DNA of 64,000 nt from Tabrizicola aquatica (lineage in GTDB: Bacteria; Pseudomonadota; Alphaproteobacteria; Rhodobacterales; Rhodobacteraceae): positions 62,001-126,000 of the forward strand of contig NZ_PJON01000005.1 of assembly GCF_002900975.1 (NCBI RefSeq), written 5' to 3'. Shown in pieces: positions 1 to 64,000 of this stretch (its first letter is position 1; every line of letters begins with the position of its first letter). The translations under genes were made by a program, and so were the position numbers. The notes beneath the pieces are model-generated. The model made no database searches, was not told where the DNA came from, and saw nothing but the letters and a program-made list of their open reading frames with translations.

Positions 1-1
1 G

Positions 2-3000
2 GTCCAGCTTGACGGGACAGGTTCATTCGACCCCGATCCGCTGACGCCACCGGTCGCGTTCATCTACGAATGGACTGCGCCCCTCGGCTCGGGGATCGTG
101 CTGACCGGTGCGGATACGGCCACCCCCAGCTTTACCGCGCCGCAACTTGCGCCGGGCGTCACGCGTGAGGTGGTCCTGACGCTGGTGGTCCGTGATGGTT
201 TCGCCGACTCGGTGCCGGATGAGGTGTCGATCTTTGTCGAGGGGCCGGCCAATATTGCGCCCACGGCCGACGCCGGAGAGGATCGCCGGGTGGTTTCCGG
301 CACCGCGACCAGTCTGGACGGGTCCGGCTCGGACGCGAACAATGCGCTGCAGACCTTGACCTATGCCTGGACGCAGGTGTCCGGCCCTGCGGTGACGCTG
401 GCCGGGGCGACGACGGTTTCGCCGACCTTCACGGCCCCGCCCCTGCCGCCCCTTTCGGCGCCAGTGGATCTGGAGTTCCAACTGGTGGTGAATGATGGAA
501 TCGAGGAATCCGCCCCCGCGACGGTGCGGATCACGATCGACCCGCCCCTCAACACGCCGCCAATCGCCGATGCCGGGCCGTCGCAGACTGTGGCCAGCGG
601 CGCGCTGGTCACCCTGGATGGCCGGGCGTCCAGCACCGAGGACGTCGGGCAGACCCTGACCTACAACTGGGTTCAGACCAGTGGCCCGGGCGTCGTGCTG
701 GACGATCAGAACGCCGCGCAACCGACTTTCGTGGCGCCCGTGGTGCCTTACGGCCAACCGCCCGAGGTCCTGACCTTCGACCTTCTCGTAAACGATGGGC
801 TGGAAGATTCTATCGCCGCTGGTGTGATGATCGAGGTCCAGCCCGAACCGAATACGCCGCCGGTGGCGGATGCCGGCAGCGACCAGCAGGTTCTGTCGGA
901 AGAGCAGGTGTTCCTGGATGGAAGCAATTCGTCGGATCAGGACGTGAACCAACCCCTGTCCTACGCTTGGCAGCAGCTGTCCGGTCCGACCGTAACCTTG
1001 GACGACCAGGGGACCGCAACGCCCCAGTTCACGGCTCCGGCGCTGGACGTGGGCCAGCCCCCGGTGCAGCTGGTCTTTGAACTGGTGGTCGACGACGGCG
1101 AAGATTCCTCGGCCCCCGATACGGTTGTGGTCACCGTCCTGCCGCCTGACAACACCGCCCCGGTGGCGGTTGCTGGCGCTGACCGGACAGTGGACGGCGG
1201 GGTCGCGGTCAGCCTGGATGGCAGCGCCTCGTCCGACGCGGATGCGGCGTCGGTCCTGACCTACCAGTGGCTGCAGACTTCGGGCCTTGCAGTGCCACTG
1301 ACCAACGCGTCGAGTGCCATCGCCTCGTTCACCTCGCCGGTGCTGCCCGTTGGGTCGCCGGATGAAGTCCTGGTGTTCCAGCTGTCGGTTTCGGATGGGA
1401 TAGCCACTGTGACCGACAGCGTAAGCATCACGGTCGAACCGTCGCCGAACACGCCACCCATCGTTGATGCCGGTGCGGATGACAGTGTTCCGTCCACAGG
1501 TTCCTTTGTCGTTACTGCCACGGTCATTGATCCGGATGTCGGTCAGACGCAGACCTTCACCTGGGAAGAGCTGTCGGCTACGGGCGCGGTGCTGGTGAAC
1601 GACGGCGGCCCAAGCGTGACTGTCACGCCGCAACCGCTGCAATTCGGCGAGGCGCCATATGACATCATCCTAGGGGTCGTCGCGAACGACGGGACCGATA
1701 GCTCGCTCCAGGATACCGTGACGATAACGGTACTGCCCGCACCCAACACGCCCCCCACCGCCAATGCGGGTGCAGATCAGGTAGCCTTGGCCAGCACTGT
1801 GGTGACCTTGACCGGAAGTGGATCGGTCGCGGGCGAGCCCGGACAGACGCTTTCCTATGAATGGTCGCAAATATCAGGCCCGCAGGTCAACTTCGTGATC
1901 AATATCGCCAACACGGGGTTCGTGACGCCGCCAGTTCCGGCTGGTGCTCCGCCGGTGCCGATAGTGTTCTCGTTGCGGGTTTTCGACGGGTTCGACTTTT
2001 CCCAGCCCGATATCGTCGAGGTCAGCGTCATCCCCGCCGCCAACACCGCGCCGGTGGCAGATGCCGGGCCGGACCAGGACGTGGCGACCGGCGAGACTGT
2101 AAGCCTGGATGGCAGCGCATCCAGCGATCCGGATCCGGCCTCGGGTCCGCTGACCTTCCTTTGGGTGCAGACTGCCGGTCCCAGCGTAAGCCTGACTGAT
2201 GGCGATACCTCTGGTCCCAGCTTCACCTCCCCAGCCGTGCCTGCTGGCACGGTCGAGGAGTTGACCTTCGAATTGCGGGTGAGTGACGGCTACAGCACAA
2301 CCACAGATACGGTCGTGATCCGGGTGGCAGGAGCGCCGAACGCAGTTCCGTTGGCCAATGCCGGTCCAGACCAGCAGGTGGCGTCGGCTGCTTCAGTCAC
2401 GCTGGATGGGTCGGCGTCGTCGGATGCTGATGGGAGTTCGCTGAGCTATGCCTGGACCCAGCTCTCCGGGCCGACCGTGGTACTGTCTTCGACGACTTCG
2501 GTGACCCCCAGCTTCGACGCGCCGGTGCTGGCATTGGGCGTGGCGGATGCCGAGTTGGTGTTCCAGCTGGTGGTGAACGACGGGACGGTGGATTCCCCGC
2601 CAGACACCGTCACGATCACAGTGACTGCGCCGGGTTCAGGCGAACGTCCGGTCGCCACCCTTGTCGCAGTCCCGCCAAGCTATGACGGGTCCGGTCCGAT
2701 CACGCTGACCGTCAGTTTCTCGGAACCGGTCACCGGCTTCGAGGCCGGCGACTTGCAGGTGACGAATGCAACCGCATCGGTTGCCGGCGGTCCGCAAGCC
2801 TTTACCGTGACCTTGTCGCCGACCGCCTATCCGTCCCCCATCACAGTTGCCGTGCCCGAGAATGTCGCAGTCGACATCGAGGGGCTGGGCAATCTGGCGG
2901 CGGGCGAGGTCTCGATCGGTCCCGCCTTGGTTGCAGAAGCATCCGAGGCGGTGGCCGAGGCAATGATGCAACGGGCGCGGGCGCTGATCAACAGCCAGCC

Positions 3001-3826
3001 GAAGCTGCGCCGGTTCCTGTTGCCGGGCGGCTCGAATACCTTTGTCGCCAGCGTGACGCAGAACCGCAGCACGCTGGGGCTGACGCTGGGCCAGGACAGC
3101 CCGGTCTGGGTCGCGCTGAACGGCGAATGGTCCAAGACCGGTGAGGACGAGCAGGACTATGTGAACCTTGCCTTCGGCGGCCACCTGATGCGCGGCGAGA
3201 ACGTGATCCTGGGGGCCATGGTCCAGTTCGACGATGCCCGCACCGTCAGCCCGACCGAGACCTTCCGCGGCGAGGGCTGGCTGGTCGGTCCCTACCTGGT
3301 CATCCGCGCGGCTGAACAGCCCTTGGTCTTTTCGGCTTCGATCCTGGCGGGCGAGACACAGAACAGTCTTACTCGCGTGGGGCTGGGAACCGACCGGTTC
3401 GACACGCGGCGGCTGCTGCTGACCGCCGGGGTCGAGGGACAGTTCGTCATGGCAAACGGGCTGATCCTTATCCCGTCCTTCGATCTGGCGCATGTCCGCG
3501 ACCGGCAGGAGGCCTATCTCGACGCAGCGGCGAACCTTGTGCCCGAACAGACCGTCACCCTGACCGAGGCCAGCTTCGGGTTGGGCTTCGAGAAGGGCCT
3601 GCGGACGCGGACCGGCGATGTGGTCCTGACAGGCCGGGTGTCGGGCATCTTTGCCGACGAATCCGGCACAGATGAGCGCGACCGTTTCCGCGGGCGGATC
3701 GACATGGGTGCGGATATCGCCTTGTCCGAAACCGGAAGCCTGACCCTGGGCGCCTATTACGACGGCATCGGGGCCAAGGACTATGAAGCCTGGGGTGCCG
3801 ACCTTTTGCTGCAGTTCAAGTTCTAG
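2..3826 (+). CDS. PKD-repeat autotransporter, 5' partial
   Basis: The reading frame is open from the first bases of the window, so the N-terminus and signal peptide lie upstream. About 1274 residues are visible. One partial and eight full PKD/REJ-like Ig domains repeat with a period of about 98-100 residues, each beginning with a variant of N-T-P-P-x-A-D-A-G and carrying L-D-G-S-x-S-S-D. They are followed near nt 2640-2930 by a different bacterial Ig-like domain (S-F-S-E-P-V-T-G-F). The last roughly 290 residues alternate hydrophobic and polar residues and end in Phe, as expected for a C-terminal autotransporter beta-barrel. I infer a surface-exposed adhesin or stalk anchored in the outer membrane. 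Ligand unknown. A terminator follows the stop. Confidence 0.85.
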   Translation, partial: VQLDGTGSFDPDPLTPPVAFIYEWTAPLGSGIVLTGADTATPSFTAPQLAPGVTREVVLTLVVRDGFADSVPDEVSIFVEGPANIAPTADAGEDRRVVSGTATSLDGSGSDANNALQTLTYAWTQVSGPAVTLAGATTVSPTFTAPPLPPLSAPVDLEFQLVVNDGIEESAPATVRITIDPPLNTPPIADAGPSQTVASGALVTLDGRASSTEDVGQTLTYNWVQTSGPGVVLDDQNAAQPTFVAPVVPYGQPPEVLTFDLLVNDGLEDSIAAGVMIEVQPEPNTPPVADAGSDQQVLSEEQVFLDGSNSSDQDVNQPLSYAWQQLSGPTVTLDDQGTATPQFTAPALDVGQPPVQLVFELVVDDGEDSSAPDTVVVTVLPPDNTAPVAVAGADRTVDGGVAVSLDGSASSDADAASVLTYQWLQTSGLAVPLTNASSAIASFTSPVLPVGSPDEVLVFQLSVSDGIATVTDSVSITVEPSPNTPPIVDAGADDSVPSTGSFVVTATVIDPDVGQTQTFTWEELSATGAVLVNDGGPSVTVTPQPLQFGEAPYDIILGVVANDGTDSSLQDTVTITVLPAPNTPPTANAGADQVALASTVVTLTGSGSVAGEPGQTLSYEWSQISGPQVNFVINIANTGFVTPPVPAGAPPVPIVFSLRVFDGFDFSQPDIVEVSVIPAANTAPVADAGPDQDVATGETVSLDGSASSDPDPASGPLTFLWVQTAGPSVSLTDGDTSGPSFTSPAVPAGTVEELTFELRVSDGYSTTTDTVVIRVAGAPNAVPLANAGPDQQVASAASVTLDGSASSDADGSSLSYAWTQLSGPTVVLSSTTSVTPSFDAPVLALGVADAELVFQLVVNDGTVDSPPDTVTITVTAPGSGERPVATLVAVPPSYDGSGPITLTVSFSEPVTGFEAGDLQVTNATASVAGGPQAFTVTLSPTAYPSPITVAVPENVAVDIEGLGNLAAGEVSIGPALVAEASEAVAEAMMQRARALINSQPKLRRFLLPGGSNTFVASVTQNRSTLGLTLGQDSPVWVALNGEWSKTGEDEQDYVNLAFGGHLMRGENVILGAMVQFDDARTVSPTETFRGEGWLVGPYLVIRAAEQPLVFSASILAGETQNSLTRVGLGTDRFDTRRLLLTAGVEGQFVMANGLILIPSFDLAHVRDRQEAYLDAAANLVPEQTVTLTEASFGLGFEKGLRTRTGDVVLTGRVSGIFADESGTDERDRFRGRIDMGADIALSETGSLTLGAYYDGIGAKDYEAWGADLLLQFKF

Positions 3827-3871
3827 TCCGCCCACTCCCCGAAGGCGATCATTGCAATTGCAGCACGTTCT

Positions 3872-3904
3872 GCGGCGGCCTTCCGGGGCCGCCGCAATTT
3901 CTTT
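3872..3904 (+). terminator. Rho-independent terminator after the autotransporter gene
   Basis: A perfect 9-bp GC stem (GCGGCGGCC / GGCCGCCGC, loop of six) is followed by a T-rich tail. It lies 45 bp after the autotransporter stop and before the next operon, so it most likely ends the autotransporter transcript. Confidence 0.8.
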
Positions 3905-4060
3905 GCCGATCATTTGGTGAATGTGGCAGAGCGTTCGACTTGCCATGATTGCGCCAATGTTTCTGTGGACAGCTTTAAGCTGTTTGTTCGAGTGTCAGGA
4001 GTTGTGCCCCGGAAACGGACCCAAACCTCATCGGCCGACAAGGCCCGCAAGGAGTTGCAG

Positions 4061-7021
4061 ATGCCGCCTGCCGACCGTCAGAAGATCGCAATCATCGGCG
4101 GTGGGGTGGGGGCGATCACCGCCGCCTATGCCATCACCACGCTGCCGGATTGGCAGAACCGTTACGACCTGACGATCTATCAGCTGGGCTGGCGTTGCGG
4201 CGGCAAGGGGGCCTCGGGGCGCAACGCCATACATGCGCAGCGGATCGAGGAGCATGGCCTGCACATCTGGGCCGGCTTCTACGAGAACGCCTTCCGCCTG
4301 ATGCGTGACTGCTATGACACGATGAACGCCACCGGCCTGCGGTCGCCCGATGCGCCACTGGGCACGCTGGACAAGGCCTTCAAGGGCCTGTCGCATTTCT
4401 TCCTGGCCGAGGACCTGGCCCAGCCCGACGGCTCGGTCAGCTTGCATCCCTGGCGGATCGACTTTCCGCCGAACGACGAAAAACCGGGGAGCGGGGGCCT
4501 GCTGCCGACACCCTTCGCCTATTTCCAGATGCTGGTCGAAACGGTAGCCGACTTCATCGAGCGGGAACTGGCCGGACCAACGCCCAAGGCCGGCCATACC
4601 CTGCCGGTCCAGTTCCACGCCAGTTTTACGCGCAAGGGCCTGTCCCTCGGCGCCCCCTCGCCGTTCCATCACCTGCGCGCCTATGCCCGCTCGCTGTCCC
4701 ACAACGCCCATGACCACCGGGCGCATGAGTTGCACCAACTGGCCGCGCTGGCCGCCCATGCGCAGGACTGGCACGCCACGCAAGACACCGACAGCCATGG
4801 CGATGAGGCGCGGCGGATCGGGTATCTGATCAGTCTCTCCGGGGCGTTCTTCCGCGGCGCGATCCACTCGGGCCTGTTCCGTGCGGGGTTTGACGCCATC
4901 GACGATTGGGAGATCAGCCAGTGGCTGCTGCACTATGGCGCCACCCACGAGGCGGTCTATTCCGCGGTGTTCCAGGGCTGCTACGACTATGTCTTTGGCT
5001 ATCCGGGCGGGGTGACTGACGACCGCTCGGTCGGGGCGGGAACGGCGATCCGGGGCCTTTTGCGGCTGGCCTTCACCTACAAGGGCGCGCTGTTCTTCAA
5101 GATGCAGGCGGGGATGGGCGACACGATCTTTGCGCCCTACTACCAGGTGCTGCGCGCGCGGGGGGTCCACTTCCGCTTCTTCACCGCAGCCCGTGCGTTG
5201 CGGCTGGATGCGGAAGGGCAGGGCATTGCGGCCATCGACATGGTGGAACAGGCGCAAGTGATTGGCGGCGACTATCAACCACTGGTCGATGTGAAGGGGC
5301 TACCCTGCTGGCCGTCAGAGCCCGATTGGTCGCAGTTGGAAGGCGGCGCGGCCTTGCAGGCCTTGGGGGTGGACTTCGAGTGCGAGAAGGACCCGCCCAC
5401 GGGAACTGCCTTCCGGCTGGAGCGGGGGCGCGACTTTGATCAGGTGATCCTGGGCGCATCCTTGGGGTCGATCCCCTATCTGGCCGAAGAGTTGATCGCC
5501 GCCTCGCCGCGCTGGCGGATGATGGTGCAGAAGGTGCCGACCGTCGCCACCCATGCCGCGCAGTTCTGGCTGAACCGCACGGCAAAGGATCTGGGCTGGA
5601 ACGCGCTGGTTGAACAGCACAATCCGGGGCCGCAGAACGACCTCAAGACGGTCATCACCAGCTTCACCGAACCGTTGGACACCTGGGCCGACATGTCCGA
5701 CCTTCTGCCGCACGAGGACTGGCAGCAGGACGGGCCGGTGCAACTGGCTTATTTCTGCAGTCCTTGCCACGACATCGGCATCGACAAGGGCGACTTCCGC
5801 GACCGGGTGCGCGACTGGGCCGACCGCGACCTGACGCGGATGTGGCCGGGCGCGGCCAAGGGGGGAAAGTTCGACCTGTCGCTGTTGTACGGACCCGGCG
5901 AGCAGTCGCCCGAGGATCGGTTCAAGTCGCAGTATTTCCGGCAGAATTTCTACGGTTCGGAACGCTATGTCCTGTCGGTGCCGGGGTCGGTGCAATACCG
6001 CTTGCCGCCGGATGATTCAGGGTTCGAGAACCTGTTTCTCGCTGGGGACTGGACGCGCTGCGGCATCAATGCGGGCTGTGTCGAGGCGGCCACGATCTCG
6101 GGCCTGGTGGCTGCGCGGGGCCTCACCGGCCACGCGTTCGAGGTGGTGGGCGAGGGCGACCTGGCCCCCGATGCGGGGCCGACGGACGCCACCGAACTGG
6201 CCAGCCCCTTCGCGCAGGTGGCGCCCTGGCCGCTGACGCCGATGTTCGGCACTGGCCAGATCGACGGCTGGTTCAGCTTCCATGCGGTGGACGCAGCGGC
6301 GGTGCAGGCGATCCTGCCGCCGGGCATGACCCTGCATCCCCAGGCGCTGACCCCGGCGGGCACCCATCCTGTAGCGATCCTTGCGAACCAGCAGATCGGC
6401 GTGCGGATGTCGGTGCTGCCCAAGTTCCTGGGCTACCGGAATTACTATGAGGCGATCATCGCGGTCAATTTCGTCCAGGTCGAGGGGCACCCGGGCTGCT
6501 TCAGCTATCTGCCGAACCTGTACCTGACCAACCGGGGCGCGCAGTTGGCGGGCGTCTGGATGTACGGCTACCAGAAACGGATGGGCAAACTGGCGATGGG
6601 CAATGCCGACTATTCGGTCCGGTCGCCTGATGACCGCCCGATCTGGTCGGCGCGCTATCAGCAAAGGGGCTTTGCCCGGCCGCTGGCCGACAGTCCCGAG
6701 GCGGGGCTGGTCCAGTCGATCTGCGACCAGGTGGTGGTCAGCGAGGGCAAGTTTTCGCGCTGGCAGTTCTCGTCCTTCGACTTCAACCTGGGCTCGGCGG
6801 CCATTGCTCCGGTTTCGGCCGAAATTGACGTTTGGGATCAGGTGCTTGCCCAGCTTCCTGAAGGGCGCTTGACAGCGCGGGCGCTGGCCATGCCCGGCCA
6901 GGCGCTGCACGCGCCCAGTCTGCCGGGGGCCTTCCGCATCCGCACCAGCTGGACGCTGTCCAATCCCTTTGACAGCCGCAGGATCGCCCGTCTAGAAGGC
7001 CGAAGGACCAGATTGCCGTGA
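4061..7021 (+). CDS. FAD-dependent amine-oxidase-like / acetoacetate-decarboxylase-like fusion protein
   Basis: 986 residues. The ATG at 4061 is chosen because AAGGAG lies 6 nt upstream and the dinucleotide-binding motif follows at once (I-I-G-G-G-V-G-A, about residues 10-17); a longer frame from 3914 lacks similar support. Residues 1-700 look like the FAD/NAD(P)-binding amine oxidase/phytoene desaturase fold, closed by the typical C-terminal FAD motif F-L-A-G-D-W-T-R-C-G-I-N-A-G-C near nt 6038-6085. Residues from about 726 resemble the acetoacetate decarboxylase superfamily, with G-Y-Q-K-R where Adc has G-Y/F-P-K-K, so a lysine is kept at the Schiff-base position. Substrate unknown. The stop overlaps the next gene's GTG, indicating translational coupling. 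No signal peptide seen; probably cytoplasmic. Confidence 0.75.
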   Translation: MPPADRQKIAIIGGGVGAITAAYAITTLPDWQNRYDLTIYQLGWRCGGKGASGRNAIHAQRIEEHGLHIWAGFYENAFRLMRDCYDTMNATGLRSPDAPLGTLDKAFKGLSHFFLAEDLAQPDGSVSLHPWRIDFPPNDEKPGSGGLLPTPFAYFQMLVETVADFIERELAGPTPKAGHTLPVQFHASFTRKGLSLGAPSPFHHLRAYARSLSHNAHDHRAHELHQLAALAAHAQDWHATQDTDSHGDEARRIGYLISLSGAFFRGAIHSGLFRAGFDAIDDWEISQWLLHYGATHEAVYSAVFQGCYDYVFGYPGGVTDDRSVGAGTAIRGLLRLAFTYKGALFFKMQAGMGDTIFAPYYQVLRARGVHFRFFTAARALRLDAEGQGIAAIDMVEQAQVIGGDYQPLVDVKGLPCWPSEPDWSQLEGGAALQALGVDFECEKDPPTGTAFRLERGRDFDQVILGASLGSIPYLAEELIAASPRWRMMVQKVPTVATHAAQFWLNRTAKDLGWNALVEQHNPGPQNDLKTVITSFTEPLDTWADMSDLLPHEDWQQDGPVQLAYFCSPCHDIGIDKGDFRDRVRDWADRDLTRMWPGAAKGGKFDLSLLYGPGEQSPEDRFKSQYFRQNFYGSERYVLSVPGSVQYRLPPDDSGFENLFLAGDWTRCGINAGCVEAATISGLVAARGLTGHAFEVVGEGDLAPDAGPTDATELASPFAQVAPWPLTPMFGTGQIDGWFSFHAVDAAAVQAILPPGMTLHPQALTPAGTHPVAILANQQIGVRMSVLPKFLGYRNYYEAIIAVNFVQVEGHPGCFSYLPNLYLTNRGAQLAGVWMYGYQKRMGKLAMGNADYSVRSPDDRPIWSARYQQRGFARPLADSPEAGLVQSICDQVVVSEGKFSRWQFSSFDFNLGSAAIAPVSAEIDVWDQVLAQLPEGRLTARALAMPGQALHAPSLPGAFRIRTSWTLSNPFDSRRIARLEGRRTRLP

Positions 7022-10017
7022 CGTCAGGTCCGGGGGGCGAGGGGGAGATGGCAAGGTCGGACGCCGCGTCAGACGGCGAGCGCAGGCAGGTTACGGCGGT
7101 TTTCGTCGATCTTGAGGATTTCAGCTCGATTGCCAGCGGCGCCGACGCCGAGGATCTGCAATCCTGGCTGGACGACTATTATCGCCAGACCCGCATCCTG
7201 TTCGAGGCAGGGGGCGGCGAGATCACCGAGTATCTGGGCGACGGCGTGGTCGCGGTGTTTGGCCTGACCCGGGCCGAAGAGCTTTCGGCTGACCGCGCGG
7301 TGGACGCGGCGCTGCGGGCGGTGCGATCGATCCGGCTGTCCTACCATAACCGTGCCGCCGTGCGCCTGCGCGCCGGCGTCGCAACCGGCGAGGTCGTCAT
7401 CCGCGCGGGTGCCTCTCAGGACGGTCTGCCGCGCCTGACGGGGTCCGTCACCACGCTGGCCCAACGCATCCAGACAGTGGCCGACCCCGGCACGCTGGTC
7501 ATCGCCGAGGACACCCGTGCCCTGTTGCGCGGAAGGTTCGAGACCCGGGCCCTGCCGATGCAGCGGTTGAAAGGTTTTCCAGACCGCATGGCCCTGTTCG
7601 AGGTGATCGCCCGCCTGCCGGCCGGTGGTATCGACCAGCCCCAGACCTTTGTCGGCCGCGCGCGAGAGATGGCCAAGGTTTTTGCCGCCGAGGGACCGAT
7701 CCTGGTCATCGGTCAGGCGGGGGTGGGCAAGACGGCCTTCGTGTCGCACCTGTCCAGCCAGTTTGCGGCCAAATCCGTGTTTCTCGCCGATGCAATCGGG
7801 CGCGGGTCCAGCTATCAGCCGTTCCGTGACTGGCTGCTGGAGCAGTTGGGCCAGGCCGCGCCCAACCATGCCGACCTTGCCGCTGGCTTTTCCGATCTTG
7901 CCCCGTCGGATCATCAGGCCCTGGCGTTGATCCTGGGTCTGCCAGAGGGGCAGGCGCTGCTGATCTCGATGTCCAGCCTGGCGCTGAAAGCCCTGATCGA
8001 GGCGGCGCTGTGGCGGGCGATCCGGGCGCGGCAACCGCGCGGGCTCTTGCTGTTCGAGGACTTGCACTGGTTCGATGTGGCCAGCTTTGGGGTGCTGACC
8101 CATATCTTCGCCGCGCCAGAGGCCGAACGCTATCGGATCATCCTGACCAGCCGCGAGGATGCAAAGCTTGGCCGCTATCTGGCCGACCCGGCCCCGCGCA
8201 CCCTGGCACTGGAGCCGCTGCCGCCGGACGATGCCGAAGTGCTGCTGGACCGCCTGGCGCCGGGACCGCTGGACCTGGATAGCCGCCGCAAGATCCTGGA
8301 CCGCGCGGGCGGCGTGCCGCTGTTCCTGCATCAACTGGCCCGGCGCGGGGCCAGCATCGGCGAGGGGCTGCCGGCAACGCTGATGGACCTTCTGGGCGAG
8401 CGCATCGACAGCACGGCCGAGGCGAAGCCGATCCTGCAGCGCGCTGCCGCCCTGGGCCGCAGCTTTGGTATCGACATGCTGCGCGCGCTGGACCCTGACG
8501 GGGCGGACCCACTGCCGCATCTGCGTGCCGCCGCCCGTTCGGGTGTTCTGGTGACCCGCCCGAACCAACGTTTCGAATTCGCCCATGCCCTCTTGGCGCA
8601 GGCCGCCTATCAGTCGATGCTACGGCGCACCCGCGAGGCGTTGCATGCCCGCATCGCCGAGCTTTTGCGGACCCGCTTCCCCGAGGTCCTGACCCGCGAG
8701 CCGGGCCTTTTGGCCGACCACCAGCAAAAGGCCCGGCTGACCTTGCCGGCGATCCACAGCTACCTGGCCGCCAGCCAGTGGCTCCTGCTGCAGGGTGCCT
8801 TTGCCGACGCGGAATCCATGGCCCGTGCGGCACTGGCCCTATGCGCCGAGATCGAGGACGCGCAGCGCTGGGAGTTGGAAATCGCCTGCCATACGGCCAT
8901 CGGCTCGATCCTGATGCAGGTGCAAGGGTTCACCGCCGATCCGGTCCGCCAGGCTTTCGACGCGGTGCTGGACATCTCGACCGCGCAGCCGCGACTGGGA
9001 CCGCGCGCCGCGCCAGCCCTTTTTGGCAGCTTTTCCCATGCGGTGATTGCGGGCGACGATGCCAAGTCGGGGCGATTCTGCCGCCTGCTTGAGGATATGG
9101 CCGCCCAGGCGCCCGACACGGACGAGGGGCTGGAGATCCGGCTGGCCGCAATGGCGGCGCGCAACTGTGCCAGCTTCTATCAGGGCAGCTTTGCCCGCCA
9201 GTTCGACTGCATTGCCGCGATCCGGCCGCTGTATCGCCTGGATCGCCATGCCGCGATGATTGCCCGCTATGGAATGGACATCTTCGCCGCCGCCCAGATG
9301 TTCGAGACTCCAGCCCGCGCGATCTGCGGCGAGGTTGACCGCGTGCCCGATCTGGTGGCCGAGACCGATGCCCACCAGGGGGCGCTTGGTATTCCGGCGA
9401 TGCAGCCCTATGCGCTGGTCTGGGGCGCGGTCCCCCTGTTCTATGCCGGCGATCAGGCCGGGGCTGAAGCGCGCTTGCAGCGCGGCATTGCGGTGGCTGA
9501 GGCGCAGGGCGCGGTGTTCTGGCAGATCACCGGTCGCACCTGGGCCTATGTGATGAACCCGGCGCTTGCCGCAGATGCGGAGGGGGTGGCGGGCTTCGGC
9601 GCGTTGGTCGACACCCAGCGCGCGATCGGCGCCAATGTGGGGGTGCCCTATTTCGCCGCGGTCCATTCTGCCCGTCTGGCCGACCTTGGCCGGCCCGAAG
9701 AGGCATGGCTTGCATCCTCGCGCGCCTTGGCCGAGGGGCGGGCCAGCGGGCTGCATTGCTGGCAGGCCGAGGTGCTTCGGCTGCATGCCCGGAACTGTCG
9801 GCTGGTCAAGCGTCCGGGAGAGGCCCAGGCGGCGCTGGCTCAGGCGGCAGAGCTTGCCAACCGGCAAGGCGCGGCATTGTGGCTGATCCGTGCCTTGCTT
9901 GACCAGGTCGAGGCGGGTGGTCCGACGGACGGCCTGGCCGCAGCCGTGGGCCGTTTCCCTGCCACCGCCCGACTACCCGAGTTGGAGACAGCCCGGGCGC
10001 TGCTGTCCGCACAATGA
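7018..10017 (+). CDS. Class III nucleotide cyclase - AAA ATPase - TPR-like protein
   Basis: 999 residues from the GTG overlapping the previous stop (GTGA); an ATG at 7048 behind a GAGGGGGAG stretch is an alternative start. The N-terminal ~200 residues are a class III cyclase domain: first metal Asp in F-V-D-L, second in Y-L-G-D-G, and the transition-state Arg in A-Q-R-I. The usual N-x-A-A-R Asn is Thr here, and the purine-specifying Lys position before Y-L-G-D is Glu. A P-loop ATPase follows (Walker A G-Q-A-G-V-G-K-T near residue 231, Walker B-like L-L-L-F-E-D near 343), then a long helical TPR/MalT-like C-terminus. It probably makes or senses a cyclic nucleotide in response to a signal bound by the helical region. 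The next gene, overlapped by ATGA, encodes a Crp/Fnr protein, a natural effector. Whether the cyclase is active is uncertain. Confidence 0.85.
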   Translation: MTSGPGGEGEMARSDAASDGERRQVTAVFVDLEDFSSIASGADAEDLQSWLDDYYRQTRILFEAGGGEITEYLGDGVVAVFGLTRAEELSADRAVDAALRAVRSIRLSYHNRAAVRLRAGVATGEVVIRAGASQDGLPRLTGSVTTLAQRIQTVADPGTLVIAEDTRALLRGRFETRALPMQRLKGFPDRMALFEVIARLPAGGIDQPQTFVGRAREMAKVFAAEGPILVIGQAGVGKTAFVSHLSSQFAAKSVFLADAIGRGSSYQPFRDWLLEQLGQAAPNHADLAAGFSDLAPSDHQALALILGLPEGQALLISMSSLALKALIEAALWRAIRARQPRGLLLFEDLHWFDVASFGVLTHIFAAPEAERYRIILTSREDAKLGRYLADPAPRTLALEPLPPDDAEVLLDRLAPGPLDLDSRRKILDRAGGVPLFLHQLARRGASIGEGLPATLMDLLGERIDSTAEAKPILQRAAALGRSFGIDMLRALDPDGADPLPHLRAAARSGVLVTRPNQRFEFAHALLAQAAYQSMLRRTREALHARIAELLRTRFPEVLTREPGLLADHQQKARLTLPAIHSYLAASQWLLLQGAFADAESMARAALALCAEIEDAQRWELEIACHTAIGSILMQVQGFTADPVRQAFDAVLDISTAQPRLGPRAAPALFGSFSHAVIAGDDAKSGRFCRLLEDMAAQAPDTDEGLEIRLAAMAARNCASFYQGSFARQFDCIAAIRPLYRLDRHAAMIARYGMDIFAAAQMFETPARAICGEVDRVPDLVAETDAHQGALGIPAMQPYALVWGAVPLFYAGDQAGAEARLQRGIAVAEAQGAVFWQITGRTWAYVMNPALAADAEGVAGFGALVDTQRAIGANVGVPYFAAVHSARLADLGRPEEAWLASSRALAEGRASGLHCWQAEVLRLHARNCRLVKRPGEAQAALAQAAELANRQGAALWLIRALLDQVEAGGPTDGLAAAVGRFPATARLPELETARALLSAQ

Positions 10018-10691
10018 GTGTCGAGGTTCTCCTGGCGCATGATCTGCCGCTGTTCTCGGGGCTGAGCGCAGCGGATTTCGACGGGATTCCGGTCAGCATC
10101 AGCACCCGCGACCTGGCCCCCTGGGAAATCCTGTTCAACCAGCAGGACAAGGGCCGGGACGTGCATTTCCTGCTGTCCGGTACGCTGCTGGCACTTTACT
10201 GGACGGCCGAGGGGCGCGAGATCATCTTTACTCGCTTCGCCACCGGGGCCTATTTCGGCGAACTTGCGGCGCTGGACGAGGGCGACCGTTCGCTGGCCGT
10301 GGTCGCCCGCAGCGAAGTCAGCGTGCTGGTGATCCCGGCTGCCATCTTCCGCAGTTTTTTCGATCGCATTCCCGTCCTGCGCTGGCGCATCGCGCGGGAC
10401 CTGGTGGCGCGCATCCGCAGCCTGACGGCCCGGAATCTGGAACTGACCACCTTCAGCGTGGAGGAGCGCGTTGCGTCCTATCTGATAGGCTTGGCGGTCG
10501 AGCGTGGCCAGTTGCAAGCCGGCGGGTGGATCGAAGACGCGCCGACCCATGCCGAGATCGCAGCCTCGATCGGGTCGAACCGCGAGATGGTCAGCCGGGT
10601 CATGGGCGTCCTGGCAAAGAAGGGCGCGATCCGCAGTGCGCGGCAGAGGATCGAGCTTCTGGACCCCAGGGCACTGACCGCGGAATTCTGA
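10014..10691 (+). CDS. Crp/Fnr-family transcriptional regulator
   Basis: 225 residues. The ATG overlaps the cyclase stop (ATGA). The N-terminal cyclic-nucleotide-binding fold includes F-G-E-L-A-A-L-D-E-G-D-R-S, which keeps the Gly-Glu and Arg-Ser pairs of the phosphate-binding cassette that contact cAMP in E. coli CRP. A central dimerisation helix is followed by a winged HTH at about residues 178-208 (P-T-H-A-E-I-A-A-S-I-G-S-N-R-E-M-V-S-R). There is no N-terminal Cys cluster, so it is not an FNR-type oxygen sensor. Co-translation with a cyclase suggests it reads that product, which is inference. Target genes unknown. Confidence 0.9.
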   Translation: MSVEVLLAHDLPLFSGLSAADFDGIPVSISTRDLAPWEILFNQQDKGRDVHFLLSGTLLALYWTAEGREIIFTRFATGAYFGELAALDEGDRSLAVVARSEVSVLVIPAAIFRSFFDRIPVLRWRIARDLVARIRSLTARNLELTTFSVEERVASYLIGLAVERGQLQAGGWIEDAPTHAEIAASIGSNREMVSRVMGVLAKKGAIRSARQRIELLDPRALTAEF

Positions 10692-10699
10692 AGGCGGGC

Positions 10700-10727
10700 G
10701 TAAGGTGGGCGGTATCGCCCACCCTAC
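10700..10727. repeat. Intergenic palindrome, copy 1
   Basis: An inverted repeat with 11-nt arms, GTAAGGTGGGC and GCCCACCCTAC (one mismatch), sits 9 bp after the Crp/Fnr stop. A closely related perfect copy is at 58347-58373. It may fold as a transcript-end hairpin, but no T-run follows. Confidence 0.8.
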
Positions 10728-10818
10728 TCCCGCGTTCAAGGGGGATGATCCTGATCAAGGCGCCGAACCCGGATTCGCGCGAAGCAGGGGCAGATGCGAA
10801 CTTTGCCATAGGTGACCG

Positions 10819-10992
10819 ATGCGACTTTTCATGCTGCTGTATACGCTCGCGGCAACGGCGATGGCCGGAACGGGTGTCATCGTCGTCCTGACGCTGGGCA
10901 TGGTTGGCGTGACGCCGATCCTTGTCGCCGCTGCGCTTGGGGCGGGTCTGGCGCTGCCGGTCGCCTGGCTGCTGACGCGAGAGCTGGGCTAA
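10819..10992 (+). CDS. Small hydrophobic membrane protein (often mislabelled CTP synthetase)
   Basis: 57 residues starting M-R-L-F-M-L-L-Y-T-L. Almost the whole chain is hydrophobic and forms two predicted membrane helices, residues about 5-27 and 31-52, ending R-E-L-G. It resembles the roughly 57-residue membrane protein found widely in Rhodobacteraceae that is mis-annotated as CTP synthetase; it has no glutamine amidotransferase or synthetase motif. The Shine-Dalgarno is weak (GGTGA, about 3 nt before the ATG). It ends 2 bp before the convergent hydrolase gene. Function unknown. Confidence 0.7.
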   Translation: MRLFMLLYTLAATAMAGTGVIVVLTLGMVGVTPILVAAALGAGLALPVAWLLTRELG

Positions 10993-10994
10993 CG

Positions 10995-11762
10995 TCAGGC
11001 TTCCAGGAACACGCGCACGGTTTCCTCAAAGGCGCGGGGGGCTTCGGAATGCAGCCAGTGGCCCGCATCGGGGATCTTGGCAAAGCGGGCCTTCGGGAAA
11101 AGCGCCCGGATCGCCTCGCGGTGTTCGGGGCGGACGTAATGACTTTCCGCGCCGGTCAGGAACAGCGTCGGCCCGTCGAACCGCCCTTGGGTGCCCGGCC
11201 AGCCGACGATATGCGGCATCTGGGCCTTCAGAACCGCGAGGTTCAGCTTCCAGCGCGGCGGGCGGCTGCGCAGGTCCAGCGATTGTAGGAAGAAGGCCCG
11301 AAGGGCGGGGTCCGGCACGTCATGGGCAAGGGCCGCATCGGCCTCGGCCCGCGAAGTAATCGTGGAGAGGTCCACCGCCTGCATCGCGTCAACGTGGCGC
11401 GTCTGGTCATGGTCATAGGCCACCGGCGCGATGTCGGCGACGACCAGGCGGCGGATCAGGTCAGGTCGGCTCAGCGCCAGTTGCATCGCGGCCTTGCCCC
11501 CCATCGAATGGCCCATCAGGTCGACCGGGCCGCCAAGGCTTTCGATCACCTCGACCAGATCGGCGGCCATCTCGGGATAGGTGTGCGTGGCGGCGCGGGG
11601 GCTGTCGCCATGGTTGCGCATGTCGACCGCCACCACCTCGCGTCGGTCGGCCAGGCGGCGGGCAATGACGCCCCAGTTGCGGCCCGAACCGTAAAGACCG
11701 TGGGCGATGACGAGGGTGGGCGCGGCCGGAGTTTCGGCAGGGTGGCGGATCGTTGCAAGCAT
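10995..11762 (-). CDS. Alpha/beta hydrolase (YbfF-like esterase)
   Basis: 255 residues from the ATG at 11762, preceded by AGGATC; an upstream in-frame ATG at 11837 would add 25 low-complexity residues and is less likely. Shows an oxyanion-hole H-G-L-Y-G-S-G-R-N-W, the nucleophile elbow G-H-S-M-G-G (Ser86), and the catalytic His in D-A-G-H-W-L-H near the C-terminus. The fold and length match YbfF-type esterases/acyl-CoA thioesterases acting on small esters in the cytoplasm. The natural substrate cannot be read from sequence. Confidence 0.9.
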   Translation of the reverse strand: MLATIRHPAETPAAPTLVIAHGLYGSGRNWGVIARRLADRREVVAVDMRNHGDSPRAATHTYPEMAADLVEVIESLGGPVDLMGHSMGGKAAMQLALSRPDLIRRLVVADIAPVAYDHDQTRHVDAMQAVDLSTITSRAEADAALAHDVPDPALRAFFLQSLDLRSRPPRWKLNLAVLKAQMPHIVGWPGTQGRFDGPTLFLTGAESHYVRPEHREAIRALFPKARFAKIPDAGHWLHSEAPRAFEETVRVFLEA

Positions 11763-11858
11763 GATCCTGTCTATCGTTACAGGCCGGATTTGGCCAGAGC
11801 GGTTGAAGCCGCGCCGGCTTCGGCCTAGCTTCATCAAGGACTTGGACGGGAGGCGGCG

Positions 11859-12230
11859 ATGAGTGCGGTGGCGATCCAGCAGATGGCGGACCGGGTGGCG
11901 CAGCTTCTGGAGGAAAGGCTTGGCCTTTCAGGTCGCGATCTGGCGGCACGGGTGGCAAAGGGCGGGCGCCTTCTGCCACGCAAGGTGCGAGAGGGGGCGG
12001 AGTTCCTCTCAGTCGCCGCCGAACGGGCCCAAAGTCCCAAGCTGCTGACCCAGATCGACATGACGGCCGTAGCCGAGGCCTATGACGTCTGTGTGCGCCA
12101 CCTGACCGCCATCGACCCCGCTGCGCGTCGTCGCGACACGGTGGCCGGCATGGTCGGCTTTGTCGGCTATGGCCTGGTGTTCCTGGCCATAGCGATCATT
12201 GCGGTGCTGGTGTGGCGGGGCTTCCTGTAA
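11859..12230 (+). CDS. Conserved hypothetical tail-anchored-like membrane protein
   Basis: 123 residues with a good Shine-Dalgarno (GGGAGG). The N-terminal ~95 residues are helical and charged (A-D-R-V-A-Q-L-L-E-E-R-L and following) and a single hydrophobic helix occupies about residues 95-117 near the C-terminus. This topology suggests a cytoplasmic domain fixed to the membrane by its tail. I recognise no domain. The last 35 bp overlap the convergent DUF817 gene, so the two transcripts are complementary at their ends. Confidence 0.7.
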   Translation: MSAVAIQQMADRVAQLLEERLGLSGRDLAARVAKGGRLLPRKVREGAEFLSVAAERAQSPKLLTQIDMTAVAEAYDVCVRHLTAIDPAARRRDTVAGMVGFVGYGLVFLAIAIIAVLVWRGFL

Positions 12231-13068
12231 GATCCAGCGGCTGGGCGTGCAGCGCGCGGCGCGTCACCAGTGTCACAGTGACGAAGGCGACGTAAAGAAG
12301 CAGGTACCACGAGCCAAGCTTGGCCAAACTGACCATCTGACCAGGAAGCTGACCCGAGTAGATCCAGGTGCCGGTTGCCGTTCCCAGGTTCTCGGCAATC
12401 CATAGGGCAACTGCGGCCAGCAGCGCTGCCAGCGGCAGGGGCATCCACCAGTGGCGGTCATGGATGCGAAACCAGATGCGGGTGCGAGCGTAAAGCAGGA
12501 TCGTGGCGGCAAACAGGACCAGACGGATGTCGGGCAGATAATGGTGGGCGAAGAAGTTGACGTAGATCGCCAGCGCCAGCAGCAGGGTCAGCGGGAAGCT
12601 GGGATAGGGCGCGAAGGCCATGTCGAAGATGCGGATCACCCGGGCGATATAGCTGCCGACGGCCGCATACATGAAGCCGGAGAAAAGCGGCACGTCCATC
12701 ACCTTGAACAGCCCCGGCTCGGGATAGGACCAAGAGCCGGCATGGACTTTGAACCACTCCATCGCCGTTCCGGTCAGGTGGAAAAGCAGGATGACGCGCG
12801 CTTCCTCCCAAGTTTCCAGTTTCGCCCAAAGGAAGATGGCTTGTGTCCCTATGGCGAAAAGGAAAAGGGCGTCATAGCGGTGGAACGGCCAGTCCTGGTG
12901 CCAGAGTGCCTTGGACAACAGGATCGCGACCAGCAGAAGGCCCCCAAAAAGACAGGCCCAGCCTTGCTTCAGGACGAACATGACCAGTTCGGCAAGGGCA
13001 AGGGGCAGCCGGGCCCGGGCCCAGTCACCCATGCGGTGTTCAAGGGATCGGGTGGTCTGAACTGTCAT
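12196..13068 (-). CDS. DUF817 family integral membrane protein
   Basis: 290 residues from the ATG at 13068; a longer frame begins at 13122 and a shorter one at 13032, and none has a clearly superior ribosome site. Seven to eight hydrophobic segments run through the protein, with conserved stretches such as T-A-M-E-W-F-K-V-H-A-G-S-W-S-Y-P-E-P and F-F-A-H-H-Y-L-P-D that I associate with DUF817. The polar/His-rich motifs near membrane boundaries could bind a ligand or metal. Inner membrane; function unknown. Confidence 0.85.
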   Translation of the reverse strand: MTVQTTRSLEHRMGDWARARLPLALAELVMFVLKQGWACLFGGLLLVAILLSKALWHQDWPFHRYDALFLFAIGTQAIFLWAKLETWEEARVILLFHLTGTAMEWFKVHAGSWSYPEPGLFKVMDVPLFSGFMYAAVGSYIARVIRIFDMAFAPYPSFPLTLLLALAIYVNFFAHHYLPDIRLVLFAATILLYARTRIWFRIHDRHWWMPLPLAALLAAVALWIAENLGTATGTWIYSGQLPGQMVSLAKLGSWYLLLYVAFVTVTLVTRRALHAQPLDLTGSPATPAPQ

Positions 13069-13161
13069 TCCTGCATAGCCGCCGCGTTGGCCGGGGGCCG
13101 CCAGCGAATCCACGGCAGGCAAGGGAGACGCGCCCGGTGAATGCCGGGCGCACTTGTCATT

Positions 13162-14457
13162 TCAAAGTTCCGGATAGATCGGGAAGCGAGCGCAAAGCGC
13201 CTCGACCTCGGCTTTCACCTTGGCTTCGACGGCGGTGTTGCCGTCCTCGCCATTTGCGGCCAGGCCATCGACGACTTCAATGATCCAGCGGGCGATCTGG
13301 CGGAACTCGGGCTCGCCAAAGCCGCGGGTGGTGCCGGCCGGGGTGCCAAGGCGCACGCCCGAGGTGATGGTCGGCTTTTCGGTGTCGAAGGGGATGCCGT
13401 TCTTGTTGCAGGTGATGTGCGCGCGACCCAGCGCCTTTTCGGTCGCGTTCCCTTTCACGCCCTTGGGCCGCAGGTCCACGAGCATCAGGTGGGTGTCGGT
13501 GCCACCGGTGACGATGTCGAGGCCGCCCTTCATCAGCTCGTCCGCAAGCGCCTGGGCGTTCTTCACGACCTGGGCCTGGTAGGTCTTGAACTCGGGCCGC
13601 AGCGCCTCACCGAAGGCGACTGCCTTGGCAGCGATCACATGCATCAGGGGGCCGCCCTGGATGCCGGGGAAGATGGCCGAGTTGACCTTCTTCGCGATGT
13701 CCTCGTCGTTCGTCAGGATCATGCCGCCACGGGGTCCGCGCAGGGTCTTGTGGGTGGTGGTAGTGGCGACATGGGCATGCGGGAACGGGGACGGGTAGAG
13801 GCCCGCAGCGACGAGACCCGCGAAGTGGGCCATGTCGACCAGAAGATAAGCGCCGACGTTGTCGGCAATCTCGCGCATTCTGGCAAAGTCGATGATGCGC
13901 GGGATGGCGCTGCCGCCGGCGATAATCAGCTTCGGCTTGTGTTCGGTCGCCAGCTGGGCCAGCTGGTCATAGTCCAGCGTCAGGTCCTGCTTGCGCACAC
14001 CATACTGGATGGCATGGAACCACTTGCCGGACTGGTTCGGGGCCGCCCCATGGGTCAGGTGGCCGCCAGCATCCAGCGACATGCCAAGGATGGTGTCGCC
14101 GGGCTTCAGCAGCGCCTGGAACACGCCCTGGTTGGCCTGAGAGCCAGAGTTCGGCTGGACATTGGCAAAGCCGCAGCCGAAAAGCTGCTTGGCCCGGTCG
14201 ATGGCCAGATTCTCAGCGATATCAACGTATTGGCAGCCGCCATAATAACGCTTGCCGGGGTAGCCCTCGGCATACTTGTTGGTCATGACAGAGCCCTGCG
14301 CTTCCATCACGGCGCGGGAGACGATGTTCTCGCTGGCGATCAACTCGATCTCGTGCCGCTGGCGGCCGAGTTCCTGAGTGACCGCACCGAAAAGCTCGGG
14401 GTCACGAGAGGACAAGGGTTCGCTGAAGAAGCCGGTGTCGCGGTGCGGTGCGTTCAT
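13162..14457 (-). CDS. glyA: Serine hydroxymethyltransferase
   Basis: 431 residues from the ATG at 14457 (M-N-A-P-H-R-D), 8 nt after AGAGG; an ATG two codons upstream (14463) is too close to that site. PLP enzyme that converts serine plus tetrahydrofolate to glycine plus 5,10-methylene-THF in the cytoplasm. Visible family motifs: [36 protein letters not shown], and the PLP lysine in [13 protein letters not shown]. Full length for the family. Divergent from nadK with about 185 bp between. Confidence 0.97.
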
Positions 14458-14642
14458 CGTCATGTCCTCTGGGTTGACTGGTTTGGCGCTATTTAGAGCA
14501 GGTGGCCGGGGCGGAAAAGGCAAGAATCCGACATGCAACGCCCCGGGTGCGAAATTTTCTTACCCAAGGGAAGCTGCGGGCGGGGTTGAGTTCCGGCGCT
14601 GGCGCAGCCAAGACTGTCTGGCGTCTTGCAGGAGGGCGGCAG

Positions 14643-15401
14643 ATGCGGATCAGGTTCACGGCCAGCAAGGCCCCGGCGGCGGTGGCGGCCTTCGCCTCGT
14701 TGACGGCGCAGTACGGCCAGGCCGACTCGCGGGTGGCCGAGGTGATCGTGGCGCTGGGCGGCGACGGGTTCATGCTGCAGACGCTGCACGCATCGCATGG
14801 GCGGCGGTTGCCGGTCTATGGGATGAACTGCGGCACGATCGGCTTTTTGATGAACGCCTATGCCGAGGGGAACCTGCCCGACCGACTGCGCGCGGCCGAG
14901 GAAACGGCGATCCATCCGCTGGCGATGCAGGCCGAGAACGCGAAGGGCAAGGTCACCGAGGCTTTGGCGATCAACGAGGTCTCGCTTCTGCGCCAGGGTC
15001 CGCAGGCGGCAAAGCTGCGGGTGCTGGTCGACGGCCGGGTCCGGCTGGAGGAACTGGTCTGCGACGGGGCGCTGGTGGCGACGCCGGCCGGATCGACGGC
15101 CTACAACTATTCCGCACATGGACCGATCCTGCCCATCGGTTCGGACGTGCTGGCGCTGACGGCGATGTCCGCTTTTCGGCCCCGGCGCTGGCGGGGGGCA
15201 TTGCTGCCGTCGACGGCGGTGGTGCGGTTTGAGGTTCTGGAAGGCGAGAAGCGGCCGGTGATGGCGGATGCCGACAGCCGGTCCTCGGTCCGCGATGTGG
15301 TCAGCGTCGAGGTGCGGTCGGAACCCACGATCACCTACCGGCTGCTGTTCGACCCCGGCCACGGGCTGGAAGAGCGGCTGATCGGCGAGCAGTTCACTTA
15401 G
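14643..15401 (+). CDS. nadK: NAD kinase
   Basis: 252 residues from the ATG at 14643, preceded by AGGAGG; an upstream in-frame extension from 14502 shows no supporting features. Phosphorylates NAD to NADP using ATP or polyphosphate. The G-G-D-G motif (residues 39-42) and the second conserved block [14 protein letters not shown] are present. The length is that of the short alphaproteobacterial NadK. Single gene, convergent with the sigma-54 regulator; a pair of hairpins lies between the two stops. Confidence 0.95.
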
Positions 15402-15411
15402 GCCGGGGCAC

Positions 15412-15454
15412 CGGAAATCGAACGATTTCCGATCCGGAATTCTGCGAATTCCGG
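15412..15454. repeat. Tandem perfect hairpins between convergent genes
   Basis: Two adjacent perfect inverted repeats: 9-bp arms CGGAAATCG/CGATTTCCG with a 2-nt spacer (15412-15431), then 9-bp arms CCGGAATTC/GAATTCCGG with a 3-nt loop (15434-15454). They sit between the nadK stop and the stop of the minus-strand regulator. They may act as a bidirectional transcript end, though no T-run is present. Confidence 0.75.
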
Positions 15455-15463
15455 CGCCCGGTG

Positions 15464-16882
15464 TCACCCGGCCCGCGCTTTCCAGCCCTCGATCTTGCGG
15501 TACAGGGTCGAGGGCGAGACATCCAGCACCCGCGCAGCCTTTGGCACCGAGCCGCCGTGCCGGTCCAACGTCGCCTCGATCAGCCGGCGCTCGGCCTCGG
15601 CCAGGGATAGTCCGACCAAACCGTCCAGGCTTAGCCCCTCGGTTGCCGGCGGCGGGCCGAAAGGCGCTGCAGGCGCGGTCGGTTCCGACCAGGTCAGCCC
15701 GGGTGGCAGCATGTCAGGCGTGACCAGACCCCCGGGGTTGAGCACCACCACGTTGCGGATGACATTCAGCAACTGCCGTACATTACCCGGCCACGGTAAC
15801 CGCAACAGAAGCGCGCGGACTTCGTCCGAGAGGCCCAGGAAGGTTCGGCCCTCTTCCTCGGCAAAGCGGATCAAGGCGGCTTCGGCGATCTCGATCACGT
15901 CCTCGCCCCGTTCTCGCAGCGGGGGCATGTGGATCGGCACGACGTACAGGCGATAGTACAGATCCTCGCGGAACTGGCCGCGGCGGACGGCGTCCAGGGG
16001 ATCGCGGTTTGTCGCGCAGACGATGCGGACGTTGACCTTGCGCGGCCTGGTCGCCCCGACCGGCTGCACAGTCGAGGTCTGGAGGAACCGCAAAAGCTTG
16101 GTCTGCAAGGCGGGCGCCATCTCGCAGATTTCGTCCAGGAACAGCGTCCCGCCATCCGCCGCCGCCGCCGCCCCCGGCTTGTCGGAAATCGCGCCGGTGA
16201 AGCTGCCCTTCATGTGACCGAACACTTCGGATTCCAGCAGGTCTTGCGGGATGGCCCCGCAATTCAGCGCGATGAACGGGCCTTGCGCCCGGGCAGAGTT
16301 GGCATGAACCGACAGGGCGCAAAGCTCTTTCCCGGTTCCGCTTTCGCCGGTGATGAACACTGTCGCCATCGACCGCGCGACCGAGGCGATGGTTTCATGG
16401 ATACGCCGCATCGGCGCGGACGAGCCGATAAAGCCCGACGTGTCGCTGGCCGGGCCGTGGTCGGCTTTCGGTGACGGGACCTCGATCCGGCGCACACGCC
16501 GCTCGGCAATCACGTTGCGGACGGCATCCAGGAACCGGCTTTCCTCTACCGGCTTGACCAGGAAATCATGCGCGCCCGCCCGCATGGCCTGCACCGCCCG
16601 GTTGACCGATCCATTGGCCGTGATCGCGATCACCCCGGTCTCGGGCCCGGCAGCCAGGATTTCCTGCATGAGGTCCAGCCCGTCGCGGTCGGGCAGCACC
16701 AGATCCAACAGGACCGCCGCCGGTTTCAGCGCACGGAACTGCACCAGGGCATCGGCGGCCGTCCCGGCGACGGCAACAGTATAACCGGCCGAAGTCAGGA
16801 TCGAGCGGTAGACGATCTGCAGCGAGATCGTGTCCTCGACCAGCAGAATCGGTTGGCGGGGTGGGGCGGACGACTTTACCAT
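15464..16882 (-). CDS. Sigma-54-dependent response regulator (NtrC/LuxO type)
   Basis: 472 residues. Receiver domain 1-120 with acidic pair E16/D17, phosphoacceptor D60 and the K-P-V signature; central AAA+ domain with Walker A G-E-S-G-T-G-K-E and Walker B G-G-T-L-F-L-D-E; C-terminal Fis-type HTH (S-V-P-K-A-A-R-V-L-D-V-S-P-S-T-L-Y-R-K). The sigma-54 contact loop reads G-S-F-T-G-A instead of the usual G-A-F-T-G-A. It overlaps the upstream Hpt gene by 7 bp, so the pair resembles LuxU-LuxO: Hpt phosphotransfer to an enhancer-binding activator. No histidine kinase lies beside it. Target promoters unknown. Confidence 0.92.
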   Translation of the reverse strand: MVKSSAPPRQPILLVEDTISLQIVYRSILTSAGYTVAVAGTAADALVQFRALKPAAVLLDLVLPDRDGLDLMQEILAAGPETGVIAITANGSVNRAVQAMRAGAHDFLVKPVEESRFLDAVRNVIAERRVRRIEVPSPKADHGPASDTSGFIGSSAPMRRIHETIASVARSMATVFITGESGTGKELCALSVHANSARAQGPFIALNCGAIPQDLLESEVFGHMKGSFTGAISDKPGAAAAADGGTLFLDEICEMAPALQTKLLRFLQTSTVQPVGATRPRKVNVRIVCATNRDPLDAVRRGQFREDLYYRLYVVPIHMPPLRERGEDVIEIAEAALIRFAEEEGRTFLGLSDEVRALLLRLPWPGNVRQLLNVIRNVVVLNPGGLVTPDMLPPGLTWSEPTAPAAPFGPPPATEGLSLDGLVGLSLAEAERRLIEATLDRHGGSVPKAARVLDVSPSTLYRKIEGWKARAG

Positions 16883-17280
16883 GGCACGGGTCCCGTTTCG
16901 GGCGTTGCGCGGATCAGGGCGAGCAATGCCGTGATCTGGCTGGCGACAACCGGGGCCAGCCGCTCCAGGCCGCCGTGGTCCTGTTCATGGGCGGCAGAGT
17001 TCAGTTGCTGCGCCAGATCCTGAAGCTCCATCGCGCCACAGGACCCACCAAGGGCAATCAGATCATGCGAGGTTTCGCGCAAGAGTGCCCAATCTGCGGT
17101 CTCGCAGCCGGCGGTCATGCGGCGGTTGCAGTCACCCAGATCGGCAACCAGTTGGGCAAGCAGCGTCGGCGCCATCTCCGGGCCGACCAGCTCGATCAAG
17201 CGCAGAAAGCGGTCGCGGTCGAAGCGGTGGGGCAGAGGGTCAATCCTTTGCATAATGCAAAGGATTGACGCAAATTGCAT
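16876..17280 (-). CDS. Histidine phosphotransfer (Hpt) domain protein
   Basis: Up to 134 residues. The Hpt signature S-H-D-L-I-A-L-G-G-S-C-G-A is centred on His72, in the helix expected for a four-helix phosphotransfer bundle. The start is unsettled: the ATG at 17280 has only a weak GGA upstream, and an ATG at 17253 lies inside a perfect palindrome. The frame overlaps the sigma-54 response regulator by 7 bp, so both are probably one unit in a phosphorelay. It begins 12 bp after the prpE stop and could be co-transcribed with prpE. Cytoplasmic relay protein, partner kinase elsewhere. Confidence 0.82.
   Translation of the reverse strand: MQFASILCIMQRIDPLPHRFDRDRFLRLIELVGPEMAPTLLAQLVADLGDCNRRMTAGCETADWALLRETSHDLIALGGSCGAMELQDLAQQLNSAAHEQDHGGLERLAPVVASQITALLALIRATPETGPVPW
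17240..17268. promoter_or_regulatory. Perfect 29-bp palindrome over the Hpt gene start
   Basis: Left arm TCAATCCTTTGCAT and right arm ATGCAAAGGATTGA are exact reverse complements around one A. The element covers codons near the 5' end of the Hpt gene and begins within 25 bp of the prpE stop. No T-run follows on either strand, so an operator or a translational hairpin is more likely than a terminator. Confidence 0.7.
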
Positions 17281-17292
17281 CCGCTGTCCAGA

Positions 17293-19179
17293 TCAGTCGC
17301 GCGCCAACCCCATGGTCTGCAGGGCGGCCTTGATCTCGTCCAGGATCGCAGGGTCGTCGATGGTCGCAGGCATCTTCCAGGGCTGGCTATCGGCGATCTT
17401 GACCATCGTACCGCGCAGGATCTTGCCCGAACGAGTCTTGGGCAGGCGGTCCACCACGACGGCGCGCTTGAAGTCGGCGACGGGGCCGATCTGGTCGCGC
17501 ACCAGTTTCACGCATTCCTTGACCACCTCGTCATGCGGTCGGTTCGACCCCTTGTTCAGGCACAGAAAGCCCAGTGGGGACTGGCCCTTGAGGTCGTCCG
17601 CCACCCCGATCACGGCACATTCGGCCACGTCCTTGTGGGCGGCCAGCACCTCCTCCATCGCGCCGGTCGACAGGCGGTGGCCGGCCACGTTGATCACGTC
17701 ATCGGTGCGGGCCATGATGTAGAGATAGCCGTCCGCATCGATATAGCCGGCATCACCGGTCTCGTAATAGCCGGGGAAGTGGTTGAGATAGGACTTGCGG
17801 AACCGCTCTTCGGCATTCCAGAGCGTTGGCAGCGTGCCGGGCGGCAGGGGCAGCTTGATCGCGATGGCGCCAAGCGTGCCGGGGCTGACGGGGTGGCCAC
17901 CTTCGTCCAGCACCTGGACGTCGAAGCCGGGCATGGCAACCGAAGGCGAGCCGATCTTGACTGGCAGATGTTCGATCCCCAGCGGATTGGCGGCGATGGC
18001 ATAACCCGTCTCGGTCTGCCACCAGTGGTCGACGACCGGGACTTTCAGGTGGTTCTGCGCCCAGTGGATCGTGTCGGGATCGGCCCGTTCGCCGGCCAGA
18101 TACAGGGCTTGAAGCGACGGCAGGGGTGGTACCAGTTTGCCGTCCGGATCATCGCGCTTGATCGCCCGCAGCGCCGTGGGGGCGGTGAAGAAGCTTTTCA
18201 CCCCGTATTCGTTGATAACCCGCCAGAAGGCGGCGGCGTCGGGGGTGCCGACCGGCTTGCCCTCGTACACGACGGTGGTGCAGCCGGCGATCAGAGGGCC
18301 GTAGCAGATGTAGCTGTGGCCGACGACCCAGCCCACGTCACTGGCGGCCCAGAACACATCGCCCGCGCCGACATTGTAAATCGCCCGCATGGTCCAATTC
18401 AGCGCCACCAGATGTCCCGCAGTGGGGCGCACGACGCCCTTTGGTGCGCCGGTGGTGCCAGAGGTATAGAGGATGTAGGCCGGATGGTTGCCCTCGACCG
18501 GGGTGCAGTCGGCGGGTTCGACCCCGAACTGGAATTCATGCCAGGCAACGTCGCGGCCCGGCGTCAGTTTGGCGACTTCCTGCTCGCGCTGGAAGATCAC
18601 GCAGAAGTCGGGCTTGTGGGTGGCCTGGTCGATGGCCGCGTCAAGAAGCGGCTTGTAATGAACGACCCGCGACGGCTCGATCCCGCAAGAAGCCGCGATG
18701 ATCGCCTTTGGCGTGCAGTCGTCGATGCGCACGGCAAGTTCGTGGGCCGCAAAGCCGCCGAACACGACCGAATGAATCGCGCCAAGGCGGGCGCAGGCAA
18801 GCATCGCCTCCAGAGCCTCGGGGATCATCGGCATGTAGATGATGACCCGGTCGCCCTTCTGGATGCCCTTGGCCTTCAGCGCGCCGGCCAGACGCGAGAC
18901 GCGATCAAGCAGGTCGGCATAGGTGATGACGTGCTTTGTGCCGGTGACGGGGCTGTCGTGGATGATGGCGGCCTGTTTGCCGCGGCCGGCGATCACATGA
19001 CGGTCTACCGCGTTCCAGCAGGTGTTGACCTGTGCGTCGGTGAACCATTCGTACAAAGGTGCCCGAGAGGCATCCAGCGCCCGGGTGGGCGGCGTGACCC
19101 AGTCGATGCCGCCGGCGGCTGCCAGCCAGAACCCCTCGGGGTCCTTTTGCCACTGCCCGTAAAGCTGTGCGTAGCTCAT
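17293..19179 (-). CDS. prpE: Propionyl-CoA synthetase (acyl-CoA ligase)
   Basis: 628 residues, the usual PrpE length and shorter than typical acetyl-CoA synthetases. Adenylates propionate and transfers it to CoA, feeding propionyl-CoA carboxylation. Visible: the AMP-binding P-loop Y-T-S-G-T-T-G-A-P-K-G-V, W-W-Q-T-E-T-G, Y-E-T-G-D, and the acetylatable catalytic lysine in K-T-R-S-G-K-I-L-R. The block Y-G-V-K-S-F-F-T-A-P-T-A-L-R-A-I-K is characteristic of PrpE. Acetate may be used less well. Upstream DNA contains several TTTGCA-type sequences (see 19276-19364). Confidence 0.9.
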   Translation of the reverse strand: MSYAQLYGQWQKDPEGFWLAAAGGIDWVTPPTRALDASRAPLYEWFTDAQVNTCWNAVDRHVIAGRGKQAAIIHDSPVTGTKHVITYADLLDRVSRLAGALKAKGIQKGDRVIIYMPMIPEALEAMLACARLGAIHSVVFGGFAAHELAVRIDDCTPKAIIAASCGIEPSRVVHYKPLLDAAIDQATHKPDFCVIFQREQEVAKLTPGRDVAWHEFQFGVEPADCTPVEGNHPAYILYTSGTTGAPKGVVRPTAGHLVALNWTMRAIYNVGAGDVFWAASDVGWVVGHSYICYGPLIAGCTTVVYEGKPVGTPDAAAFWRVINEYGVKSFFTAPTALRAIKRDDPDGKLVPPLPSLQALYLAGERADPDTIHWAQNHLKVPVVDHWWQTETGYAIAANPLGIEHLPVKIGSPSVAMPGFDVQVLDEGGHPVSPGTLGAIAIKLPLPPGTLPTLWNAEERFRKSYLNHFPGYYETGDAGYIDADGYLYIMARTDDVINVAGHRLSTGAMEEVLAAHKDVAECAVIGVADDLKGQSPLGFLCLNKGSNRPHDEVVKECVKLVRDQIGPVADFKRAVVVDRLPKTRSGKILRGTMVKIADSQPWKMPATIDDPAILDEIKAALQTMGLARD

Positions 19180-19275
19180 CGCGTCATCCCCCCGCTGATG
19201 TCTCCTCCGCCGCAGGTGTTACGGCATTGGTGGCAGGGCTGGCAACGCTGTTACCGGAAACGGCAGAGAGATTCT

Positions 19276-19364
19276 TTGCAGAATTTGCCGGTGCCCTCTA
19301 GAAATATTTGCAAAACCGCGAAGCGTGGCGTCAGCACCGGGAGGATGCGGGGGACTTTGCAAAG
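19276..19364 (-). promoter_or_regulatory. TTTGCA-rich region upstream of prpE
   Basis: Between prpE and the receptor gene are TTTGCA (19275-19280), ATTTGCAAAA (19306-19315) and the palindrome CTTTGCAAAG (19355-19364). ScfR-type regulators of propionate genes (PccR in Rhodobacter sphaeroides) recognise paired TTTGCAAA half-sites; the exact four-base spacing of that motif is not present here, so the assignment is tentative. Confidence 0.35.
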
Positions 19365-19367
19365 CCT

Positions 19368-20798
19368 TCACAGGTAGGCCAGCCGCAGGCCGCCCCATGG
19401 CCGACCGCGCACCACGATCGGCGCCGACACGTCGATCATGATGCGGAACACCCCGCCCCCCATGTCGCGGCGATAGACCTGCAACAGGAAGGGCGCCTCG
19501 TTCCGGCCGGCTTTCAGGCCAACGCGGTCGTTGAAGACACGGCGGTTGCGGCAGTTGGCGGCGTTCCAGACCGGATCACGCCCCTGTGGTTGCGAGAACT
19601 TGGTGTTGTGCGTCGGCAGATAGCCGTTGCGGTCGACCGCGGCGCAAAAGACCACACGCTGTGAGAGGCCAAGCGCGGCCTCCTGGACCGGCGGAAAGAG
19701 ACGGTCGGTCAGCGCAGTGAAGGGGGCCAGGACCTGCGCCGGATTCGAGCCCGGGATCGGCCGGTAGTCGGAACTGAACAACTCGCTTTCCGAAGTTTCG
19801 CCGCGGTCCAATGCCCCCTCCAGCAACCGGGACAGCGCGGCGGCATCGGTCCGCACACGGTCGATGAACATCTGTTCGCTGCTGGCTGCGCCGAGGGCCA
19901 CGGCGTGCTGAACCATCGTCTCGGACGTGTCGATCAGTTCCTGCGAGCGGGCGCCGAGATGGGTGATCGCATCGGCGCGGCCGCGCAGGTTGGCCTCCAG
20001 CGTGCGGACATCGGGAACATAGGCGCCGACCGCATCGCGCACACGGGCTGTTGCAGCGCCGATCGCGCCGGCAATGTGGTCAAGCGCCGCCATGCCTTGC
20101 CGGATATCGGTAAGCGCGCGGTCCACCCCTTGCGATCCGGCCACGACCCGTTCGGCATCTTCCATCACCTCGACCGCGCCGGTGGAGAAGGTTTCGGCAT
20201 CGCTCCGCACGCGGGTCAGGCTTTGCGCGATGCCATCGGCCGCCGTGCTGGTGTCGCGCGCCAGCTTGCCAATCGCTTCGGCGATGACCGAAAAGCCTGC
20301 GCCCGAAGGGCCGGCCCGCGCTGCCTCGATCCGGGCGTTGAGCGCCAGGATATTCACCTCACGCGCGATGTGGGTGATCAGGGCAAGGTTCTGTTCGGTC
20401 GCGGCCAGCGAGGCCATGAAATCGGCCATCCATCCCTTGACGCCTGCCACCCAGCCAGTGATTCGCAGCGTTTGCTCCCGCGCCTCTTGCATGGTGGCGA
20501 CCGAAGCTTGGACGACGTCATGCGTTCCGGTCGCCGCATTGAGTACGGTCTGCGACGCGTCCTCCATCTGCCGCGTTTCCTCTAGCACCCGCTCAAGGCC
20601 GCGGCCAATTGAGGTCAGAAGTCCTTGCTCTGCTTGTGCATTCTGTCCCAGATCTTCAAGAAATCCGGCAATGTCCACCGCCGAGCGGCCGACTTTGCCA
20701 GCCGCTTCCGCAACGGCATCCAACTGCCGCGATCCCGTGGGCATGCCCGGCCCTACAGGTTCCGCACGAGTCAAGGGATGCTGCGGGGCAAAGGACAT
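19368..20798 (-). CDS. Soluble methyl-accepting chemotaxis-type receptor
   Basis: 476 residues from the ATG at 20798 with GGAG 4 nt upstream; the earlier ATG at 20837 has no ribosome site. No hydrophobic segment long enough to cross the membrane, so the protein is cytoplasmic. The central signalling tip is clear ([18 protein letters not shown], with G-F-S-V-I-A-E following). Unusually the sensory part is C-terminal: [18 protein letters not shown] and [13 protein letters not shown] resemble the redox/Cache-like C-terminal domain of other soluble transducers. Ligand unknown; no che genes nearby. Confidence 0.85.
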
Positions 20799-20861
20799 GG
20801 GCGCTCCAATCTGAATGGTGCGCCCATGTTTTGCCAAAAGCCCTGAAGCTTGAGTTAACGG

Positions 20862-23141
20862 TTAGCCGTAATGTGCGACCGGCGTGCCTGCGATGGCGGA
20901 CATGTTCAAAAGACCCCGCGCGGTGATCGCCGGTGTGACCACATGGGCCTTGTTCCCCATGCCCATCAGGATCGGGCCGACTTCCAGCCCGCCTGCCTTG
21001 ACCTTCAGGATGTTGCGCACGCCCGAGGCGACCTCGCTTGACGCAAAGACCAGCACGTTCGCGCCACCTTCGTAACGGGACCCCGGCAGCAGGCGGTCCC
21101 GGATCGACTGGTCCAGCGCGGCGTCGATGTTCATCTCGCCTTCATAGGCGAAGTCGGGTTCGCGCGCGTCCAGCAACTCCAGCGCCTCGCGGATCCGGCG
21201 GGCGCTGGCGGTGTCCATGTTGCCGAACTGCGACTGGGTGCAAAGCGCGATCTTGGGCGCAAGGCCAAAGCGGCGGACGTGGCGGGCCGCGCCGATCACC
21301 GTCTCCATGATCTGCTGCGGGGTCGGTTCGGGATGGACGTGGGTGTCGGCAATGAAAAGCGGGCCGTCCTCCAGGATCATCAGACTGAGTGCCGCGACGG
21401 GGTGAAGGCCGCCGCGTGCAAGGATCTGGCGCACATAGCCCAGGTGCCAGTTGAACTGCCCGAAAGTGCCGCAGATCATGCTGTCGGCTTCCTCGCGGTG
21501 GACCATGATGGCGGCGATGGCGGTGGTGTTGGTCCGCATCACGGCGCGGGCGGTGTCGGGCGTGACACCGCGGCGGGCCATCAACTCGTGGTAGGTGCCC
21601 CAGTAATCACGGTAGCGGTGGTCGTTTTCCGGGTTCACCAGGTGGAAGTCGCGGCCGGGCCGGATGGGCAGGCCAAAGCGTTCGCAGCGCGCCTCGACCA
21701 CTTCGGGGCGGCCGATAAGGATCGGAACATCCGTCGTCTCCTCCAGCATCGCGTTGGCGGCGCGCAGGACGCGCTCGTCCTCGCCCTCGGCAAAGACGAT
21801 GCGGCGGGTCGCCATTTTCGAGGCTTCGAATACCGGGCGCATCAGCAGGGCGGATTTGAACACCGACCCGTCCAGCTTGCGCTTGTAAGCGTCCAGGTCC
21901 TCCAGCGGGCGGGTGGCGACACCGGTTTCCATAGCTGCCTTGGCGACGGCGCTGGCGACGACGCCGATCAGGCGGGGATCGAAGGGCTTGGGGATCAGGT
22001 AGTCCGGGCCAAAGGACATGGTCTCGCCCCGGTAGGCGGCGGCGGCCTCGGCGCTGGTGGTGGCGCGGGCCAGCGCGGCGATGCCTTCGATGCAGGCGAT
22101 CTTCATCTCGTCGTTGATCGTGGTCGCGCCGACATCCAAAGCGCCGCGGAAGATGAAGGGAAAGCACAGGACGTTGTTGACCTGGTTCGGAAAGTCCGAC
22201 CGCCCGGTGGCGATGATCGCGCCGGGGGCGACCTTGCGGGCGTCGTCGGGCAGGATTTCGGGCGTCGGGTTGGCCAGCGCGAAGATGATCGGGTTCGGGG
22301 CCATCGTCTGAACCATCGCGGGCGTCAGGACGCCTGGGCCGGACAGGCCAAGGAAGAGGTCCGCGCCCTTGATCACGTCCGCCAGCGTGGCGGGCTTGTC
22401 GCCTTGGGCGAAGGCGGCCTTCTGCTGGGTCATCTGCTCGGCCCGGCCGTGGTAGACCAGACCTTCAAGGTCGCAAAGACAGACGTTCTCACGCTTGACG
22501 CCCAGCTTCACCAGCATTTCCAGGCAAGCGATGCCGGCCGCCCCGCCGCCGGTCGAGACGACTTTGATGTCGCCGAATTTCTTGCCCGCCACGATCATGG
22601 CGTTGGTCGCCGCCGCGCCGACGACGATGGCGGTGCCGTGCTGGTCGTCGTGGAATACGGGGATGTTCATCCGCTCGCGGCACAGCTTTTCGACAATGAA
22701 GCAGTCGGGGGCCTTGATATCCTCAAGGTTCACCGCGCCGAAGGTGGGTTCCAGCGCGCAGACGATCTCGGCCAGCTTGACGGGGTCGGGTTCGTTCACC
22801 TCGATGTCAAAGCAGTCGATATTGGCGAACTTCTTGAAGAGGACCGCCTTGCCTTCCATCACCGGCTTCGACGCCAAGGCGCCGATGTTGCCCAGGCCCA
22901 GGACTGCGGTTCCGTTCGAGATGACGGCGACGAGATTGCCCTTCGAGGTGTAGCGGCTGGCGGTGGCAGGATCGGCCTTGATCTCCAGACAGGCTTCGGC
23001 GACGCCGGGGCTGTAGGCGCGGGCCAGATCGCGGCCGTTGGCCAGTGGCTTGGTCGCCCGGATCTCCAGCTTCCCGGGCTTCGGGAATTCGTGATAATCC
23101 AGCGCCGCTTGGCGTGCGTTGTCCTGCCGTGCCTCGTCCAT
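20862..23141 (-). CDS. maeB: NADP-dependent malic enzyme (malic-phosphotransacetylase hybrid)
   Basis: 759 residues from the ATG at 23141, behind GGGAGGA; the frame continues upstream to 23333 without support. Residues 1-430 form the malic enzyme domain (Y-S-P-G-V-A, V-I-S-N-G-T-A-V-L-G-L-G-N-I-G, F-H-D-D-Q-H-G-T-A); residues about 430-759 form a phosphotransacetylase-like domain (F-A-E-G-E-D-E-R-V, M-I-C-G-T), which in this family is regulatory, sensing acetyl-CoA, rather than catalytic. Converts malate to pyruvate and CO2 with NADPH formation. Divergent from the cupin gene. Confidence 0.95.
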   Translation of the reverse strand: MDEARQDNARQAALDYHEFPKPGKLEIRATKPLANGRDLARAYSPGVAEACLEIKADPATASRYTSKGNLVAVISNGTAVLGLGNIGALASKPVMEGKAVLFKKFANIDCFDIEVNEPDPVKLAEIVCALEPTFGAVNLEDIKAPDCFIVEKLCRERMNIPVFHDDQHGTAIVVGAAATNAMIVAGKKFGDIKVVSTGGGAAGIACLEMLVKLGVKRENVCLCDLEGLVYHGRAEQMTQQKAAFAQGDKPATLADVIKGADLFLGLSGPGVLTPAMVQTMAPNPIIFALANPTPEILPDDARKVAPGAIIATGRSDFPNQVNNVLCFPFIFRGALDVGATTINDEMKIACIEGIAALARATTSAEAAAAYRGETMSFGPDYLIPKPFDPRLIGVVASAVAKAAMETGVATRPLEDLDAYKRKLDGSVFKSALLMRPVFEASKMATRRIVFAEGEDERVLRAANAMLEETTDVPILIGRPEVVEARCERFGLPIRPGRDFHLVNPENDHRYRDYWGTYHELMARRGVTPDTARAVMRTNTTAIAAIMVHREEADSMICGTFGQFNWHLGYVRQILARGGLHPVAALSLMILEDGPLFIADTHVHPEPTPQQIMETVIGAARHVRRFGLAPKIALCTQSQFGNMDTASARRIREALELLDAREPDFAYEGEMNIDAALDQSIRDRLLPGSRYEGGANVLVFASSEVASGVRNILKVKAGGLEVGPILMGMGNKAHVVTPAITARGLLNMSAIAGTPVAHYG

Positions 23142-23281
23142 ACATTCCTCCCGCGGAAACTGGTTCAACGTTAAACCAGTTTCGTGCCCTTGCCTATGCG
23201 GCAAGCCTTGAAACCGTTTTCGGGCCGGCTTGCAAATCACTTCCCCGCCGACCACGATGCCGCCATAGCACGGGGAATGCC

Positions 23282-24376
23282 ATGACGGAAACGAGCAGCA
23301 AGGAAATCCGGGCCGAAATCCGGTTGCCGACACAGGAACTGCGCGAAGATCTGCCCTTCTTCACCAAGACGCTGGGGATGCGGCTGGACATGATCTTTCC
23401 CGCCGACAACCCCGAGGTCGCAGTCCTGTCCGGCCATGGACTGCGACTGCGTATCCAGAAGGGCGCGGCCGAGGCCCCCGGAACCCTGCGCATCCTGACC
23501 GATGATCCCGGTTTTGCAGGTGGCGCGAAGGCACTGGTCGCACCGAACGGTACGCGGGTGGAAATCGACGAGCTGAATCCTCCGGTCGTCACCCCGGCCA
23601 CCGAACATGCCTTCGTGGTCCGGCGCCTGGCGGACCAGGCGCCCTGGGTGATCGGGCGCGCGGGGATGGAGTATCGCGACCTGATCCCGACCCGCCTGGG
23701 CGGGGCGATGATCGCCAGCCACATCCGTGTGCCCGATGGGCCGGTGCCGGACATGGTGCATTTCCACAAGGTCGGCTTCCAACTGATCTTCTGCGTCGCG
23801 GGCTGGGTGGACGTGCTGTACGAGGATCAGGGCGACATCCGCCGTATCCACGCCGGCGACTGCTTCATCCAGCCGCCGGGCATCCGCCACAAGGTCCTGC
23901 ACTCGGAAGGGGTGCAAGTGGTGGAAATCGGCGTCCCGGCCGAGCATGTGACCGAGATCGACCACGACATGACCCTGCCCACCCCGCACTACCGGCCCGA
24001 CCGGGAATGGGAAGGGCAAAGGTTCGTCCACGACATCGGCGCGAAAGGCGTATACGCGCCCTTCCGCATTCCGGGATTCGAGGCGCGCGATACCACGATC
24101 CACGCTGCGACCAAGGGCGTCGCCTCGGTCATGGTGGCCCGGCCCACCGGCCCTGCACCCTGGACTGTGCATGATGGCGATATCCTGTTCACCTTCGTGA
24201 TGCGCGGCGCCATGACGCTGGAGGGCGAGGGCAAGGACCCCTTCCGCCTGGAACCCGGCGACGCCTTCGTGATCCCTCCGGGGATGGCAACACGCTATGC
24301 CGACTGCACGACGGACCTGGAGCTGCTGGAGGTGACGCTTCCGGGCAACCCCGAAACGCGTGTCGTCGACAGATGA
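23282..24376 (+). CDS. Bicupin protein with N-terminal VOC-like region
   Basis: 364 residues; ATG at 23282 behind GGGGAATGCC. Residues ~10-110 read like a glyoxalase/VOC half (D-L-P-F-F-T-K-T-L-G-M-R-L-D). Two cupin barrels follow: the first with M-V-H-F-H-K-V-G-F-Q-L and the second with P-W-T-V-H-D-G-D-I-L-F-T-F-V and G-D-A-F-V-I-P-P-G. The first keeps two metal-type His; the second is poorer in metal ligands. Possibly a dioxygenase or isomerase-like enzyme; substrate not identifiable. Followed by a very strong inverted repeat, so it is probably monocistronic. Confidence 0.75.
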   Translation: MTETSSKEIRAEIRLPTQELREDLPFFTKTLGMRLDMIFPADNPEVAVLSGHGLRLRIQKGAAEAPGTLRILTDDPGFAGGAKALVAPNGTRVEIDELNPPVVTPATEHAFVVRRLADQAPWVIGRAGMEYRDLIPTRLGGAMIASHIRVPDGPVPDMVHFHKVGFQLIFCVAGWVDVLYEDQGDIRRIHAGDCFIQPPGIRHKVLHSEGVQVVEIGVPAEHVTEIDHDMTLPTPHYRPDREWEGQRFVHDIGAKGVYAPFRIPGFEARDTTIHAATKGVASVMVARPTGPAPWTVHDGDILFTFVMRGAMTLEGEGKDPFRLEPGDAFVIPPGMATRYADCTTDLELLEVTLPGNPETRVVDR

Positions 24377-24377
24377 C

Positions 24378-24446
24378 CGCTCGTCGAGCACTTCGTGCAC
24401 TCCTCGCGACGGCGCAGCGAGGAGTGCACGAAGTGCTCGACGAGCG
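24378..24446. repeat. Perfect 30-bp inverted repeat
   Basis: Arms 24378-24407 and 24417-24446 are exact reverse complements, each 30 nt, separated by 9 nt. The arm begins CGCTCGTCGAGCACTTCGTG. It starts one base after the cupin stop and lies 73 bp before cdd. The transcript would form a very stable hairpin without a U-tail. Confidence 0.9.
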
Positions 24447-24519
24447 ACCGGCGAGCGGACACCGCCACATCGGCCCACACACAGAACCAATCTGACCAAA
24501 TGGTCAAAGGGGGGCGAGG

Positions 24520-24912
24520 ATGACGTTGCTGGAAGCCGCGACCGCGGTCAGGGAGCGGGCCTATGCGCCCTATTCCCGCTTCAAGGTGGGGGCGGCGCTG
24601 CGGTCCACGTCGGGCGCGGTGCATGTCGGCTGCAATGTCGAGAATGTCGCCTATCCCGAAGGCACCTGCGCCGAGGCCGGGGCCATCGCCGCGATGATTG
24701 CGGCCGGAGACACCCGGATTGCCGAGGTCTGCGTGATCGCCGATAGCCCCGATCCGGTCCCACCCTGTGGCGGCTGCCGTCAAAAGATTGCCGAGTTCGC
24801 GGGGCAAGAGGTGAAGGTCACGCTTTGCACCACGGACGGCAAGCAACGGGTGATGACGGTTGCCGACCTTCTGCCGGGCGTTTTTACCGCCGCGCATATG
24901 GACCGGGCATGA
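24520..24912 (+). CDS. cdd: Cytidine deaminase
   Basis: 130 residues, the size of the small tetrameric Zn enzyme. Deaminates cytidine and deoxycytidine to uridine and deoxyuridine. The catalytic C-A-E-A-G (Cys ligand and catalytic Glu) and P-C-G-G-C-R-Q (two Cys ligands) motifs are intact, as is the N-terminal Y-A-P-Y-S-R-F-K-V-G-A-A. First gene of the nucleoside-salvage run; GGGGCGAGG serves as ribosome site. Its stop overlaps the deoA start. Confidence 0.96.
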   Translation: MTLLEAATAVRERAYAPYSRFKVGAALRSTSGAVHVGCNVENVAYPEGTCAEAGAIAAMIAAGDTRIAEVCVIADSPDPVPPCGGCRQKIAEFAGQEVKVTLCTTDGKQRVMTVADLLPGVFTAAHMDRA

Positions 24913-26218
24913 CTGACGCGCGTCAGGTCATCGCCACGATCCGCGACGGCGGCCAGCCCGCAGCCGATGACTTGCGCTGGTTCGCGGCCGGACTGGCCTC
25001 GGGCGTGGTGACGGATGCGCAGGCCGGGGCCTTCGCCATGGCCGTGCTGCTGAAAGGGTTGTCGGAAGAGGGCCGAGTCGCCCTGACGCGGGGGATGCGC
25101 GACACCGGCAAGGTGCTGGCCTGGGATCTGCCCGGTCCGGTGGTGGACAAGCATTCGACCGGCGGGATCGGTGACTGCACCTCGCTTCTGCTGGCGCCTG
25201 CGCTGGCGGCTTGCGGGGCCTATGTTCCGATGATCTCGGGCCGGGGGCTTGGCCATACTGGCGGGACGCTGGACAAGTTGGAAGCGATCCCGGGCTTTCG
25301 CACCGCCCTTTCGGAAGAGGCCCTGCGCAAACAGATGGGCGGCGTGAAATGCGCCATCGTTGCCGCAAGTGCCGACCTCGCCCCGGCGGACAAGCGGCTT
25401 TACGCGATCCGCGACATCTCAGGGACGGTGGAAAGCATCGACCTCATCACCGCCTCGATCCTGTCCAAGAAGCTGGCGGCGGGGTTGGAGGCGCTGGTGC
25501 TGGATGTCAAATGCGGTTCGGGCGCCTTCATGAAGACGCCGGAACGGGCCGAGGCGCTGGCCCGCGCGCTGGTCAAGACGGCGCAGGGCGCGGGCTGCAT
25601 GACGACGGCCCTGATCACCGACATGTCGCAGCCGTTGGCCACTGCCGCCGGCAACGCGCTGGAAGTGATCGAGGTGATGGAGACGCTGACCGGCACCTCG
25701 GTCAACACCGCGCTTTGGGACCTCACCGTGGCGCTGGGCGGCGAGGCGTTGGCGCTGGCGGGCCTGGCCGCCGATCCCAAGGACGGCGAGGGCCGCATCG
25801 CCGAGGCGCTGCAATCGGGTCAGGCGGCCGAGATCTTCGGGCGCATGGTCACGGCGCAGGGAGGGCCTGCCGATTTCGTCGAGCGTTGGCCGGACCGGCT
25901 GCCCTCGGCCCCCGTGGTGCTGGAAGTGCCGGCGCTGCAGGACGGCTATGTCGCCGCGATCGGCGGCGAGGCGCTGGGCCATGCGGTCGTGCATCTTGGC
26001 GGCGGGCGCCTGCGCGAGGGGGACAAGGTGAACCCTTCGGTCGGCCTGTCCGACCTTGCCGGGATTGGCGAGGAAACGGGCGAGGGCGTGCCCCTGGCCA
26101 TGGTCCACGCCGCCACGGAAGAGGCCGCGCGGGCGGCCGTTGCGGCAGTTCAGGCCGCCTACCGGATCGTGCCGGACCTGCCCGACGAACCGGCGCTGAT
26201 ACAGAAAAGGATTGCCGG

Positions 26219-26222
<4 letters not shown>
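24909..26222 (+). CDS. deoA: Thymidine phosphorylase
   Basis: 437 residues from the ATG at 24909, which overlaps the cdd stop (ATGA). Phosphorolyses thymidine/deoxyuridine to base and deoxyribose-1-phosphate. Family motifs are present: V-D-K-H-S-T-G-G-I-G-D (phosphate site), M-I-S-G-R-G-L-G-H-T-G-G-T-L-D-K-L-E, and D-V-K-C-G-S-G-A-F-M-K. Full length. Its product goes to deoB, encoded next with another 4-bp overlap. Confidence 0.97.
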
Positions 26223-27415
<1,193 letters not shown>

Positions 27416-27421
27416 CGGCCC

Positions 27422-27477
27422 CCGGGGGCGCTTAGCCCCCCGGACTTCCCGAGGATATTTGTGCAAAGATGAAATGA
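27422..27477 (+). repeat. Hairpin plus GGATATTTGTG element, copy 1
   Basis: A GC hairpin (CCGGGGG/CCCCCGG, 27422-27443) is followed by CCCGAGGATATTTGTGCAAA and GATGAA. The same composite, hairpin then CCCCGTGGGATATTTGTGG and ACAGAAAA, occurs at 46488-46537. Here it lies in sense orientation between deoB and add. Confidence 0.65.
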
Positions 27478-27487
27478 GGAGCGCTGC

Positions 27488-28465
27488 GTGAGTGGATTGC
27501 CGAAGGTCGAACTGCATCTCCATCTGGAAGGCGCCGCGCCGCCCAGCTTTATCGCGGGGCTGGCCAAGGAGAAGCATCTGGACATATCCGGCATCTTCGA
27601 CACGCGCGGAAATTATCGCTACAAGGACTTCTGGGACTTCCTGAAGGTCTATGAGGCCGCGACCTCGGCGCTGCAGACGCCCGAGGATTACGCGCGGCTG
27701 ACGCTTGCAGTGCTGGAGGAATCGGCGAAGTCCGGCGTGGTCTATTCCGAGACCTTCCTGTCGCCCGATTTCTGCGGTGGGCGCGACGTGGGGGCCTGGC
27801 GGGAATACCTGCACGCGATGCAGGAGGCTGCGACCCAGGCGGAACGGCAGATGGGGATCACCCTGCGCGGAATCATCACCTGCATCCGGCATTTCGGCCC
27901 GGACAAAGCGCGCGAGACGGCGCTGTGCGCGGCCGAGACCGCCGGGGACTGGATCGTCGGCTTTGGAATTGCGGGTGATGAGAAGATCGGCGCGCCCAAG
28001 GACTTTCGCTGGGCCTTCGACTGCGCGCGCGAGGCAGGGTTGCGGCTGACCGCCCACGCAGGGGAATGGGGCGGGCCGGACAGCGTTCGGGATGCCGTGC
28101 GCGATCTGGAGGTGGAGCGGATCGGACATGGGGTGCGCGCGATCGAGGATCTTTCCTTGGTGGATGAGCTGGCCGAAAAGGGCATCGTGCTGGAAGTGTG
28201 TCCCGGTTCGAACGTGGTGCTGGGCGTCTACCCAAGCTTCCGCGACCATCCGATTGCGGAACTGGACCGGCGCGGCGTGAAGGTCACCGTCAGCACGGAC
28301 GATCCGCCGTTCTTCCACACCACCATGGCCCGCGAGTACGAAGAACTGCACCGGGCCTTCGATTGGGACGATGGCCAGTTCCGCAAGATCGCGCGCCAGT
28401 CGCTTGACGCGGCCTTCTGCGATGCGGATACCAAGGCAAGGATCGGAAAGCTGTTGGAGGCCTGA
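27488..28465 (+). CDS. add: Adenosine deaminase
   Basis: 325 residues from a GTG at 27488 with GAGGAG 7 nt upstream. Zn enzyme deaminating adenosine and deoxyadenosine to inosine forms. Motifs: H-L-H-L-E-G (two Zn His), T-A-H-A-G-E (Zn His and catalytic Glu region), R-I-G-H-G-V, and S-T-D-D-P-P-F-F (Zn Asp). Adenine deaminase-type members are similar, so some adenine activity is possible. The stop abuts the upp start with no gap. Confidence 0.93.
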   Translation: MSGLPKVELHLHLEGAAPPSFIAGLAKEKHLDISGIFDTRGNYRYKDFWDFLKVYEAATSALQTPEDYARLTLAVLEESAKSGVVYSETFLSPDFCGGRDVGAWREYLHAMQEAATQAERQMGITLRGIITCIRHFGPDKARETALCAAETAGDWIVGFGIAGDEKIGAPKDFRWAFDCAREAGLRLTAHAGEWGGPDSVRDAVRDLEVERIGHGVRAIEDLSLVDELAEKGIVLEVCPGSNVVLGVYPSFRDHPIAELDRRGVKVTVSTDDPPFFHTTMAREYEELHRAFDWDDGQFRKIARQSLDAAFCDADTKARIGKLLEA

Positions 28466-29098
28466 ATGCTGGATCACCTGACCGTCGTGTCGCACCCCCT
28501 GGTCCAGCACAAGCTGACCCTGATGCGCGAGAAAGACACCTCGACCGCCAGCTTTCGCAAGCTTCTGCGCGAGATCAGCCTGCTGCTGGCCTACGAGGTC
28601 ACCCGCGAACTGCCGATGACCACGAAGCGGATCGAGACCCCGTTGGAAGAAATGGATGCCCCGATGATCGAGGGCAAGAAGCTGGCCCTTGTCAGCATCT
28701 TGCGGGCCGGCAATGGGCTTCTGGATGGCATTCTGGAGTTGATCCCTGCGGCGCGCGTCGGGTTTGTCGGCCTGTACCGCGACCCCGAGACGCTGCAGCC
28801 GGTGCAGTACTACTGCAAGTTGCCCGAGAAGATGGAGGACCGCATTGCCATCGTCGTAGATCCGATGCTGGCCACCGGGAACTCGTCGGCGGCGGCGATC
28901 TCGCTTCTGAAAAAGGCGGGTGCGAAGCAGATCCGCTTCCTGTGTCTGCTGGCGGCCCCCGAAGGGATTGCCCGGATGAAAGAGGCGCATCCGGACGTGC
29001 CGATCGTCACGGCCGCGGTGGACAGCCGCCTGAATGACCATGGCTATATCGTGCCGGGCCTGGGTGATGCCGGGGACCGGATGTTCGGCACCAAGTGA
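28466..29098 (+). CDS. upp: Uracil phosphoribosyltransferase
   Basis: 210 residues, typical length. Salvages uracil with PRPP to give UMP. The PRPP-binding loop [10 protein letters not shown] and the C-terminal uracil-binding block [12 protein letters not shown] are intact. The ATG directly follows the add stop, with TTGGAGG inside the end of add as ribosome site. Last enzyme of the pyrimidine/purine salvage run. Confidence 0.97.
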
Positions 29099-29637
29099 TG
29101 CTGGCGCGGGGGGCCGTGCTGGCCATTCTGGCGCTTGCCGCCCCGGTCCTGGCCGATGAGCCGGCGCAGCCTGCCGAGCTGCCACCTGCGGGCTATGCAG
29201 GACAACAGTATGTGGACAGCAAGGGCTGTCTTTTCCTGCGGGCCGGTCGCGTGGGCGAAGTCCTGTGGGTGCCGCGCGTGACCCGTGAGGGGGTGCCATT
29301 GTGCGGCAATCCGACGTCTGGCCAGCGCGTAGCGGTGGCGGACACAGGCGAAGTGGCGCCGGATCAGGCTGATGCAACGCTGGCTGCCAGTGATGGCGGG
29401 GAACCGGGCTGGTACGTCGCCGTCGGCAGCTTCGGCCAGACCAGCAATGTCGACCGGGCGGTCGAGCGGTTGCGGGTGCTGGGCTACCCCGCGACGCAGG
29501 GTCGGGCGACTGGAGCAGCTGGCCTCCAGACAGTGTTTGCCGGTCCCTTGCCTTCGGCCAAGGCGGCCGAGGACGCACAGTCCAAGCTGCGCGGCCAGGG
29601 CTTCCCCGATGCGACCGTGATCCGCCGGCAGGACTAG
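29098..29637 (+). CDS. Exported SPOR-domain protein
   Basis: 179 residues from the ATG at 29098, sharing one base with the upp stop (TGATG); a GTG at 29095 is an alternative. An N-terminal signal peptide (hydrophobic residues ~5-17, cleavage around L-A-D-E-P) is followed by a Cys-containing segment (G-C-L-F-L-R-A-G-R) and a C-terminal SPOR-like repeat starting G-W-Y-V-A-V-G-S-F, with two beta-alpha-beta halves. SPOR domains bind denuded septal peptidoglycan, so a periplasmic cell-wall role is plausible. Coupling to upp appears positional rather than functional. Confidence 0.75.
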   Translation: MLARGAVLAILALAAPVLADEPAQPAELPPAGYAGQQYVDSKGCLFLRAGRVGEVLWVPRVTREGVPLCGNPTSGQRVAVADTGEVAPDQADATLAASDGGEPGWYVAVGSFGQTSNVDRAVERLRVLGYPATQGRATGAAGLQTVFAGPLPSAKAAEDAQSKLRGQGFPDATVIRRQD

Positions 29638-30656
29638 GCGTTGCAGATGCCCTGCAGCGCGACCCAGGATTCATCCGGGATCAGCGGCGTCGGCGCGAGG
29701 CCCTTGTAGGGATCGCGTTCCACGAGGCCGCCCGTCACCGCGCCGTCCGGGTCGACTGCGACGGCATAGGGCGAGACCGGAATCTGTGCCGCCTCAAATG
29801 CGGCGAGTGCGGCATCGTCGGCAACCGACTGCGGGGTATCCCGCAGGGCTGCTTCGCCATAGCCGGCGATGGCGGCGGTGGGCAGTTCGGCCGTGGTCAG
29901 AAGCTGGAACGTCGCGCGCAGACCGGCGTGCTGCAAGAGTGGCAACATCGGATCCGACTGCCGTGATCGCAACCGTTCCACCAGCGCTGCCCCTGCCGCC
30001 GCCTCGGGGCCGTTCATCTGCTCGATCATCTGGCGCGGCAGGATGATGACATCGCCCGGCAGATGCAGGGGCCGTTCGACCCCCTCGGGCAGGACATAGA
30101 GGATTGGCGTATCGACCGGGCCGAACACCCGTTCCGACAATCCGGCCAGTGCCTGCAAACCCAACTGGTTGTCGCAGGGCGCACCCGTGACGCGCACCAG
30201 GTCGTCCAGCACCCGCTGCCCGATCTCGGCCCGCTGCGCCGGTGGCACGACCGAGGCGGTGTGCCGCACCAGGGCGCCCGGCAGCCAGAACAGCGCCAGC
30301 GCCACCACGCCCACTGCCGTCGCGCCCAGCATCAGCCCGCGCAACCGGCCCGGACGCGGGATGGCCGCCTTCACCGCCGCGCGCACCGCATCCAGCGCGG
30401 CGATCATGTCGGGGTCGGTCAACTCCAGACTCTCGGTGGATTCCGGACCCGGCGCAAAGACCGGGGGCTCTTCGCCGCGGTTCGTCCGCTCTACCGCCGG
30501 AAGCGACCAGTGGCTGACCGCCTCGCCGCTGCGGGGGTCGGACAGGATCAGCGTCGCCTCGCCAAAGCGCACCAACACCTCGCGGCGCTGGTCCTGCGGG
30601 GTCTCGCGCCACAGGCCCGAGCATTCCAGCCTCTGATACTTCTTCAGCGCCGTCAT
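29634..30656 (-). CDS. Conserved single-pass membrane protein, function unknown
   Basis: 340 residues. An N-terminal cytoplasmic part of ~100 residues contains a PH-like beta stretch (E-V-L-V-R-F-G-E-A-T-L-I-L); a membrane helix lies near residues 107-128; the rest is periplasmic. D-V-I-I-L-P-R-Q-M-I-E-Q-M-N-G-P-E resembles the core of M48-type proteins, but the Zn-binding H-E-x-x-H is absent. Possibly a catalytically dead protease relative. Convergent with the SPOR gene (4-bp overlap) and divergent from the DMT transporter. Confidence 0.7.
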   Translation of the reverse strand: MTALKKYQRLECSGLWRETPQDQRREVLVRFGEATLILSDPRSGEAVSHWSLPAVERTNRGEEPPVFAPGPESTESLELTDPDMIAALDAVRAAVKAAIPRPGRLRGLMLGATAVGVVALALFWLPGALVRHTASVVPPAQRAEIGQRVLDDLVRVTGAPCDNQLGLQALAGLSERVFGPVDTPILYVLPEGVERPLHLPGDVIILPRQMIEQMNGPEAAAGAALVERLRSRQSDPMLPLLQHAGLRATFQLLTTAELPTAAIAGYGEAALRDTPQSVADDAALAAFEAAQIPVSPYAVAVDPDGAVTGGLVERDPYKGLAPTPLIPDESWVALQGICNA

Positions 30657-30830
30657 CGGGCCCCGGTCTTTGCGTGCTTTCGCGCGACCTTACTGCCTGT
30701 GGCCGCCGGCCACAATCACCGACCGCCTTGCGCCATCCGCGACCAGAAAGCCCGGTCGGGGCGTCGCGTTCAGGCGGGCGGCACGGTCCGGGGGCGGGCA
30801 GAACGGCGAGCAGGCAAGACAGCAGGCACC

Positions 30831-31742
30831 ATGACCGACCTTCCCAACCGCACCCTGGCCGCCTTTGGCGCGGTGCTGATCTATGCGAGCGTGATCGCCT
30901 ATACCGACAACTACGTCCGGGTCATCGCGCAGGACGGCGGGCTGTGGCAGTTCCATGCCACGCGCACGGCAATGGCGTTCGCCATCCTGGCCCTGGTCGC
31001 GCTGCCCTTGGGGCTGAAGCTGCGGCCCAATCGGCCCGGGCGCGTGCTGGCGCGGTCGGCGATCCATGGTTCGGCGATGGTGATCTATTTCGGCGCGCTG
31101 GCCTTCCTGCCGGTGGCGCAAGTCGCGGCGGGCCTGTTCACCGCTCCGATCTTTGTCCTGCTGATCCAGCGCTTTGCCTATGGCCTGCCGATCAGCACCC
31201 TGCAAATCCTGGCGGTTCTGGTCGGCTTCGGCGGCGTGGTCATGGTCCTTGGCCCCGAGGCCGTCTCTGGCGCCACCTTCGCCGCGTTGCTGCCGGTCAT
31301 TGCGGGTGCGCTGTATGCCATGGGCAACATCGCCACCCGCCAATGGTGCCAGGGCGAAAGCGCCGAGACGCTGGTTGCGGGCTTCTTCGGGATGCTGGGG
31401 GGGATCGGCCTGATCGGCATGGCGGTGCTGGCCCTGTTCCCGATGACTGTGCCTGCGGGGGCGGAGGGCTTTCTGCAACGCGGCCCGGTCTGGCCCACTG
31501 GCGGCTTCCTGTGGTGGACCTTCGTGCAGGCGGCGGGTTCGCTTCTGGGCGTGGGGATGATCGTGAAGGCGTACCAGATCGCGGACGCGTCCCGCGTGTC
31601 GGTGTTCGAGTATGTGATCCTGCCGGCCTCGGCCGCCTGGGGCTTCGTGTTGTGGGGCGAGACGCTGACCTGGCTGGCGGTCGCCGGCATGGCGCTGATC
31701 GCGCTGGCCGGCGTGCTGATCACCCGGCCGGCGCGGGCTTAG
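30831..31742 (+). CDS. EamA/DMT-superfamily transporter
   Basis: 303 residues from the ATG at 30831. Ten hydrophobic helices in two five-helix halves, the EamA duplication; typical A-P-I-F-V-L-L-I-Q-R and V-L-P-A-S-A-A-W-G-F-V-L-W-G-E-like segments occur in both halves. Inner-membrane exporter or permease for a small metabolite; substrate cannot be inferred. The final bases overlap the convergent tdk gene by 4 bp. Confidence 0.9.
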   Translation: MTDLPNRTLAAFGAVLIYASVIAYTDNYVRVIAQDGGLWQFHATRTAMAFAILALVALPLGLKLRPNRPGRVLARSAIHGSAMVIYFGALAFLPVAQVAAGLFTAPIFVLLIQRFAYGLPISTLQILAVLVGFGGVVMVLGPEAVSGATFAALLPVIAGALYAMGNIATRQWCQGESAETLVAGFFGMLGGIGLIGMAVLALFPMTVPAGAEGFLQRGPVWPTGGFLWWTFVQAAGSLLGVGMIVKAYQIADASRVSVFEYVILPASAAWGFVLWGETLTWLAVAGMALIALAGVLITRPARA

Positions 31743-32317
31743 TCGCCGACGGCCTCGCGCCAGTGACGGCGGCACAGGCTGACGTAGGTCTCGTTCCCGC
31801 CGATCACCACCTGCTCGCCGTCGCGCAGCGCGCGTCCGTCCGGGCCGCGGCGGATGACCATGGTGGCCTTCTTTCCACAATGGCAGATCGTGCGCACCTC
31901 ACGCATCTCGTCGGCCCAGGCCAGAAGCGCGGCCGAGCCGGGAAAGAGGTTGCCCTGGAAATCGACGCGCAGGCCGTAGGCCATGACCGGCACGCCCAGA
32001 TCGTCCACCGCACGGGCCAGTTGCCAGACCTGCTCTTTCGACAGGAACTGCGCCTCGTCGATAAAGACACAGGCGACCGGCCCTTGTGCGAAACGGACTT
32101 GCAGCTTGGCGAACAGGTCCTCGCCCGGGGCGAAGGTGTCTGCATCCTCGCCGATGCCGATGCGGCTGGCGATGCGCCCCTGACCGGCCCGGTTGTCGAA
32201 CTGCGCGGTGATCAGATAGGTCGCCATGCCCCCCTCGCGGTAGTTGTGCGAGGCCTGGAGGAGCGAGGTCGACTTGCCCGCATTCATCGTCGAATAGTGA
32301 AAATACAGCTTGGCCAT
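31739..32317 (-). CDS. tdk: Thymidine kinase
   Basis: 192 residues. Phosphorylates thymidine to dTMP. The P-loop M-N-A-G-K-S-T, the catalytic/Walker B region F-I-D-E-A-Q-F-L, Y-G-L-R-V-D-F-Q-G, and part of the Zn knuckle (I-C-H-C-G-K-K-A) plus a later Cys (S-L-C-R-R-H) identify the type II (TK1-like) enzyme. Competes for thymidine with the deoA catabolic branch encoded 5 kb away. Confidence 0.96.
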   Translation of the reverse strand: MAKLYFHYSTMNAGKSTSLLQASHNYREGGMATYLITAQFDNRAGQGRIASRIGIGEDADTFAPGEDLFAKLQVRFAQGPVACVFIDEAQFLSKEQVWQLARAVDDLGVPVMAYGLRVDFQGNLFPGSAALLAWADEMREVRTICHCGKKATMVIRRGPDGRALRDGEQVVIGGNETYVSLCRRHWREAVGD

Positions 32318-32667
32318 GGTGTGCCCGACCTAGCCCATCACCGACCCCGGCCGCAAGATCTGCGGCGGGACCGGCCAGGGGACTGGTACGGGGTAGGGGT
32401 GGGCAGGGGTATGACGGCCCGGAACGAGTAACCTGGCGACACCGTCGCCACACTTGTTAAGGAAGGGCCCGCCACACCCCGGCGGATCGCTTGTGCCTCC
32501 ACCGGAGACAGGCAGCGGACCCCCACCCAAACCGGTGCTGGGGACACCGGCAACTCACCAACGCGCCGGCAACTTGCCGACACCTCTTTATTCATGACAA
32601 ACGGTTCCCACGGGGTTAATGGGAAAATTCCAAGGGCTTTCCCCGGATTGCCTGCGCAGTGGAGTAA
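32318..32667. other. 350-bp non-coding region between tdk and an orphan gene
   Basis: Divergent regulatory space. It holds G/C-rich direct-repeat-like runs (GGGGTAGGGGTGGGCAGGGG near 32390-32409) and, closer to the plus-strand gene, a more AT-rich stretch (32586-32645) that could contain its promoter. I see no convincing reading frame, tRNA or terminator. Confidence 0.5.
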
Positions 32668-33123
32668 ATGATGTCGGTCGCGTCCTACCTGAAGAAGCAC
32701 ACCGAGGCCTTGGTAAAGGATGTTGGCATTGAAGCCGCCTGCGAATTGACCGGCAAGTCGAAGGCGACGCTGGGCCGCTACTACTCGGACAACGAGGAAC
32801 ACGATGACCGCTTCATGCCGATCGACGTGGTGGCCGAACTGGAAGCCGCTAGCCGCTTTCCGCATGTGACGGCCGCCCTGGCCGATCTGCGCGGCATCAC
32901 GCTGTCCTATGACAGCGAGAAGCGGAATTCCACGTCCACCGGCGTCAACCAGGACGTGGTCGCCCTGGCGCAGCGGTTCGGGATGCTGATGGCCGAATAC
33001 AACCAGGCCATCGGCGACGGGAAAATCTCGGTCAATGAGGCGAAGCGCCTGCTGCGCGAGACGCTGGCGATCCAGCAGGTCCTGCTGGAGATGAAGCTGA
33101 ACCTGGAAGAAGAAGTAAGCTGA
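32668..33123 (+). CDS. Conserved orphan protein, possible HTH
   Basis: 151 residues; two ATGs in tandem at 32668 and 32671, the second better placed behind GGAG. The N-terminal half includes A-C-E-L-T-G-K-S-K-A-T-L-G-R-Y-Y-S-D, which reads like a helix-turn-helix, and the C-terminal third is a long amphipathic helix (A-K-R-L-L-R-E-T-L-A-I-Q-Q-V-L) suited to oligomerisation. I associate it with alphaproteobacterial proteins of unknown function. A DNA-binding or phage-derived regulator is possible; nothing proves it. Has its own upstream region and a terminator just after. Confidence 0.7.
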   Translation: MMSVASYLKKHTEALVKDVGIEAACELTGKSKATLGRYYSDNEEHDDRFMPIDVVAELEAASRFPHVTAALADLRGITLSYDSEKRNSTSTGVNQDVVALAQRFGMLMAEYNQAIGDGKISVNEAKRLLRETLAIQQVLLEMKLNLEEEVS

Positions 33124-33146
33124 CGGGGTCGGTCAAACCGACCCCG
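33124..33146. terminator. Bidirectional terminator hairpin
   Basis: A perfect 10-bp stem, CGGGGTCGGT/ACCGACCCCG with loop CAA, begins right after the orphan gene's stop and lies 10 bp before the convergent helicase stop. A short ATTTCT follows on the plus strand. Confidence 0.7.
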
Positions 33147-33156
33147 CCCGCAATTT

Positions 33157-34521
33157 CTAGCGCGCGTCGCGGCGCGGCGCGAAGCTGCCGCCTTGCGGCT
33201 TGCCTTGCGCCGGGCGCTGGCCGGCCGGCTTGCCCTGACCGGCTGGGCGCCCCTGGCCCGCAGGTTTGCCCGATCCGCCCGCGCGCTGGCCCTGCGGCTT
33301 TGCGGTCAGCTTCTGGCCCTGGCGTCCGCCATTGCCGGGCCGCTGTCCCCGGTTCTGCCCCGGCTTCGGCGCCGCGGCGGCGATATCTGCCGCCCAAGGG
33401 GCACCGCCCACCATCGGCAGCGGCTTTTTCAACAGCTTCTCGATCGCCTGCAATTCGCCCATCTCGGCTGGCGCGCAGAAGCTGATCGAGGAGCCTTCCG
33501 CCCCCGCCCGCGCGGTGCGTCCGATGCGGTGGACATAGTTCTCTGGCACGTTCGGCAGGTCGAAGTTGTAGACGTGGCGCACCGTCGGAATGTCGATTCC
33601 CCGCGCCGCCACATCGGTCGCGACCAGAACATCCAATTCGCCATTGCGGAACTCGGTGAGGGTGCGGTCGCGCTGGTTCTGGCTTTTGTTGCCGTGGATC
33701 GAGCCGACCTTGAAGCCCCAGACCGCCAGCAGTTTCGCCAGCTTTTCCGAGCCATGCTTGGTGCGGCCGAAAACCAGCGCCTGCTCGCCCGGGTGCTTCT
33801 TCAGATACTCTTCCAGCATCCGGGCCTTGTCGCCGTTCGGGATGAAGTGGACGCCCTGGCTGATGCGCTCCACGGGCTTGCCGGGCGGGGCGACCTGCAC
33901 CTTGATCGGATCGCGCAGATAGGTATCCGCGATTTCCGAGATGTCCTTGGGCATCGTGGCCGAAAACAGCAGCGTCTGGCGCTTCAGCGGAATATGCTTG
34001 GCGATCTTCCGCAGCGAATGGATGAAGCCCATGTCCAGCATGTGGTCAGCTTCGTCCAGCACCAGATAGCCGCACTTTTCCAGCGAAACGTCACCACGCT
34101 CCAGCAGGTCGATCAGACGGCCCGGCGTCGCAACCAGCACGTCGGTGCCCTTGGACAAGGCCTGCGCCTGCTTGAACAGCGACGCCCCCCCGACGACCAT
34201 CGTGATCTTCACGGCCGTGCCTTTGGTAAAGACCTCGAAGTTGTCCTTGATCTGCGCGATCAACTCGCGCGTCGGCGCCAGGATCAGGGCGCGGACGTTC
34301 TTCGGGCCCGGCGGGTGGCCGATGTCCAGCAGGCGGTGCAGCAGCGGCAGGCCAAAGGCCGCCGTCTTGCCGGTGCCGGTCTGGGCCAGGCCCATCAGGT
34401 CGCGGCCCTGCATGATATGTGGAATGGCCTGCTCCTGGATCGGAGTGGGCGTCTTGAGCGTGGTCTTTTCCAGCGCTTTCAGAATCTTCGGCGAAAGGCC
34501 GAGGTCGGCAAAAGTGGCCAT
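33157..34521 (-). CDS. DEAD-box RNA helicase (RhlE-like)
   Basis: 454 residues from the ATG at 34521; an earlier in-frame ATG at 34590 would add 23 non-conserved residues. Motifs in order: Q motif (T-P-T-P-I-Q), I (A-Q-T-G-T-G-K-T), II (D-E-A-D), III (S-A-T), VI (H-R-I-G-R-T-A-R-A-G). The last ~80 residues are a low-complexity Gly/Gln/Arg/Pro/Lys tail, typical of RNA-chaperone helicases. Unwinds RNA in ribosome assembly or cold-induced mRNA turnover. A long 5' region precedes it, as in many cold-responsive helicases. Confidence 0.93.
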   Translation of the reverse strand: MATFADLGLSPKILKALEKTTLKTPTPIQEQAIPHIMQGRDLMGLAQTGTGKTAAFGLPLLHRLLDIGHPPGPKNVRALILAPTRELIAQIKDNFEVFTKGTAVKITMVVGGASLFKQAQALSKGTDVLVATPGRLIDLLERGDVSLEKCGYLVLDEADHMLDMGFIHSLRKIAKHIPLKRQTLLFSATMPKDISEIADTYLRDPIKVQVAPPGKPVERISQGVHFIPNGDKARMLEEYLKKHPGEQALVFGRTKHGSEKLAKLLAVWGFKVGSIHGNKSQNQRDRTLTEFRNGELDVLVATDVAARGIDIPTVRHVYNFDLPNVPENYVHRIGRTARAGAEGSSISFCAPAEMGELQAIEKLLKKPLPMVGGAPWAADIAAAAPKPGQNRGQRPGNGGRQGQKLTAKPQGQRAGGSGKPAGQGRPAGQGKPAGQRPAQGKPQGGSFAPRRDAR

Positions 34522-34891
34522 GAGAATGGTCCCGTCGTTCAGAGGGCCTACGACCCTCGTCCCGGACCATTGCCCGTGACCGTGCCGCAAGCGGCGCCCC
34601 TGCGTGACTGTGGGAACCAGAGCGTCCGGGCCTTTCGGTGCTCACGCGGCACGGGCTTCGGACAGGGGGGACATGGGCCGGATCGCCCTGAAAGTCAATG
34701 CCATGCCTAAAATTGGCGCAATAAAGCGCCCCGGGCCGGGTCGGGGAAGCCGTCGCTGGACCTTGCCGCGGCTTGGGCGTATGTCTGTGCCGCCTTTGTG
34801 CCGAGTCTGCCTTTACCGTCCTCCCGCTCTCCGGCCCAGACCGGACAGCAGGACAGCACACACTTTCAACACCTTATCAGGGCCTGTCCCC
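34522..34891. other. 370-bp divergent non-coding region
   Basis: Separates the helicase (minus) from the RND adaptor (plus) and must hold both promoters. The part at 34700-34730 is relatively AT-rich (CCTAAAATTGGCGCAATAAA), a candidate promoter. I find no convincing small gene; a plus-strand frame crossing it is an N-terminal extension of the adaptor without support. Confidence 0.5.
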
Positions 34892-35986
34892 ATGCCGAAG
34901 TTCCATCGTATCGCCGCATTCTGCGTTCTTGTCGCCGCTGGCGCCTGGATTGCCACGGGCGAGTTTTCGTCGGTCGGCAGTGCCCAAGGGGTCGAAGGTC
35001 AGGAATCCCCGACCCAGCCGGTGGCCGAGGTGAAACCACTGGTCCGCACGGTTGCCGCCGTGACGCCGGTCTTTGTGGACCACGCCCGCACGATCCGGCT
35101 GTCCGGTCTGACGGCTGCGGACAAGCGGGTCTCATTGGCCGCGCGGGCGGAAGGCGTGGTCGCAAGCCTTGCGCTTACCAAGGGCGGAACCGTCACGGCG
35201 GGTGCGTTGGTGATGACCCTGGAAGGCCCCGAAACCCTGGCCCAGGCCAAGATCGCCGAAATCTCGCTTGCGCAGAAAGAGCGCGAGTTCGAGCGCGCCG
35301 ACAAGCTGTTCGCCGGCGGTAACCTGCCCGAGATCGAGTTGAACAACGCCCGCTCTGCCCGCGATGCTGCGGCAGCGGAACTTGAACGCGCCCGCGCCGC
35401 CGTGGATCGGCTGGAACTGAAGGCGCCGTTCACCGGAATCGTCGACACGGTCGAGGTGGAACTGGGCGAATGGGTGCAGACCGGCGCGCCCGTTGCCACG
35501 ATCCTGGCGCTGAACCCGATCCTGGTGCAGGCCGAAATCAGCGAAGTCGACCTGGCCAGCGTCACCAAGGGCGCCAAGGCCGTGGTCCGGCTGGTCAACG
35601 GCACCGAACTGGACGGAACCGTCCGCCTGATCGCGCGCGAAGCCTCGGCCCAGACCCGGACCTTTCCGGTCGAGATCGAACTTGCCAATCCCGACCTGGC
35701 GATCCCCTCGGGCATGACGGCCGAGGTCCTGCTGTCGGCTTCCCCGGTCCGGGCCGTGGTGGTGCCACGCTCGGTCATCACCCTGGCCGAGACGGGGGAG
35801 TTGGGTATCCGCGTCGTGGGCAGCGACAATGTCGCGGGCTTTGCGGCGGTTTCGATCATCGATGACACGCCCGATGGCCTGGTCGTGACCGGCGTGCCCG
35901 AGGACAAGCGCATCATCGTCGCCGGTCAGGACCTGGTCCGCGACGGCGAGACGGTCGAGGTCGCCGAGACGGAGGCCGCACCATGA
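34892..35986 (+). CDS. RND efflux periplasmic adaptor (HlyD/MFP family)
   Basis: 364 residues from the ATG at 34892. A single N-terminal hydrophobic segment (about residues 5-20) with no lipobox Cys anchors or exports it. Then barrel-sandwich halves (V-S-L-A-A-R-A-E-G-V-V and L-K-A-P-F-T-G-I-V-D), separated by a coiled-coil hairpin rich in Glu/Ala/Arg, and a beta-barrel with I-P-S-G-M-T-A-E-V. Links the inner-membrane pump to an outer-membrane channel; no TolC-type gene is adjacent. Stop overlaps the permease start (ATGA). Confidence 0.92.
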   Translation: MPKFHRIAAFCVLVAAGAWIATGEFSSVGSAQGVEGQESPTQPVAEVKPLVRTVAAVTPVFVDHARTIRLSGLTAADKRVSLAARAEGVVASLALTKGGTVTAGALVMTLEGPETLAQAKIAEISLAQKEREFERADKLFAGGNLPEIELNNARSARDAAAAELERARAAVDRLELKAPFTGIVDTVEVELGEWVQTGAPVATILALNPILVQAEISEVDLASVTKGAKAVVRLVNGTELDGTVRLIAREASAQTRTFPVEIELANPDLAIPSGMTAEVLLSASPVRAVVVPRSVITLAETGELGIRVVGSDNVAGFAAVSIIDDTPDGLVVTGVPEDKRIIVAGQDLVRDGETVEVAETEAAP

Positions 35987-38900
35987 AACTGGTCGAAACC
36001 GCCATTGCCAACGCGCGCCTGACCCTTTCGATCCTGCTGTTCCTGATGGTCGCGGGCACCTTCGCCTATGTCTCGATCCCCAAGGAGGCCGAGCCCGACG
36101 TCCAGATCCCGATCCTCTACGTCAGCCTGCACTATGAGGGGATCTCGCCCGAGGACAGCGAGCGCCTGCTACTCCGCCCGATGGAAACGGCGCTGAAATC
36201 GATCTCGGGTATCAAGAAGATGACCTCGACCGCCTATCAGGGCGGGGGCAACGTGCTGATCGAGTTTCAGGCCGGGGCCGACCTGAACAAGGCGCTGGAT
36301 GACGTGCGCAACAAGGTGGACACCGCCCGCCCGCAATTGCCCGACGGCGCGGATGAGCCGACGGTCAACGAGGTCAACCTGTCGGAATTCCCGATCCTGG
36401 TCGTGACCCTGTCGGGCGACGTGCCGGAACGTGTCCTGGCCCGCGCGGGGCGTGAGTTGCAGGACCGCATCGAGGAATTGCCCCCGGTGCTGGAGGCGAA
36501 CCTGCAAGGTGTCCGCGACGATCTGGTCGAGGTGGTGATCGACCCCGGCAAGCTTGCGACCTATGGCCTGCGCCCCGATATCCTCATCGCCGGCTTCGCC
36601 GCCGGCAACCAGCTTGTCGCCGCCGGCGCGCTGGAGGGCAGCGAAGGCCGCTATGCGATCAAGGTTCCGTCGCTTCTGGAAACGGTGGCCGATGTGGCGA
36701 ACCTGCCGGTAATCTCGACCGGCACCGCCACCGTGCGCGTGCGCGACATCGCCACCATCCTGCCCACGTTGAAGGAACCCGCCACCATCACCCGCCTTGA
36801 CGGCCGTCCCGCCGTGGCGATTGAGGTCTCGAAACGCTCGGGCGCGAACCTGATCGAGACCGTGGACCAGGTGAAAGCCGTGACCGAGGCCTTCCGTCCC
36901 CTCCTGCCCGAAGGGACCGAGATCAGTTTCAGCCAGGACAAGTCCAAGGACATCCGGCAGTTGCTGTTCGACCTGCAGAACTCGGTCCTGACGGCGGTGA
37001 TCCTGGTTTTCATCGTCATCCTTTACGCCCTGTCGATGCGGGCCTCGATCCTGATCGGCCTGGCGATTCCGGCTTCGTTCCTGATGGGGATGCTGGCGCT
37101 GTCGCTTTGGGGCTACACGGTCAACATCGTGGTCCTGTTCTCGCTGATCCTGGCCGTCGGGATGCTGGTCGACGACGCGATCATCGTCACCGAATACGCC
37201 GAACGCCGCATGGCCGAAGGCATGGACAAGCGCGAGGCGTTCGCCCAGGCCTCGCATCGCATGACCGGCCCGGTCACGGCCGCCACCCTGACGCGGGTTG
37301 CGGCCTTCTCGCCCTTGCTGTTCTGGCCCGGCATCGTGGGCGAGTTCATGAAGTATCTGCCGATCACCCTGATCGTCACGCTCTCCGCCTCGCTGGTCTA
37401 TGCGCTGATCTTCGTCCCCACCCTGGGCGCGCTGATCGCCAAACCGTTCAAGCACCCGCCCCAGCACAAGGACGGCGCCTATATGTGGGTCGTCGGCAAG
37501 GCGGTGCGGCACCCGTTCATCGTCCTTTTCGTCGCGGTGGGCCTCTTGGTGGCGGTGCCCTTCGCCTATGCCAAGTACGGCAAGGGCGTGATCTTCTTCC
37601 CCGACGTCGAGCCCGAGTTCGGCCTGCTGTACGTCAAGGCGCGGGGCAACCTGTCGATCCAGGAAAAGGACGCTTTGGTCGCCCAAGCCGAGGAACGCAT
37701 CCTGGGCTGGCCCGGCATCGCCACGGTCTACACCCGCACCGGTGCGGGCGGCGGCATGGGCAACGAGGTCGGGCCGGACGTGATCGGCACGATCCAGTAC
37801 GAATTCGTCGACTGGCGCGAGCGCAAGCCCGCATCCGAGATCCTGACCGATCTTCGTGTCGCCATGATCGGCATACCCGGCGTGGATATCGAGGTCTCGG
37901 TGCCGCAGGCGGGGCCGCCCACTGGCAAGGCGATCCAGATCCAGCTTTCGGCCGACGATCCCTCGGGGCTGAACGACGTGGCCCGCGCGGTGGCCGACCA
38001 ACTGGCCGCTGTTCCGGACGTGATCGACATCTCGAACGGCCTGCCGCCGCCCGGGGTGGACTGGGAGTTGCGCGTCGACCGCGCCGCCGCTGCCCGCTAC
38101 GGCATCGCACCCGCGACCGTTGGGGCGATGGTGCAGCTGGTGACCGGGGGCCTCAAGCTGTCGGATTACCGGCCTGCCGGGGCCGACGACGCGGTGGACA
38201 TCGTCCTGCGCCTGCCAGCCGACCAGCGCACCATCGCGGCGCTGGACCAGTTGCGCATCCAGACCGCCGAAGGCTCGGTACCGATCACCAACTTCGTCAC
38301 CCGCGTCTCGGCCCCCACCACGGGCACCCTGACCCGGCTGGACGGCGCCCGCACTGTCACCGTGCAGGCCGGCATCCGCGAGGGCGTGCAGCCCGACCAG
38401 GTCCGCGCCGCCGTCAGCGCCGCGCTGGAGCAGGCCGAGCTGGACAAGATCGGCGTCCGCTGGAAACTTGCCGGCGAGGATCAGGAACAGGCCGAGGCAG
38501 GGGCCTTCCTGGCCAAGGCCTTCGGCGCGGCGATCTTCCTGATTTTCGTGGTCCTTCTGGCGCAGTTCAACAACTTCACCTCGGTCTGGCTGGTGCTGTC
38601 GGCGGTGATCATGTCCACCATCGGTGTCTTGCTGGGCCTGATGCTCATGGCCCAGCCGTTCACCATGGTGATGACCGGGATCGGGGTCATCGCGCTGGCC
38701 GGCGTGGTGGTGAACAACAACATCGTGCTGATCGACACCTACGACACCCTTCGACGCGAGGGCCGGCCGAAGATCGAGGCGATCCTGCAGACCTGCCGCG
38801 AGCGGGCGCGTCCCGTGGTCCTGACCGCGCTGACGGCGATCCTTGGCGTGCTGCCCATCGCCTTCGGCCTGAACGTCGAGCTTCTGCACCAGGAGGTCAC

Positions 38901-39108
38901 GATCGGCGCGCCCTCCACCCAGTGGTGGATCGCGCTCTCCAGCGCCATCGTCTATGGCCTGGCCTTTGCCACGGTCCTGACGCTGATCGTCATCCCGTCG
39001 CTTCTGATGCTGGTGATGCGGGACGACCATCCGAAGCCCTGGTTCTGGCAACGCGCCAAGCGCCAGGCCTGGCGCGCCGCACGGGGTAGGGCACAGCCGG
39101 CAGAGTGA
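35983..39108 (+). CDS. RND efflux permease (HAE1/AcrB-like)
   Basis: 1041 residues, family length. Twelve membrane helices: one N-terminal, a block around residues 340-530, one at 505-530, then a block at 855-1020, with two large periplasmic loops. Motif A-like A-V-G-M-L-V-D-D-A-I-I-V-T-E (the two Asp of proton relay) and G-V-V-V-N-N-N-I-V-L-I-D are present. Drives proton-coupled drug or metabolite export with the adaptor encoded immediately before. Substrate cannot be deduced. The second half shows N-N-N instead of N-D-G. Confidence 0.94.
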   Translation: MKLVETAIANARLTLSILLFLMVAGTFAYVSIPKEAEPDVQIPILYVSLHYEGISPEDSERLLLRPMETALKSISGIKKMTSTAYQGGGNVLIEFQAGADLNKALDDVRNKVDTARPQLPDGADEPTVNEVNLSEFPILVVTLSGDVPERVLARAGRELQDRIEELPPVLEANLQGVRDDLVEVVIDPGKLATYGLRPDILIAGFAAGNQLVAAGALEGSEGRYAIKVPSLLETVADVANLPVISTGTATVRVRDIATILPTLKEPATITRLDGRPAVAIEVSKRSGANLIETVDQVKAVTEAFRPLLPEGTEISFSQDKSKDIRQLLFDLQNSVLTAVILVFIVILYALSMRASILIGLAIPASFLMGMLALSLWGYTVNIVVLFSLILAVGMLVDDAIIVTEYAERRMAEGMDKREAFAQASHRMTGPVTAATLTRVAAFSPLLFWPGIVGEFMKYLPITLIVTLSASLVYALIFVPTLGALIAKPFKHPPQHKDGAYMWVVGKAVRHPFIVLFVAVGLLVAVPFAYAKYGKGVIFFPDVEPEFGLLYVKARGNLSIQEKDALVAQAEERILGWPGIATVYTRTGAGGGMGNEVGPDVIGTIQYEFVDWRERKPASEILTDLRVAMIGIPGVDIEVSVPQAGPPTGKAIQIQLSADDPSGLNDVARAVADQLAAVPDVIDISNGLPPPGVDWELRVDRAAAARYGIAPATVGAMVQLVTGGLKLSDYRPAGADDAVDIVLRLPADQRTIAALDQLRIQTAEGSVPITNFVTRVSAPTTGTLTRLDGARTVTVQAGIREGVQPDQVRAAVSAALEQAELDKIGVRWKLAGEDQEQAEAGAFLAKAFGAAIFLIFVVLLAQFNNFTSVWLVLSAVIMSTIGVLLGLMLMAQPFTMVMTGIGVIALAGVVVNNNIVLIDTYDTLRREGRPKIEAILQTCRERARPVVLTALTAILGVLPIAFGLNVELLHQEVTIGAPSTQWWIALSSAIVYGLAFATVLTLIVIPSLLMLVMRDDHPKPWFWQRAKRQAWRAARGRAQPAE

Positions 39109-39377
39109 AAGACGCCCAAGCCGGTCACTATAGATTCGATCGCTGAAAGAAATCTGTAGTCCACCTTTGGGTGGCCACCTGCGACGTAAAACAGATTGGG
39201 TGTTTCTGCCCCGGCCGCGTTGTCGCCTCCACCATCTCGGCTAACCGCACAATTTTTAATTCAGAGAAAAAAATTATTGTTGTAGTTCGTGGCCGTTGGG
39301 TTTTCATTGGCGCACCCCTCAGTCCGACCAGACGCCCCGCATCTGTGCAGGCTTTCGCCTCCATTGAAGGACACCGC
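39109..39377. other. AT-rich intergenic region
   Basis: 269 bp between the RND permease and the PPOX gene. Contains a small hairpin (CCACC/GGTGG near 39158-39171) that might end the RND transcript, and a stretch at 39249-39290 (ACAATTTTTAATTCAGAG and following) far poorer in GC than anything nearby, which probably holds the next promoter. No gene seen. Confidence 0.5.
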
Positions 39378-40025
39378 ATGCCCTACGCTCTCAAACCCGA
39401 ACACCTGGTTCCGGACGAGGTCGCCCTCCGGGCGCTTTTCCCGGCGACGCATACCCTGGCTGCGCTGAAATCCCTGCCCGCATTGGATAGCCATGCGCGC
39501 GACTTCATCCGCCGCTCGCCGTTTCTGTGCATCGGCACTCAGAATGCCGAAGGCAAGGCAGATGTCAGCCCGCGTGGCGACCCGCCTGGATTTGTCGCGG
39601 TACTGGACGACCAGACGCTTGCGATTCCAGACCGCCCGGGAAACAACCGGCTCGACACCCAGTCCAATATCCTGGCCAACCCCAGCGTCGGGCTTCTGTT
39701 CATGGTCCCAGGCTTTGACGATACGCTGCGGGTGAACGGCACCGCGCGGCTGACGACCGACCCGCAGATCCTGGCGCCGCTAGCGGTCAACGACCGTGTG
39801 CCGACCCTGGCCATCGTCGTATCCGTGACCGAGGTTTTCCTGCACTGCGCCAAGGCGTTCCGCCGTTCGCGACTTTGGGATCCCGAAGCCCGGCAGAACC
39901 GCAAGGAAATGCCCTCACTCTTGAAGATGATTCTCGACCAGACGACCGGCGCGCCGCAGGATCCGGCCGCTATGCAGAAGATCGATGAGGGGTTGGACGC
40001 GGATTACCGCAACTCCATGTACTGA
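39378..40025 (+). CDS. PPOX-type FMN flavoprotein (MSMEG_1061-like)
   Basis: 215 residues from the ATG at 39378 with GAAGG upstream; an in-frame extension to 39171 crosses the AT-rich promoter region and is rejected. Split-barrel flavoprotein: F-L-C-I-G-T-Q-N-A-E-G-K-A-D-V-S-P-R-G-D and D-R-P-G-N-N-R-L-D-T are the FMN-phosphate and flavin-contacting segments of the pyridoxamine-phosphate-oxidase-like superfamily; the late C-A-K-A-F-R-R-S-R-L-W is typical of the subgroup. Reductase for an unidentified small molecule; not the vitamin B6 enzyme PdxH. Confidence 0.88.
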   Translation: MPYALKPEHLVPDEVALRALFPATHTLAALKSLPALDSHARDFIRRSPFLCIGTQNAEGKADVSPRGDPPGFVAVLDDQTLAIPDRPGNNRLDTQSNILANPSVGLLFMVPGFDDTLRVNGTARLTTDPQILAPLAVNDRVPTLAIVVSVTEVFLHCAKAFRRSRLWDPEARQNRKEMPSLLKMILDQTTGAPQDPAAMQKIDEGLDADYRNSMY

Positions 40026-40074
40026 GCCGGTCCCGCCTGTTCCCGGCCAACGGGGACGGGCAACCCAGCGCAAG

Positions 40075-40107
40075 ACAAAACAAAACCGCCCGAAGGCGGC
40101 TGTTTTT
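40075..40107. terminator. Bidirectional terminator of tRNA-Ala and PPOX gene
   Basis: Stem CCGCC/GGCGG (loop CGAA, extendable by one pair) flanked by an A-rich run on the left and T-run on the right, so U-tails form in both directions. It lies 50 bp after the PPOX stop and 10 bp downstream of the minus-strand tRNA. Confidence 0.88.
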
Positions 40108-40117
40108 AGTCTCTCTT

Positions 40118-40193
<76 letters not shown>

Positions 40194-40299
40194 ACCGGAG
40201 AGAAGAACCGCGTCGTTTCCTTCGCGATGCCGGGTATTTAGGGTAGGTCGCCGGGGGGTGCAAGCGGAAAATTCGCGCTTTTCTCACCCGGCTTCCGCC

Positions 40300-40635
40300 T
40301 TAGACTTCCTCTTCGTCGCCCGGCACGTCGGCCAGGTCGTCCAGCGACACGTTGTCGTCTGCATCATCTTCCAGCAGATCGTCGTCCAACTCGGTGTCGT
40401 CGGCCGCCGCGCCCTCCAGCAGGACGTCTTCGGCCTCCAGATCCTCGACCAGGACATCATCGTCCTTGTCCGGCACGGCGCGCGAAATGACCGAGGCGGC
40501 CATCTTGCGGCGAACAGATTCGATGTCCACGACTTCGCCCGTATAGGGGCTGACGATCGGGGTTTTGTTCAGGTCATAGAAGCGCTTGCCGGTCGTCGGG
40601 CAAATGCGCTTTGTGCCCCATTCTGCTTTGGGCAT
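40300..40635 (-). CDS. TIGR02300 / FYDLN-acid family protein
   Basis: 111 residues from the ATG at 40635 with AAGGGA upstream. The N-terminus carries W-G-T-K-R-I-C-P-T-T-G-K-R-F-Y-D-L-N-K-T-P-I-V-S-P-Y, the defining FYDLN motif, with a single Cys. The second half is extremely acidic (runs of D, E and L to the terminal G-D-E-E-E-V). Common in alphaproteobacteria, unknown function; the acidic tail suggests binding of a basic partner or nucleic-acid mimicry. Confidence 0.92.
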   Translation of the reverse strand: MPKAEWGTKRICPTTGKRFYDLNKTPIVSPYTGEVVDIESVRRKMAASVISRAVPDKDDDVLVEDLEAEDVLLEGAAADDTELDDDLLEDDADDNVSLDDLADVPGDEEEV

Positions 40636-40758
40636 GGTGATCCCTTCGAGTGCTCGGTAGCAGGAAAGCTGCCGCTTGCCACAGGTGCAGGCGACTGTCA
40701 AAGCCTTTTGTGTGCCGGTGGAAGTGGCTATGCTGGGCAAAGCTTTCAAGGGGTTTTC

Positions 40759-41451
40759 ATGCCGGTCCTGCCGGGCTCTCCACCGCTCGACGTGCATCTG
40801 AAGCGCTCGGCCCGGGCGCGGCGATTCTCGCTGCGGGTGTCGCGGCTGGACGGCAAGGTCACGCTCTCGATTCCCACCCGCGCGCGTGAGGCCGAGGCGC
40901 TGGATTTCCTGCGCGGACATGAGGGCTGGTTGCGGCAGACCCTGTCCGCGATCCCGGAGGTGGCGCTGCGGCCGGTCAGCCTCGGCTCGGTCGTGCCGGT
41001 CGAGGGGCGGCCCCTGCAACTGGCAGCCGGCACCGGCCGCGCCCTGCGGGTCGAGGGCGAGGCGCTGCTGGTGCCGGGCGATCCGGCCCGCGTCGGGCCG
41101 CGGGTTGCGGCCTGGCTGAAGGTGCTGGCCCGCGACCGGCTGGCGGAGGCCTCGACCCGCTATGCGGCGCAGGTCGGGCGGCAGTATTCGACGCTGGCCC
41201 TGCGCGACACCCGCTCGCGCTGGGGGTCCTGCTCGCCCGACGGGCGGCTGATGTATTCCTGGCGGTTGATCATGGCCCCGCCGGCGGTGCTGGACTATGT
41301 CGCCGCGCATGAGGTGGCCCATCTGGTCGAGCTGAACCACTCGCCGGCCTACTGGAAGGTCGTGACCGCGATCTGCCCGGACTGGCGGCTGCACCGCGCC
41401 TGGTTGCACGCCCAGGGCCAGACGCTGCACCGGCTGCGCTTTCAGGATTGA
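40759..41451 (+). CDS. YgjP/SprT-like metallopeptidase (DUF45)
   Basis: 230 residues from the ATG at 40759. The Zn site H-E-V-A-H-L with a third His in N-H-S-P-A-Y-W and the preceding S-R-W-G-S-C-S motif are those of the YgjP (M48-like, DUF45) family. No signal peptide or membrane helix, so cytoplasmic. A proteolytic role is likely, substrate unknown. Short gap to the GntR gene downstream; could be co-transcribed. Confidence 0.92.
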   Translation: MPVLPGSPPLDVHLKRSARARRFSLRVSRLDGKVTLSIPTRAREAEALDFLRGHEGWLRQTLSAIPEVALRPVSLGSVVPVEGRPLQLAAGTGRALRVEGEALLVPGDPARVGPRVAAWLKVLARDRLAEASTRYAAQVGRQYSTLALRDTRSRWGSCSPDGRLMYSWRLIMAPPAVLDYVAAHEVAHLVELNHSPAYWKVVTAICPDWRLHRAWLHAQGQTLHRLRFQD

Positions 41452-41484
41452 CCGGCTGGCCTGCGGGGTGTTCCCTCTGGCGCC

Positions 41485-42132
41485 ATGCTGACCCCGCGCC
41501 CCACCGACCCGAACGCCGCCGCGCATGAGCGGTTGTACCGGACCCTGCGTCAGCAGGTCATGCATGGCGAGCTGGACCCCGGCCAGTCGCTGACCTTGCG
41601 GGGCCTGGGCAAGCAGTTCGGCGTGTCGATGACCCCCGCGCGTGAGGCGGTGCGGCGGCTGGTGGCGGAGGGGGCGCTGACGCTGTCCTCGTCGGGCCGG
41701 ATTTCCACCCCCGAACTGACCCCGGAACGGATCGAGGAACTGGCTGCGATCCGGGCGCTGCTGGAACCCGAGATGGCGGCCCGGGCGCTGCCCCGCGCTC
41801 ACTTTGCCCTGATCGAGCGGCTGACGGCGATCAACCTGATGAACGGCGAGGCGGCGGTCCGGGGGGATGCGGTGGCCTATGTCCGCACCAACCTGGAGTT
41901 CCACCGGACCCTCTACCTGCGGGCCCAGACGCCGGCGATGCTGGCGATGTGCGAGACGGTCTGGCTGCAGCTGGGGCCGACGATGCGGGCGGTCTATGCG
42001 AGGGTCAAGCGGAGGGAGCCGCCGATGCACCACCGGGTGATCCTGGCGGCCCTGAAGGCGGGGGACGAGCCGGGCCTGCGGCTGGCGGTGCGGACCGACG
42101 TGACCCAGGGGCTGCGGCATCTGGCGGGGTGA
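41485..42132 (+). CDS. GntR-family (FadR/FCD) transcriptional regulator
   Basis: 215 residues. N-terminal winged HTH (L-T-L-R-G-L-G-K-Q-F-G-V-S-M-T-P-A-R-E-A-V-R-R-L) and an all-helical FCD ligand-binding domain from ~residue 80, with E-F-H-R-T-L-Y-L as the expected metal/ligand helix. Represses or activates a catabolic operon in response to an organic acid; no obvious catabolic operon adjoins it, so the target is unclear. Confidence 0.92.
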   Translation: MLTPRPTDPNAAAHERLYRTLRQQVMHGELDPGQSLTLRGLGKQFGVSMTPAREAVRRLVAEGALTLSSSGRISTPELTPERIEELAAIRALLEPEMAARALPRAHFALIERLTAINLMNGEAAVRGDAVAYVRTNLEFHRTLYLRAQTPAMLAMCETVWLQLGPTMRAVYARVKRREPPMHHRVILAALKAGDEPGLRLAVRTDVTQGLRHLAG

Positions 42133-42322
42133 GTGTCCACGGTGGACAGATCGAGATAATCCAGCGATTGCAAGGGCTTGACCGGACGGGTTAAGGATTT
42201 GGCAAGGATTGTGCGGGGCCGGTCGCGTGCGCCTTGGTGCCAGGGTCAGGGCTTGGCGGCAAGGCCACAGACGCCGGGGGCAAAAGCTGGTATGTCGGGG
42301 CGGAGCGACGAGAGGTGACAGG

Positions 42323-42685
42323 ATGAGTGAGCGACCCGCGATGGAACCCCTGGACTGGATGAGCGCGGCGTTCAACGTCGGGATCGGGCTCTTTCTTGGA
42401 CTGGCGCTGAACGGGTTGCTGGGGCTGGTCGCCGATGGCTTCTGGGTCTTGGCGCTGGCCATGGCGGTCATCGGTGCGGGGGCCGCGCTGGCCGTGTTGG
42501 CCTTTGACCAGCTGCTCACCCGGGCGACCGACCGGATCTTCCCAGGTGGTATCCAGCCCGCGGCCAATCCGAAACCAAGGGGCCGCAGGCCGATGGCGCG
42601 GCTGATGAGCCTGCCTGCGGGCCTTGTGCTTGGCATGGGTCTGGCGCAGCTGGGGCTGACCCAGACGATCCTGGAATTGTTCTAA
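42323..42685 (+). CDS. Small membrane protein, function unknown
   Basis: 120 residues from the ATG at 42323 behind GAGAGGTG. Two strong helices (about 15-38 and 42-64), a basic loop (R-A-T-D-R-I-F and K-P-R-G-R-R) and a weaker third hydrophobic segment near the C-terminus. No recognised domain. Preceded by a 190-bp region after the GntR gene. Confidence 0.7.
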   Translation: MSERPAMEPLDWMSAAFNVGIGLFLGLALNGLLGLVADGFWVLALAMAVIGAGAALAVLAFDQLLTRATDRIFPGGIQPAANPKPRGRRPMARLMSLPAGLVLGMGLAQLGLTQTILELF

Positions 42686-42728
42686 GCGCGCGCCGAGAGG
42701 CCAAGATCGGCCGAAAAGCAGTCTTTCG

Positions 42729-43145
42729 TCACCCAGCGCGGCGAGGTTCGGCCAGGTTGTCGCAGTAAAGCGCGATCTTGTTGCCTTGCGGGTCGCGCAG
42801 ATAGCCCACGTAAAACCCGGCACCGTAAGCGGCCCGAAAACCCGGAGCCCCGTCATCCTGCCCGCCCGCAGAAAGGGCCGCCGCATGCAGGTCACGCAGC
42901 AGGGCCTGGGTCGGGACCTGGAACGCGATCATGGTGCCATTGCCGGCCGAGGCAGGCCGGTCGTCGAAAGGCCGCCTGACGTAAAGATCGGGCAAAGCGT
43001 TCTGCAGCGTCGATGGGCGGGAAAGGCTGTAGCCCAGCCCCTCGTCCGACACGTCAAGATCGTATCCCAGCCTTGGAAGGAAGGCAGAGTAGAACTGGCG
43101 GGCGTTCTCGATGTCATCCACCCCAACCGTGACATAGCCAATCAT
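42729..43145 (-). CDS. VOC/glyoxalase-superfamily protein
   Basis: 138 residues from the ATG at 43145. Starts M-I-G-Y-V-T-V-G-V-D-D-I-E-N-A-R-Q-F-Y, the classic first VOC strand-helix, and ends with D-P-Q-G-N-K-I-A-L-Y-C, the second-half metal-Glu strand in which the usual Glu/His is Ala/Leu, so metal binding may be altered. Likely a small-molecule-binding or glyoxalase-like enzyme. Divergent from pirin. Confidence 0.85.
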   Translation of the reverse strand: MIGYVTVGVDDIENARQFYSAFLPRLGYDLDVSDEGLGYSLSRPSTLQNALPDLYVRRPFDDRPASAGNGTMIAFQVPTQALLRDLHAAALSAGGQDDGAPGFRAAYGAGFYVGYLRDPQGNKIALYCDNLAEPRRAG

Positions 43146-43325
43146 TGCCGTCCTCCGTAACCTTTGCCGCATTTGTAGAGGGATGAAACAGCAGGACAAA
43201 GCTTTGTTCCCGGATCGGGCGGGCACGGGCATCGGTGCATTCCCGCACAATGTCCTGCCGCATTTGCGCCTTGGCGTGGGGGCCCCACCGCCCCATCTTC
43301 TGCGCAACGCAATCAGGAGGCACCC

Positions 43326-44237
43326 ATGTCCATCCGTCCCGTCATCGAGACCCGCCGCGCCCAGCCGCATCTGGAGGGCGCAGGCGTCCATCTGCATCGC
43401 GCCTTCGGGGGCCAGGACCCGCTGGCCGAGGACCCGTTCCTGCTGTTCGACGATTTCCGGGGCGACCGGCCGCGCGACTATCAGGCCGGGTTCCCCTGGC
43501 ACCCGCACCGGGGGATCGAGACGATCACCTATGTTCTGGCCGGCACGGTGGAGCATGGCGACAGTCTGGGCAACCGGGGCATCCTGGGGCCGGGGTCGCT
43601 GCAACTGATGACGGCGGGGCGGGGCATCCTGCACCAGGAGATGCCGAAGGGCGACGCGATGGGGCGGATGCATGGCTTCCAGCTGTGGGGTAACCTGCCA
43701 CGCGCGCTGAAGATGACCGCGCCGCGCTATCAGGACATTCCGGGGCAGGAACTGCCCGAGCGGTTCGAGGATGATGGCACCAGCATCCGTGTGGTGATCG
43801 GCGACTATCGCGGCGTGAAAAGCCCGGTCGAGGGGATCGCGGCGGACCCGCAATACCTGGATGTCTTTGTCCCGGCGGGCAAGCGCAAGACCTTCAAGGT
43901 GGACACCCGCCGCCGGGCCTTTGCCTATGTCTTTGACGGCGCAGGCAACTTCCGCGATGCCGCGCGGCCCGAGGGTGTTCTGCTGGAGAAGGAAGTCGCG
44001 GGGCAGGAAGTGAATATCCGTGACCTGTCCGGCAACCGGACCCTGGTGCGCTTTGGAGCGGGGGATGAGGTGACGGTGACGGCCGGGCCGGATGGTGTGC
44101 GGTTCCTTCTGATCAGCGGCGCGCCGATCGAAGAGCCGGTCGCCTGGGCCGGGCCGATCGTGATGAACACCGAGGCCGAGTTGCGCCAGGCCTTTGCCGA
44201 GTTGCGCAACGGGACCTTCATCAAGCCCGCGCATTAA
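43326..44237 (+). CDS. Pirin family protein
   Basis: 303 residues with AGGAGG before the ATG. Bicupin with the pirin N-terminal metal site F-P-W-H-P-H-R-G-I-E-T-I-T-Y and G-I-L-H-Q-E-M; the second cupin is degenerate. Bacterial pirins have been tied to quercetin dioxygenase activity or redox-sensitive regulation. Cytoplasmic. The region upstream toward the VOC gene is ~180 bp. Confidence 0.93.
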   Translation: MSIRPVIETRRAQPHLEGAGVHLHRAFGGQDPLAEDPFLLFDDFRGDRPRDYQAGFPWHPHRGIETITYVLAGTVEHGDSLGNRGILGPGSLQLMTAGRGILHQEMPKGDAMGRMHGFQLWGNLPRALKMTAPRYQDIPGQELPERFEDDGTSIRVVIGDYRGVKSPVEGIAADPQYLDVFVPAGKRKTFKVDTRRRAFAYVFDGAGNFRDAARPEGVLLEKEVAGQEVNIRDLSGNRTLVRFGAGDEVTVTAGPDGVRFLLISGAPIEEPVAWAGPIVMNTEAELRQAFAELRNGTFIKPAH

Positions 44238-44326
44238 GCCGGTTTGACGACAGCGCGCCAAGGCGCTAGCCACAGAAGCGGGCGGTCGGTGATCCGGCCG
44301 CCCGCGCTTTTTGCGGGGTCGGGCGG

Positions 44327-45070
44327 ATGTTCAAGCGGGCCTTGGGGCCAAGATACTATGCGTTCCTGACCGCGTTGCACCGGACGCTTCTGTTCGACTG
44401 GTACCTGGAGATCGGTTGCCGGACGGGTGAGTCCGTCGCCTTGTCGCGCAGCAAGACCGTGGCCGTCGACCCGTTTTTCCGGGCCGAATTGAACATCATC
44501 GGCGTGAAGCCCGCGTTGCATGTGTTCCAGCAGACCAGCGACGATTTCTTTGCCAGCGGCTTTCTGGCGAAGAACGACATCCGGCTGGCGGTCAGCTTTC
44601 TGGACGGGATGCACCTGTTCGAGTTCCTGTTGCGCGATTTCATGCAGACCGAGGCGGCCAGCCATCCGCAGGGGGTGGTGATGCTGCATGACTGCGCCCC
44701 CTTTACGCATGAGATGACGACCCGCGACCTGACGGCGATCCGGGGCTCGTGGACCGGGGATGTCTGGAAGCTGGTGCCGATCCTGCAAAAGTGGCGGCCG
44801 GAGTTGAAGCTGACCATGCTGGACAGCCGGCCGACCGGGCTGCTGTGCGTCACCAACCTGCAGCCGGGCAACCGGGTTTTGCAGGACAACTATGCCCGGA
44901 TCCTGGCCGAGTACATGGACCTGGACCTGGCGGGCTTTGGGGTCGAGCGGTTCTTTGGCCTGTTCGACTATGTCAGCAGCCGCGAGGAGGTCGAGCGGGG
45001 CTTCCCGCTCTTCCGTTCCCTGGCGCTGGACCCGTCACAGGCGCTGGAGCCGAAGCTGCACAGCACCTGA
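44327..45070 (+). CDS. Class I SAM methyltransferase-like protein
   Basis: 247 residues. L-F-D-W-Y-L-E-I-G-C-R-T-G-E-S aligns with the SAM-binding glycine motif I (E-x-G-x-x-x-G), and D-I-R-L-A-V-S-F-L-D-G-M-H with the acidic motif of Methyltransf_24-type enzymes acting on small polar or carbohydrate groups. M-L-H-D-C-A-P-F follows. Acceptor unknown; often linked to surface polysaccharide genes, none of which are seen nearby. Ends exactly next to the lpd stop on the other strand. Confidence 0.75.
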   Translation: MFKRALGPRYYAFLTALHRTLLFDWYLEIGCRTGESVALSRSKTVAVDPFFRAELNIIGVKPALHVFQQTSDDFFASGFLAKNDIRLAVSFLDGMHLFEFLLRDFMQTEAASHPQGVVMLHDCAPFTHEMTTRDLTAIRGSWTGDVWKLVPILQKWRPELKLTMLDSRPTGLLCVTNLQPGNRVLQDNYARILAEYMDLDLAGFGVERFFGLFDYVSSREEVERGFPLFRSLALDPSQALEPKLHST

Positions 45071-46459
45071 TCAGGCGTGGATCGCCCCGTCGCCGCAGGC
45101 CAGCGCGGCTTCGCGGACGGCTTCCGACCAGGTCGGGTGCGCGTGGCAGGTCAGCGCCAGGTCCTGGGCCGAGGCGCCGAATTCCATCGCGACGCAGACC
45201 TCGTGGATGAGGTCGCCTGCGGCCGGGCCGATGATGTGGCAGCCCAGGATGCGGTCGGTGGCGGCGTCGGCGATCAGCTTGACGAAGCCCTCGGCCTGGA
45301 ACACGGCCTTGGCGCGGGCGTTGCCCATGAAGGGGAACTTGCCGACCTTGTAGGCGCGGCCCTCGGCTTTCAGCTGTTCCTCGGTCAGGCCCACGTTCGC
45401 CACCTCGGGCGTGGTGTAGATCACGCCGGGGATGACGCCATAGTTGACGTGGCCATGCTTGCCCGAGAGGACCTCGGCCACGGCCATGCCTTCATCCTCG
45501 GCCTTGTGGGCGAGCATGGGGCCGGCGATGGCGTCGCCGATGGCGTAAAGGCCGGGGACGTTGGTCTGCCAGTGAGCGTCGGTCTTGACGGTGCCGCGGG
45601 GGCCCATTTCGACGCCAAGGGCCTCTAGCCCCAGACCGGCGGTGTAGGGTTTGCGGCCCGTGGCGACGAGGACGATGTCGGCGTCGAGGGTGGCCTCGCT
45701 GTCGTTCTTCTTCAGCTTGTAGGCGACCGTCGCGCCGGTGTCGCTCTTGGTCACCGACTGGACGGCGGCGCCGAGGACGAACTTCAGGCCCTGCTTGGTC
45801 AGGATGCGCTGGAAGGTCTTGGCGACCTCGGCGTCCATGCCGGGGGTGATGGCGTCAAGGTATTCGACCACGGTCACCTGCGTGCCGAGGCGGGCGTAGA
45901 CCGAGCCCATCTCCAGCCCGATGACGCCCGCGCCGATGACGACCATGGTTTTCGGCACGGACTTGAGGGTCAGCGCGCCGGTGGAGGTGACGATGGTTTC
46001 CTCGTCAATCTCGACGCCAGGGAGGCTGGAGGCTTCGGACCCGGTGGCGATGACGATGTTCTTCGCGGAGTGGACCTCGTCGCCCACCTTGACCTGGCCG
46101 GGGGCGGGGATGGTGGCCCAGCCCTTGATCCAGGTGACCTTGTTCTTCTTGAACAGGAACTCGATCCCCTTGGTGTTGCCAGAGACGACATCGTCCTTGT
46201 AGGCCTGCATCTTGGCCCAATCCACGGTCGGATGCGCGCCCATCAGGCCCATCTTTTCGAAGTTCTCATGCGTTTCGTGCAGCATGTGGGTGGCATGGAG
46301 CATCGCCTTCGATGGGATGCAGCCAACGTTCAGGCAGGTGCCGCCCAAGGTCTCGCGCCCTTCGACGCAGGCGACCTTCTGGCCAAGCTGCGCGGCGCGG
46401 ATGGCGGCGACATAGCCGCCGGGGCCTGCGCCGATGATGATGGTGTCGAAGTCTGCCAT
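45071..46459 (-). CDS. lpd: Dihydrolipoamide dehydrogenase (E3)
   Basis: 462 residues. FAD motif I-I-G-A-G-P-G-G, redox disulfide [16 protein letters not shown] motif [10 protein letters not shown], and C-terminal H-A-H-P-T-W-S-E with the catalytic His-Glu pair. Reoxidises the lipoyl groups of 2-oxoglutarate dehydrogenase. Last gene of the TCA cluster but separated from sucB by three unrelated genes; preceded by a hairpin/GGATATTTG element in its upstream region. Confidence 0.97.
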
Positions 46460-46487
46460 GGGTCAGGTCCTTTGGTCTGGCCGAGGA

Positions 46488-46537
46488 GCGGGGGTTTCAC
46501 ACCCCCGCACCCCCGTGGGATATTTGTGGACAGAAAA
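46488..46537. repeat. Hairpin plus GGATATTTGTG element, copy 2
   Basis: GCGGGGGT/ACCCCCGC stem (46488-46508) followed by CCCCGTGGGATATTTGTGG and ACAGAAAA. Matches the composite at 27422-27477. Read on the plus strand it is antisense to the flanking lpd and MAPEG genes, so its orientation is not tied to gene direction. Confidence 0.65.
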
Positions 46538-46542
46538 TCGGG

Positions 46543-46938
46543 TCAGAGGAGGCTGGCCACGATCATCGTCAGGGTTGCAAAGAAGCCTACCGCCCAGATG
46601 GCGGAGCGCCAAGGGCGCAGGCCCAGGGCATAGGCGGGGATGTAGAGCAGGCGGGCGCCAAGATAGGTCCAGGCGGCGGTCTGGGTGACCGGGGTGGACT
46701 GGTCGCCAAGGGTGACCACCAGGACGGCGAGGGTGAAGAGGATCAGCCCCTCGAAATGGTTGTTCATCGCGCGCTGCAACCGCGCGGTGACGGTGGACAA
46801 CTGCCGCGAGGGCGGGCGGTCGCGTGCGCTGGAGGTGTAGCCGGGTCCAAGCTCGATATTGGCGGGGACGGCGAACAGGATGAACTGCACGGCTTGCAAG
46901 AGGCCCGCAAGGGCGAGGGCAGTGAGTTCGGGGGTCAT
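46543..46938 (-). CDS. MAPEG family membrane protein
   Basis: 131 residues with four hydrophobic segments and the MAPEG-like pattern R-L-Q-R-A-M-N-N-H-F-E-G-L-I-L-F. Membrane protein related to eicosanoid/glutathione-metabolism enzymes; bacterial members are mostly uncharacterised. The ATG overlaps the stop of the upstream exported-protein gene (ATGA). Sits between sucB and lpd as in other members of the group, without an obvious metabolic link. Confidence 0.88.
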   Translation of the reverse strand: MTPELTALALAGLLQAVQFILFAVPANIELGPGYTSSARDRPPSRQLSTVTARLQRAMNNHFEGLILFTLAVLVVTLGDQSTPVTQTAAWTYLGARLLYIPAYALGLRPWRSAIWAVGFFATLTMIVASLL

Positions 46939-47441
46939 TGCAGCGCCTGTGGGAGTTGGAATTCAAGAAGGGTGTAGTTCATCTGTGCATAGCGGGTGGC
47001 CCAGTCGGGCTGGCTGTCGCAGAGCTGGCGGATGTCCTCGAAAGGCGTATCGGGGGCTGGGAGCAGGTTTTCCTGCATCGCGGCGGTGGTGAAGGCGGTG
47101 ACGGCGTCCTGCGGGACTTTGGCGGCCGCAAGGGCGGCGCTGGCGGCGGTGACGTCGCGCTGCCAGTTCTGCAGAATCTGCTGGTGGGTCTGCGGTTCCA
47201 GCGCCGAGCAGGTGAGGAAGATGCGTTGCTCGGCCAGCGCCTTGGTCAGAAGGATGTCAGCCGCCGGGGTGCCGGTGGGGATGATCTGGGCCTGGGCGGC
47301 GGGTGTGACGAAGAGGGCGGCGAGGCAAAGGGCGACCCCGCCCCGGGCCTGACCCGGGGCCTTGCGGGTTGGCCGAGGGGCTTGCCGAGGCCCCGGCTCA
47401 GGGCCGGGGCGGGGTCTTGCGGTGTGGTCCCCCAGCCCCAT
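46935..47441 (-). CDS. Exported protein with repeat-derived 5' end
   Basis: 168 residues if the ATG at 47441 is used (GGAGAGGG just upstream, though that is part of a repeat); an ATG at 47501 gives 20 more. The mature part looks real: a hydrophobic segment A-L-C-L-A-A-L-F-V-T-P-A-A-Q-A-Q followed by ~115 residues, ending coupled to MAPEG. Everything before that segment is Pro/Arg/Gly-rich and encoded by an inverted repeat (47334-47416). The native start has probably been replaced, so export may be impaired. Function unknown. Confidence 0.6.
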   Translation of the reverse strand: MGLGDHTARPRPGPEPGPRQAPRPTRKAPGQARGGVALCLAALFVTPAAQAQIIPTGTPAADILLTKALAEQRIFLTCSALEPQTHQQILQNWQRDVTAASAALAAAKVPQDAVTAFTTAAMQENLLPAPDTPFEDIRQLCDSQPDWATRYAQMNYTLLEFQLPQALQ

Positions 47442-47466
47442 GCCCTCTCCACGAGGGGGAGGGGAG
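47334..47466. repeat. 28-bp imperfect inverted repeat plus second hairpin
   Basis: Arms 47334-47361 and 47389-47416 (28 nt, two mismatches; each starts or ends with the GACCCCGCCCCGG core) flank 27 nt. Directly beside it, CCCTCTCC (47443-47450) pairs with a GGGGAGGG segment. Both resemble dispersed palindromic elements of alphaproteobacteria. They form the 5' coding region of the exported-protein gene. Confidence 0.75.
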
Positions 47467-47561
47467 GCGATTGTGGCGGCGGTGGGGGTGGGATGGGTCA
47501 TGTGGTCCAGAGCAGGAGGAAGAACTTGGACGTCCGCGTCGTTTGCCGTAAGCGCAAGATG

Positions 47562-47954
47562 TCAGTCGCGTGCCATCCGGTCATCGTAAAGCTGCCTGTT
47601 CATCGCCTCTTCGTCGCTAGGAGGCAAAGCAATTGGAATTGAGAACTTTATTCGGCTTACCTCTTCGTTAGCCTTGGTGTGAGCAGCGTCTCCAGAAGCC
47701 TCAACCACAAAGATCTTTAGGCCGGCTTTGCCACCCGCCGCGACCGACGATGTCGTGGTGAGTGCAACATCAAACTCTATGTTTTGAACCCTGCGAAGTA
47801 TGTCGCCTGCCCCAGCCGATTTATAGGTGTCGGCCCGGCTGCCATTCGTCGGTGGATTTACTATTGCCCCAACGTCGGCAAGTTCCGACTTCAGCTCATG
47901 GGCGGCTTCAGTGATCGCTTTAACTGTCTCTTTAATGAAGTCCTTGAGGTCCAC
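47562..47954 (-). CDS. Trypco2-like protein, probably horizontally acquired
   Basis: 130 residues from the GTG at 47954 (AAGGGAAAC upstream); a TTG at 47975 is an alternative. The order of elements, an N-terminal amphipathic helix (L-K-D-F-I-K-E-T-V-K-A-I-T-E-A-A), then N-I-E-F-D-V-A-L, G-G-K-A-G-L-K-I-F-V-V-E-A and S-R-I-K-F-S-I-P-I-A-L-P, resembles the trypsin-co-occurring domain 2 group. GC content is about 52% by my count, against about 65-75% in flanking genes. It interrupts the sucB-lpd interval. Domain assignment is moderate; function unknown, but relatives occur in effector/defence contexts. Confidence 0.55.
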   Translation of the reverse strand: MDLKDFIKETVKAITEAAHELKSELADVGAIVNPPTNGSRADTYKSAGAGDILRRVQNIEFDVALTTTSSVAAGGKAGLKIFVVEASGDAAHTKANEEVSRIKFSIPIALPPSDEEAMNRQLYDDRMARD

Positions 47955-48005
47955 TCGTTTCCCTTTCGCGCACAATACTTTGCCAGGCCCGCCACGACTG
48001 CCTCC

Positions 48006-49247
48006 TCACAAATCCATCAGCAACCGACGCGGGTCCTCCAGCGCTTCCTTGACCCGCACCAGGAACGTCACGGCACCTTTGCCGTCCACGATCCGGTGGT
48101 CGTAGCTGAGGGCGAGGTACATCATCGGGCGGATGACGATCTGGCCGTTCACGACGACCGGGCGGTCCTGGATCTTGTGCATGCCAAGGATGCCGGACTG
48201 CGGGGGGTTCAGGATGGGGGAGGACATCAAGGAGCCGTAGACGCCGCCGTTCGAGATGGTGAAGGAGCCGCCCTGCATCTCGGCCATCGACAGCTTGCCG
48301 TCGCGGGCGCGGAGGCCGAGTTCGGCGATCTTCTTTTCGATGGCGGCAAAGCCCATCTGGTCGGCGTCGCGGACCACGGGGACGACGAGGCCCGAGGGGG
48401 TGCCGACGGCGACGCCCATGTGGACGTAGTTCTTGTAGACCACGTCCTGGCCGTCGATCTCGGCGTTGACTTCGGGGACCTCTTTCAGGGCGTGGGTGCA
48501 GGCCTTGACGAAGAAGGACATGAAGCCAAGCTTGACGCCGTGCTTCTTCTCGAAGGCGTCCTTGTATTCGTTGCGCAAGGACATGATGCCGGACATGTCG
48601 ACCTCGTTATAGGTCGTCAGCATCGCGGCGGTGTTTTGCGCGTCCTTCAGGCGGCGGGCGATGGTGGCCCGCAGGCGGGTCATCTTGACGCGTTCCTCAC
48701 GCGCGGCGTCGTCGGCCGGGACCGGGGCGCGGGGGACCGAGGTCGGGGCGGGGGCGGGCGAGGGCGCGGGGGCGGCGGCGGCCTTGGCCACGTCTTCCTT
48801 CATCACCCGGCCGTCCTTGCCCGAGCCCTGGACCTGATCGCGGGAAATCCCGGCCTCGGCCATGGCTTTCTTGGCCGAGGGCGCGTCCTCGACATCCTTG
48901 CGGGGCTGCATTTCCTCATGCCCGGCGCCGGGCGAGCCGACTTCGCCGGCGGCCTGGATGTTCGGGTCGGTGGTCTTGGGGGCCTGCGCGGTGGGCGCGG
49001 GGGTGGCGGCCGCGCCTTCGGTCACGATGGCGAGGCGGGCGTTGGCGGCCACGGTGGTGCCTTCGGGTGCCAGGATCTCGGCCAGGACGCCGGAGACGGG
49101 CGAGGGAACCTCGACCGAGACCTTGTCGGTCTCAAGTTCGCACAGCATTTCGTCCTGCTTCACCGCATCGCCGGGTTTCTTGAACCAGGTCGATACGGTG
49201 GCCTCGGACACGGATTCGCCAAGGGCGGGAACCATAACGTCAGTCAT
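48006..49247 (-). CDS. sucB: 2-Oxoglutarate dehydrogenase E2 (dihydrolipoyl succinyltransferase)
   Basis: 413 residues. N-terminal lipoyl domain ([12 protein letters not shown] with the lipoyl Lys at about residue 43), Ala/Pro-rich linker, peripheral-subunit-binding domain ([11 protein letters not shown] and G-K-D-G-R-V), another flexible linker, and the catalytic core ending S-Y-D-H-R-I-V-D-G. Transfers succinyl from lipoate to CoA. Follows sucA by 24 bp, with the stop of sucA close to its ATG; same transcript. Confidence 0.97.
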
Positions 49248-49271
49248 TGTCAGTCTCCGGTCTTTCCGAGG

Positions 49272-52241
49272 TCAGTTCAGGCCCAGGGCCTGGGCGACGA
49301 GTTGTTGTTGTTCGTACTTGTGGCGGGAGGCCAGGCCCGTGGCGGGCGAGGCGCTGGCCTTGCGGCCGGCATAGGACATCCGGGTGGTGGTGCCGCGGAC
49401 CTTGGTCAGGATCGTTTCCATCTCGGGTTCGACGAAGGACCAGGCGCCCTGGTTCTTCGGCTCTTCCTGGCACCAGACGAAATCGGCCTTCGGGAAGCGC
49501 GCAAGTTCCTGACCCAGCGAGATGGTGGGCAGCGGGTAAAGCTGTTCCACGCGGAGGAGATAGGTGTCCTCCATCCCTTGCGCGTCGCGTTCGGCGAGGA
49601 GGTCGTAGTAGACCTTGCCGGAACAGAGAACGACGCGCTTGATCTGGTCGTCGGCCTTCAGTTTCAGCGTCGAGTTGCCCTTCTGCGCGTCGTCCCACAG
49701 GACGCGGTGGAAGGTGGAGCCATCGGTGAAATCCTCGGCCCGGCTGATCGCCATCGGGTGGCGCAGCAGCGACTTCGGCGTCATCAGGATCAGCGGCTTG
49801 CGGTAGGTGCGGTGCAGCTGGCGGCGCAGGATGTGGAAGTAGTTCGCCGGGGTCGAGCAGTTGGCGACGATCCAGTTGTCCTCGGCCGAGAGTTGCAGGA
49901 ACCGTTCCAGGCGGGCGGAGGAGTGTTCCGGGCCTTGGCCCTCGAACCCGTGCGGCAGCAGGACCACAAGGCCGGACATCCGCAGCCATTTCGATTCGCC
50001 CGAGTTGACGAACTGGTCGAACATGATCTGCGCGCCGTTGGCGAAGTCGCCGAACTGGGCTTCCCACAGGGTCAGCGCGTTCGGCTCGGACAGCGAGTAG
50101 CCATACTCGAAGCCAAGGACGGCATATTCCGACAGCATCGAGTCGATGACCTCATACCGCGCCTGGCCGGGGCGGATGTGGTTCAGGGGATAGTGGCGTT
50201 CCTCGGTCGTCTGGTCGATCCAGCCGGAATGGCGCTGCGAGAAGGTGCCGCGGGTGCAATCCTGGCCCGAGAGGCGGACGGGGAAGCCCTCCACTTGCAG
50301 CGACCCGAAGGCCAGCGCCTCGGCCGTTGCCCAATCGAAGCCTTGACCTTTTGCAAACATTTCCCGCTTGGCCTCAAGCTGGCGGGCCACGGTCTTGTGC
50401 ATGTCGAACCCGTCGGGCACGCGGGTCAGGGCGGCCCCGACCTCGGCCAGGGTCTCGGCCTTGATCCAGGTTTCGCCGCGCTGGTAGGTGTTCAGGTCCT
50501 TGGTCTGCAGGTTCTTCCAGCGGCCATCCAGCCAGTCGGCCTTGTTCGGCAGGAAGGCCTTGCCGGCCTCGAACTCTTCGTTCAGGCGGGCCTGGAAGGC
50601 GGCTTTCATCTGCTCGATCTCGCCTTCGGGGATCAACCCGTCGGCCACCAGACGGTCGGTGTAAAGCTGCAGCGTGGTCTTCTGCTTGCGGATGCGGTTG
50701 TACATCGCCGGGTTGGTGAACATCGGCTCGTCGCCTTCGTTGTGACCGAAGCGGCGGTAGCAGAAGATGTCGATGACCACGTCCTTGTGGAACTTCTGGC
50801 GGAATTCGGTCGCCACGCGGGCGGCGTGGACCACGGCCTCGGGGTCGTCGCCGTTGACGTGGAAGATCGGCGCCTCGACCATCAGGGCGATGTCGGTCGG
50901 ATAGGGCGAGGTGCGGCTGAACGCCGGGGCGGTGGTGAAGCCGATCTGGTTGTTGACGATGATGTGGATGCAGCCGCCGGTGCGGTGGCCCTTGATGCCC
51001 GACAGTTGCAGACATTCCGCCACGACGCCCTGGCCGGCAAAGGCCGCGTCGCCGTGCAGAAGGATCGGCAGGACGGCAATGCGGTCCGTGGTGTCGTTCA
51101 TCTGGTCCTGCTTGGCGCGGACCTTGCCGAGGACAACCGGGTTCACGGCCTCCAGGTGCGAGGGGTTGGCGGTCAGCGACAGGTGGACCTTGTTGCCGTC
51201 GAACTCACGGTCACTGGAGGCACCCAGGTGGTATTTCACGTCACCGGAGCCGTCCACATCCTCGGGCTTGTAGGAGCCGCCCTGGAATTCGTGGAAGATC
51301 GCCCGGTAGGGTTTCTGCATCACGTTCGCCAGGATGTTCAACCGGCCGCGGTGCGGCATGCCGATGATGATTTCCTTCACCCCCAGCGCGCCGCCGCGCT
51401 TGATGATCTGCTCCATCGCGGGGATCACCGCCTCGCCGCCGTCAAGGCCGAAGCGTTTGGTGCCCATGTACTTGACATGGAGGAACTTTTCATAGCCCTC
51501 GGCTTCGACCAGCTTGTTCAGGATGGCCTTGCGGCCTTCGCGGGTGAACTGGATTTCCTTGCCGTAGCCTTCGATCCGTTCCTTCAGCCAGCCGGCCTGT
51601 TCGGGGTCCGAGATGTGCATGTACTGCAGCGCGAAGGTGCCGCAGTAGGTGCGCTTCACGATGTCGATGATCTCGCGCATGCTGGCATGGGTCAGGCCCA
51701 GCACGTTGTCGATGAAGATCGGGCGGTCCATGTCGGCTTCGGAAAAGCCGTAGGACGCGGGTTCCAGTTCCGGGTGCGATTTCTTTTCGGCCAGGCCCAG
51801 CGGGTCCAGGTCGGCGGCGAGGTGGCCCCGGATGCGGTAGGCGCGGATGATCATCAGGGCGCGGATGGAATCGAGGACGGCGCGCTGGATCTGTTCGTTG
51901 GTCAGCTGGACACCGGCCTCGGCCGCCTTGGCAGCGATCTTCGCGCCGGCGGCCTTGGCTTCCTTGGCCGGCGGCGGGGCGGCCCATTCGCCAGTCAGGG
52001 CAGCGGTCAGGTCGTCGGCGGGCTGCGGCGGCCAGTCGGCGCGGGCCCAGGAGGGGCCGGAAGCGGCGCGTTTGGTGTCGACCTCAGAGTCGCCGAGGGA
52101 CTGGAAGAAGGCGGCCCATTGCGGGTCGACCGACGCGGGGTCAGCGGCGTGGCGGGCGGCCAGCTGGTCGACGTAATCGGCATTGGCCCCGTCGAGGAAG
52201 GACGAGGCGGCGAAGGCGGCGGTGGGGGATTGGTCGGTCAT
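49272..52241 (-). CDS. sucA: 2-Oxoglutarate dehydrogenase E1
   Basis: 989 residues. Thiamine-diphosphate enzyme oxidatively decarboxylating 2-oxoglutarate onto the lipoyl group of SucB. N-terminal E1 helix (F-L-D-G-A-N-A-D-Y-V-D-Q-L), G-M-P-H-R-G-R-L-N, H-G-D-A-A-F-A-G-Q-G, the ThDP Gly-Asp region, Y-G-Y-S and the C-terminal W-C-Q-E-E-P-K-N-Q-G are as in the family. Full length. Preceded by a strong hairpin in the 70-bp gap after sucD. Confidence 0.97.
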   Translation of the reverse strand: MTDQSPTAAFAASSFLDGANADYVDQLAARHAADPASVDPQWAAFFQSLGDSEVDTKRAASGPSWARADWPPQPADDLTAALTGEWAAPPPAKEAKAAGAKIAAKAAEAGVQLTNEQIQRAVLDSIRALMIIRAYRIRGHLAADLDPLGLAEKKSHPELEPASYGFSEADMDRPIFIDNVLGLTHASMREIIDIVKRTYCGTFALQYMHISDPEQAGWLKERIEGYGKEIQFTREGRKAILNKLVEAEGYEKFLHVKYMGTKRFGLDGGEAVIPAMEQIIKRGGALGVKEIIIGMPHRGRLNILANVMQKPYRAIFHEFQGGSYKPEDVDGSGDVKYHLGASSDREFDGNKVHLSLTANPSHLEAVNPVVLGKVRAKQDQMNDTTDRIAVLPILLHGDAAFAGQGVVAECLQLSGIKGHRTGGCIHIIVNNQIGFTTAPAFSRTSPYPTDIALMVEAPIFHVNGDDPEAVVHAARVATEFRQKFHKDVVIDIFCYRRFGHNEGDEPMFTNPAMYNRIRKQKTTLQLYTDRLVADGLIPEGEIEQMKAAFQARLNEEFEAGKAFLPNKADWLDGRWKNLQTKDLNTYQRGETWIKAETLAEVGAALTRVPDGFDMHKTVARQLEAKREMFAKGQGFDWATAEALAFGSLQVEGFPVRLSGQDCTRGTFSQRHSGWIDQTTEERHYPLNHIRPGQARYEVIDSMLSEYAVLGFEYGYSLSEPNALTLWEAQFGDFANGAQIMFDQFVNSGESKWLRMSGLVVLLPHGFEGQGPEHSSARLERFLQLSAEDNWIVANCSTPANYFHILRRQLHRTYRKPLILMTPKSLLRHPMAISRAEDFTDGSTFHRVLWDDAQKGNSTLKLKADDQIKRVVLCSGKVYYDLLAERDAQGMEDTYLLRVEQLYPLPTISLGQELARFPKADFVWCQEEPKNQGAWSFVEPEMETILTKVRGTTTRMSYAGRKASASPATGLASRHKYEQQQLVAQALGLN

Positions 52242-52282
52242 TCGCGCGTTTCCTTGTGGGGCGGGGTCACCGCCAAGAGGAA

Positions 52283-52303
52283 CGGGCGGGGCGCCCCCGC
52301 CCG
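52283..52303. promoter_or_regulatory. Intra-operon hairpin between sucD and sucA
   Basis: Perfect 9-bp stem CGGGCGGGG/CCCCGCCCG with a 3-nt loop, 8 bp after sucD. No U-tail. It may stabilise the upstream message or partly reduce read-through into sucAB. Confidence 0.5.
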
Positions 52304-52310
52304 GATCCAG

Positions 52311-53195
52311 TTAACCTTTGATCGCCTTCAGCACGGCCTCGCCCAACCCTGCCGGGCTGTCGGCGACGACGATCCCGGCGCTGAGCATCGCCTCGATCTT
52401 CGATTCCGCGTCGCCCTTGCCGCCGGCCACGATGGCACCGGCATGGCCCATGCGGCGGCCGGGGGGGGCGGTGCGGCCGGCGATGAAGCCGGCGGTGGGC
52501 TTCCAGCGGCCCTTCTTCTTTTCATCGGCGAGGAACTGGGCGGCTTCCTCTTCGGCGGACCCGCCGATCTCGCCGATCATGATGATCGAGTGGGTGTCGG
52601 GGTCGGCGAGGAACATCTCAAGCACGTCGATATGCTCGGTCCCCTTGATCGGGTCGCCGCCGATGCCTACTGCGGTGGTCTGGCCAAGGCCCACGTCGGT
52701 TGTCTGTTTCACGGCCTCATAGGTAAGCGTGCCCGAGCGCGACACAACCCCGACCGAGCCCTTGGAGAAGATGCTGCCCGGCATGATGCCGATCTTGCAT
52801 TCGCCGGGGGTCAGGACGCCGGGGCAGTTCGGGCCGATCAGGCGGGACTTGGAGTTGATGAGGGCGCGCTTGACCTTCATCATGTCCAGGACCGGGATGC
52901 CTTCGGTGATGCAGACGATCAGCGGGATCTCGGCGTCGATGGCTTCCAGGATCGAGTCGGCAGCGAAGGGCGGCGGGACGTAGATCACCGAGGCATCGGC
53001 GCCGGTCCGGGCGACCGCGTCATGGACGCTGTCGAACACGGGCAGGCCAAGATGCTCGGTCCCGCCCTTGCCGGGGGTCACGCCGCCGACCATCTGGGTG
53101 CCATAGGCAATGGCCTGTTCGGAGTGGAAGGTGCCTTGGCTGCCGGTGAAGCCCTGGCAGATGACTTTGGTAGCTTTGTTGACGAGAACGGCCAT
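52311..53195 (-). CDS. sucD: Succinyl-CoA synthetase alpha subunit
   Basis: 294 residues from the ATG at 53195, with GGAGG upstream; an ATG five codons earlier (53210) is less well placed. CoA-binding N-terminus ([11 protein letters not shown]), G-P-N-C-P-G, the phospho-His in [12 protein letters not shown]. Forms with SucC the ATP- or GTP-linked enzyme making succinate from succinyl-CoA. Separated from sucC by a gene for an exported protein. Confidence 0.97.
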
Positions 53196-53232
53196 CGGGG
53201 CCTCCTTCACAGAATGGGCTGAGGGGCGGCCA

Positions 53233-53738
53233 TCATTGGCCGGGCCCGAAGGTGAAACGGACAGAACTGGTCGCGGCGTCGTTGCAGACGGGGTCGTTGC
53301 CCGAGGAGGTGACCTCGGCCGTAATTCCGGCTGCCAGGGTCACCGTCATGCATTCAGTGTCGCTGGTCGTGTCGAGCGTGAATCCCGCGGCGCCGCTGAT
53401 CGTCATCACGTTGCCGACCGCACTGTCGGTCCCAAGTGCCTCGGAATAGGCGGCACAGAAGCTGCCGTCGGTGGCGGTCAGGACGTAAAGTGCCGGATCG
53501 GGCGAAGCGATCTGGGTCAGGCCCATGTCGGTGTCTTCGGTCGCGGTCCAGCCAGCCTCGGTGAACAGGGCGGCCGTCTTGGCCGCATCACCCTGGCCGG
53601 CAAGGCAGGCCGCTGCGGCCGAGCGATACGCCTTGATGGGATCGCTGTCGTCCAGGTCTCGCGCCATGAATTCGACGGTCGACCATTCCTGCGCCATTGC
53701 TGGCGCAGCCAGACAAATTGCGAGAAGGGCGACGCGGA

Positions 53739-53742
<4 letters not shown>
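53233..53742 (-). CDS. Exported protein of unknown function inside the suc operon
   Basis: 169 residues. Signal peptide ([17 protein letters not shown], cleavage before Q-E-W). The mature chain has about four Cys (A-C-L, F-C-A, E-C-M, V-C-N), likely two disulfides in the periplasm, and a beta-rich C-terminal half. No known domain. ATG overlaps the sucC stop by 4 bp, so it is translated with the operon despite being periplasmic. Confidence 0.75.
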
Positions 53743-54932
<1,190 letters not shown>

Positions 54933-55042
54933 GGCGCAGCACCTGTCCGTTGGAGAACTTGGCCGCGTGATGGCACGGTTCGGCCCATATTCCTACGGAG
55001 ATTTCCGCCTGTTAGCGCCCAAAGCGGTGGAAAAATGCAGCA

Positions 55043-55094
55043 TGTGATCACACGTTCGCAAACTGTGATCACATGCGCGAAATGCGTGATCACA
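55043..55094 (-). promoter_or_regulatory. Three phased TGTGATCACA sites upstream of sucC
   Basis: TGTGATCACA at 55043-55052 and 55064-55073, and CGTGATCACA at 55085-55094. The TGATCA cores start at 55045, 55066 and 55087, i.e. exactly 21 bp apart (two helical turns). They lie 110-165 bp before the sucC ATG and after the stop of the upstream gene. Array of dimer sites for an unidentified regulator; promoter position not identified. Confidence 0.8.
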
Positions 55095-55124
55095 AGGCGC
55101 GTCGTCGTCCGGTCGAATCGCCGA

Positions 55125-56309
55125 TCAGTTCAGGAACACGGCAAAAAGGACCGCATCGCCGGAAACAAGGCGCTCGAAGTCGTTCCAGGCCTCCAGCGTC
55201 ATGCGAGGGCCCTTCTCGGCATAGGGCAGCAGCCCCTCTCCCTGAATCCAGGTGACAAGGTCGACGGCCGGCGGGTTCTCGAACGCCTTTTTCAGGTTGA
55301 TCCCGGCCTCGGCGCCAAAGCGCCAGTGCGGGATCAGCACCTCGCCCTTCAAGGCGCGCTCGGCCTCGGCCAGGACGGCCTGCCAGCGTTCGCCGGTTTC
55401 GGGCGGGACGAACATGCCCAGGCCCGAGACCTGGCGTGCGTTCGGCACCCATTCGTTGCGGTTGTCATCCTCTAGCGCGACCATGGCCCAGAAGCGGCGG
55501 TTCTCGGCGATCATGGTCAGGAAGTGGTCGTAGGCATCGGCGGCCAAGGCCTTGTCGGGGGTCTTGGACAGGGCGAAAAGCACCATGGCGATGCGGTCCA
55601 CCTGGCGGCCGAACATCATGTCCATCGCATTGGGCGGCGGCGTGTCGCCCCAGAGCGCATAGATTGCGGCGGAGCTGTCCATCACCCGCTGGATCGCGGG
55701 TTCCGGATCATAGGCCAGCGCGGTCGAGACGAAGCCGGACAGGAAATGCGTATAGGCCGAAAGCCAGGCGGCATCGGCGGTGTCGAAGGTGATCACGGGG
55801 TCGGTGACGGGGGCGTTGATCATCCGCCCCCCGCCCAAGGTCAGGCCGGCGACGGTGCCGATATCCTCGCCCTCGCCGCGCTGGCCGTTGCCGTCGATGT
55901 CGAACCACAGGTCGGCCAGGCGGATGTCCAGCGCGAAGGGCTTGTCGCCAAGCTGGGTCAGGGCCGCGCGCGCGGCTTCCATGTCTGCGTCCAGGCCGGT
56001 GACCAGCGCGGTGAAATCCGAAGGGGCAAAGGGACGGGCGGCCGGGTTTTCCGGGATCGGCAGGCGCAGGATCGGCAGTTCCGACCAGTCGGCGCGGATG
56101 CCGGTCTGCCAGCGCAGTTGCAGCGCGGCCTCGACCCCGCCCAGAAAGCGCAGGCCGGCAAGGGCGAAGAGATCCTCGTTCGTGGGGGCGGGCAGGGCCG
56201 CCAGCCGCGCCTCGGTCGCGGCAAGGCCGGTGCGGCCGATCTCCTCGGACAGGGTTTCGGCGGCCAGGGGGCTGGCGGCAAGGATCAGCATCAGGGCAAG
56301 GGCGCGCAT
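55125..56309 (-). CDS. Exported EF-hand-like protein A (TCA-linked paralogue)
   Basis: 394 residues; signal peptide (M-R-A-L-A-L-M-L-I-L-A-A-S-P-L-A-A). A 12-residue loop at 137-148, D-I-D-G-N-G-Q-R-G-E-G-E, satisfies the EF-hand pattern (D1, D3, N5, G6, E12). Other landmarks: L-R-F-L-G-G-V-E, W-L-S-A-Y-T-H-F-L-S-G and E-N-R-R-F-W. The protein encoded at 58388-59596 is a clear paralogue sharing all these. Periplasmic, possibly Ca-dependent. Encoded between mdh and sucC, with the sucC regulatory region after it. Function unknown. Confidence 0.8.
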   Translation of the reverse strand: MRALALMLILAASPLAAETLSEEIGRTGLAATEARLAALPAPTNEDLFALAGLRFLGGVEAALQLRWQTGIRADWSELPILRLPIPENPAARPFAPSDFTALVTGLDADMEAARAALTQLGDKPFALDIRLADLWFDIDGNGQRGEGEDIGTVAGLTLGGGRMINAPVTDPVITFDTADAAWLSAYTHFLSGFVSTALAYDPEPAIQRVMDSSAAIYALWGDTPPPNAMDMMFGRQVDRIAMVLFALSKTPDKALAADAYDHFLTMIAENRRFWAMVALEDDNRNEWVPNARQVSGLGMFVPPETGERWQAVLAEAERALKGEVLIPHWRFGAEAGINLKKAFENPPAVDLVTWIQGEGLLPYAEKGPRMTLEAWNDFERLVSGDAVLFAVFLN

Positions 56310-56420
56310 AGGGGCCTCCTTGGGGTGGATGCCGGGCAGACTGCGGGCAAAGGCGGGCCGGGTGCAAGTCCGGTTCTACGCCCAGTTTACACTTGGCCCG
56401 ACGCTTCATAGAAGCGGGGC

Positions 56421-57284
56421 ATGCGTCATGTAATCAGTCTTTCGACCGTTCCCCCCAGGTTCCACCAGATCGGCCCCACGCTGCGCTCGCTGGTGCGGCA
56501 GACCTCTCGGCCTGAAGCGGTGGAGTTGTACATCCCCCGCAGCTATCGCCGTTTTCCCGAATGGGGCGGCGGTCTGCCCGATGTGCCGGAGGGCGTGACC
56601 ATCGTCCGGGTGGACGAGGATCTGGGACCGGCGACGAAGATCCTGCCGGCCGCCAAGGCGTGGCGCGGTCAGGCGGTTGAACTTATCTATGTCGACGATG
56701 ATCGCGGCTTTGCAAGGGACTGGGTTCGCCGTTGCCTTGACGTCCGCAAGTCGCGGCCTGACGACGCGATCTGCGGCGCTGGTTTCAGTATTTCCAACCA
56801 CTACGGTTTTCCCGAATTCTCGCGGCCCAGGCCCCTGGCAGTGCCGGTGACGGACCCGTCGCAGCAGATTGGCTACCATCTGCGCATGCTGCGGAATGTC
56901 ATCTTGCGGAAGATGGGCCTCGCGCCGCGGCGGAAGGCTCCGTGGCAGCGGTTCGAGCAGTCGGGCTTTGTCGATATCGGCGAGGGGTTTGGCGGTGTCA
57001 TGGTGCGGCCGGAGTATTTCGACGACGCGGCGTTCGTGATCCCGCCGATCCTGTGGACGGTGGACGATATCTGGCTGTCCGGAACGCTGGCGCGGCGAGG
57101 GATCAGGATCTGGGCGGACAAGGACCTGTACGTAACCTACGAACACCTGGACTCATCCTTCAACAACGCGCTCTTCCAGGCGGTGATCGAGGGGGCGGAC
57201 CGTGAGCAGGCGGACCGCGCCTGCATCGACCATATGCGGGCGACTTACGGGATCTGGGGCGGGGTGGCCGACCAGAGGACCTGA
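56421..57284 (+). CDS. Glycosyltransferase-like protein
   Basis: 287 residues. M-R-H-V-I-S-L-S-T-V-P-P-R opens a Rossmann-like GT-A domain; E-L-I-Y-V-D-D-D-R-G-F supplies a D-x-D metal/nucleotide-sugar motif; later D-D-I-W-L-S-G-T-L resembles the acceptor-side E/D-D motif of GT2-like enzymes. Acceptor and sugar unknown. The only plus-strand gene within the TCA cluster; its 3' end overlaps the convergent methyltransferase gene by 40 bp. Confidence 0.7.
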   Translation: MRHVISLSTVPPRFHQIGPTLRSLVRQTSRPEAVELYIPRSYRRFPEWGGGLPDVPEGVTIVRVDEDLGPATKILPAAKAWRGQAVELIYVDDDRGFARDWVRRCLDVRKSRPDDAICGAGFSISNHYGFPEFSRPRPLAVPVTDPSQQIGYHLRMLRNVILRKMGLAPRRKAPWQRFEQSGFVDIGEGFGGVMVRPEYFDDAAFVIPPILWTVDDIWLSGTLARRGIRIWADKDLYVTYEHLDSSFNNALFQAVIEGADREQADRACIDHMRATYGIWGGVADQRT

Positions 57285-57913
57285 CCGCGCGGCAGCAGCA
57301 TCGGGCTGCGGGTGGGGGTCAGGCCGGCTGCGTGGATCATGCGGGTCACGGCACCCTCGGTCAGGTGGTAGGGCGGGCGGTCGGGGTGGGTGACCACGCC
57401 GTCGGGCTGCCGGGTGCTGGCGGCGCCCTCGGGGGCCAGGAACACGGTGAAAAGCGCGGCCCTCAGCCGGGGAAAGCGGCGCAGGTTGGCCAGGGCGGTG
57501 GCCAGGTTGACTGCGGGCAGGTGGGTGAACACCCCGAAGGCGATGGCCAGGGTGATCCGGTCGGGGAGGCCGGGGAAGGCAAAGTCCGCATCCTGGATCA
57601 ACTGGTCAAGCGGCAGGGCCTCGGGGTCGGGCAGTTCGTGCAGCCGGCCGTGCCGCATCAGGGCAAGCGAGGCGTCGGTCCCCCAGTAATGGCCGGGTTT
57701 CAGGAAGGGGACGGCCATGTGGCCCAGCCGAAGCGAGCCGCAGCCGATGTCGAGGAGGTGGTCCTCGGGGGTCATCCCGGCCGCAAGAAGGGCCTGCATC
57801 TGGACACGCCCCGTCTCGTCCCAGCGGCCGCCGACGATGTCGCGGTGGCGGCCCTTGGCGATGGCGTCGTCATAAAAGCCGGGAGCGAGGTAGGGGGAAG
57901 GAAGCCTGGTCAG
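57245..57913 (-). CDS. SAM-dependent methyltransferase with apparent CTG start
   Basis: 222 residues if read from the CTG at 57913, which overlaps the upstream small gene's stop as CTGA. No ATG, GTG or TTG lies at a suitable place: the next ATG (in V-Q-M-Q-A-L-L) would cut into the conserved N-terminus S-P-Y-L-A-P-G-F-Y-D-D-A-I-A-K-G-R-H-R. SAM motif L-L-D-I-G-C-G-S-L-R-L-G and Y-W-G-T-D-A-S are clear, as is F-G-V-F-T-H-L-P. Acceptor unknown. A start farther upstream inside the small gene is the alternative. Confidence 0.75.
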   Translation of the reverse strand: MTRLPSPYLAPGFYDDAIAKGRHRDIVGGRWDETGRVQMQALLAAGMTPEDHLLDIGCGSLRLGHMAVPFLKPGHYWGTDASLALMRHGRLHELPDPEALPLDQLIQDADFAFPGLPDRITLAIAFGVFTHLPAVNLATALANLRRFPRLRAALFTVFLAPEGAASTRQPDGVVTHPDRPPYHLTEGAVTRMIHAAGLTPTRSPMLLPRGQVLWSATPPQIP

Positions 57914-58092
57914 GCCTTGTCGTCCTTCTTCGCGGCCTTCTTCTCGGCGGCGGCGGCCTTCATGCGGGCGAGGAGTTCCTCCTGCGTCTCGCGCGGGGGC
58001 TTCACCGACTTGGGCGCGCCCTTCTGGGCGTGGTCGGGGCCGCGGAGCGTGCTGCGGGCACCCTTGGGGTTGCCGGATTTCGAGTAGTCCAT
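57910..58092 (-). CDS. Small basic conserved protein
   Basis: 60 residues from the ATG at 58092. Begins M-D-Y-S-K-S-G-N-P-K-G and is rich in Lys, Arg and Ala, with a C-terminal helix E-L-L-A-R-M-K-A-A-A-A-E-K-K. The pattern is familiar from Rhodobacterales small proteins of unknown role, probably nucleic-acid or ribosome associated. Its stop codon overlaps the CTG start of the methyltransferase. Confidence 0.7.
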   Translation of the reverse strand: MDYSKSGNPKGARSTLRGPDHAQKGAPKSVKPPRETQEELLARMKAAAAEKKAAKKDDKA

Positions 58093-58346
58093 GGGGGTCC
58101 CTCCGGGGGATTGGTCTGGCCCTTGGGGATGCCGGATTCGGGCGGGCGGGGCAAGGGGGAATGGGGTGTCCACGCAGGACGGGATGGACGCTGCGGGGAA
58201 TATCAAGGGGTTGGGCGTTGGTGGTCAGGATGTGTTTACCCTGTTCCTGCCGCGCATCGGGAGGGAAACGCCTCCATCTGACTTCTGGACACGAGGGCCT
58301 TCCGTTCCAGATCGGGTCGCGGTGACGGGGGACGGGCGGCCGCAAG

Positions 58347-58373
58347 GTAGGGTGGGCATATTGCCCACCCTAC
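58347..58373. repeat. Intergenic palindrome, copy 2
   Basis: Perfect 11-bp arms GTAGGGTGGGC/GCCCACCCTAC around CATATT-like spacer (27 bp in all). Related to the copy at 10700-10727. Lies just downstream of the second EF-hand-like gene and within the 295-bp gap before the small basic gene, which otherwise shows nothing. Confidence 0.8.
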
Positions 58374-58387
58374 GCCCGAAGCAAGGG

Positions 58388-59596
58388 TCAGTTCAGGAAC
58401 ACCATCATCAGACCGGCATTGCCACCCATCAGCGCCTCGAACTGGCGCAGGCTGGTGGGGTTCACCACCGGGCCTTGCTCCAGATAGGGGACGGTGGCCC
58501 AGCCCTGGACCCAGCCGGTGATCGAGATCGGGGCGGGTTCGTCGAACATGCGTCCAAGGTTGATGCCCTGGCCATCCGGGCCGCGCCAGTAGGGGATCAG
58601 GAGACGGCCCTGAAGGAGCGCCTCGCCATCTGCCAGCACGCCAAGCCAGGTGTCGCCGGTGCCGGGAGGCAGGTTGAAGCCAAGGGCGGAGGTCTGGGTG
58701 TCGTTCGGGATCCATTCGCGATCGTTGTCCACCTCTGCGGCGACAAGCGTCCAGAAGCGGCGGTTTTCGGTGATCATCGCCAGGAAATGGTCCTTGGCCG
58801 CCTTGGCGCGTGCCGCGTCGGGGGGCTGGTTCACCGCACCTTCCAGCATGGCGAAGGCATCGAGGAACTGGCCGAACGAGGCGTCGAAGCTGTAGTCGGT
58901 GGGATCGGGCTGTGCCACCTTCAATGCGATGCGCGACGCGATGACCCGGTCGATGCTGGCGGCGGGGTCATAGGCGAGGACCGTGTTCGCCACGCCCGAC
59001 ATGACATGGGTGTAGGCGGTCAGCCAGGCGGCGTCTGCGGCGTCGAAGCGGATGGTCAGTGGGGGTGCGGCGGGGTCGGGTGCCTGCCACTGCCAGCCCA
59101 GAAGCTGCGGGCCGAGGATGGCCAGCGCGTCCTCCTCGGCCTCGCGGGTGCTGTTCTGGTTCACGTCGAACCAGAGGTCGGAGAAGGTGAGTTCAAGGCC
59201 GAACTCTTCACCCGGCGGGAGGGTGGCAAGGGCGGTGCGGGCGGCGGCCATGTCGGCGTCGATGTCGGTGAAAAGCTGGCTGATCAGCGCGCCGTCGAAG
59301 GGTTCGGGCGAAGGGTTCGGCGGCACGGGCAGGCGCAGGAACGGCAGGCCCAGCGTATCGCCCGCGTTGCCGGTGACCTGATCCGCCCCGGTGCGCCATT
59401 GCAGTTGCAGCGCGCTTTCGACGGCGCCGAGGAAGTGCAGCCCGCCGATGGCGAAGATGTCCTCGAGCGCGGGTTCGGGCTGGGCCTTGAGGCGCGCGAG
59501 GGTGGGGGCGATACCGTTGGTGCCGATCTCTTGTGACAGGGTCTGGGCGGCAGCCGGGGTGGCGAGGGCCAAGAGGGCGACGAGGGCGGCTTTCAT
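58388..59596 (-). CDS. Exported EF-hand-like protein B (TCA-linked paralogue)
   Basis: 402 residues from the ATG at 59596 (an upstream ATG at 59650 would disrupt the signal peptide). Signal peptide M-K-A-A-L-V-A-L-L-A-L-A-T-P-A-A-A. Aligns end to end with the protein at 55125-56309: T-L-S-Q-E-I-G, G-G-L-H-F-L-G-A-V-E, W-L-T-A-Y-T-H-V-M-S-G, E-N-R-R-F-W and the C-terminal V-F-L-N. The EF-hand-like loop at 144-155 (D-V-N-Q-N-S-T-R-E-A-E-E) lacks the central Gly. Follows mdh by 83 bp across a terminator-like hairpin. Confidence 0.8.
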   Translation of the reverse strand: MKAALVALLALATPAAAQTLSQEIGTNGIAPTLARLKAQPEPALEDIFAIGGLHFLGAVESALQLQWRTGADQVTGNAGDTLGLPFLRLPVPPNPSPEPFDGALISQLFTDIDADMAAARTALATLPPGEEFGLELTFSDLWFDVNQNSTREAEEDALAILGPQLLGWQWQAPDPAAPPLTIRFDAADAAWLTAYTHVMSGVANTVLAYDPAASIDRVIASRIALKVAQPDPTDYSFDASFGQFLDAFAMLEGAVNQPPDAARAKAAKDHFLAMITENRRFWTLVAAEVDNDREWIPNDTQTSALGFNLPPGTGDTWLGVLADGEALLQGRLLIPYWRGPDGQGINLGRMFDEPAPISITGWVQGWATVPYLEQGPVVNPTSLRQFEALMGGNAGLMMVFLN

Positions 59597-59625
59597 GGGG
59601 ACACCTTCACTGGGACTGAAATGCA

Positions 59626-59652
59626 GAATGCGCAGCCGGGGGCTGCGCATTC
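59626..59652 (-). terminator. Hairpin downstream of mdh
   Basis: Perfect 12-bp stem GAATGCGCAGCC/GGCTGCGCATTC with loop GGG, 27 bp after the mdh stop (minus strand) and 30 bp before the exported paralogue B start. The tail is only weakly T-rich (GCATTTC), so it may be a partial terminator or mRNA-stabilising element. Confidence 0.65.
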
Positions 59653-59679
59653 AAGTCAGGTTTGTCGCACTGAAAGGGA

Positions 59680-60693
<1,014 letters not shown>

Positions 60694-60731
60694 CTAAATC
60701 CGGTTCTGTCCAGTCTTGGCGGGAAGTCGGT

Positions 60732-60743
60732 ATACAATTGTAT
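60732..60743. promoter_or_regulatory. ATACAATTGTAT palindrome between mdh and tauE
   Basis: A perfect 12-bp palindrome, nearly 14 bp with flanking T and G, in the divergent mdh/tauE intergenic region, 90 bp from mdh and 63 bp from tauE. Its form resembles sites bound by GntR-type dimers. Regulator unknown. Confidence 0.55.
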
Positions 60744-60805
60744 GCGGAAAATCCATGCTTCCGGCCGGGTCGGGAAGGGGTTAGCGGTAACGGGCGGAGG
60801 ATGCG

Positions 60806-61555
60806 ATGGAAGATCTGGGATTCTGGGCGGCGGCGGTGGTTGCGGCGGCGCTGGTGGGGATGTCGAAGGGCGGCGTGCCGGTCGTCGGGATGCTGGGCGT
60901 GCCGGTGCTGGCGCTGGTCATCAACCCGGTGATGGCGGCGGGGCTGCTGCTGCCGGTCTATGTGGTGTCGGACATCTTCGGGCTTTACGCCTATCGCCAT
61001 GCCTGGGACGGGCGGGTGCTGGCCATCGTGGTGCCGGGCGCGGTGGTGGGGATCGCGGTGGGCTGGGCGACGGCCAGCATGGTGCCCGAGGCGGCGGTGA
61101 CGCTGCTGGTGGGGGTGATCGGGCTGGCCTTCGCGGCGAACATCCTGTTGCGGAAGCCGGCGGTGGTCGCGCCGAAGCGGGCCGAGGTTGCGCCGGGCCT
61201 GTTCTGGGGCGGGTTGGCGGGGTTCACCAGTTTTGTCAGCCACGCCGGCGCGCCGCCCTATCAGGTCTATACGCTGCCCCTGGGGATGACGAAGGCGGTG
61301 TTTGCGGGGACGACGACGATTGCCTTCGCGATGATCAATGCGGTGAAGCTGATCCCGTATTATGCACTGGGCCAGTTGAATCCCGGCAACCTGAAGGTCG
61401 CGGCCGTGCTGGCGCTGCCGGCGGTGATCGCGGTTTTCGCGGGCGTGCGGCTGGTGCAACTGATGCCGGAGAAGCTGTTCTTCCGGCTGGTCGTCTGGGC
61501 GCTGGCGCTGATCTCGGTCAAGCTGGTCTGGGACGGGGTGGCCGGGCTGATCTGA
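60806..61555 (+). CDS. TauE/SafE-family sulfite/anion exporter
   Basis: 249 residues, ATG at 60806 with GGAGG upstream. Seven to eight hydrophobic segments; the TauE signature G-M-S-K-G-G-V-P near residue 17 and F-V-S-H-A-G-A-P-P-Y in the second half. Inner-membrane permease of the TSUP family, exporting sulfite, sulfonates or related anions. Nothing adjacent shows which substrate. Single gene. Confidence 0.9.
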   Translation: MEDLGFWAAAVVAAALVGMSKGGVPVVGMLGVPVLALVINPVMAAGLLLPVYVVSDIFGLYAYRHAWDGRVLAIVVPGAVVGIAVGWATASMVPEAAVTLLVGVIGLAFAANILLRKPAVVAPKRAEVAPGLFWGGLAGFTSFVSHAGAPPYQVYTLPLGMTKAVFAGTTTIAFAMINAVKLIPYYALGQLNPGNLKVAAVLALPAVIAVFAGVRLVQLMPEKLFFRLVVWALALISVKLVWDGVAGLI

Positions 61556-61707
61556 CCGGCGGGCTTATCGCTTCCTTCGGTCGCTTTCGCGGGTGGCGAG
61601 ATCGGGTGGCCGGTCCGACCCGGAACCTGCGGGTTCGGCGCGCCCGGGGTGGCCCAGGGATGGCGGGCATGGCAGGCTAGTCGGTGCAAGAGCCAGGGAG
61701 GTGCGCG

Positions 61708-61968
61708 ATGTTGCCGGATGCTGATGTGCTTTACGCCGCCCTGGTGGCGCGCGATCCGGGTTTCGAGGGGCGGGCCTATGCCTGCGTGCGGACCACGGGG
61801 ATCTTCTGCCGGCTGACCTGCCCGGCGCGGGTGGCGAAGCGCGAGAATGTCAGTTTCCGCGCCTCGGTGCAGGAGTGTCGGGCGGCGGGCTTTCGGCCCT
61901 GCAAACGCTGTTTCCCCGATCAGGCCTTGCGGCCACGGGCGGGAAGTTCCTCCTCTGGCGCCTCGTAA
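61708..61968 (+). CDS. Stand-alone Ada-type Zn-binding domain protein
   Basis: 86 residues from the ATG at 61708 (GGGAGG upstream). Four Cys in Y-A-C-V-R-T-T-G-I-F-C-R-L-T-C and F-R-P-C-K-R-C-F-P: the Ada N-terminal methylphosphotriester Zn site (Cys residues of IFC, LTC, PCK, RC), with N-V-S-F between. There is no AraC HTH and no alkyltransferase domain after it, so it could detect damage without repairing guanine. Its 3' end overlaps the minus-strand gene by 49 bp. Either a reduced Ada or a specialised sensor. Confidence 0.8.
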   Translation: MLPDADVLYAALVARDPGFEGRAYACVRTTGIFCRLTCPARVAKRENVSFRASVQECRAAGFRPCKRCFPDQALRPRAGSSSSGAS

Positions 61969-62231
61969 GCGGTGCCCGAGGCCACGAGGCACATCCGGCC
62001 GTCGGGCAGGGTCAGGGTGATGGTCCAGGTGCCCGAAGCCGTGGAAGCGAAAAGCTCCATCACGCCGGCCTCTCCGGCAAGGCCGAGTGCCTGGCGGCTT
62101 TCGCCGTAGCTCTCGGCCAGAAGCGCGGTCACGCGGTCGCGGGCGTCGCATTGCGGGGCGCCGAAGGCGATCTGGGTGGCCAGGATCACCCCGCCGAAAC
62201 CAAGCGAGAGGGCGAAGAGGGGTTGGGTCAT
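61920..62231 (-). CDS. Small exported conserved protein
   Basis: 103 residues; a hydrophobic N-terminus (L-F-A-L-S-L-G-F-G-G-V-I-L-A) ends near A-F-G-A-P-Q-C, giving a periplasmic chain with two Cys (P-Q-C-D and M-C-L) and E-S-Y-G-E-S-R-Q-A-L-G-L-A. G-T-W-T-I-T-L-T-L-P-D-G-R-M-C-L-V-A-S-G is a pattern I recognise from Rhodobacteraceae small exported proteins. Role unknown. Confidence 0.7.
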   Translation of the reverse strand: MTQPLFALSLGFGGVILATQIAFGAPQCDARDRVTALLAESYGESRQALGLAGEAGVMELFASTASGTWTITLTLPDGRMCLVASGTAYEAPEEELPARGRKA

Positions 62232-62309
62232 CGCGGGGCCTTTCCGACGCTGGGGACAGGTGGAAAGGCTGCGGCAGGGCGGCTGAAAAGCGGTTAACGC
62301 GCCGGACGG

Positions 62310-62492
62310 TCAGCGGCAGACGTCGGTTTCCAACCGGCTTCGGCGGCGGCGCTGGGGGGCGACGAGGATCGTCACCTTGCGACCTGCGGGAAGCGCGGAT
62401 ATCCAGCGGCGTGCCGGTGCCCCGGTCGCGCCGTCGGGCGCAACCCATCCGGCGCCAGAGCGGGGCGCCTTTGATGAACGCGGTTTGGACAT
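62310..62492 (-). CDS. Possible small basic protein
   Basis: 60 residues from an ATG at 62492 with GGAG 8 nt upstream. Begins M-S-K-P-R-S-S-K-A-P, ends R-L-E-T-D-V-C-R, strongly basic. Supported only by the ribosome site and length; the overlapping DNA could be non-coding. The remaining 62493-62761 stretch shows no better gene and presumably carries the promoter of the next gene. Confidence 0.35.
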   Translation of the reverse strand: MSKPRSSKAPRSGAGWVAPDGATGAPARRWISALPAGRKVTILVAPQRRRRSRLETDVCR

Positions 62493-62761
62493 GGCCGAGA
62501 CTCCGGGGCCGGGTCCGCTGGCCGTTTCGGGCCATCCAGGCCGCCTTGGCCGCACTGCGACAGGCGCGCCAGCCAAGGCTGATGCGGCTTTCCCAGATGG
62601 CTTCGCCTGTTCGACCTCGGACAGGTCGGGATCTTCGCGTCCAGTAGTTTGGCACTTCTGCCGGAGTTGCGAAGGAATTTGCTGCAATGCGGCGAAATCG
62701 GCCTTGCCGTTTCTGTCCAATCCGTGCTTTCAAGCGCAAGAATGTTGCGCAGAGGTGAGTC

Positions 62762-63607
62762 GTGTCCCGTCCCTGTCGGTCTGTCCTTTATATCCCCGGC
62801 TCTAAGGAACGTGCCTTGGAGAAGGCGCGCGAGTTGCCGGCGGATGCGATCATCTTCGACCTTGAGGATGCCGTGGCACCCGAGGAGAAGGCGCGCGCCC
62901 GCACGCTTTTGTCCGCGGATCTGGAGCGGGGCGGCTTTGGCAACCGGCTGCGGATCGTGCGGGTCAACGGGCTGGAGACGCCCTGGGGCGCGGCTGACAT
63001 GCTGGCCTTTGCCGCGCATCGCGGCGTCGATGCGATCCTGGTGCCCAAGGTGAACGGGCCCGAGGACCTGGACGCGGTGGCGGGGCGGGTGGCCAAGCCC
63101 CTGTGGGCGATGCTGGAGACGGCACAGGGCTGTCTGACCCCCGGCCCGATCGCGGCGCATCCCCGGCTGGAGGGGCTGGTGATGGGCACGAACGACCTTG
63201 CGCGCGAACTGGGCGCGCGGTTCCGGGCAGACCGGCTGCCACTGCGGGCGGCGCTGGGGCTGTGCGTGCTGGCGGCGCGGGCCGAGGGGAAGATCATCGT
63301 CGACGGCGTGTTCAATGCGTTCAAGGACGAGGCCGGGTTGCAGGCCGAGTGTGAGCAGGGCCGCGACATGGGCTTTGACGGCAAGACGCTGATCCACCCG
63401 GCGCAGTTGAAGATCGCCAACGCGGTCTTTGCTCCGTCGGAGGACGAGGTGGCGCTGGCCCGCCGGCAGATCGCGGCCCATGCCGAGGCGCTGGCACGGG
63501 GCGAGGGCGTGGCGGTGGTCGACGGCAAGATCGTCGAGAACCTGCATGTGGCGACCGCGAAGGCATTGATCGAAAGGGCCGAGGCGATTGCGGCTTTGGC
63601 GGAATAA
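62762..63607 (+). CDS. mcl2: (3S)-Malyl-CoA thioesterase (HpcH/HpaI lyase family)
   Basis: 281 residues from a GTG at 62762 with GAGG upstream. CitE-like TIM barrel: S-V-L-Y-I-P-G-S-K, F-D-L-E-D-A-V (Mg-binding), I-V-R-V-N-G-L, A-M-L-E-T-A, and the C-terminal G-F-D-G-K-T-L-I-H-P-A-Q. Closely resembles Rhodobacter Mcl2, which hydrolyses malyl-CoA in the ethylmalonyl-CoA pathway, and is shorter than the lyase Mcl1. Thioesterase versus lyase remains to be shown for this copy. nnrU follows 39 bp downstream. Confidence 0.88.
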   Translation: MSRPCRSVLYIPGSKERALEKARELPADAIIFDLEDAVAPEEKARARTLLSADLERGGFGNRLRIVRVNGLETPWGAADMLAFAAHRGVDAILVPKVNGPEDLDAVAGRVAKPLWAMLETAQGCLTPGPIAAHPRLEGLVMGTNDLARELGARFRADRLPLRAALGLCVLAARAEGKIIVDGVFNAFKDEAGLQAECEQGRDMGFDGKTLIHPAQLKIANAVFAPSEDEVALARRQIAAHAEALARGEGVAVVDGKIVENLHVATAKALIERAEAIAALAE

Positions 63608-63646
63608 GGTCAGGGTGCGCTCCGGTAAACTGGCAGGAGGCTATCG

Positions 63647-64000
63647 ATGACCCTGATCATTCTGGGACTGGCATTGTGGTGGGGCGCGCATCTGTTCAAG
63701 CGGCTGGCGCCGGGGCCGCGGGGCCGGCTGGGCGAGCCGGGCAAGGGGGTGATGGCGGTCTTGATCATCGCCGGCATCGTGCTGATGGTCTGGGGCTATC
63801 GCGGCAGCGACTGGCTGGGGATCGAGGGGGCCGAGCATGTGGACCTGTGGTATCCGCCGGCCGTCCTGACCCATGTGAACAACCTTCTGATGCTGTTCGC
63901 GGTCTATCTTTACGCGGCAAGCGGGATGAAGACGCGGATCACCCGCGCGATCCGGCATCCGCAGCTGACGGCAGTCAAGACCTGGGCCATCGCGCATCTG
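63647..64000 (+). CDS. NnrU family membrane protein, 3' partial
   Basis: 118 residues visible, running off the window end. ATG at 63647 behind CAGGAGG. Four hydrophobic segments so far; A-H-L-F-K-R-L-A-P, W-G-Y-R-G-S and N-L-L-M-L-F-A match the NnrU/isoprenoid-methyltransferase-like family, membrane proteins linked to denitrification gene expression in Rhodobacter. In many Rhodobacteraceae a non-nir copy exists, so a denitrification role cannot be assumed. Confidence 0.85.
   Translation, partial: MTLIILGLALWWGAHLFKRLAPGPRGRLGEPGKGVMAVLIIAGIVLMVWGYRGSDWLGIEGAEHVDLWYPPAVLTHVNNLLMLFAVYLYAASGMKTRITRAIRHPQLTAVKTWAIAHL

Follow-up and report, generated by a model that had tools for sequence, protein, structure and literature searches.

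The locus upstream of sucC in Tabrizicola aquatica raises the question of what reads three short palindromes that stand in strict register before the genes of a TCA-cycle operon. In the window, i.e., the whole stretch of 64,000 nucleotides that was analysed, TGATCA cores begin at 55045, 55066, and 55087, exactly as the initial annotation had described them, 21 bp apart and before sucC. Exact copies of GTGATCAC lie at 55044-55051, 55065-55072, and 55086-55093, 112-161 bp upstream of sucC, in an intergenic region of 192 bp that is bounded by sucC and the stop of the ORF at 55125-56309. The description of all three sites as one 10-bp palindrome stands for two of them, which read TGTGATCACA, but not for the third (55085-55094), which reads CGTGATCACA. 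The relevant features of the window are:

41485-42132, + strand: P0003, GntR/FCD regulator gene, proposed AkgR ortholog on the basis of its domains and its co-occurrence with the sites
48006-49247, - strand: sucB, E2 subunit, named by inspection
49272-52241, - strand: sucA, 2-oxoglutarate dehydrogenase E1, named by inspection
52311-53210, - strand: sucD, named by inspection of the translation
53233-53742, - strand: ORF of 169 aa between sucC and sucD, without Pfam match
53739-54932, - strand: sucC, succinyl-CoA synthetase beta chain, adjoining the array, named by inspection in agreement with the initial annotation
54933-55124, - strand: intergenic region in which the sucC promoter is expected from comparison with the family
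55043-55052, no strand: putative promoter-proximal operator TGTGATCACA, core at 55045, its GTGATCAC at -119 to -112 before the sucC start codon
55064-55073, no strand: putative middle operator TGTGATCACA, core at 55066, 21 bp from the proximal site
55085-55094, no strand: putative distal third operator CGTGATCACA, core at 55087, 21 bp from the middle site

The 169-aa ORF (53233-53742, - strand) shares 4 bases with the sucC stop. Furthermore, just upstream of sucC and a few kb apart from each other, the ORFs at 55125-56309 and 58388-59650 (both - strand) are paralogous, with 46% identity over 386 positions, and neither of them has a Pfam match.

A fourth GTGATCAC of the window is found at 55789-55796, within the ORF at 55125-56309. 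The resulting count of 4, compared to 0.83 expected, is reached by 2 of 100 shuffles, and the copy number in the window alone is only mildly unusual. The phasing is a different matter: given an even density of the 115 GTGATCAC in the genome (3.87 Mb), about 1e-7 triples would be expected at a fixed step of 21 bp, and chance does not give such phasing. The deciding evidence, because of which the three-site array was judged to be real, is its conservation in relatives.

This conservation was determined in a sample of 120 Rhodobacteraceae genomes, one per genus. The pattern GTGATCAC-N13-GTGATCAC is present in 100 of them, and the reversed control pattern had no match in any of the 120. By hand count, 177 such places were found, with two pairs in 73 genomes, one in 25, three in 2, and none in 20. 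The region upstream of sucC was read in 110 genomes, while 10 (G021, G030, G037, G061, G071, G078, G098, G114, G118, and G119) were left out of the upstream table, with sucC being absent or partial or the locus not having been fetched. The initial annotation had made its reading dependent on conserved cores and spacing, and both are indeed conserved: tandem sites occur upstream of sucC in 98 of the 110 genomes, with exactly two exact sites in 96, three in T. aquatica itself, and one exact plus one mismatched site in 1 genome. No pair is found in the other 12, two of which have a single one-mismatch site. The step is 21 bp in 91 of the 98 tandem-site genomes and 20 bp in 7, and the proximal site lies at 25 different distances from the start codon in the 97 genomes with at least two exact sites. 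Thus, the inter-site step is constrained, while the distance to the gene is free. In one genome (G055; L280 and L285), the pairs at sucC and at sdhC are both stepped by 20 bp, as if the preferred spacing of the regulator had changed.

Compared to this two-site norm of the family, the array of T. aquatica contains three phased sites, and the third site proved to be a trait of the genus. The exact triple of TGATCA cores was identified in 26 of 32 genomes of the genus; sucC was found in 28 of the 32, and all 28 readable upstream regions carry three sites at 21 + 21 bp. Apart from one mismatch in the distal site of two genomes (G120 and G123), the cores are invariant across these 28 arrays. Outside the cores, full invariance is limited to two columns, a TT some 10 bp past the proximal site; of the 26 spacer columns, 18 contain less than 1 bit, with a TTTC tract in the distal spacer being well conserved, too. 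Among 394 family genomes, which include two of the same genus as T. aquatica, the triple occurs in 5, both of these two among them. Outside this pair, G166 and G315 carry it at sucC and encode a SucC that is 91% and 96% identical, respectively, to that of T. aquatica, and the triple of G339, near which no SucC, SdhC, or AkgR matches were found, is taken as chance. Since the proximal site is followed, at a distance of about 45 bp, by a promoter-like region in a two-site relative (G012) as well as in members of the genus, the extra site of the genus is probably the distal one.

The motif is not confined to sucC. When the genome of T. aquatica was searched for TGATCA pairs separated by N13-N17, seven places were found, of which two belong to sucC and one to sdhC, with four lying elsewhere. 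At sdhC (C8:128286-128312), the pair is likewise stepped by 21 bp, with about 155 bp between its end and the start of the gene. In the relatives, 30 of the 177 pair places were read; 17 of these precede sucC (at 94-150 bp), 12 precede sdhC (at 115-159 bp), and 1 precedes an ORF that was named fumC-like by inspection (L191; G042 contig 16, 1501-1529). The fumC-like ORF of G042 adds a third TCA-cycle target of the 21-bp GTGATCAC pair. Elsewhere (L007 1501-1527; G000 C1:1658678-1658704), an imperfect palindrome of 27 bp that carries TGATCA at either end was observed, with a second GTGATCAC about 270 bp away.

While the initial annotation could name no regulator for the array, the available passages of two publications provide one. 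GTGATCAC is reported there among the binding sites of AkgR, which is a regulator of the GntR type in Rhodobacter sphaeroides (PMC6365646), and RSP_0981, a GntR family protein of the same species, is the predicted regulator of sucCD, sucAB, and sdh, i.e., of the genes for succinyl-CoA synthetase, 2-oxoglutarate dehydrogenase, and succinate dehydrogenase (PMC4344238). As far as these passages go, the array thus shares with the AkgR regulon of R. sphaeroides the motif, the type of regulator, and the sucCD, sucAB, and sdh targets (PMC6365646, PMC4344238). Specifically, the array contains the GTGATCAC palindrome in three exact copies, sites before the suc and sdh operons were found in T. aquatica as well as at 29 of the 30 pair loci read in relatives, and a GntR family gene, P0003, co-occurs with the sites. 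AkgR and RSP_0981 are presumably one and the same gene, which is consistent with both of the passages mentioned above. Aside from Imam 2015, the paper on AkgR itself, no description of the two-site 21-bp arrangement was found in the accessible passages of the AkgR literature. A search for literature on TGTGATCACA likewise returned nothing relevant, as far as titles and the openings of abstracts reveal. A further system with GTGATCAC upstream of the controlled cluster is that of PS417_07240, a GntR-like regulator of a deoxyribonate cluster in Pseudomonas simiae that is 32% identical to AkgR; according to the passage available, it differs in having one palindrome, located before the regulator's own cluster and serving another pathway (PMC6365646).

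The product of P0003 combines an N-terminal GntR helix-turn-helix with a C-terminal FCD domain, both scoring above curated cut-offs, and its best sequence match among solved structures is McbR (4p9f). Of the 20 GntR-domain matches in the genome of T. aquatica (18 of them above the cut-off), it is the only one on the contig that carries suc and sdh, where it lies on the other side of suc; just beyond sdh, no GntR-domain match was found in this genome. In R. sphaeroides, the numbering of the loci places RSP_0981 a few genes past sdh (PMC4344238, in the part available), and this difference in position counts against the identity of P0003 with AkgR. On domain content and co-occurrence, P0003 would nevertheless be AkgR. 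Its ortholog, referred to as akgR in the following, shares a contig with sucC in 45 of the 98 genomes in which both genes were placed, and in 38 of these 45 the distance is at most 25 kb. The motif was absent upstream of akgR itself in all 8 readable loci (of 10), so there is no sign of autoregulation through GTGATCAC.

The co-occurrence with the sites was analysed for three FCD-type GntR genes (P0002, P0003, and P0004) of the 20 GntR-domain matches. With matches of E <= 1e-50 counted as orthologs, P0003 is present in 104 of the 120 family genomes; of the 16 absences, 10 are without a match at E <= 1e-20, and 6 (G004, G019, G054, G101, G109, and G114) have weaker matches only (E 7e-25 to 3e-47). 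Across the 110 genomes with a readable sucC upstream region, sites accompany the ortholog in 96 and are missing beside it in none, while among genomes lacking the ortholog 2 have sites and 12 do not; the Fisher p value of 2.6e-14 for this association overstates the independence of the genomes, because some of the absences cluster together on the tree. This tree, built from SucC, combined all of the 12 no-site genomes with 38 further ones to a total of 50 rows, and the no-site label requires 5 changes on it, 2 of these being forced by well-supported branches. Therefore, the correlated absence of sites and regulator is not a single event. Sites without a P0003 ortholog were found in G019 (210 contigs, 91% complete) and G096 (50 contigs, 77%) as well as, outside the 110, in G114 (320 contigs, 100%); some of these absences may be assembly gaps.

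Both control genes track the sites far less than P0003, with counts in the same order of 58/1/40/11 for P0004 (p 0.001) and 34/3/64/9 for P0002 (p 0.75). For P0004, presence was read by hand, leaving out matches that fell on the P0003 gene, and this candidate was rejected, as it is missing from 40 site-bearing genomes. P0002, another GntR/FCD gene (C1, at about 197 kb), had been suspected on account of a GTGATCAC about 78 bp before its start (L048 1815-1822; G000 C1, about 197.6 kb); it was dropped, having matches in only 40 of the 120 genomes (E <= 1e-20) and not tracking the sites. An exact GTGATCAC just upstream of the gene was found in none of 7 relatives of P0002 from Tabrizicola and others (L084-L090).

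Beyond the family, a class-wide sample of 385 genomes showed a 20- or 21-bp pair in 5 of 5 family members and in 2 of 380 others. One of the latter, from another family of the class (G569; L276, 973-1020), carries two exact sites and one one-mismatch site at steps of 20 and 21 bp, and this array stands before a GntR/FCD gene of the AkgR-like kind (32% identity to P0003), with a dehydrogenase-like ORF after it. In the other (G624), the vicinity of the pair showed no match to SucC, SdhC, or AkgR, and this pair looks like chance.

How such an array might act can be considered from its geometry. GntR/FCD proteins bind short palindromes as dimers. Since 21 bp correspond to two turns of B-DNA, dimers on successive sites would line up. 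Each GTGATCAC palindrome would be bound by one dimer of P0003, the GntR/FCD product of 41485-42132, and with the 21-bp step, two dimers (family-wide) or three (in the genus of T. aquatica) would come to lie on the same side of the helix. From this position upstream of the sucC promoter, they would most likely contact each other and most likely activate sucC-sucD-sucA-sucB; sdhCDAB would be served by the same regulator through its two-site copy. Concerning the promoter, a two-part element (TT[TA]A[AC], then TATA) that begins 46-48 bp past the proximal site was found in 16 of 97 family upstream regions, compared to about 1 in shuffles, and is the best of seven patterns tried. It is missing or degenerate in the other 81 and is not evident in the window of T. 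aquatica, for which a -35-like region about 46 bp after the proximal site is proposed with low confidence. By itself, TATA does not exceed its frequency in shuffles (33 of 97 compared to 33) and is only better placed. With the sites lying well upstream of the promoter thus predicted, their placement would fit activation.

Taken together, we consider it highly probable that the array is an AkgR-type operator, on which dimers of P0003 would occupy each GTGATCAC on one face of the DNA and activate sucCDAB. The proposal of the initial annotation that the array controls sucCDAB agrees with its being real, strictly phased, and conserved at this place, and the cooperativity proposed along with it is plausible. 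The sites with their phasing and conservation, the target genes next to them, and their co-occurrence with P0003 were observed directly, while the identity of P0003 with AkgR, its binding at this locus, cooperativity, activation as opposed to repression, and a role of the third site are inferred. The step to activation is where a competing view applies, according to which the same operator and regulator serve mainly in repression or in a dual manner, with the sites forming a block or a loop upstream of the promoter. Repressors are common among GntR/FCD proteins, and the assignment of the promoter may be in error, as the -35/-10-like pair was seen in 16 of 97 sequences only; on the other hand, the location of the sites, about 46 bp ahead of the proposed -35 element, is activator-like, and AkgR is termed an activator in the passage available (PMC6365646). 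We regard repression or dual action as rather unlikely; it touches the activation step only, and its probability overlaps with that of the operator reading as a whole.

Less probable by far is the binding of a transcription factor other than P0003. Such a factor might have escaped an analysis that covered 3 of the 20 GntR-domain matches and no further regulator family, and three genomes have sites without a found ortholog, but the presence of sites in 96 of 96 regulator-bearing genomes, the failure of two other GntR genes to track them, and the same motif before an AkgR-like gene in another family all argue for P0003. The consensus of CRP is TGTGA-N6-TCACA. Its half-sites TGTGA and TCACA are common to both operators, which could suggest a CRP/FNR-type site; this is very improbable, as the half-sites of the array abut without the 6-bp spacer and the aligned copies keep the abutting palindrome, so the rejection of a CRP site by the initial annotation holds. 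Finally, the + strand is open at this place (mechanical ORF 53697-55475), and the step is divisible by three, with 21 bp corresponding to 7 codons and V-I-T repeats. A coding repeat, or plain chance, is hardly credible all the same and was rejected, given that the 20-bp step in seven genera would break the frame and that the spacers drift far more than the conserved cores.

In view of the AkgR-type operator that we favour, the regulation described here is mostly known, and the fixed third operator is a new variation of it. What is new is the genus-wide third site in phase with the other two, together with the quantitative link between the sites and the regulator. As sdhC of T. aquatica keeps two sites, one may speculate, albeit with considerable reservation, that AkgR-type GntR/FCD proteins oligomerise along the DNA in steps of two turns, that the genus fixed a third operator at sucC to obtain a steeper cooperative switch specific to sucCDAB, and that phased arrays could be a general design of this class of proteins. 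Across a large family, the analysis connects an operator of strict phasing with a TCA-cycle regulator known by name, the absences of site and regulator being correlated at several places of the tree. Furthermore, the natural two-site and three-site versions of one promoter, with steps of 20 or 21 bp, provide material for testing the roles of operator number and helical phase in cooperativity.
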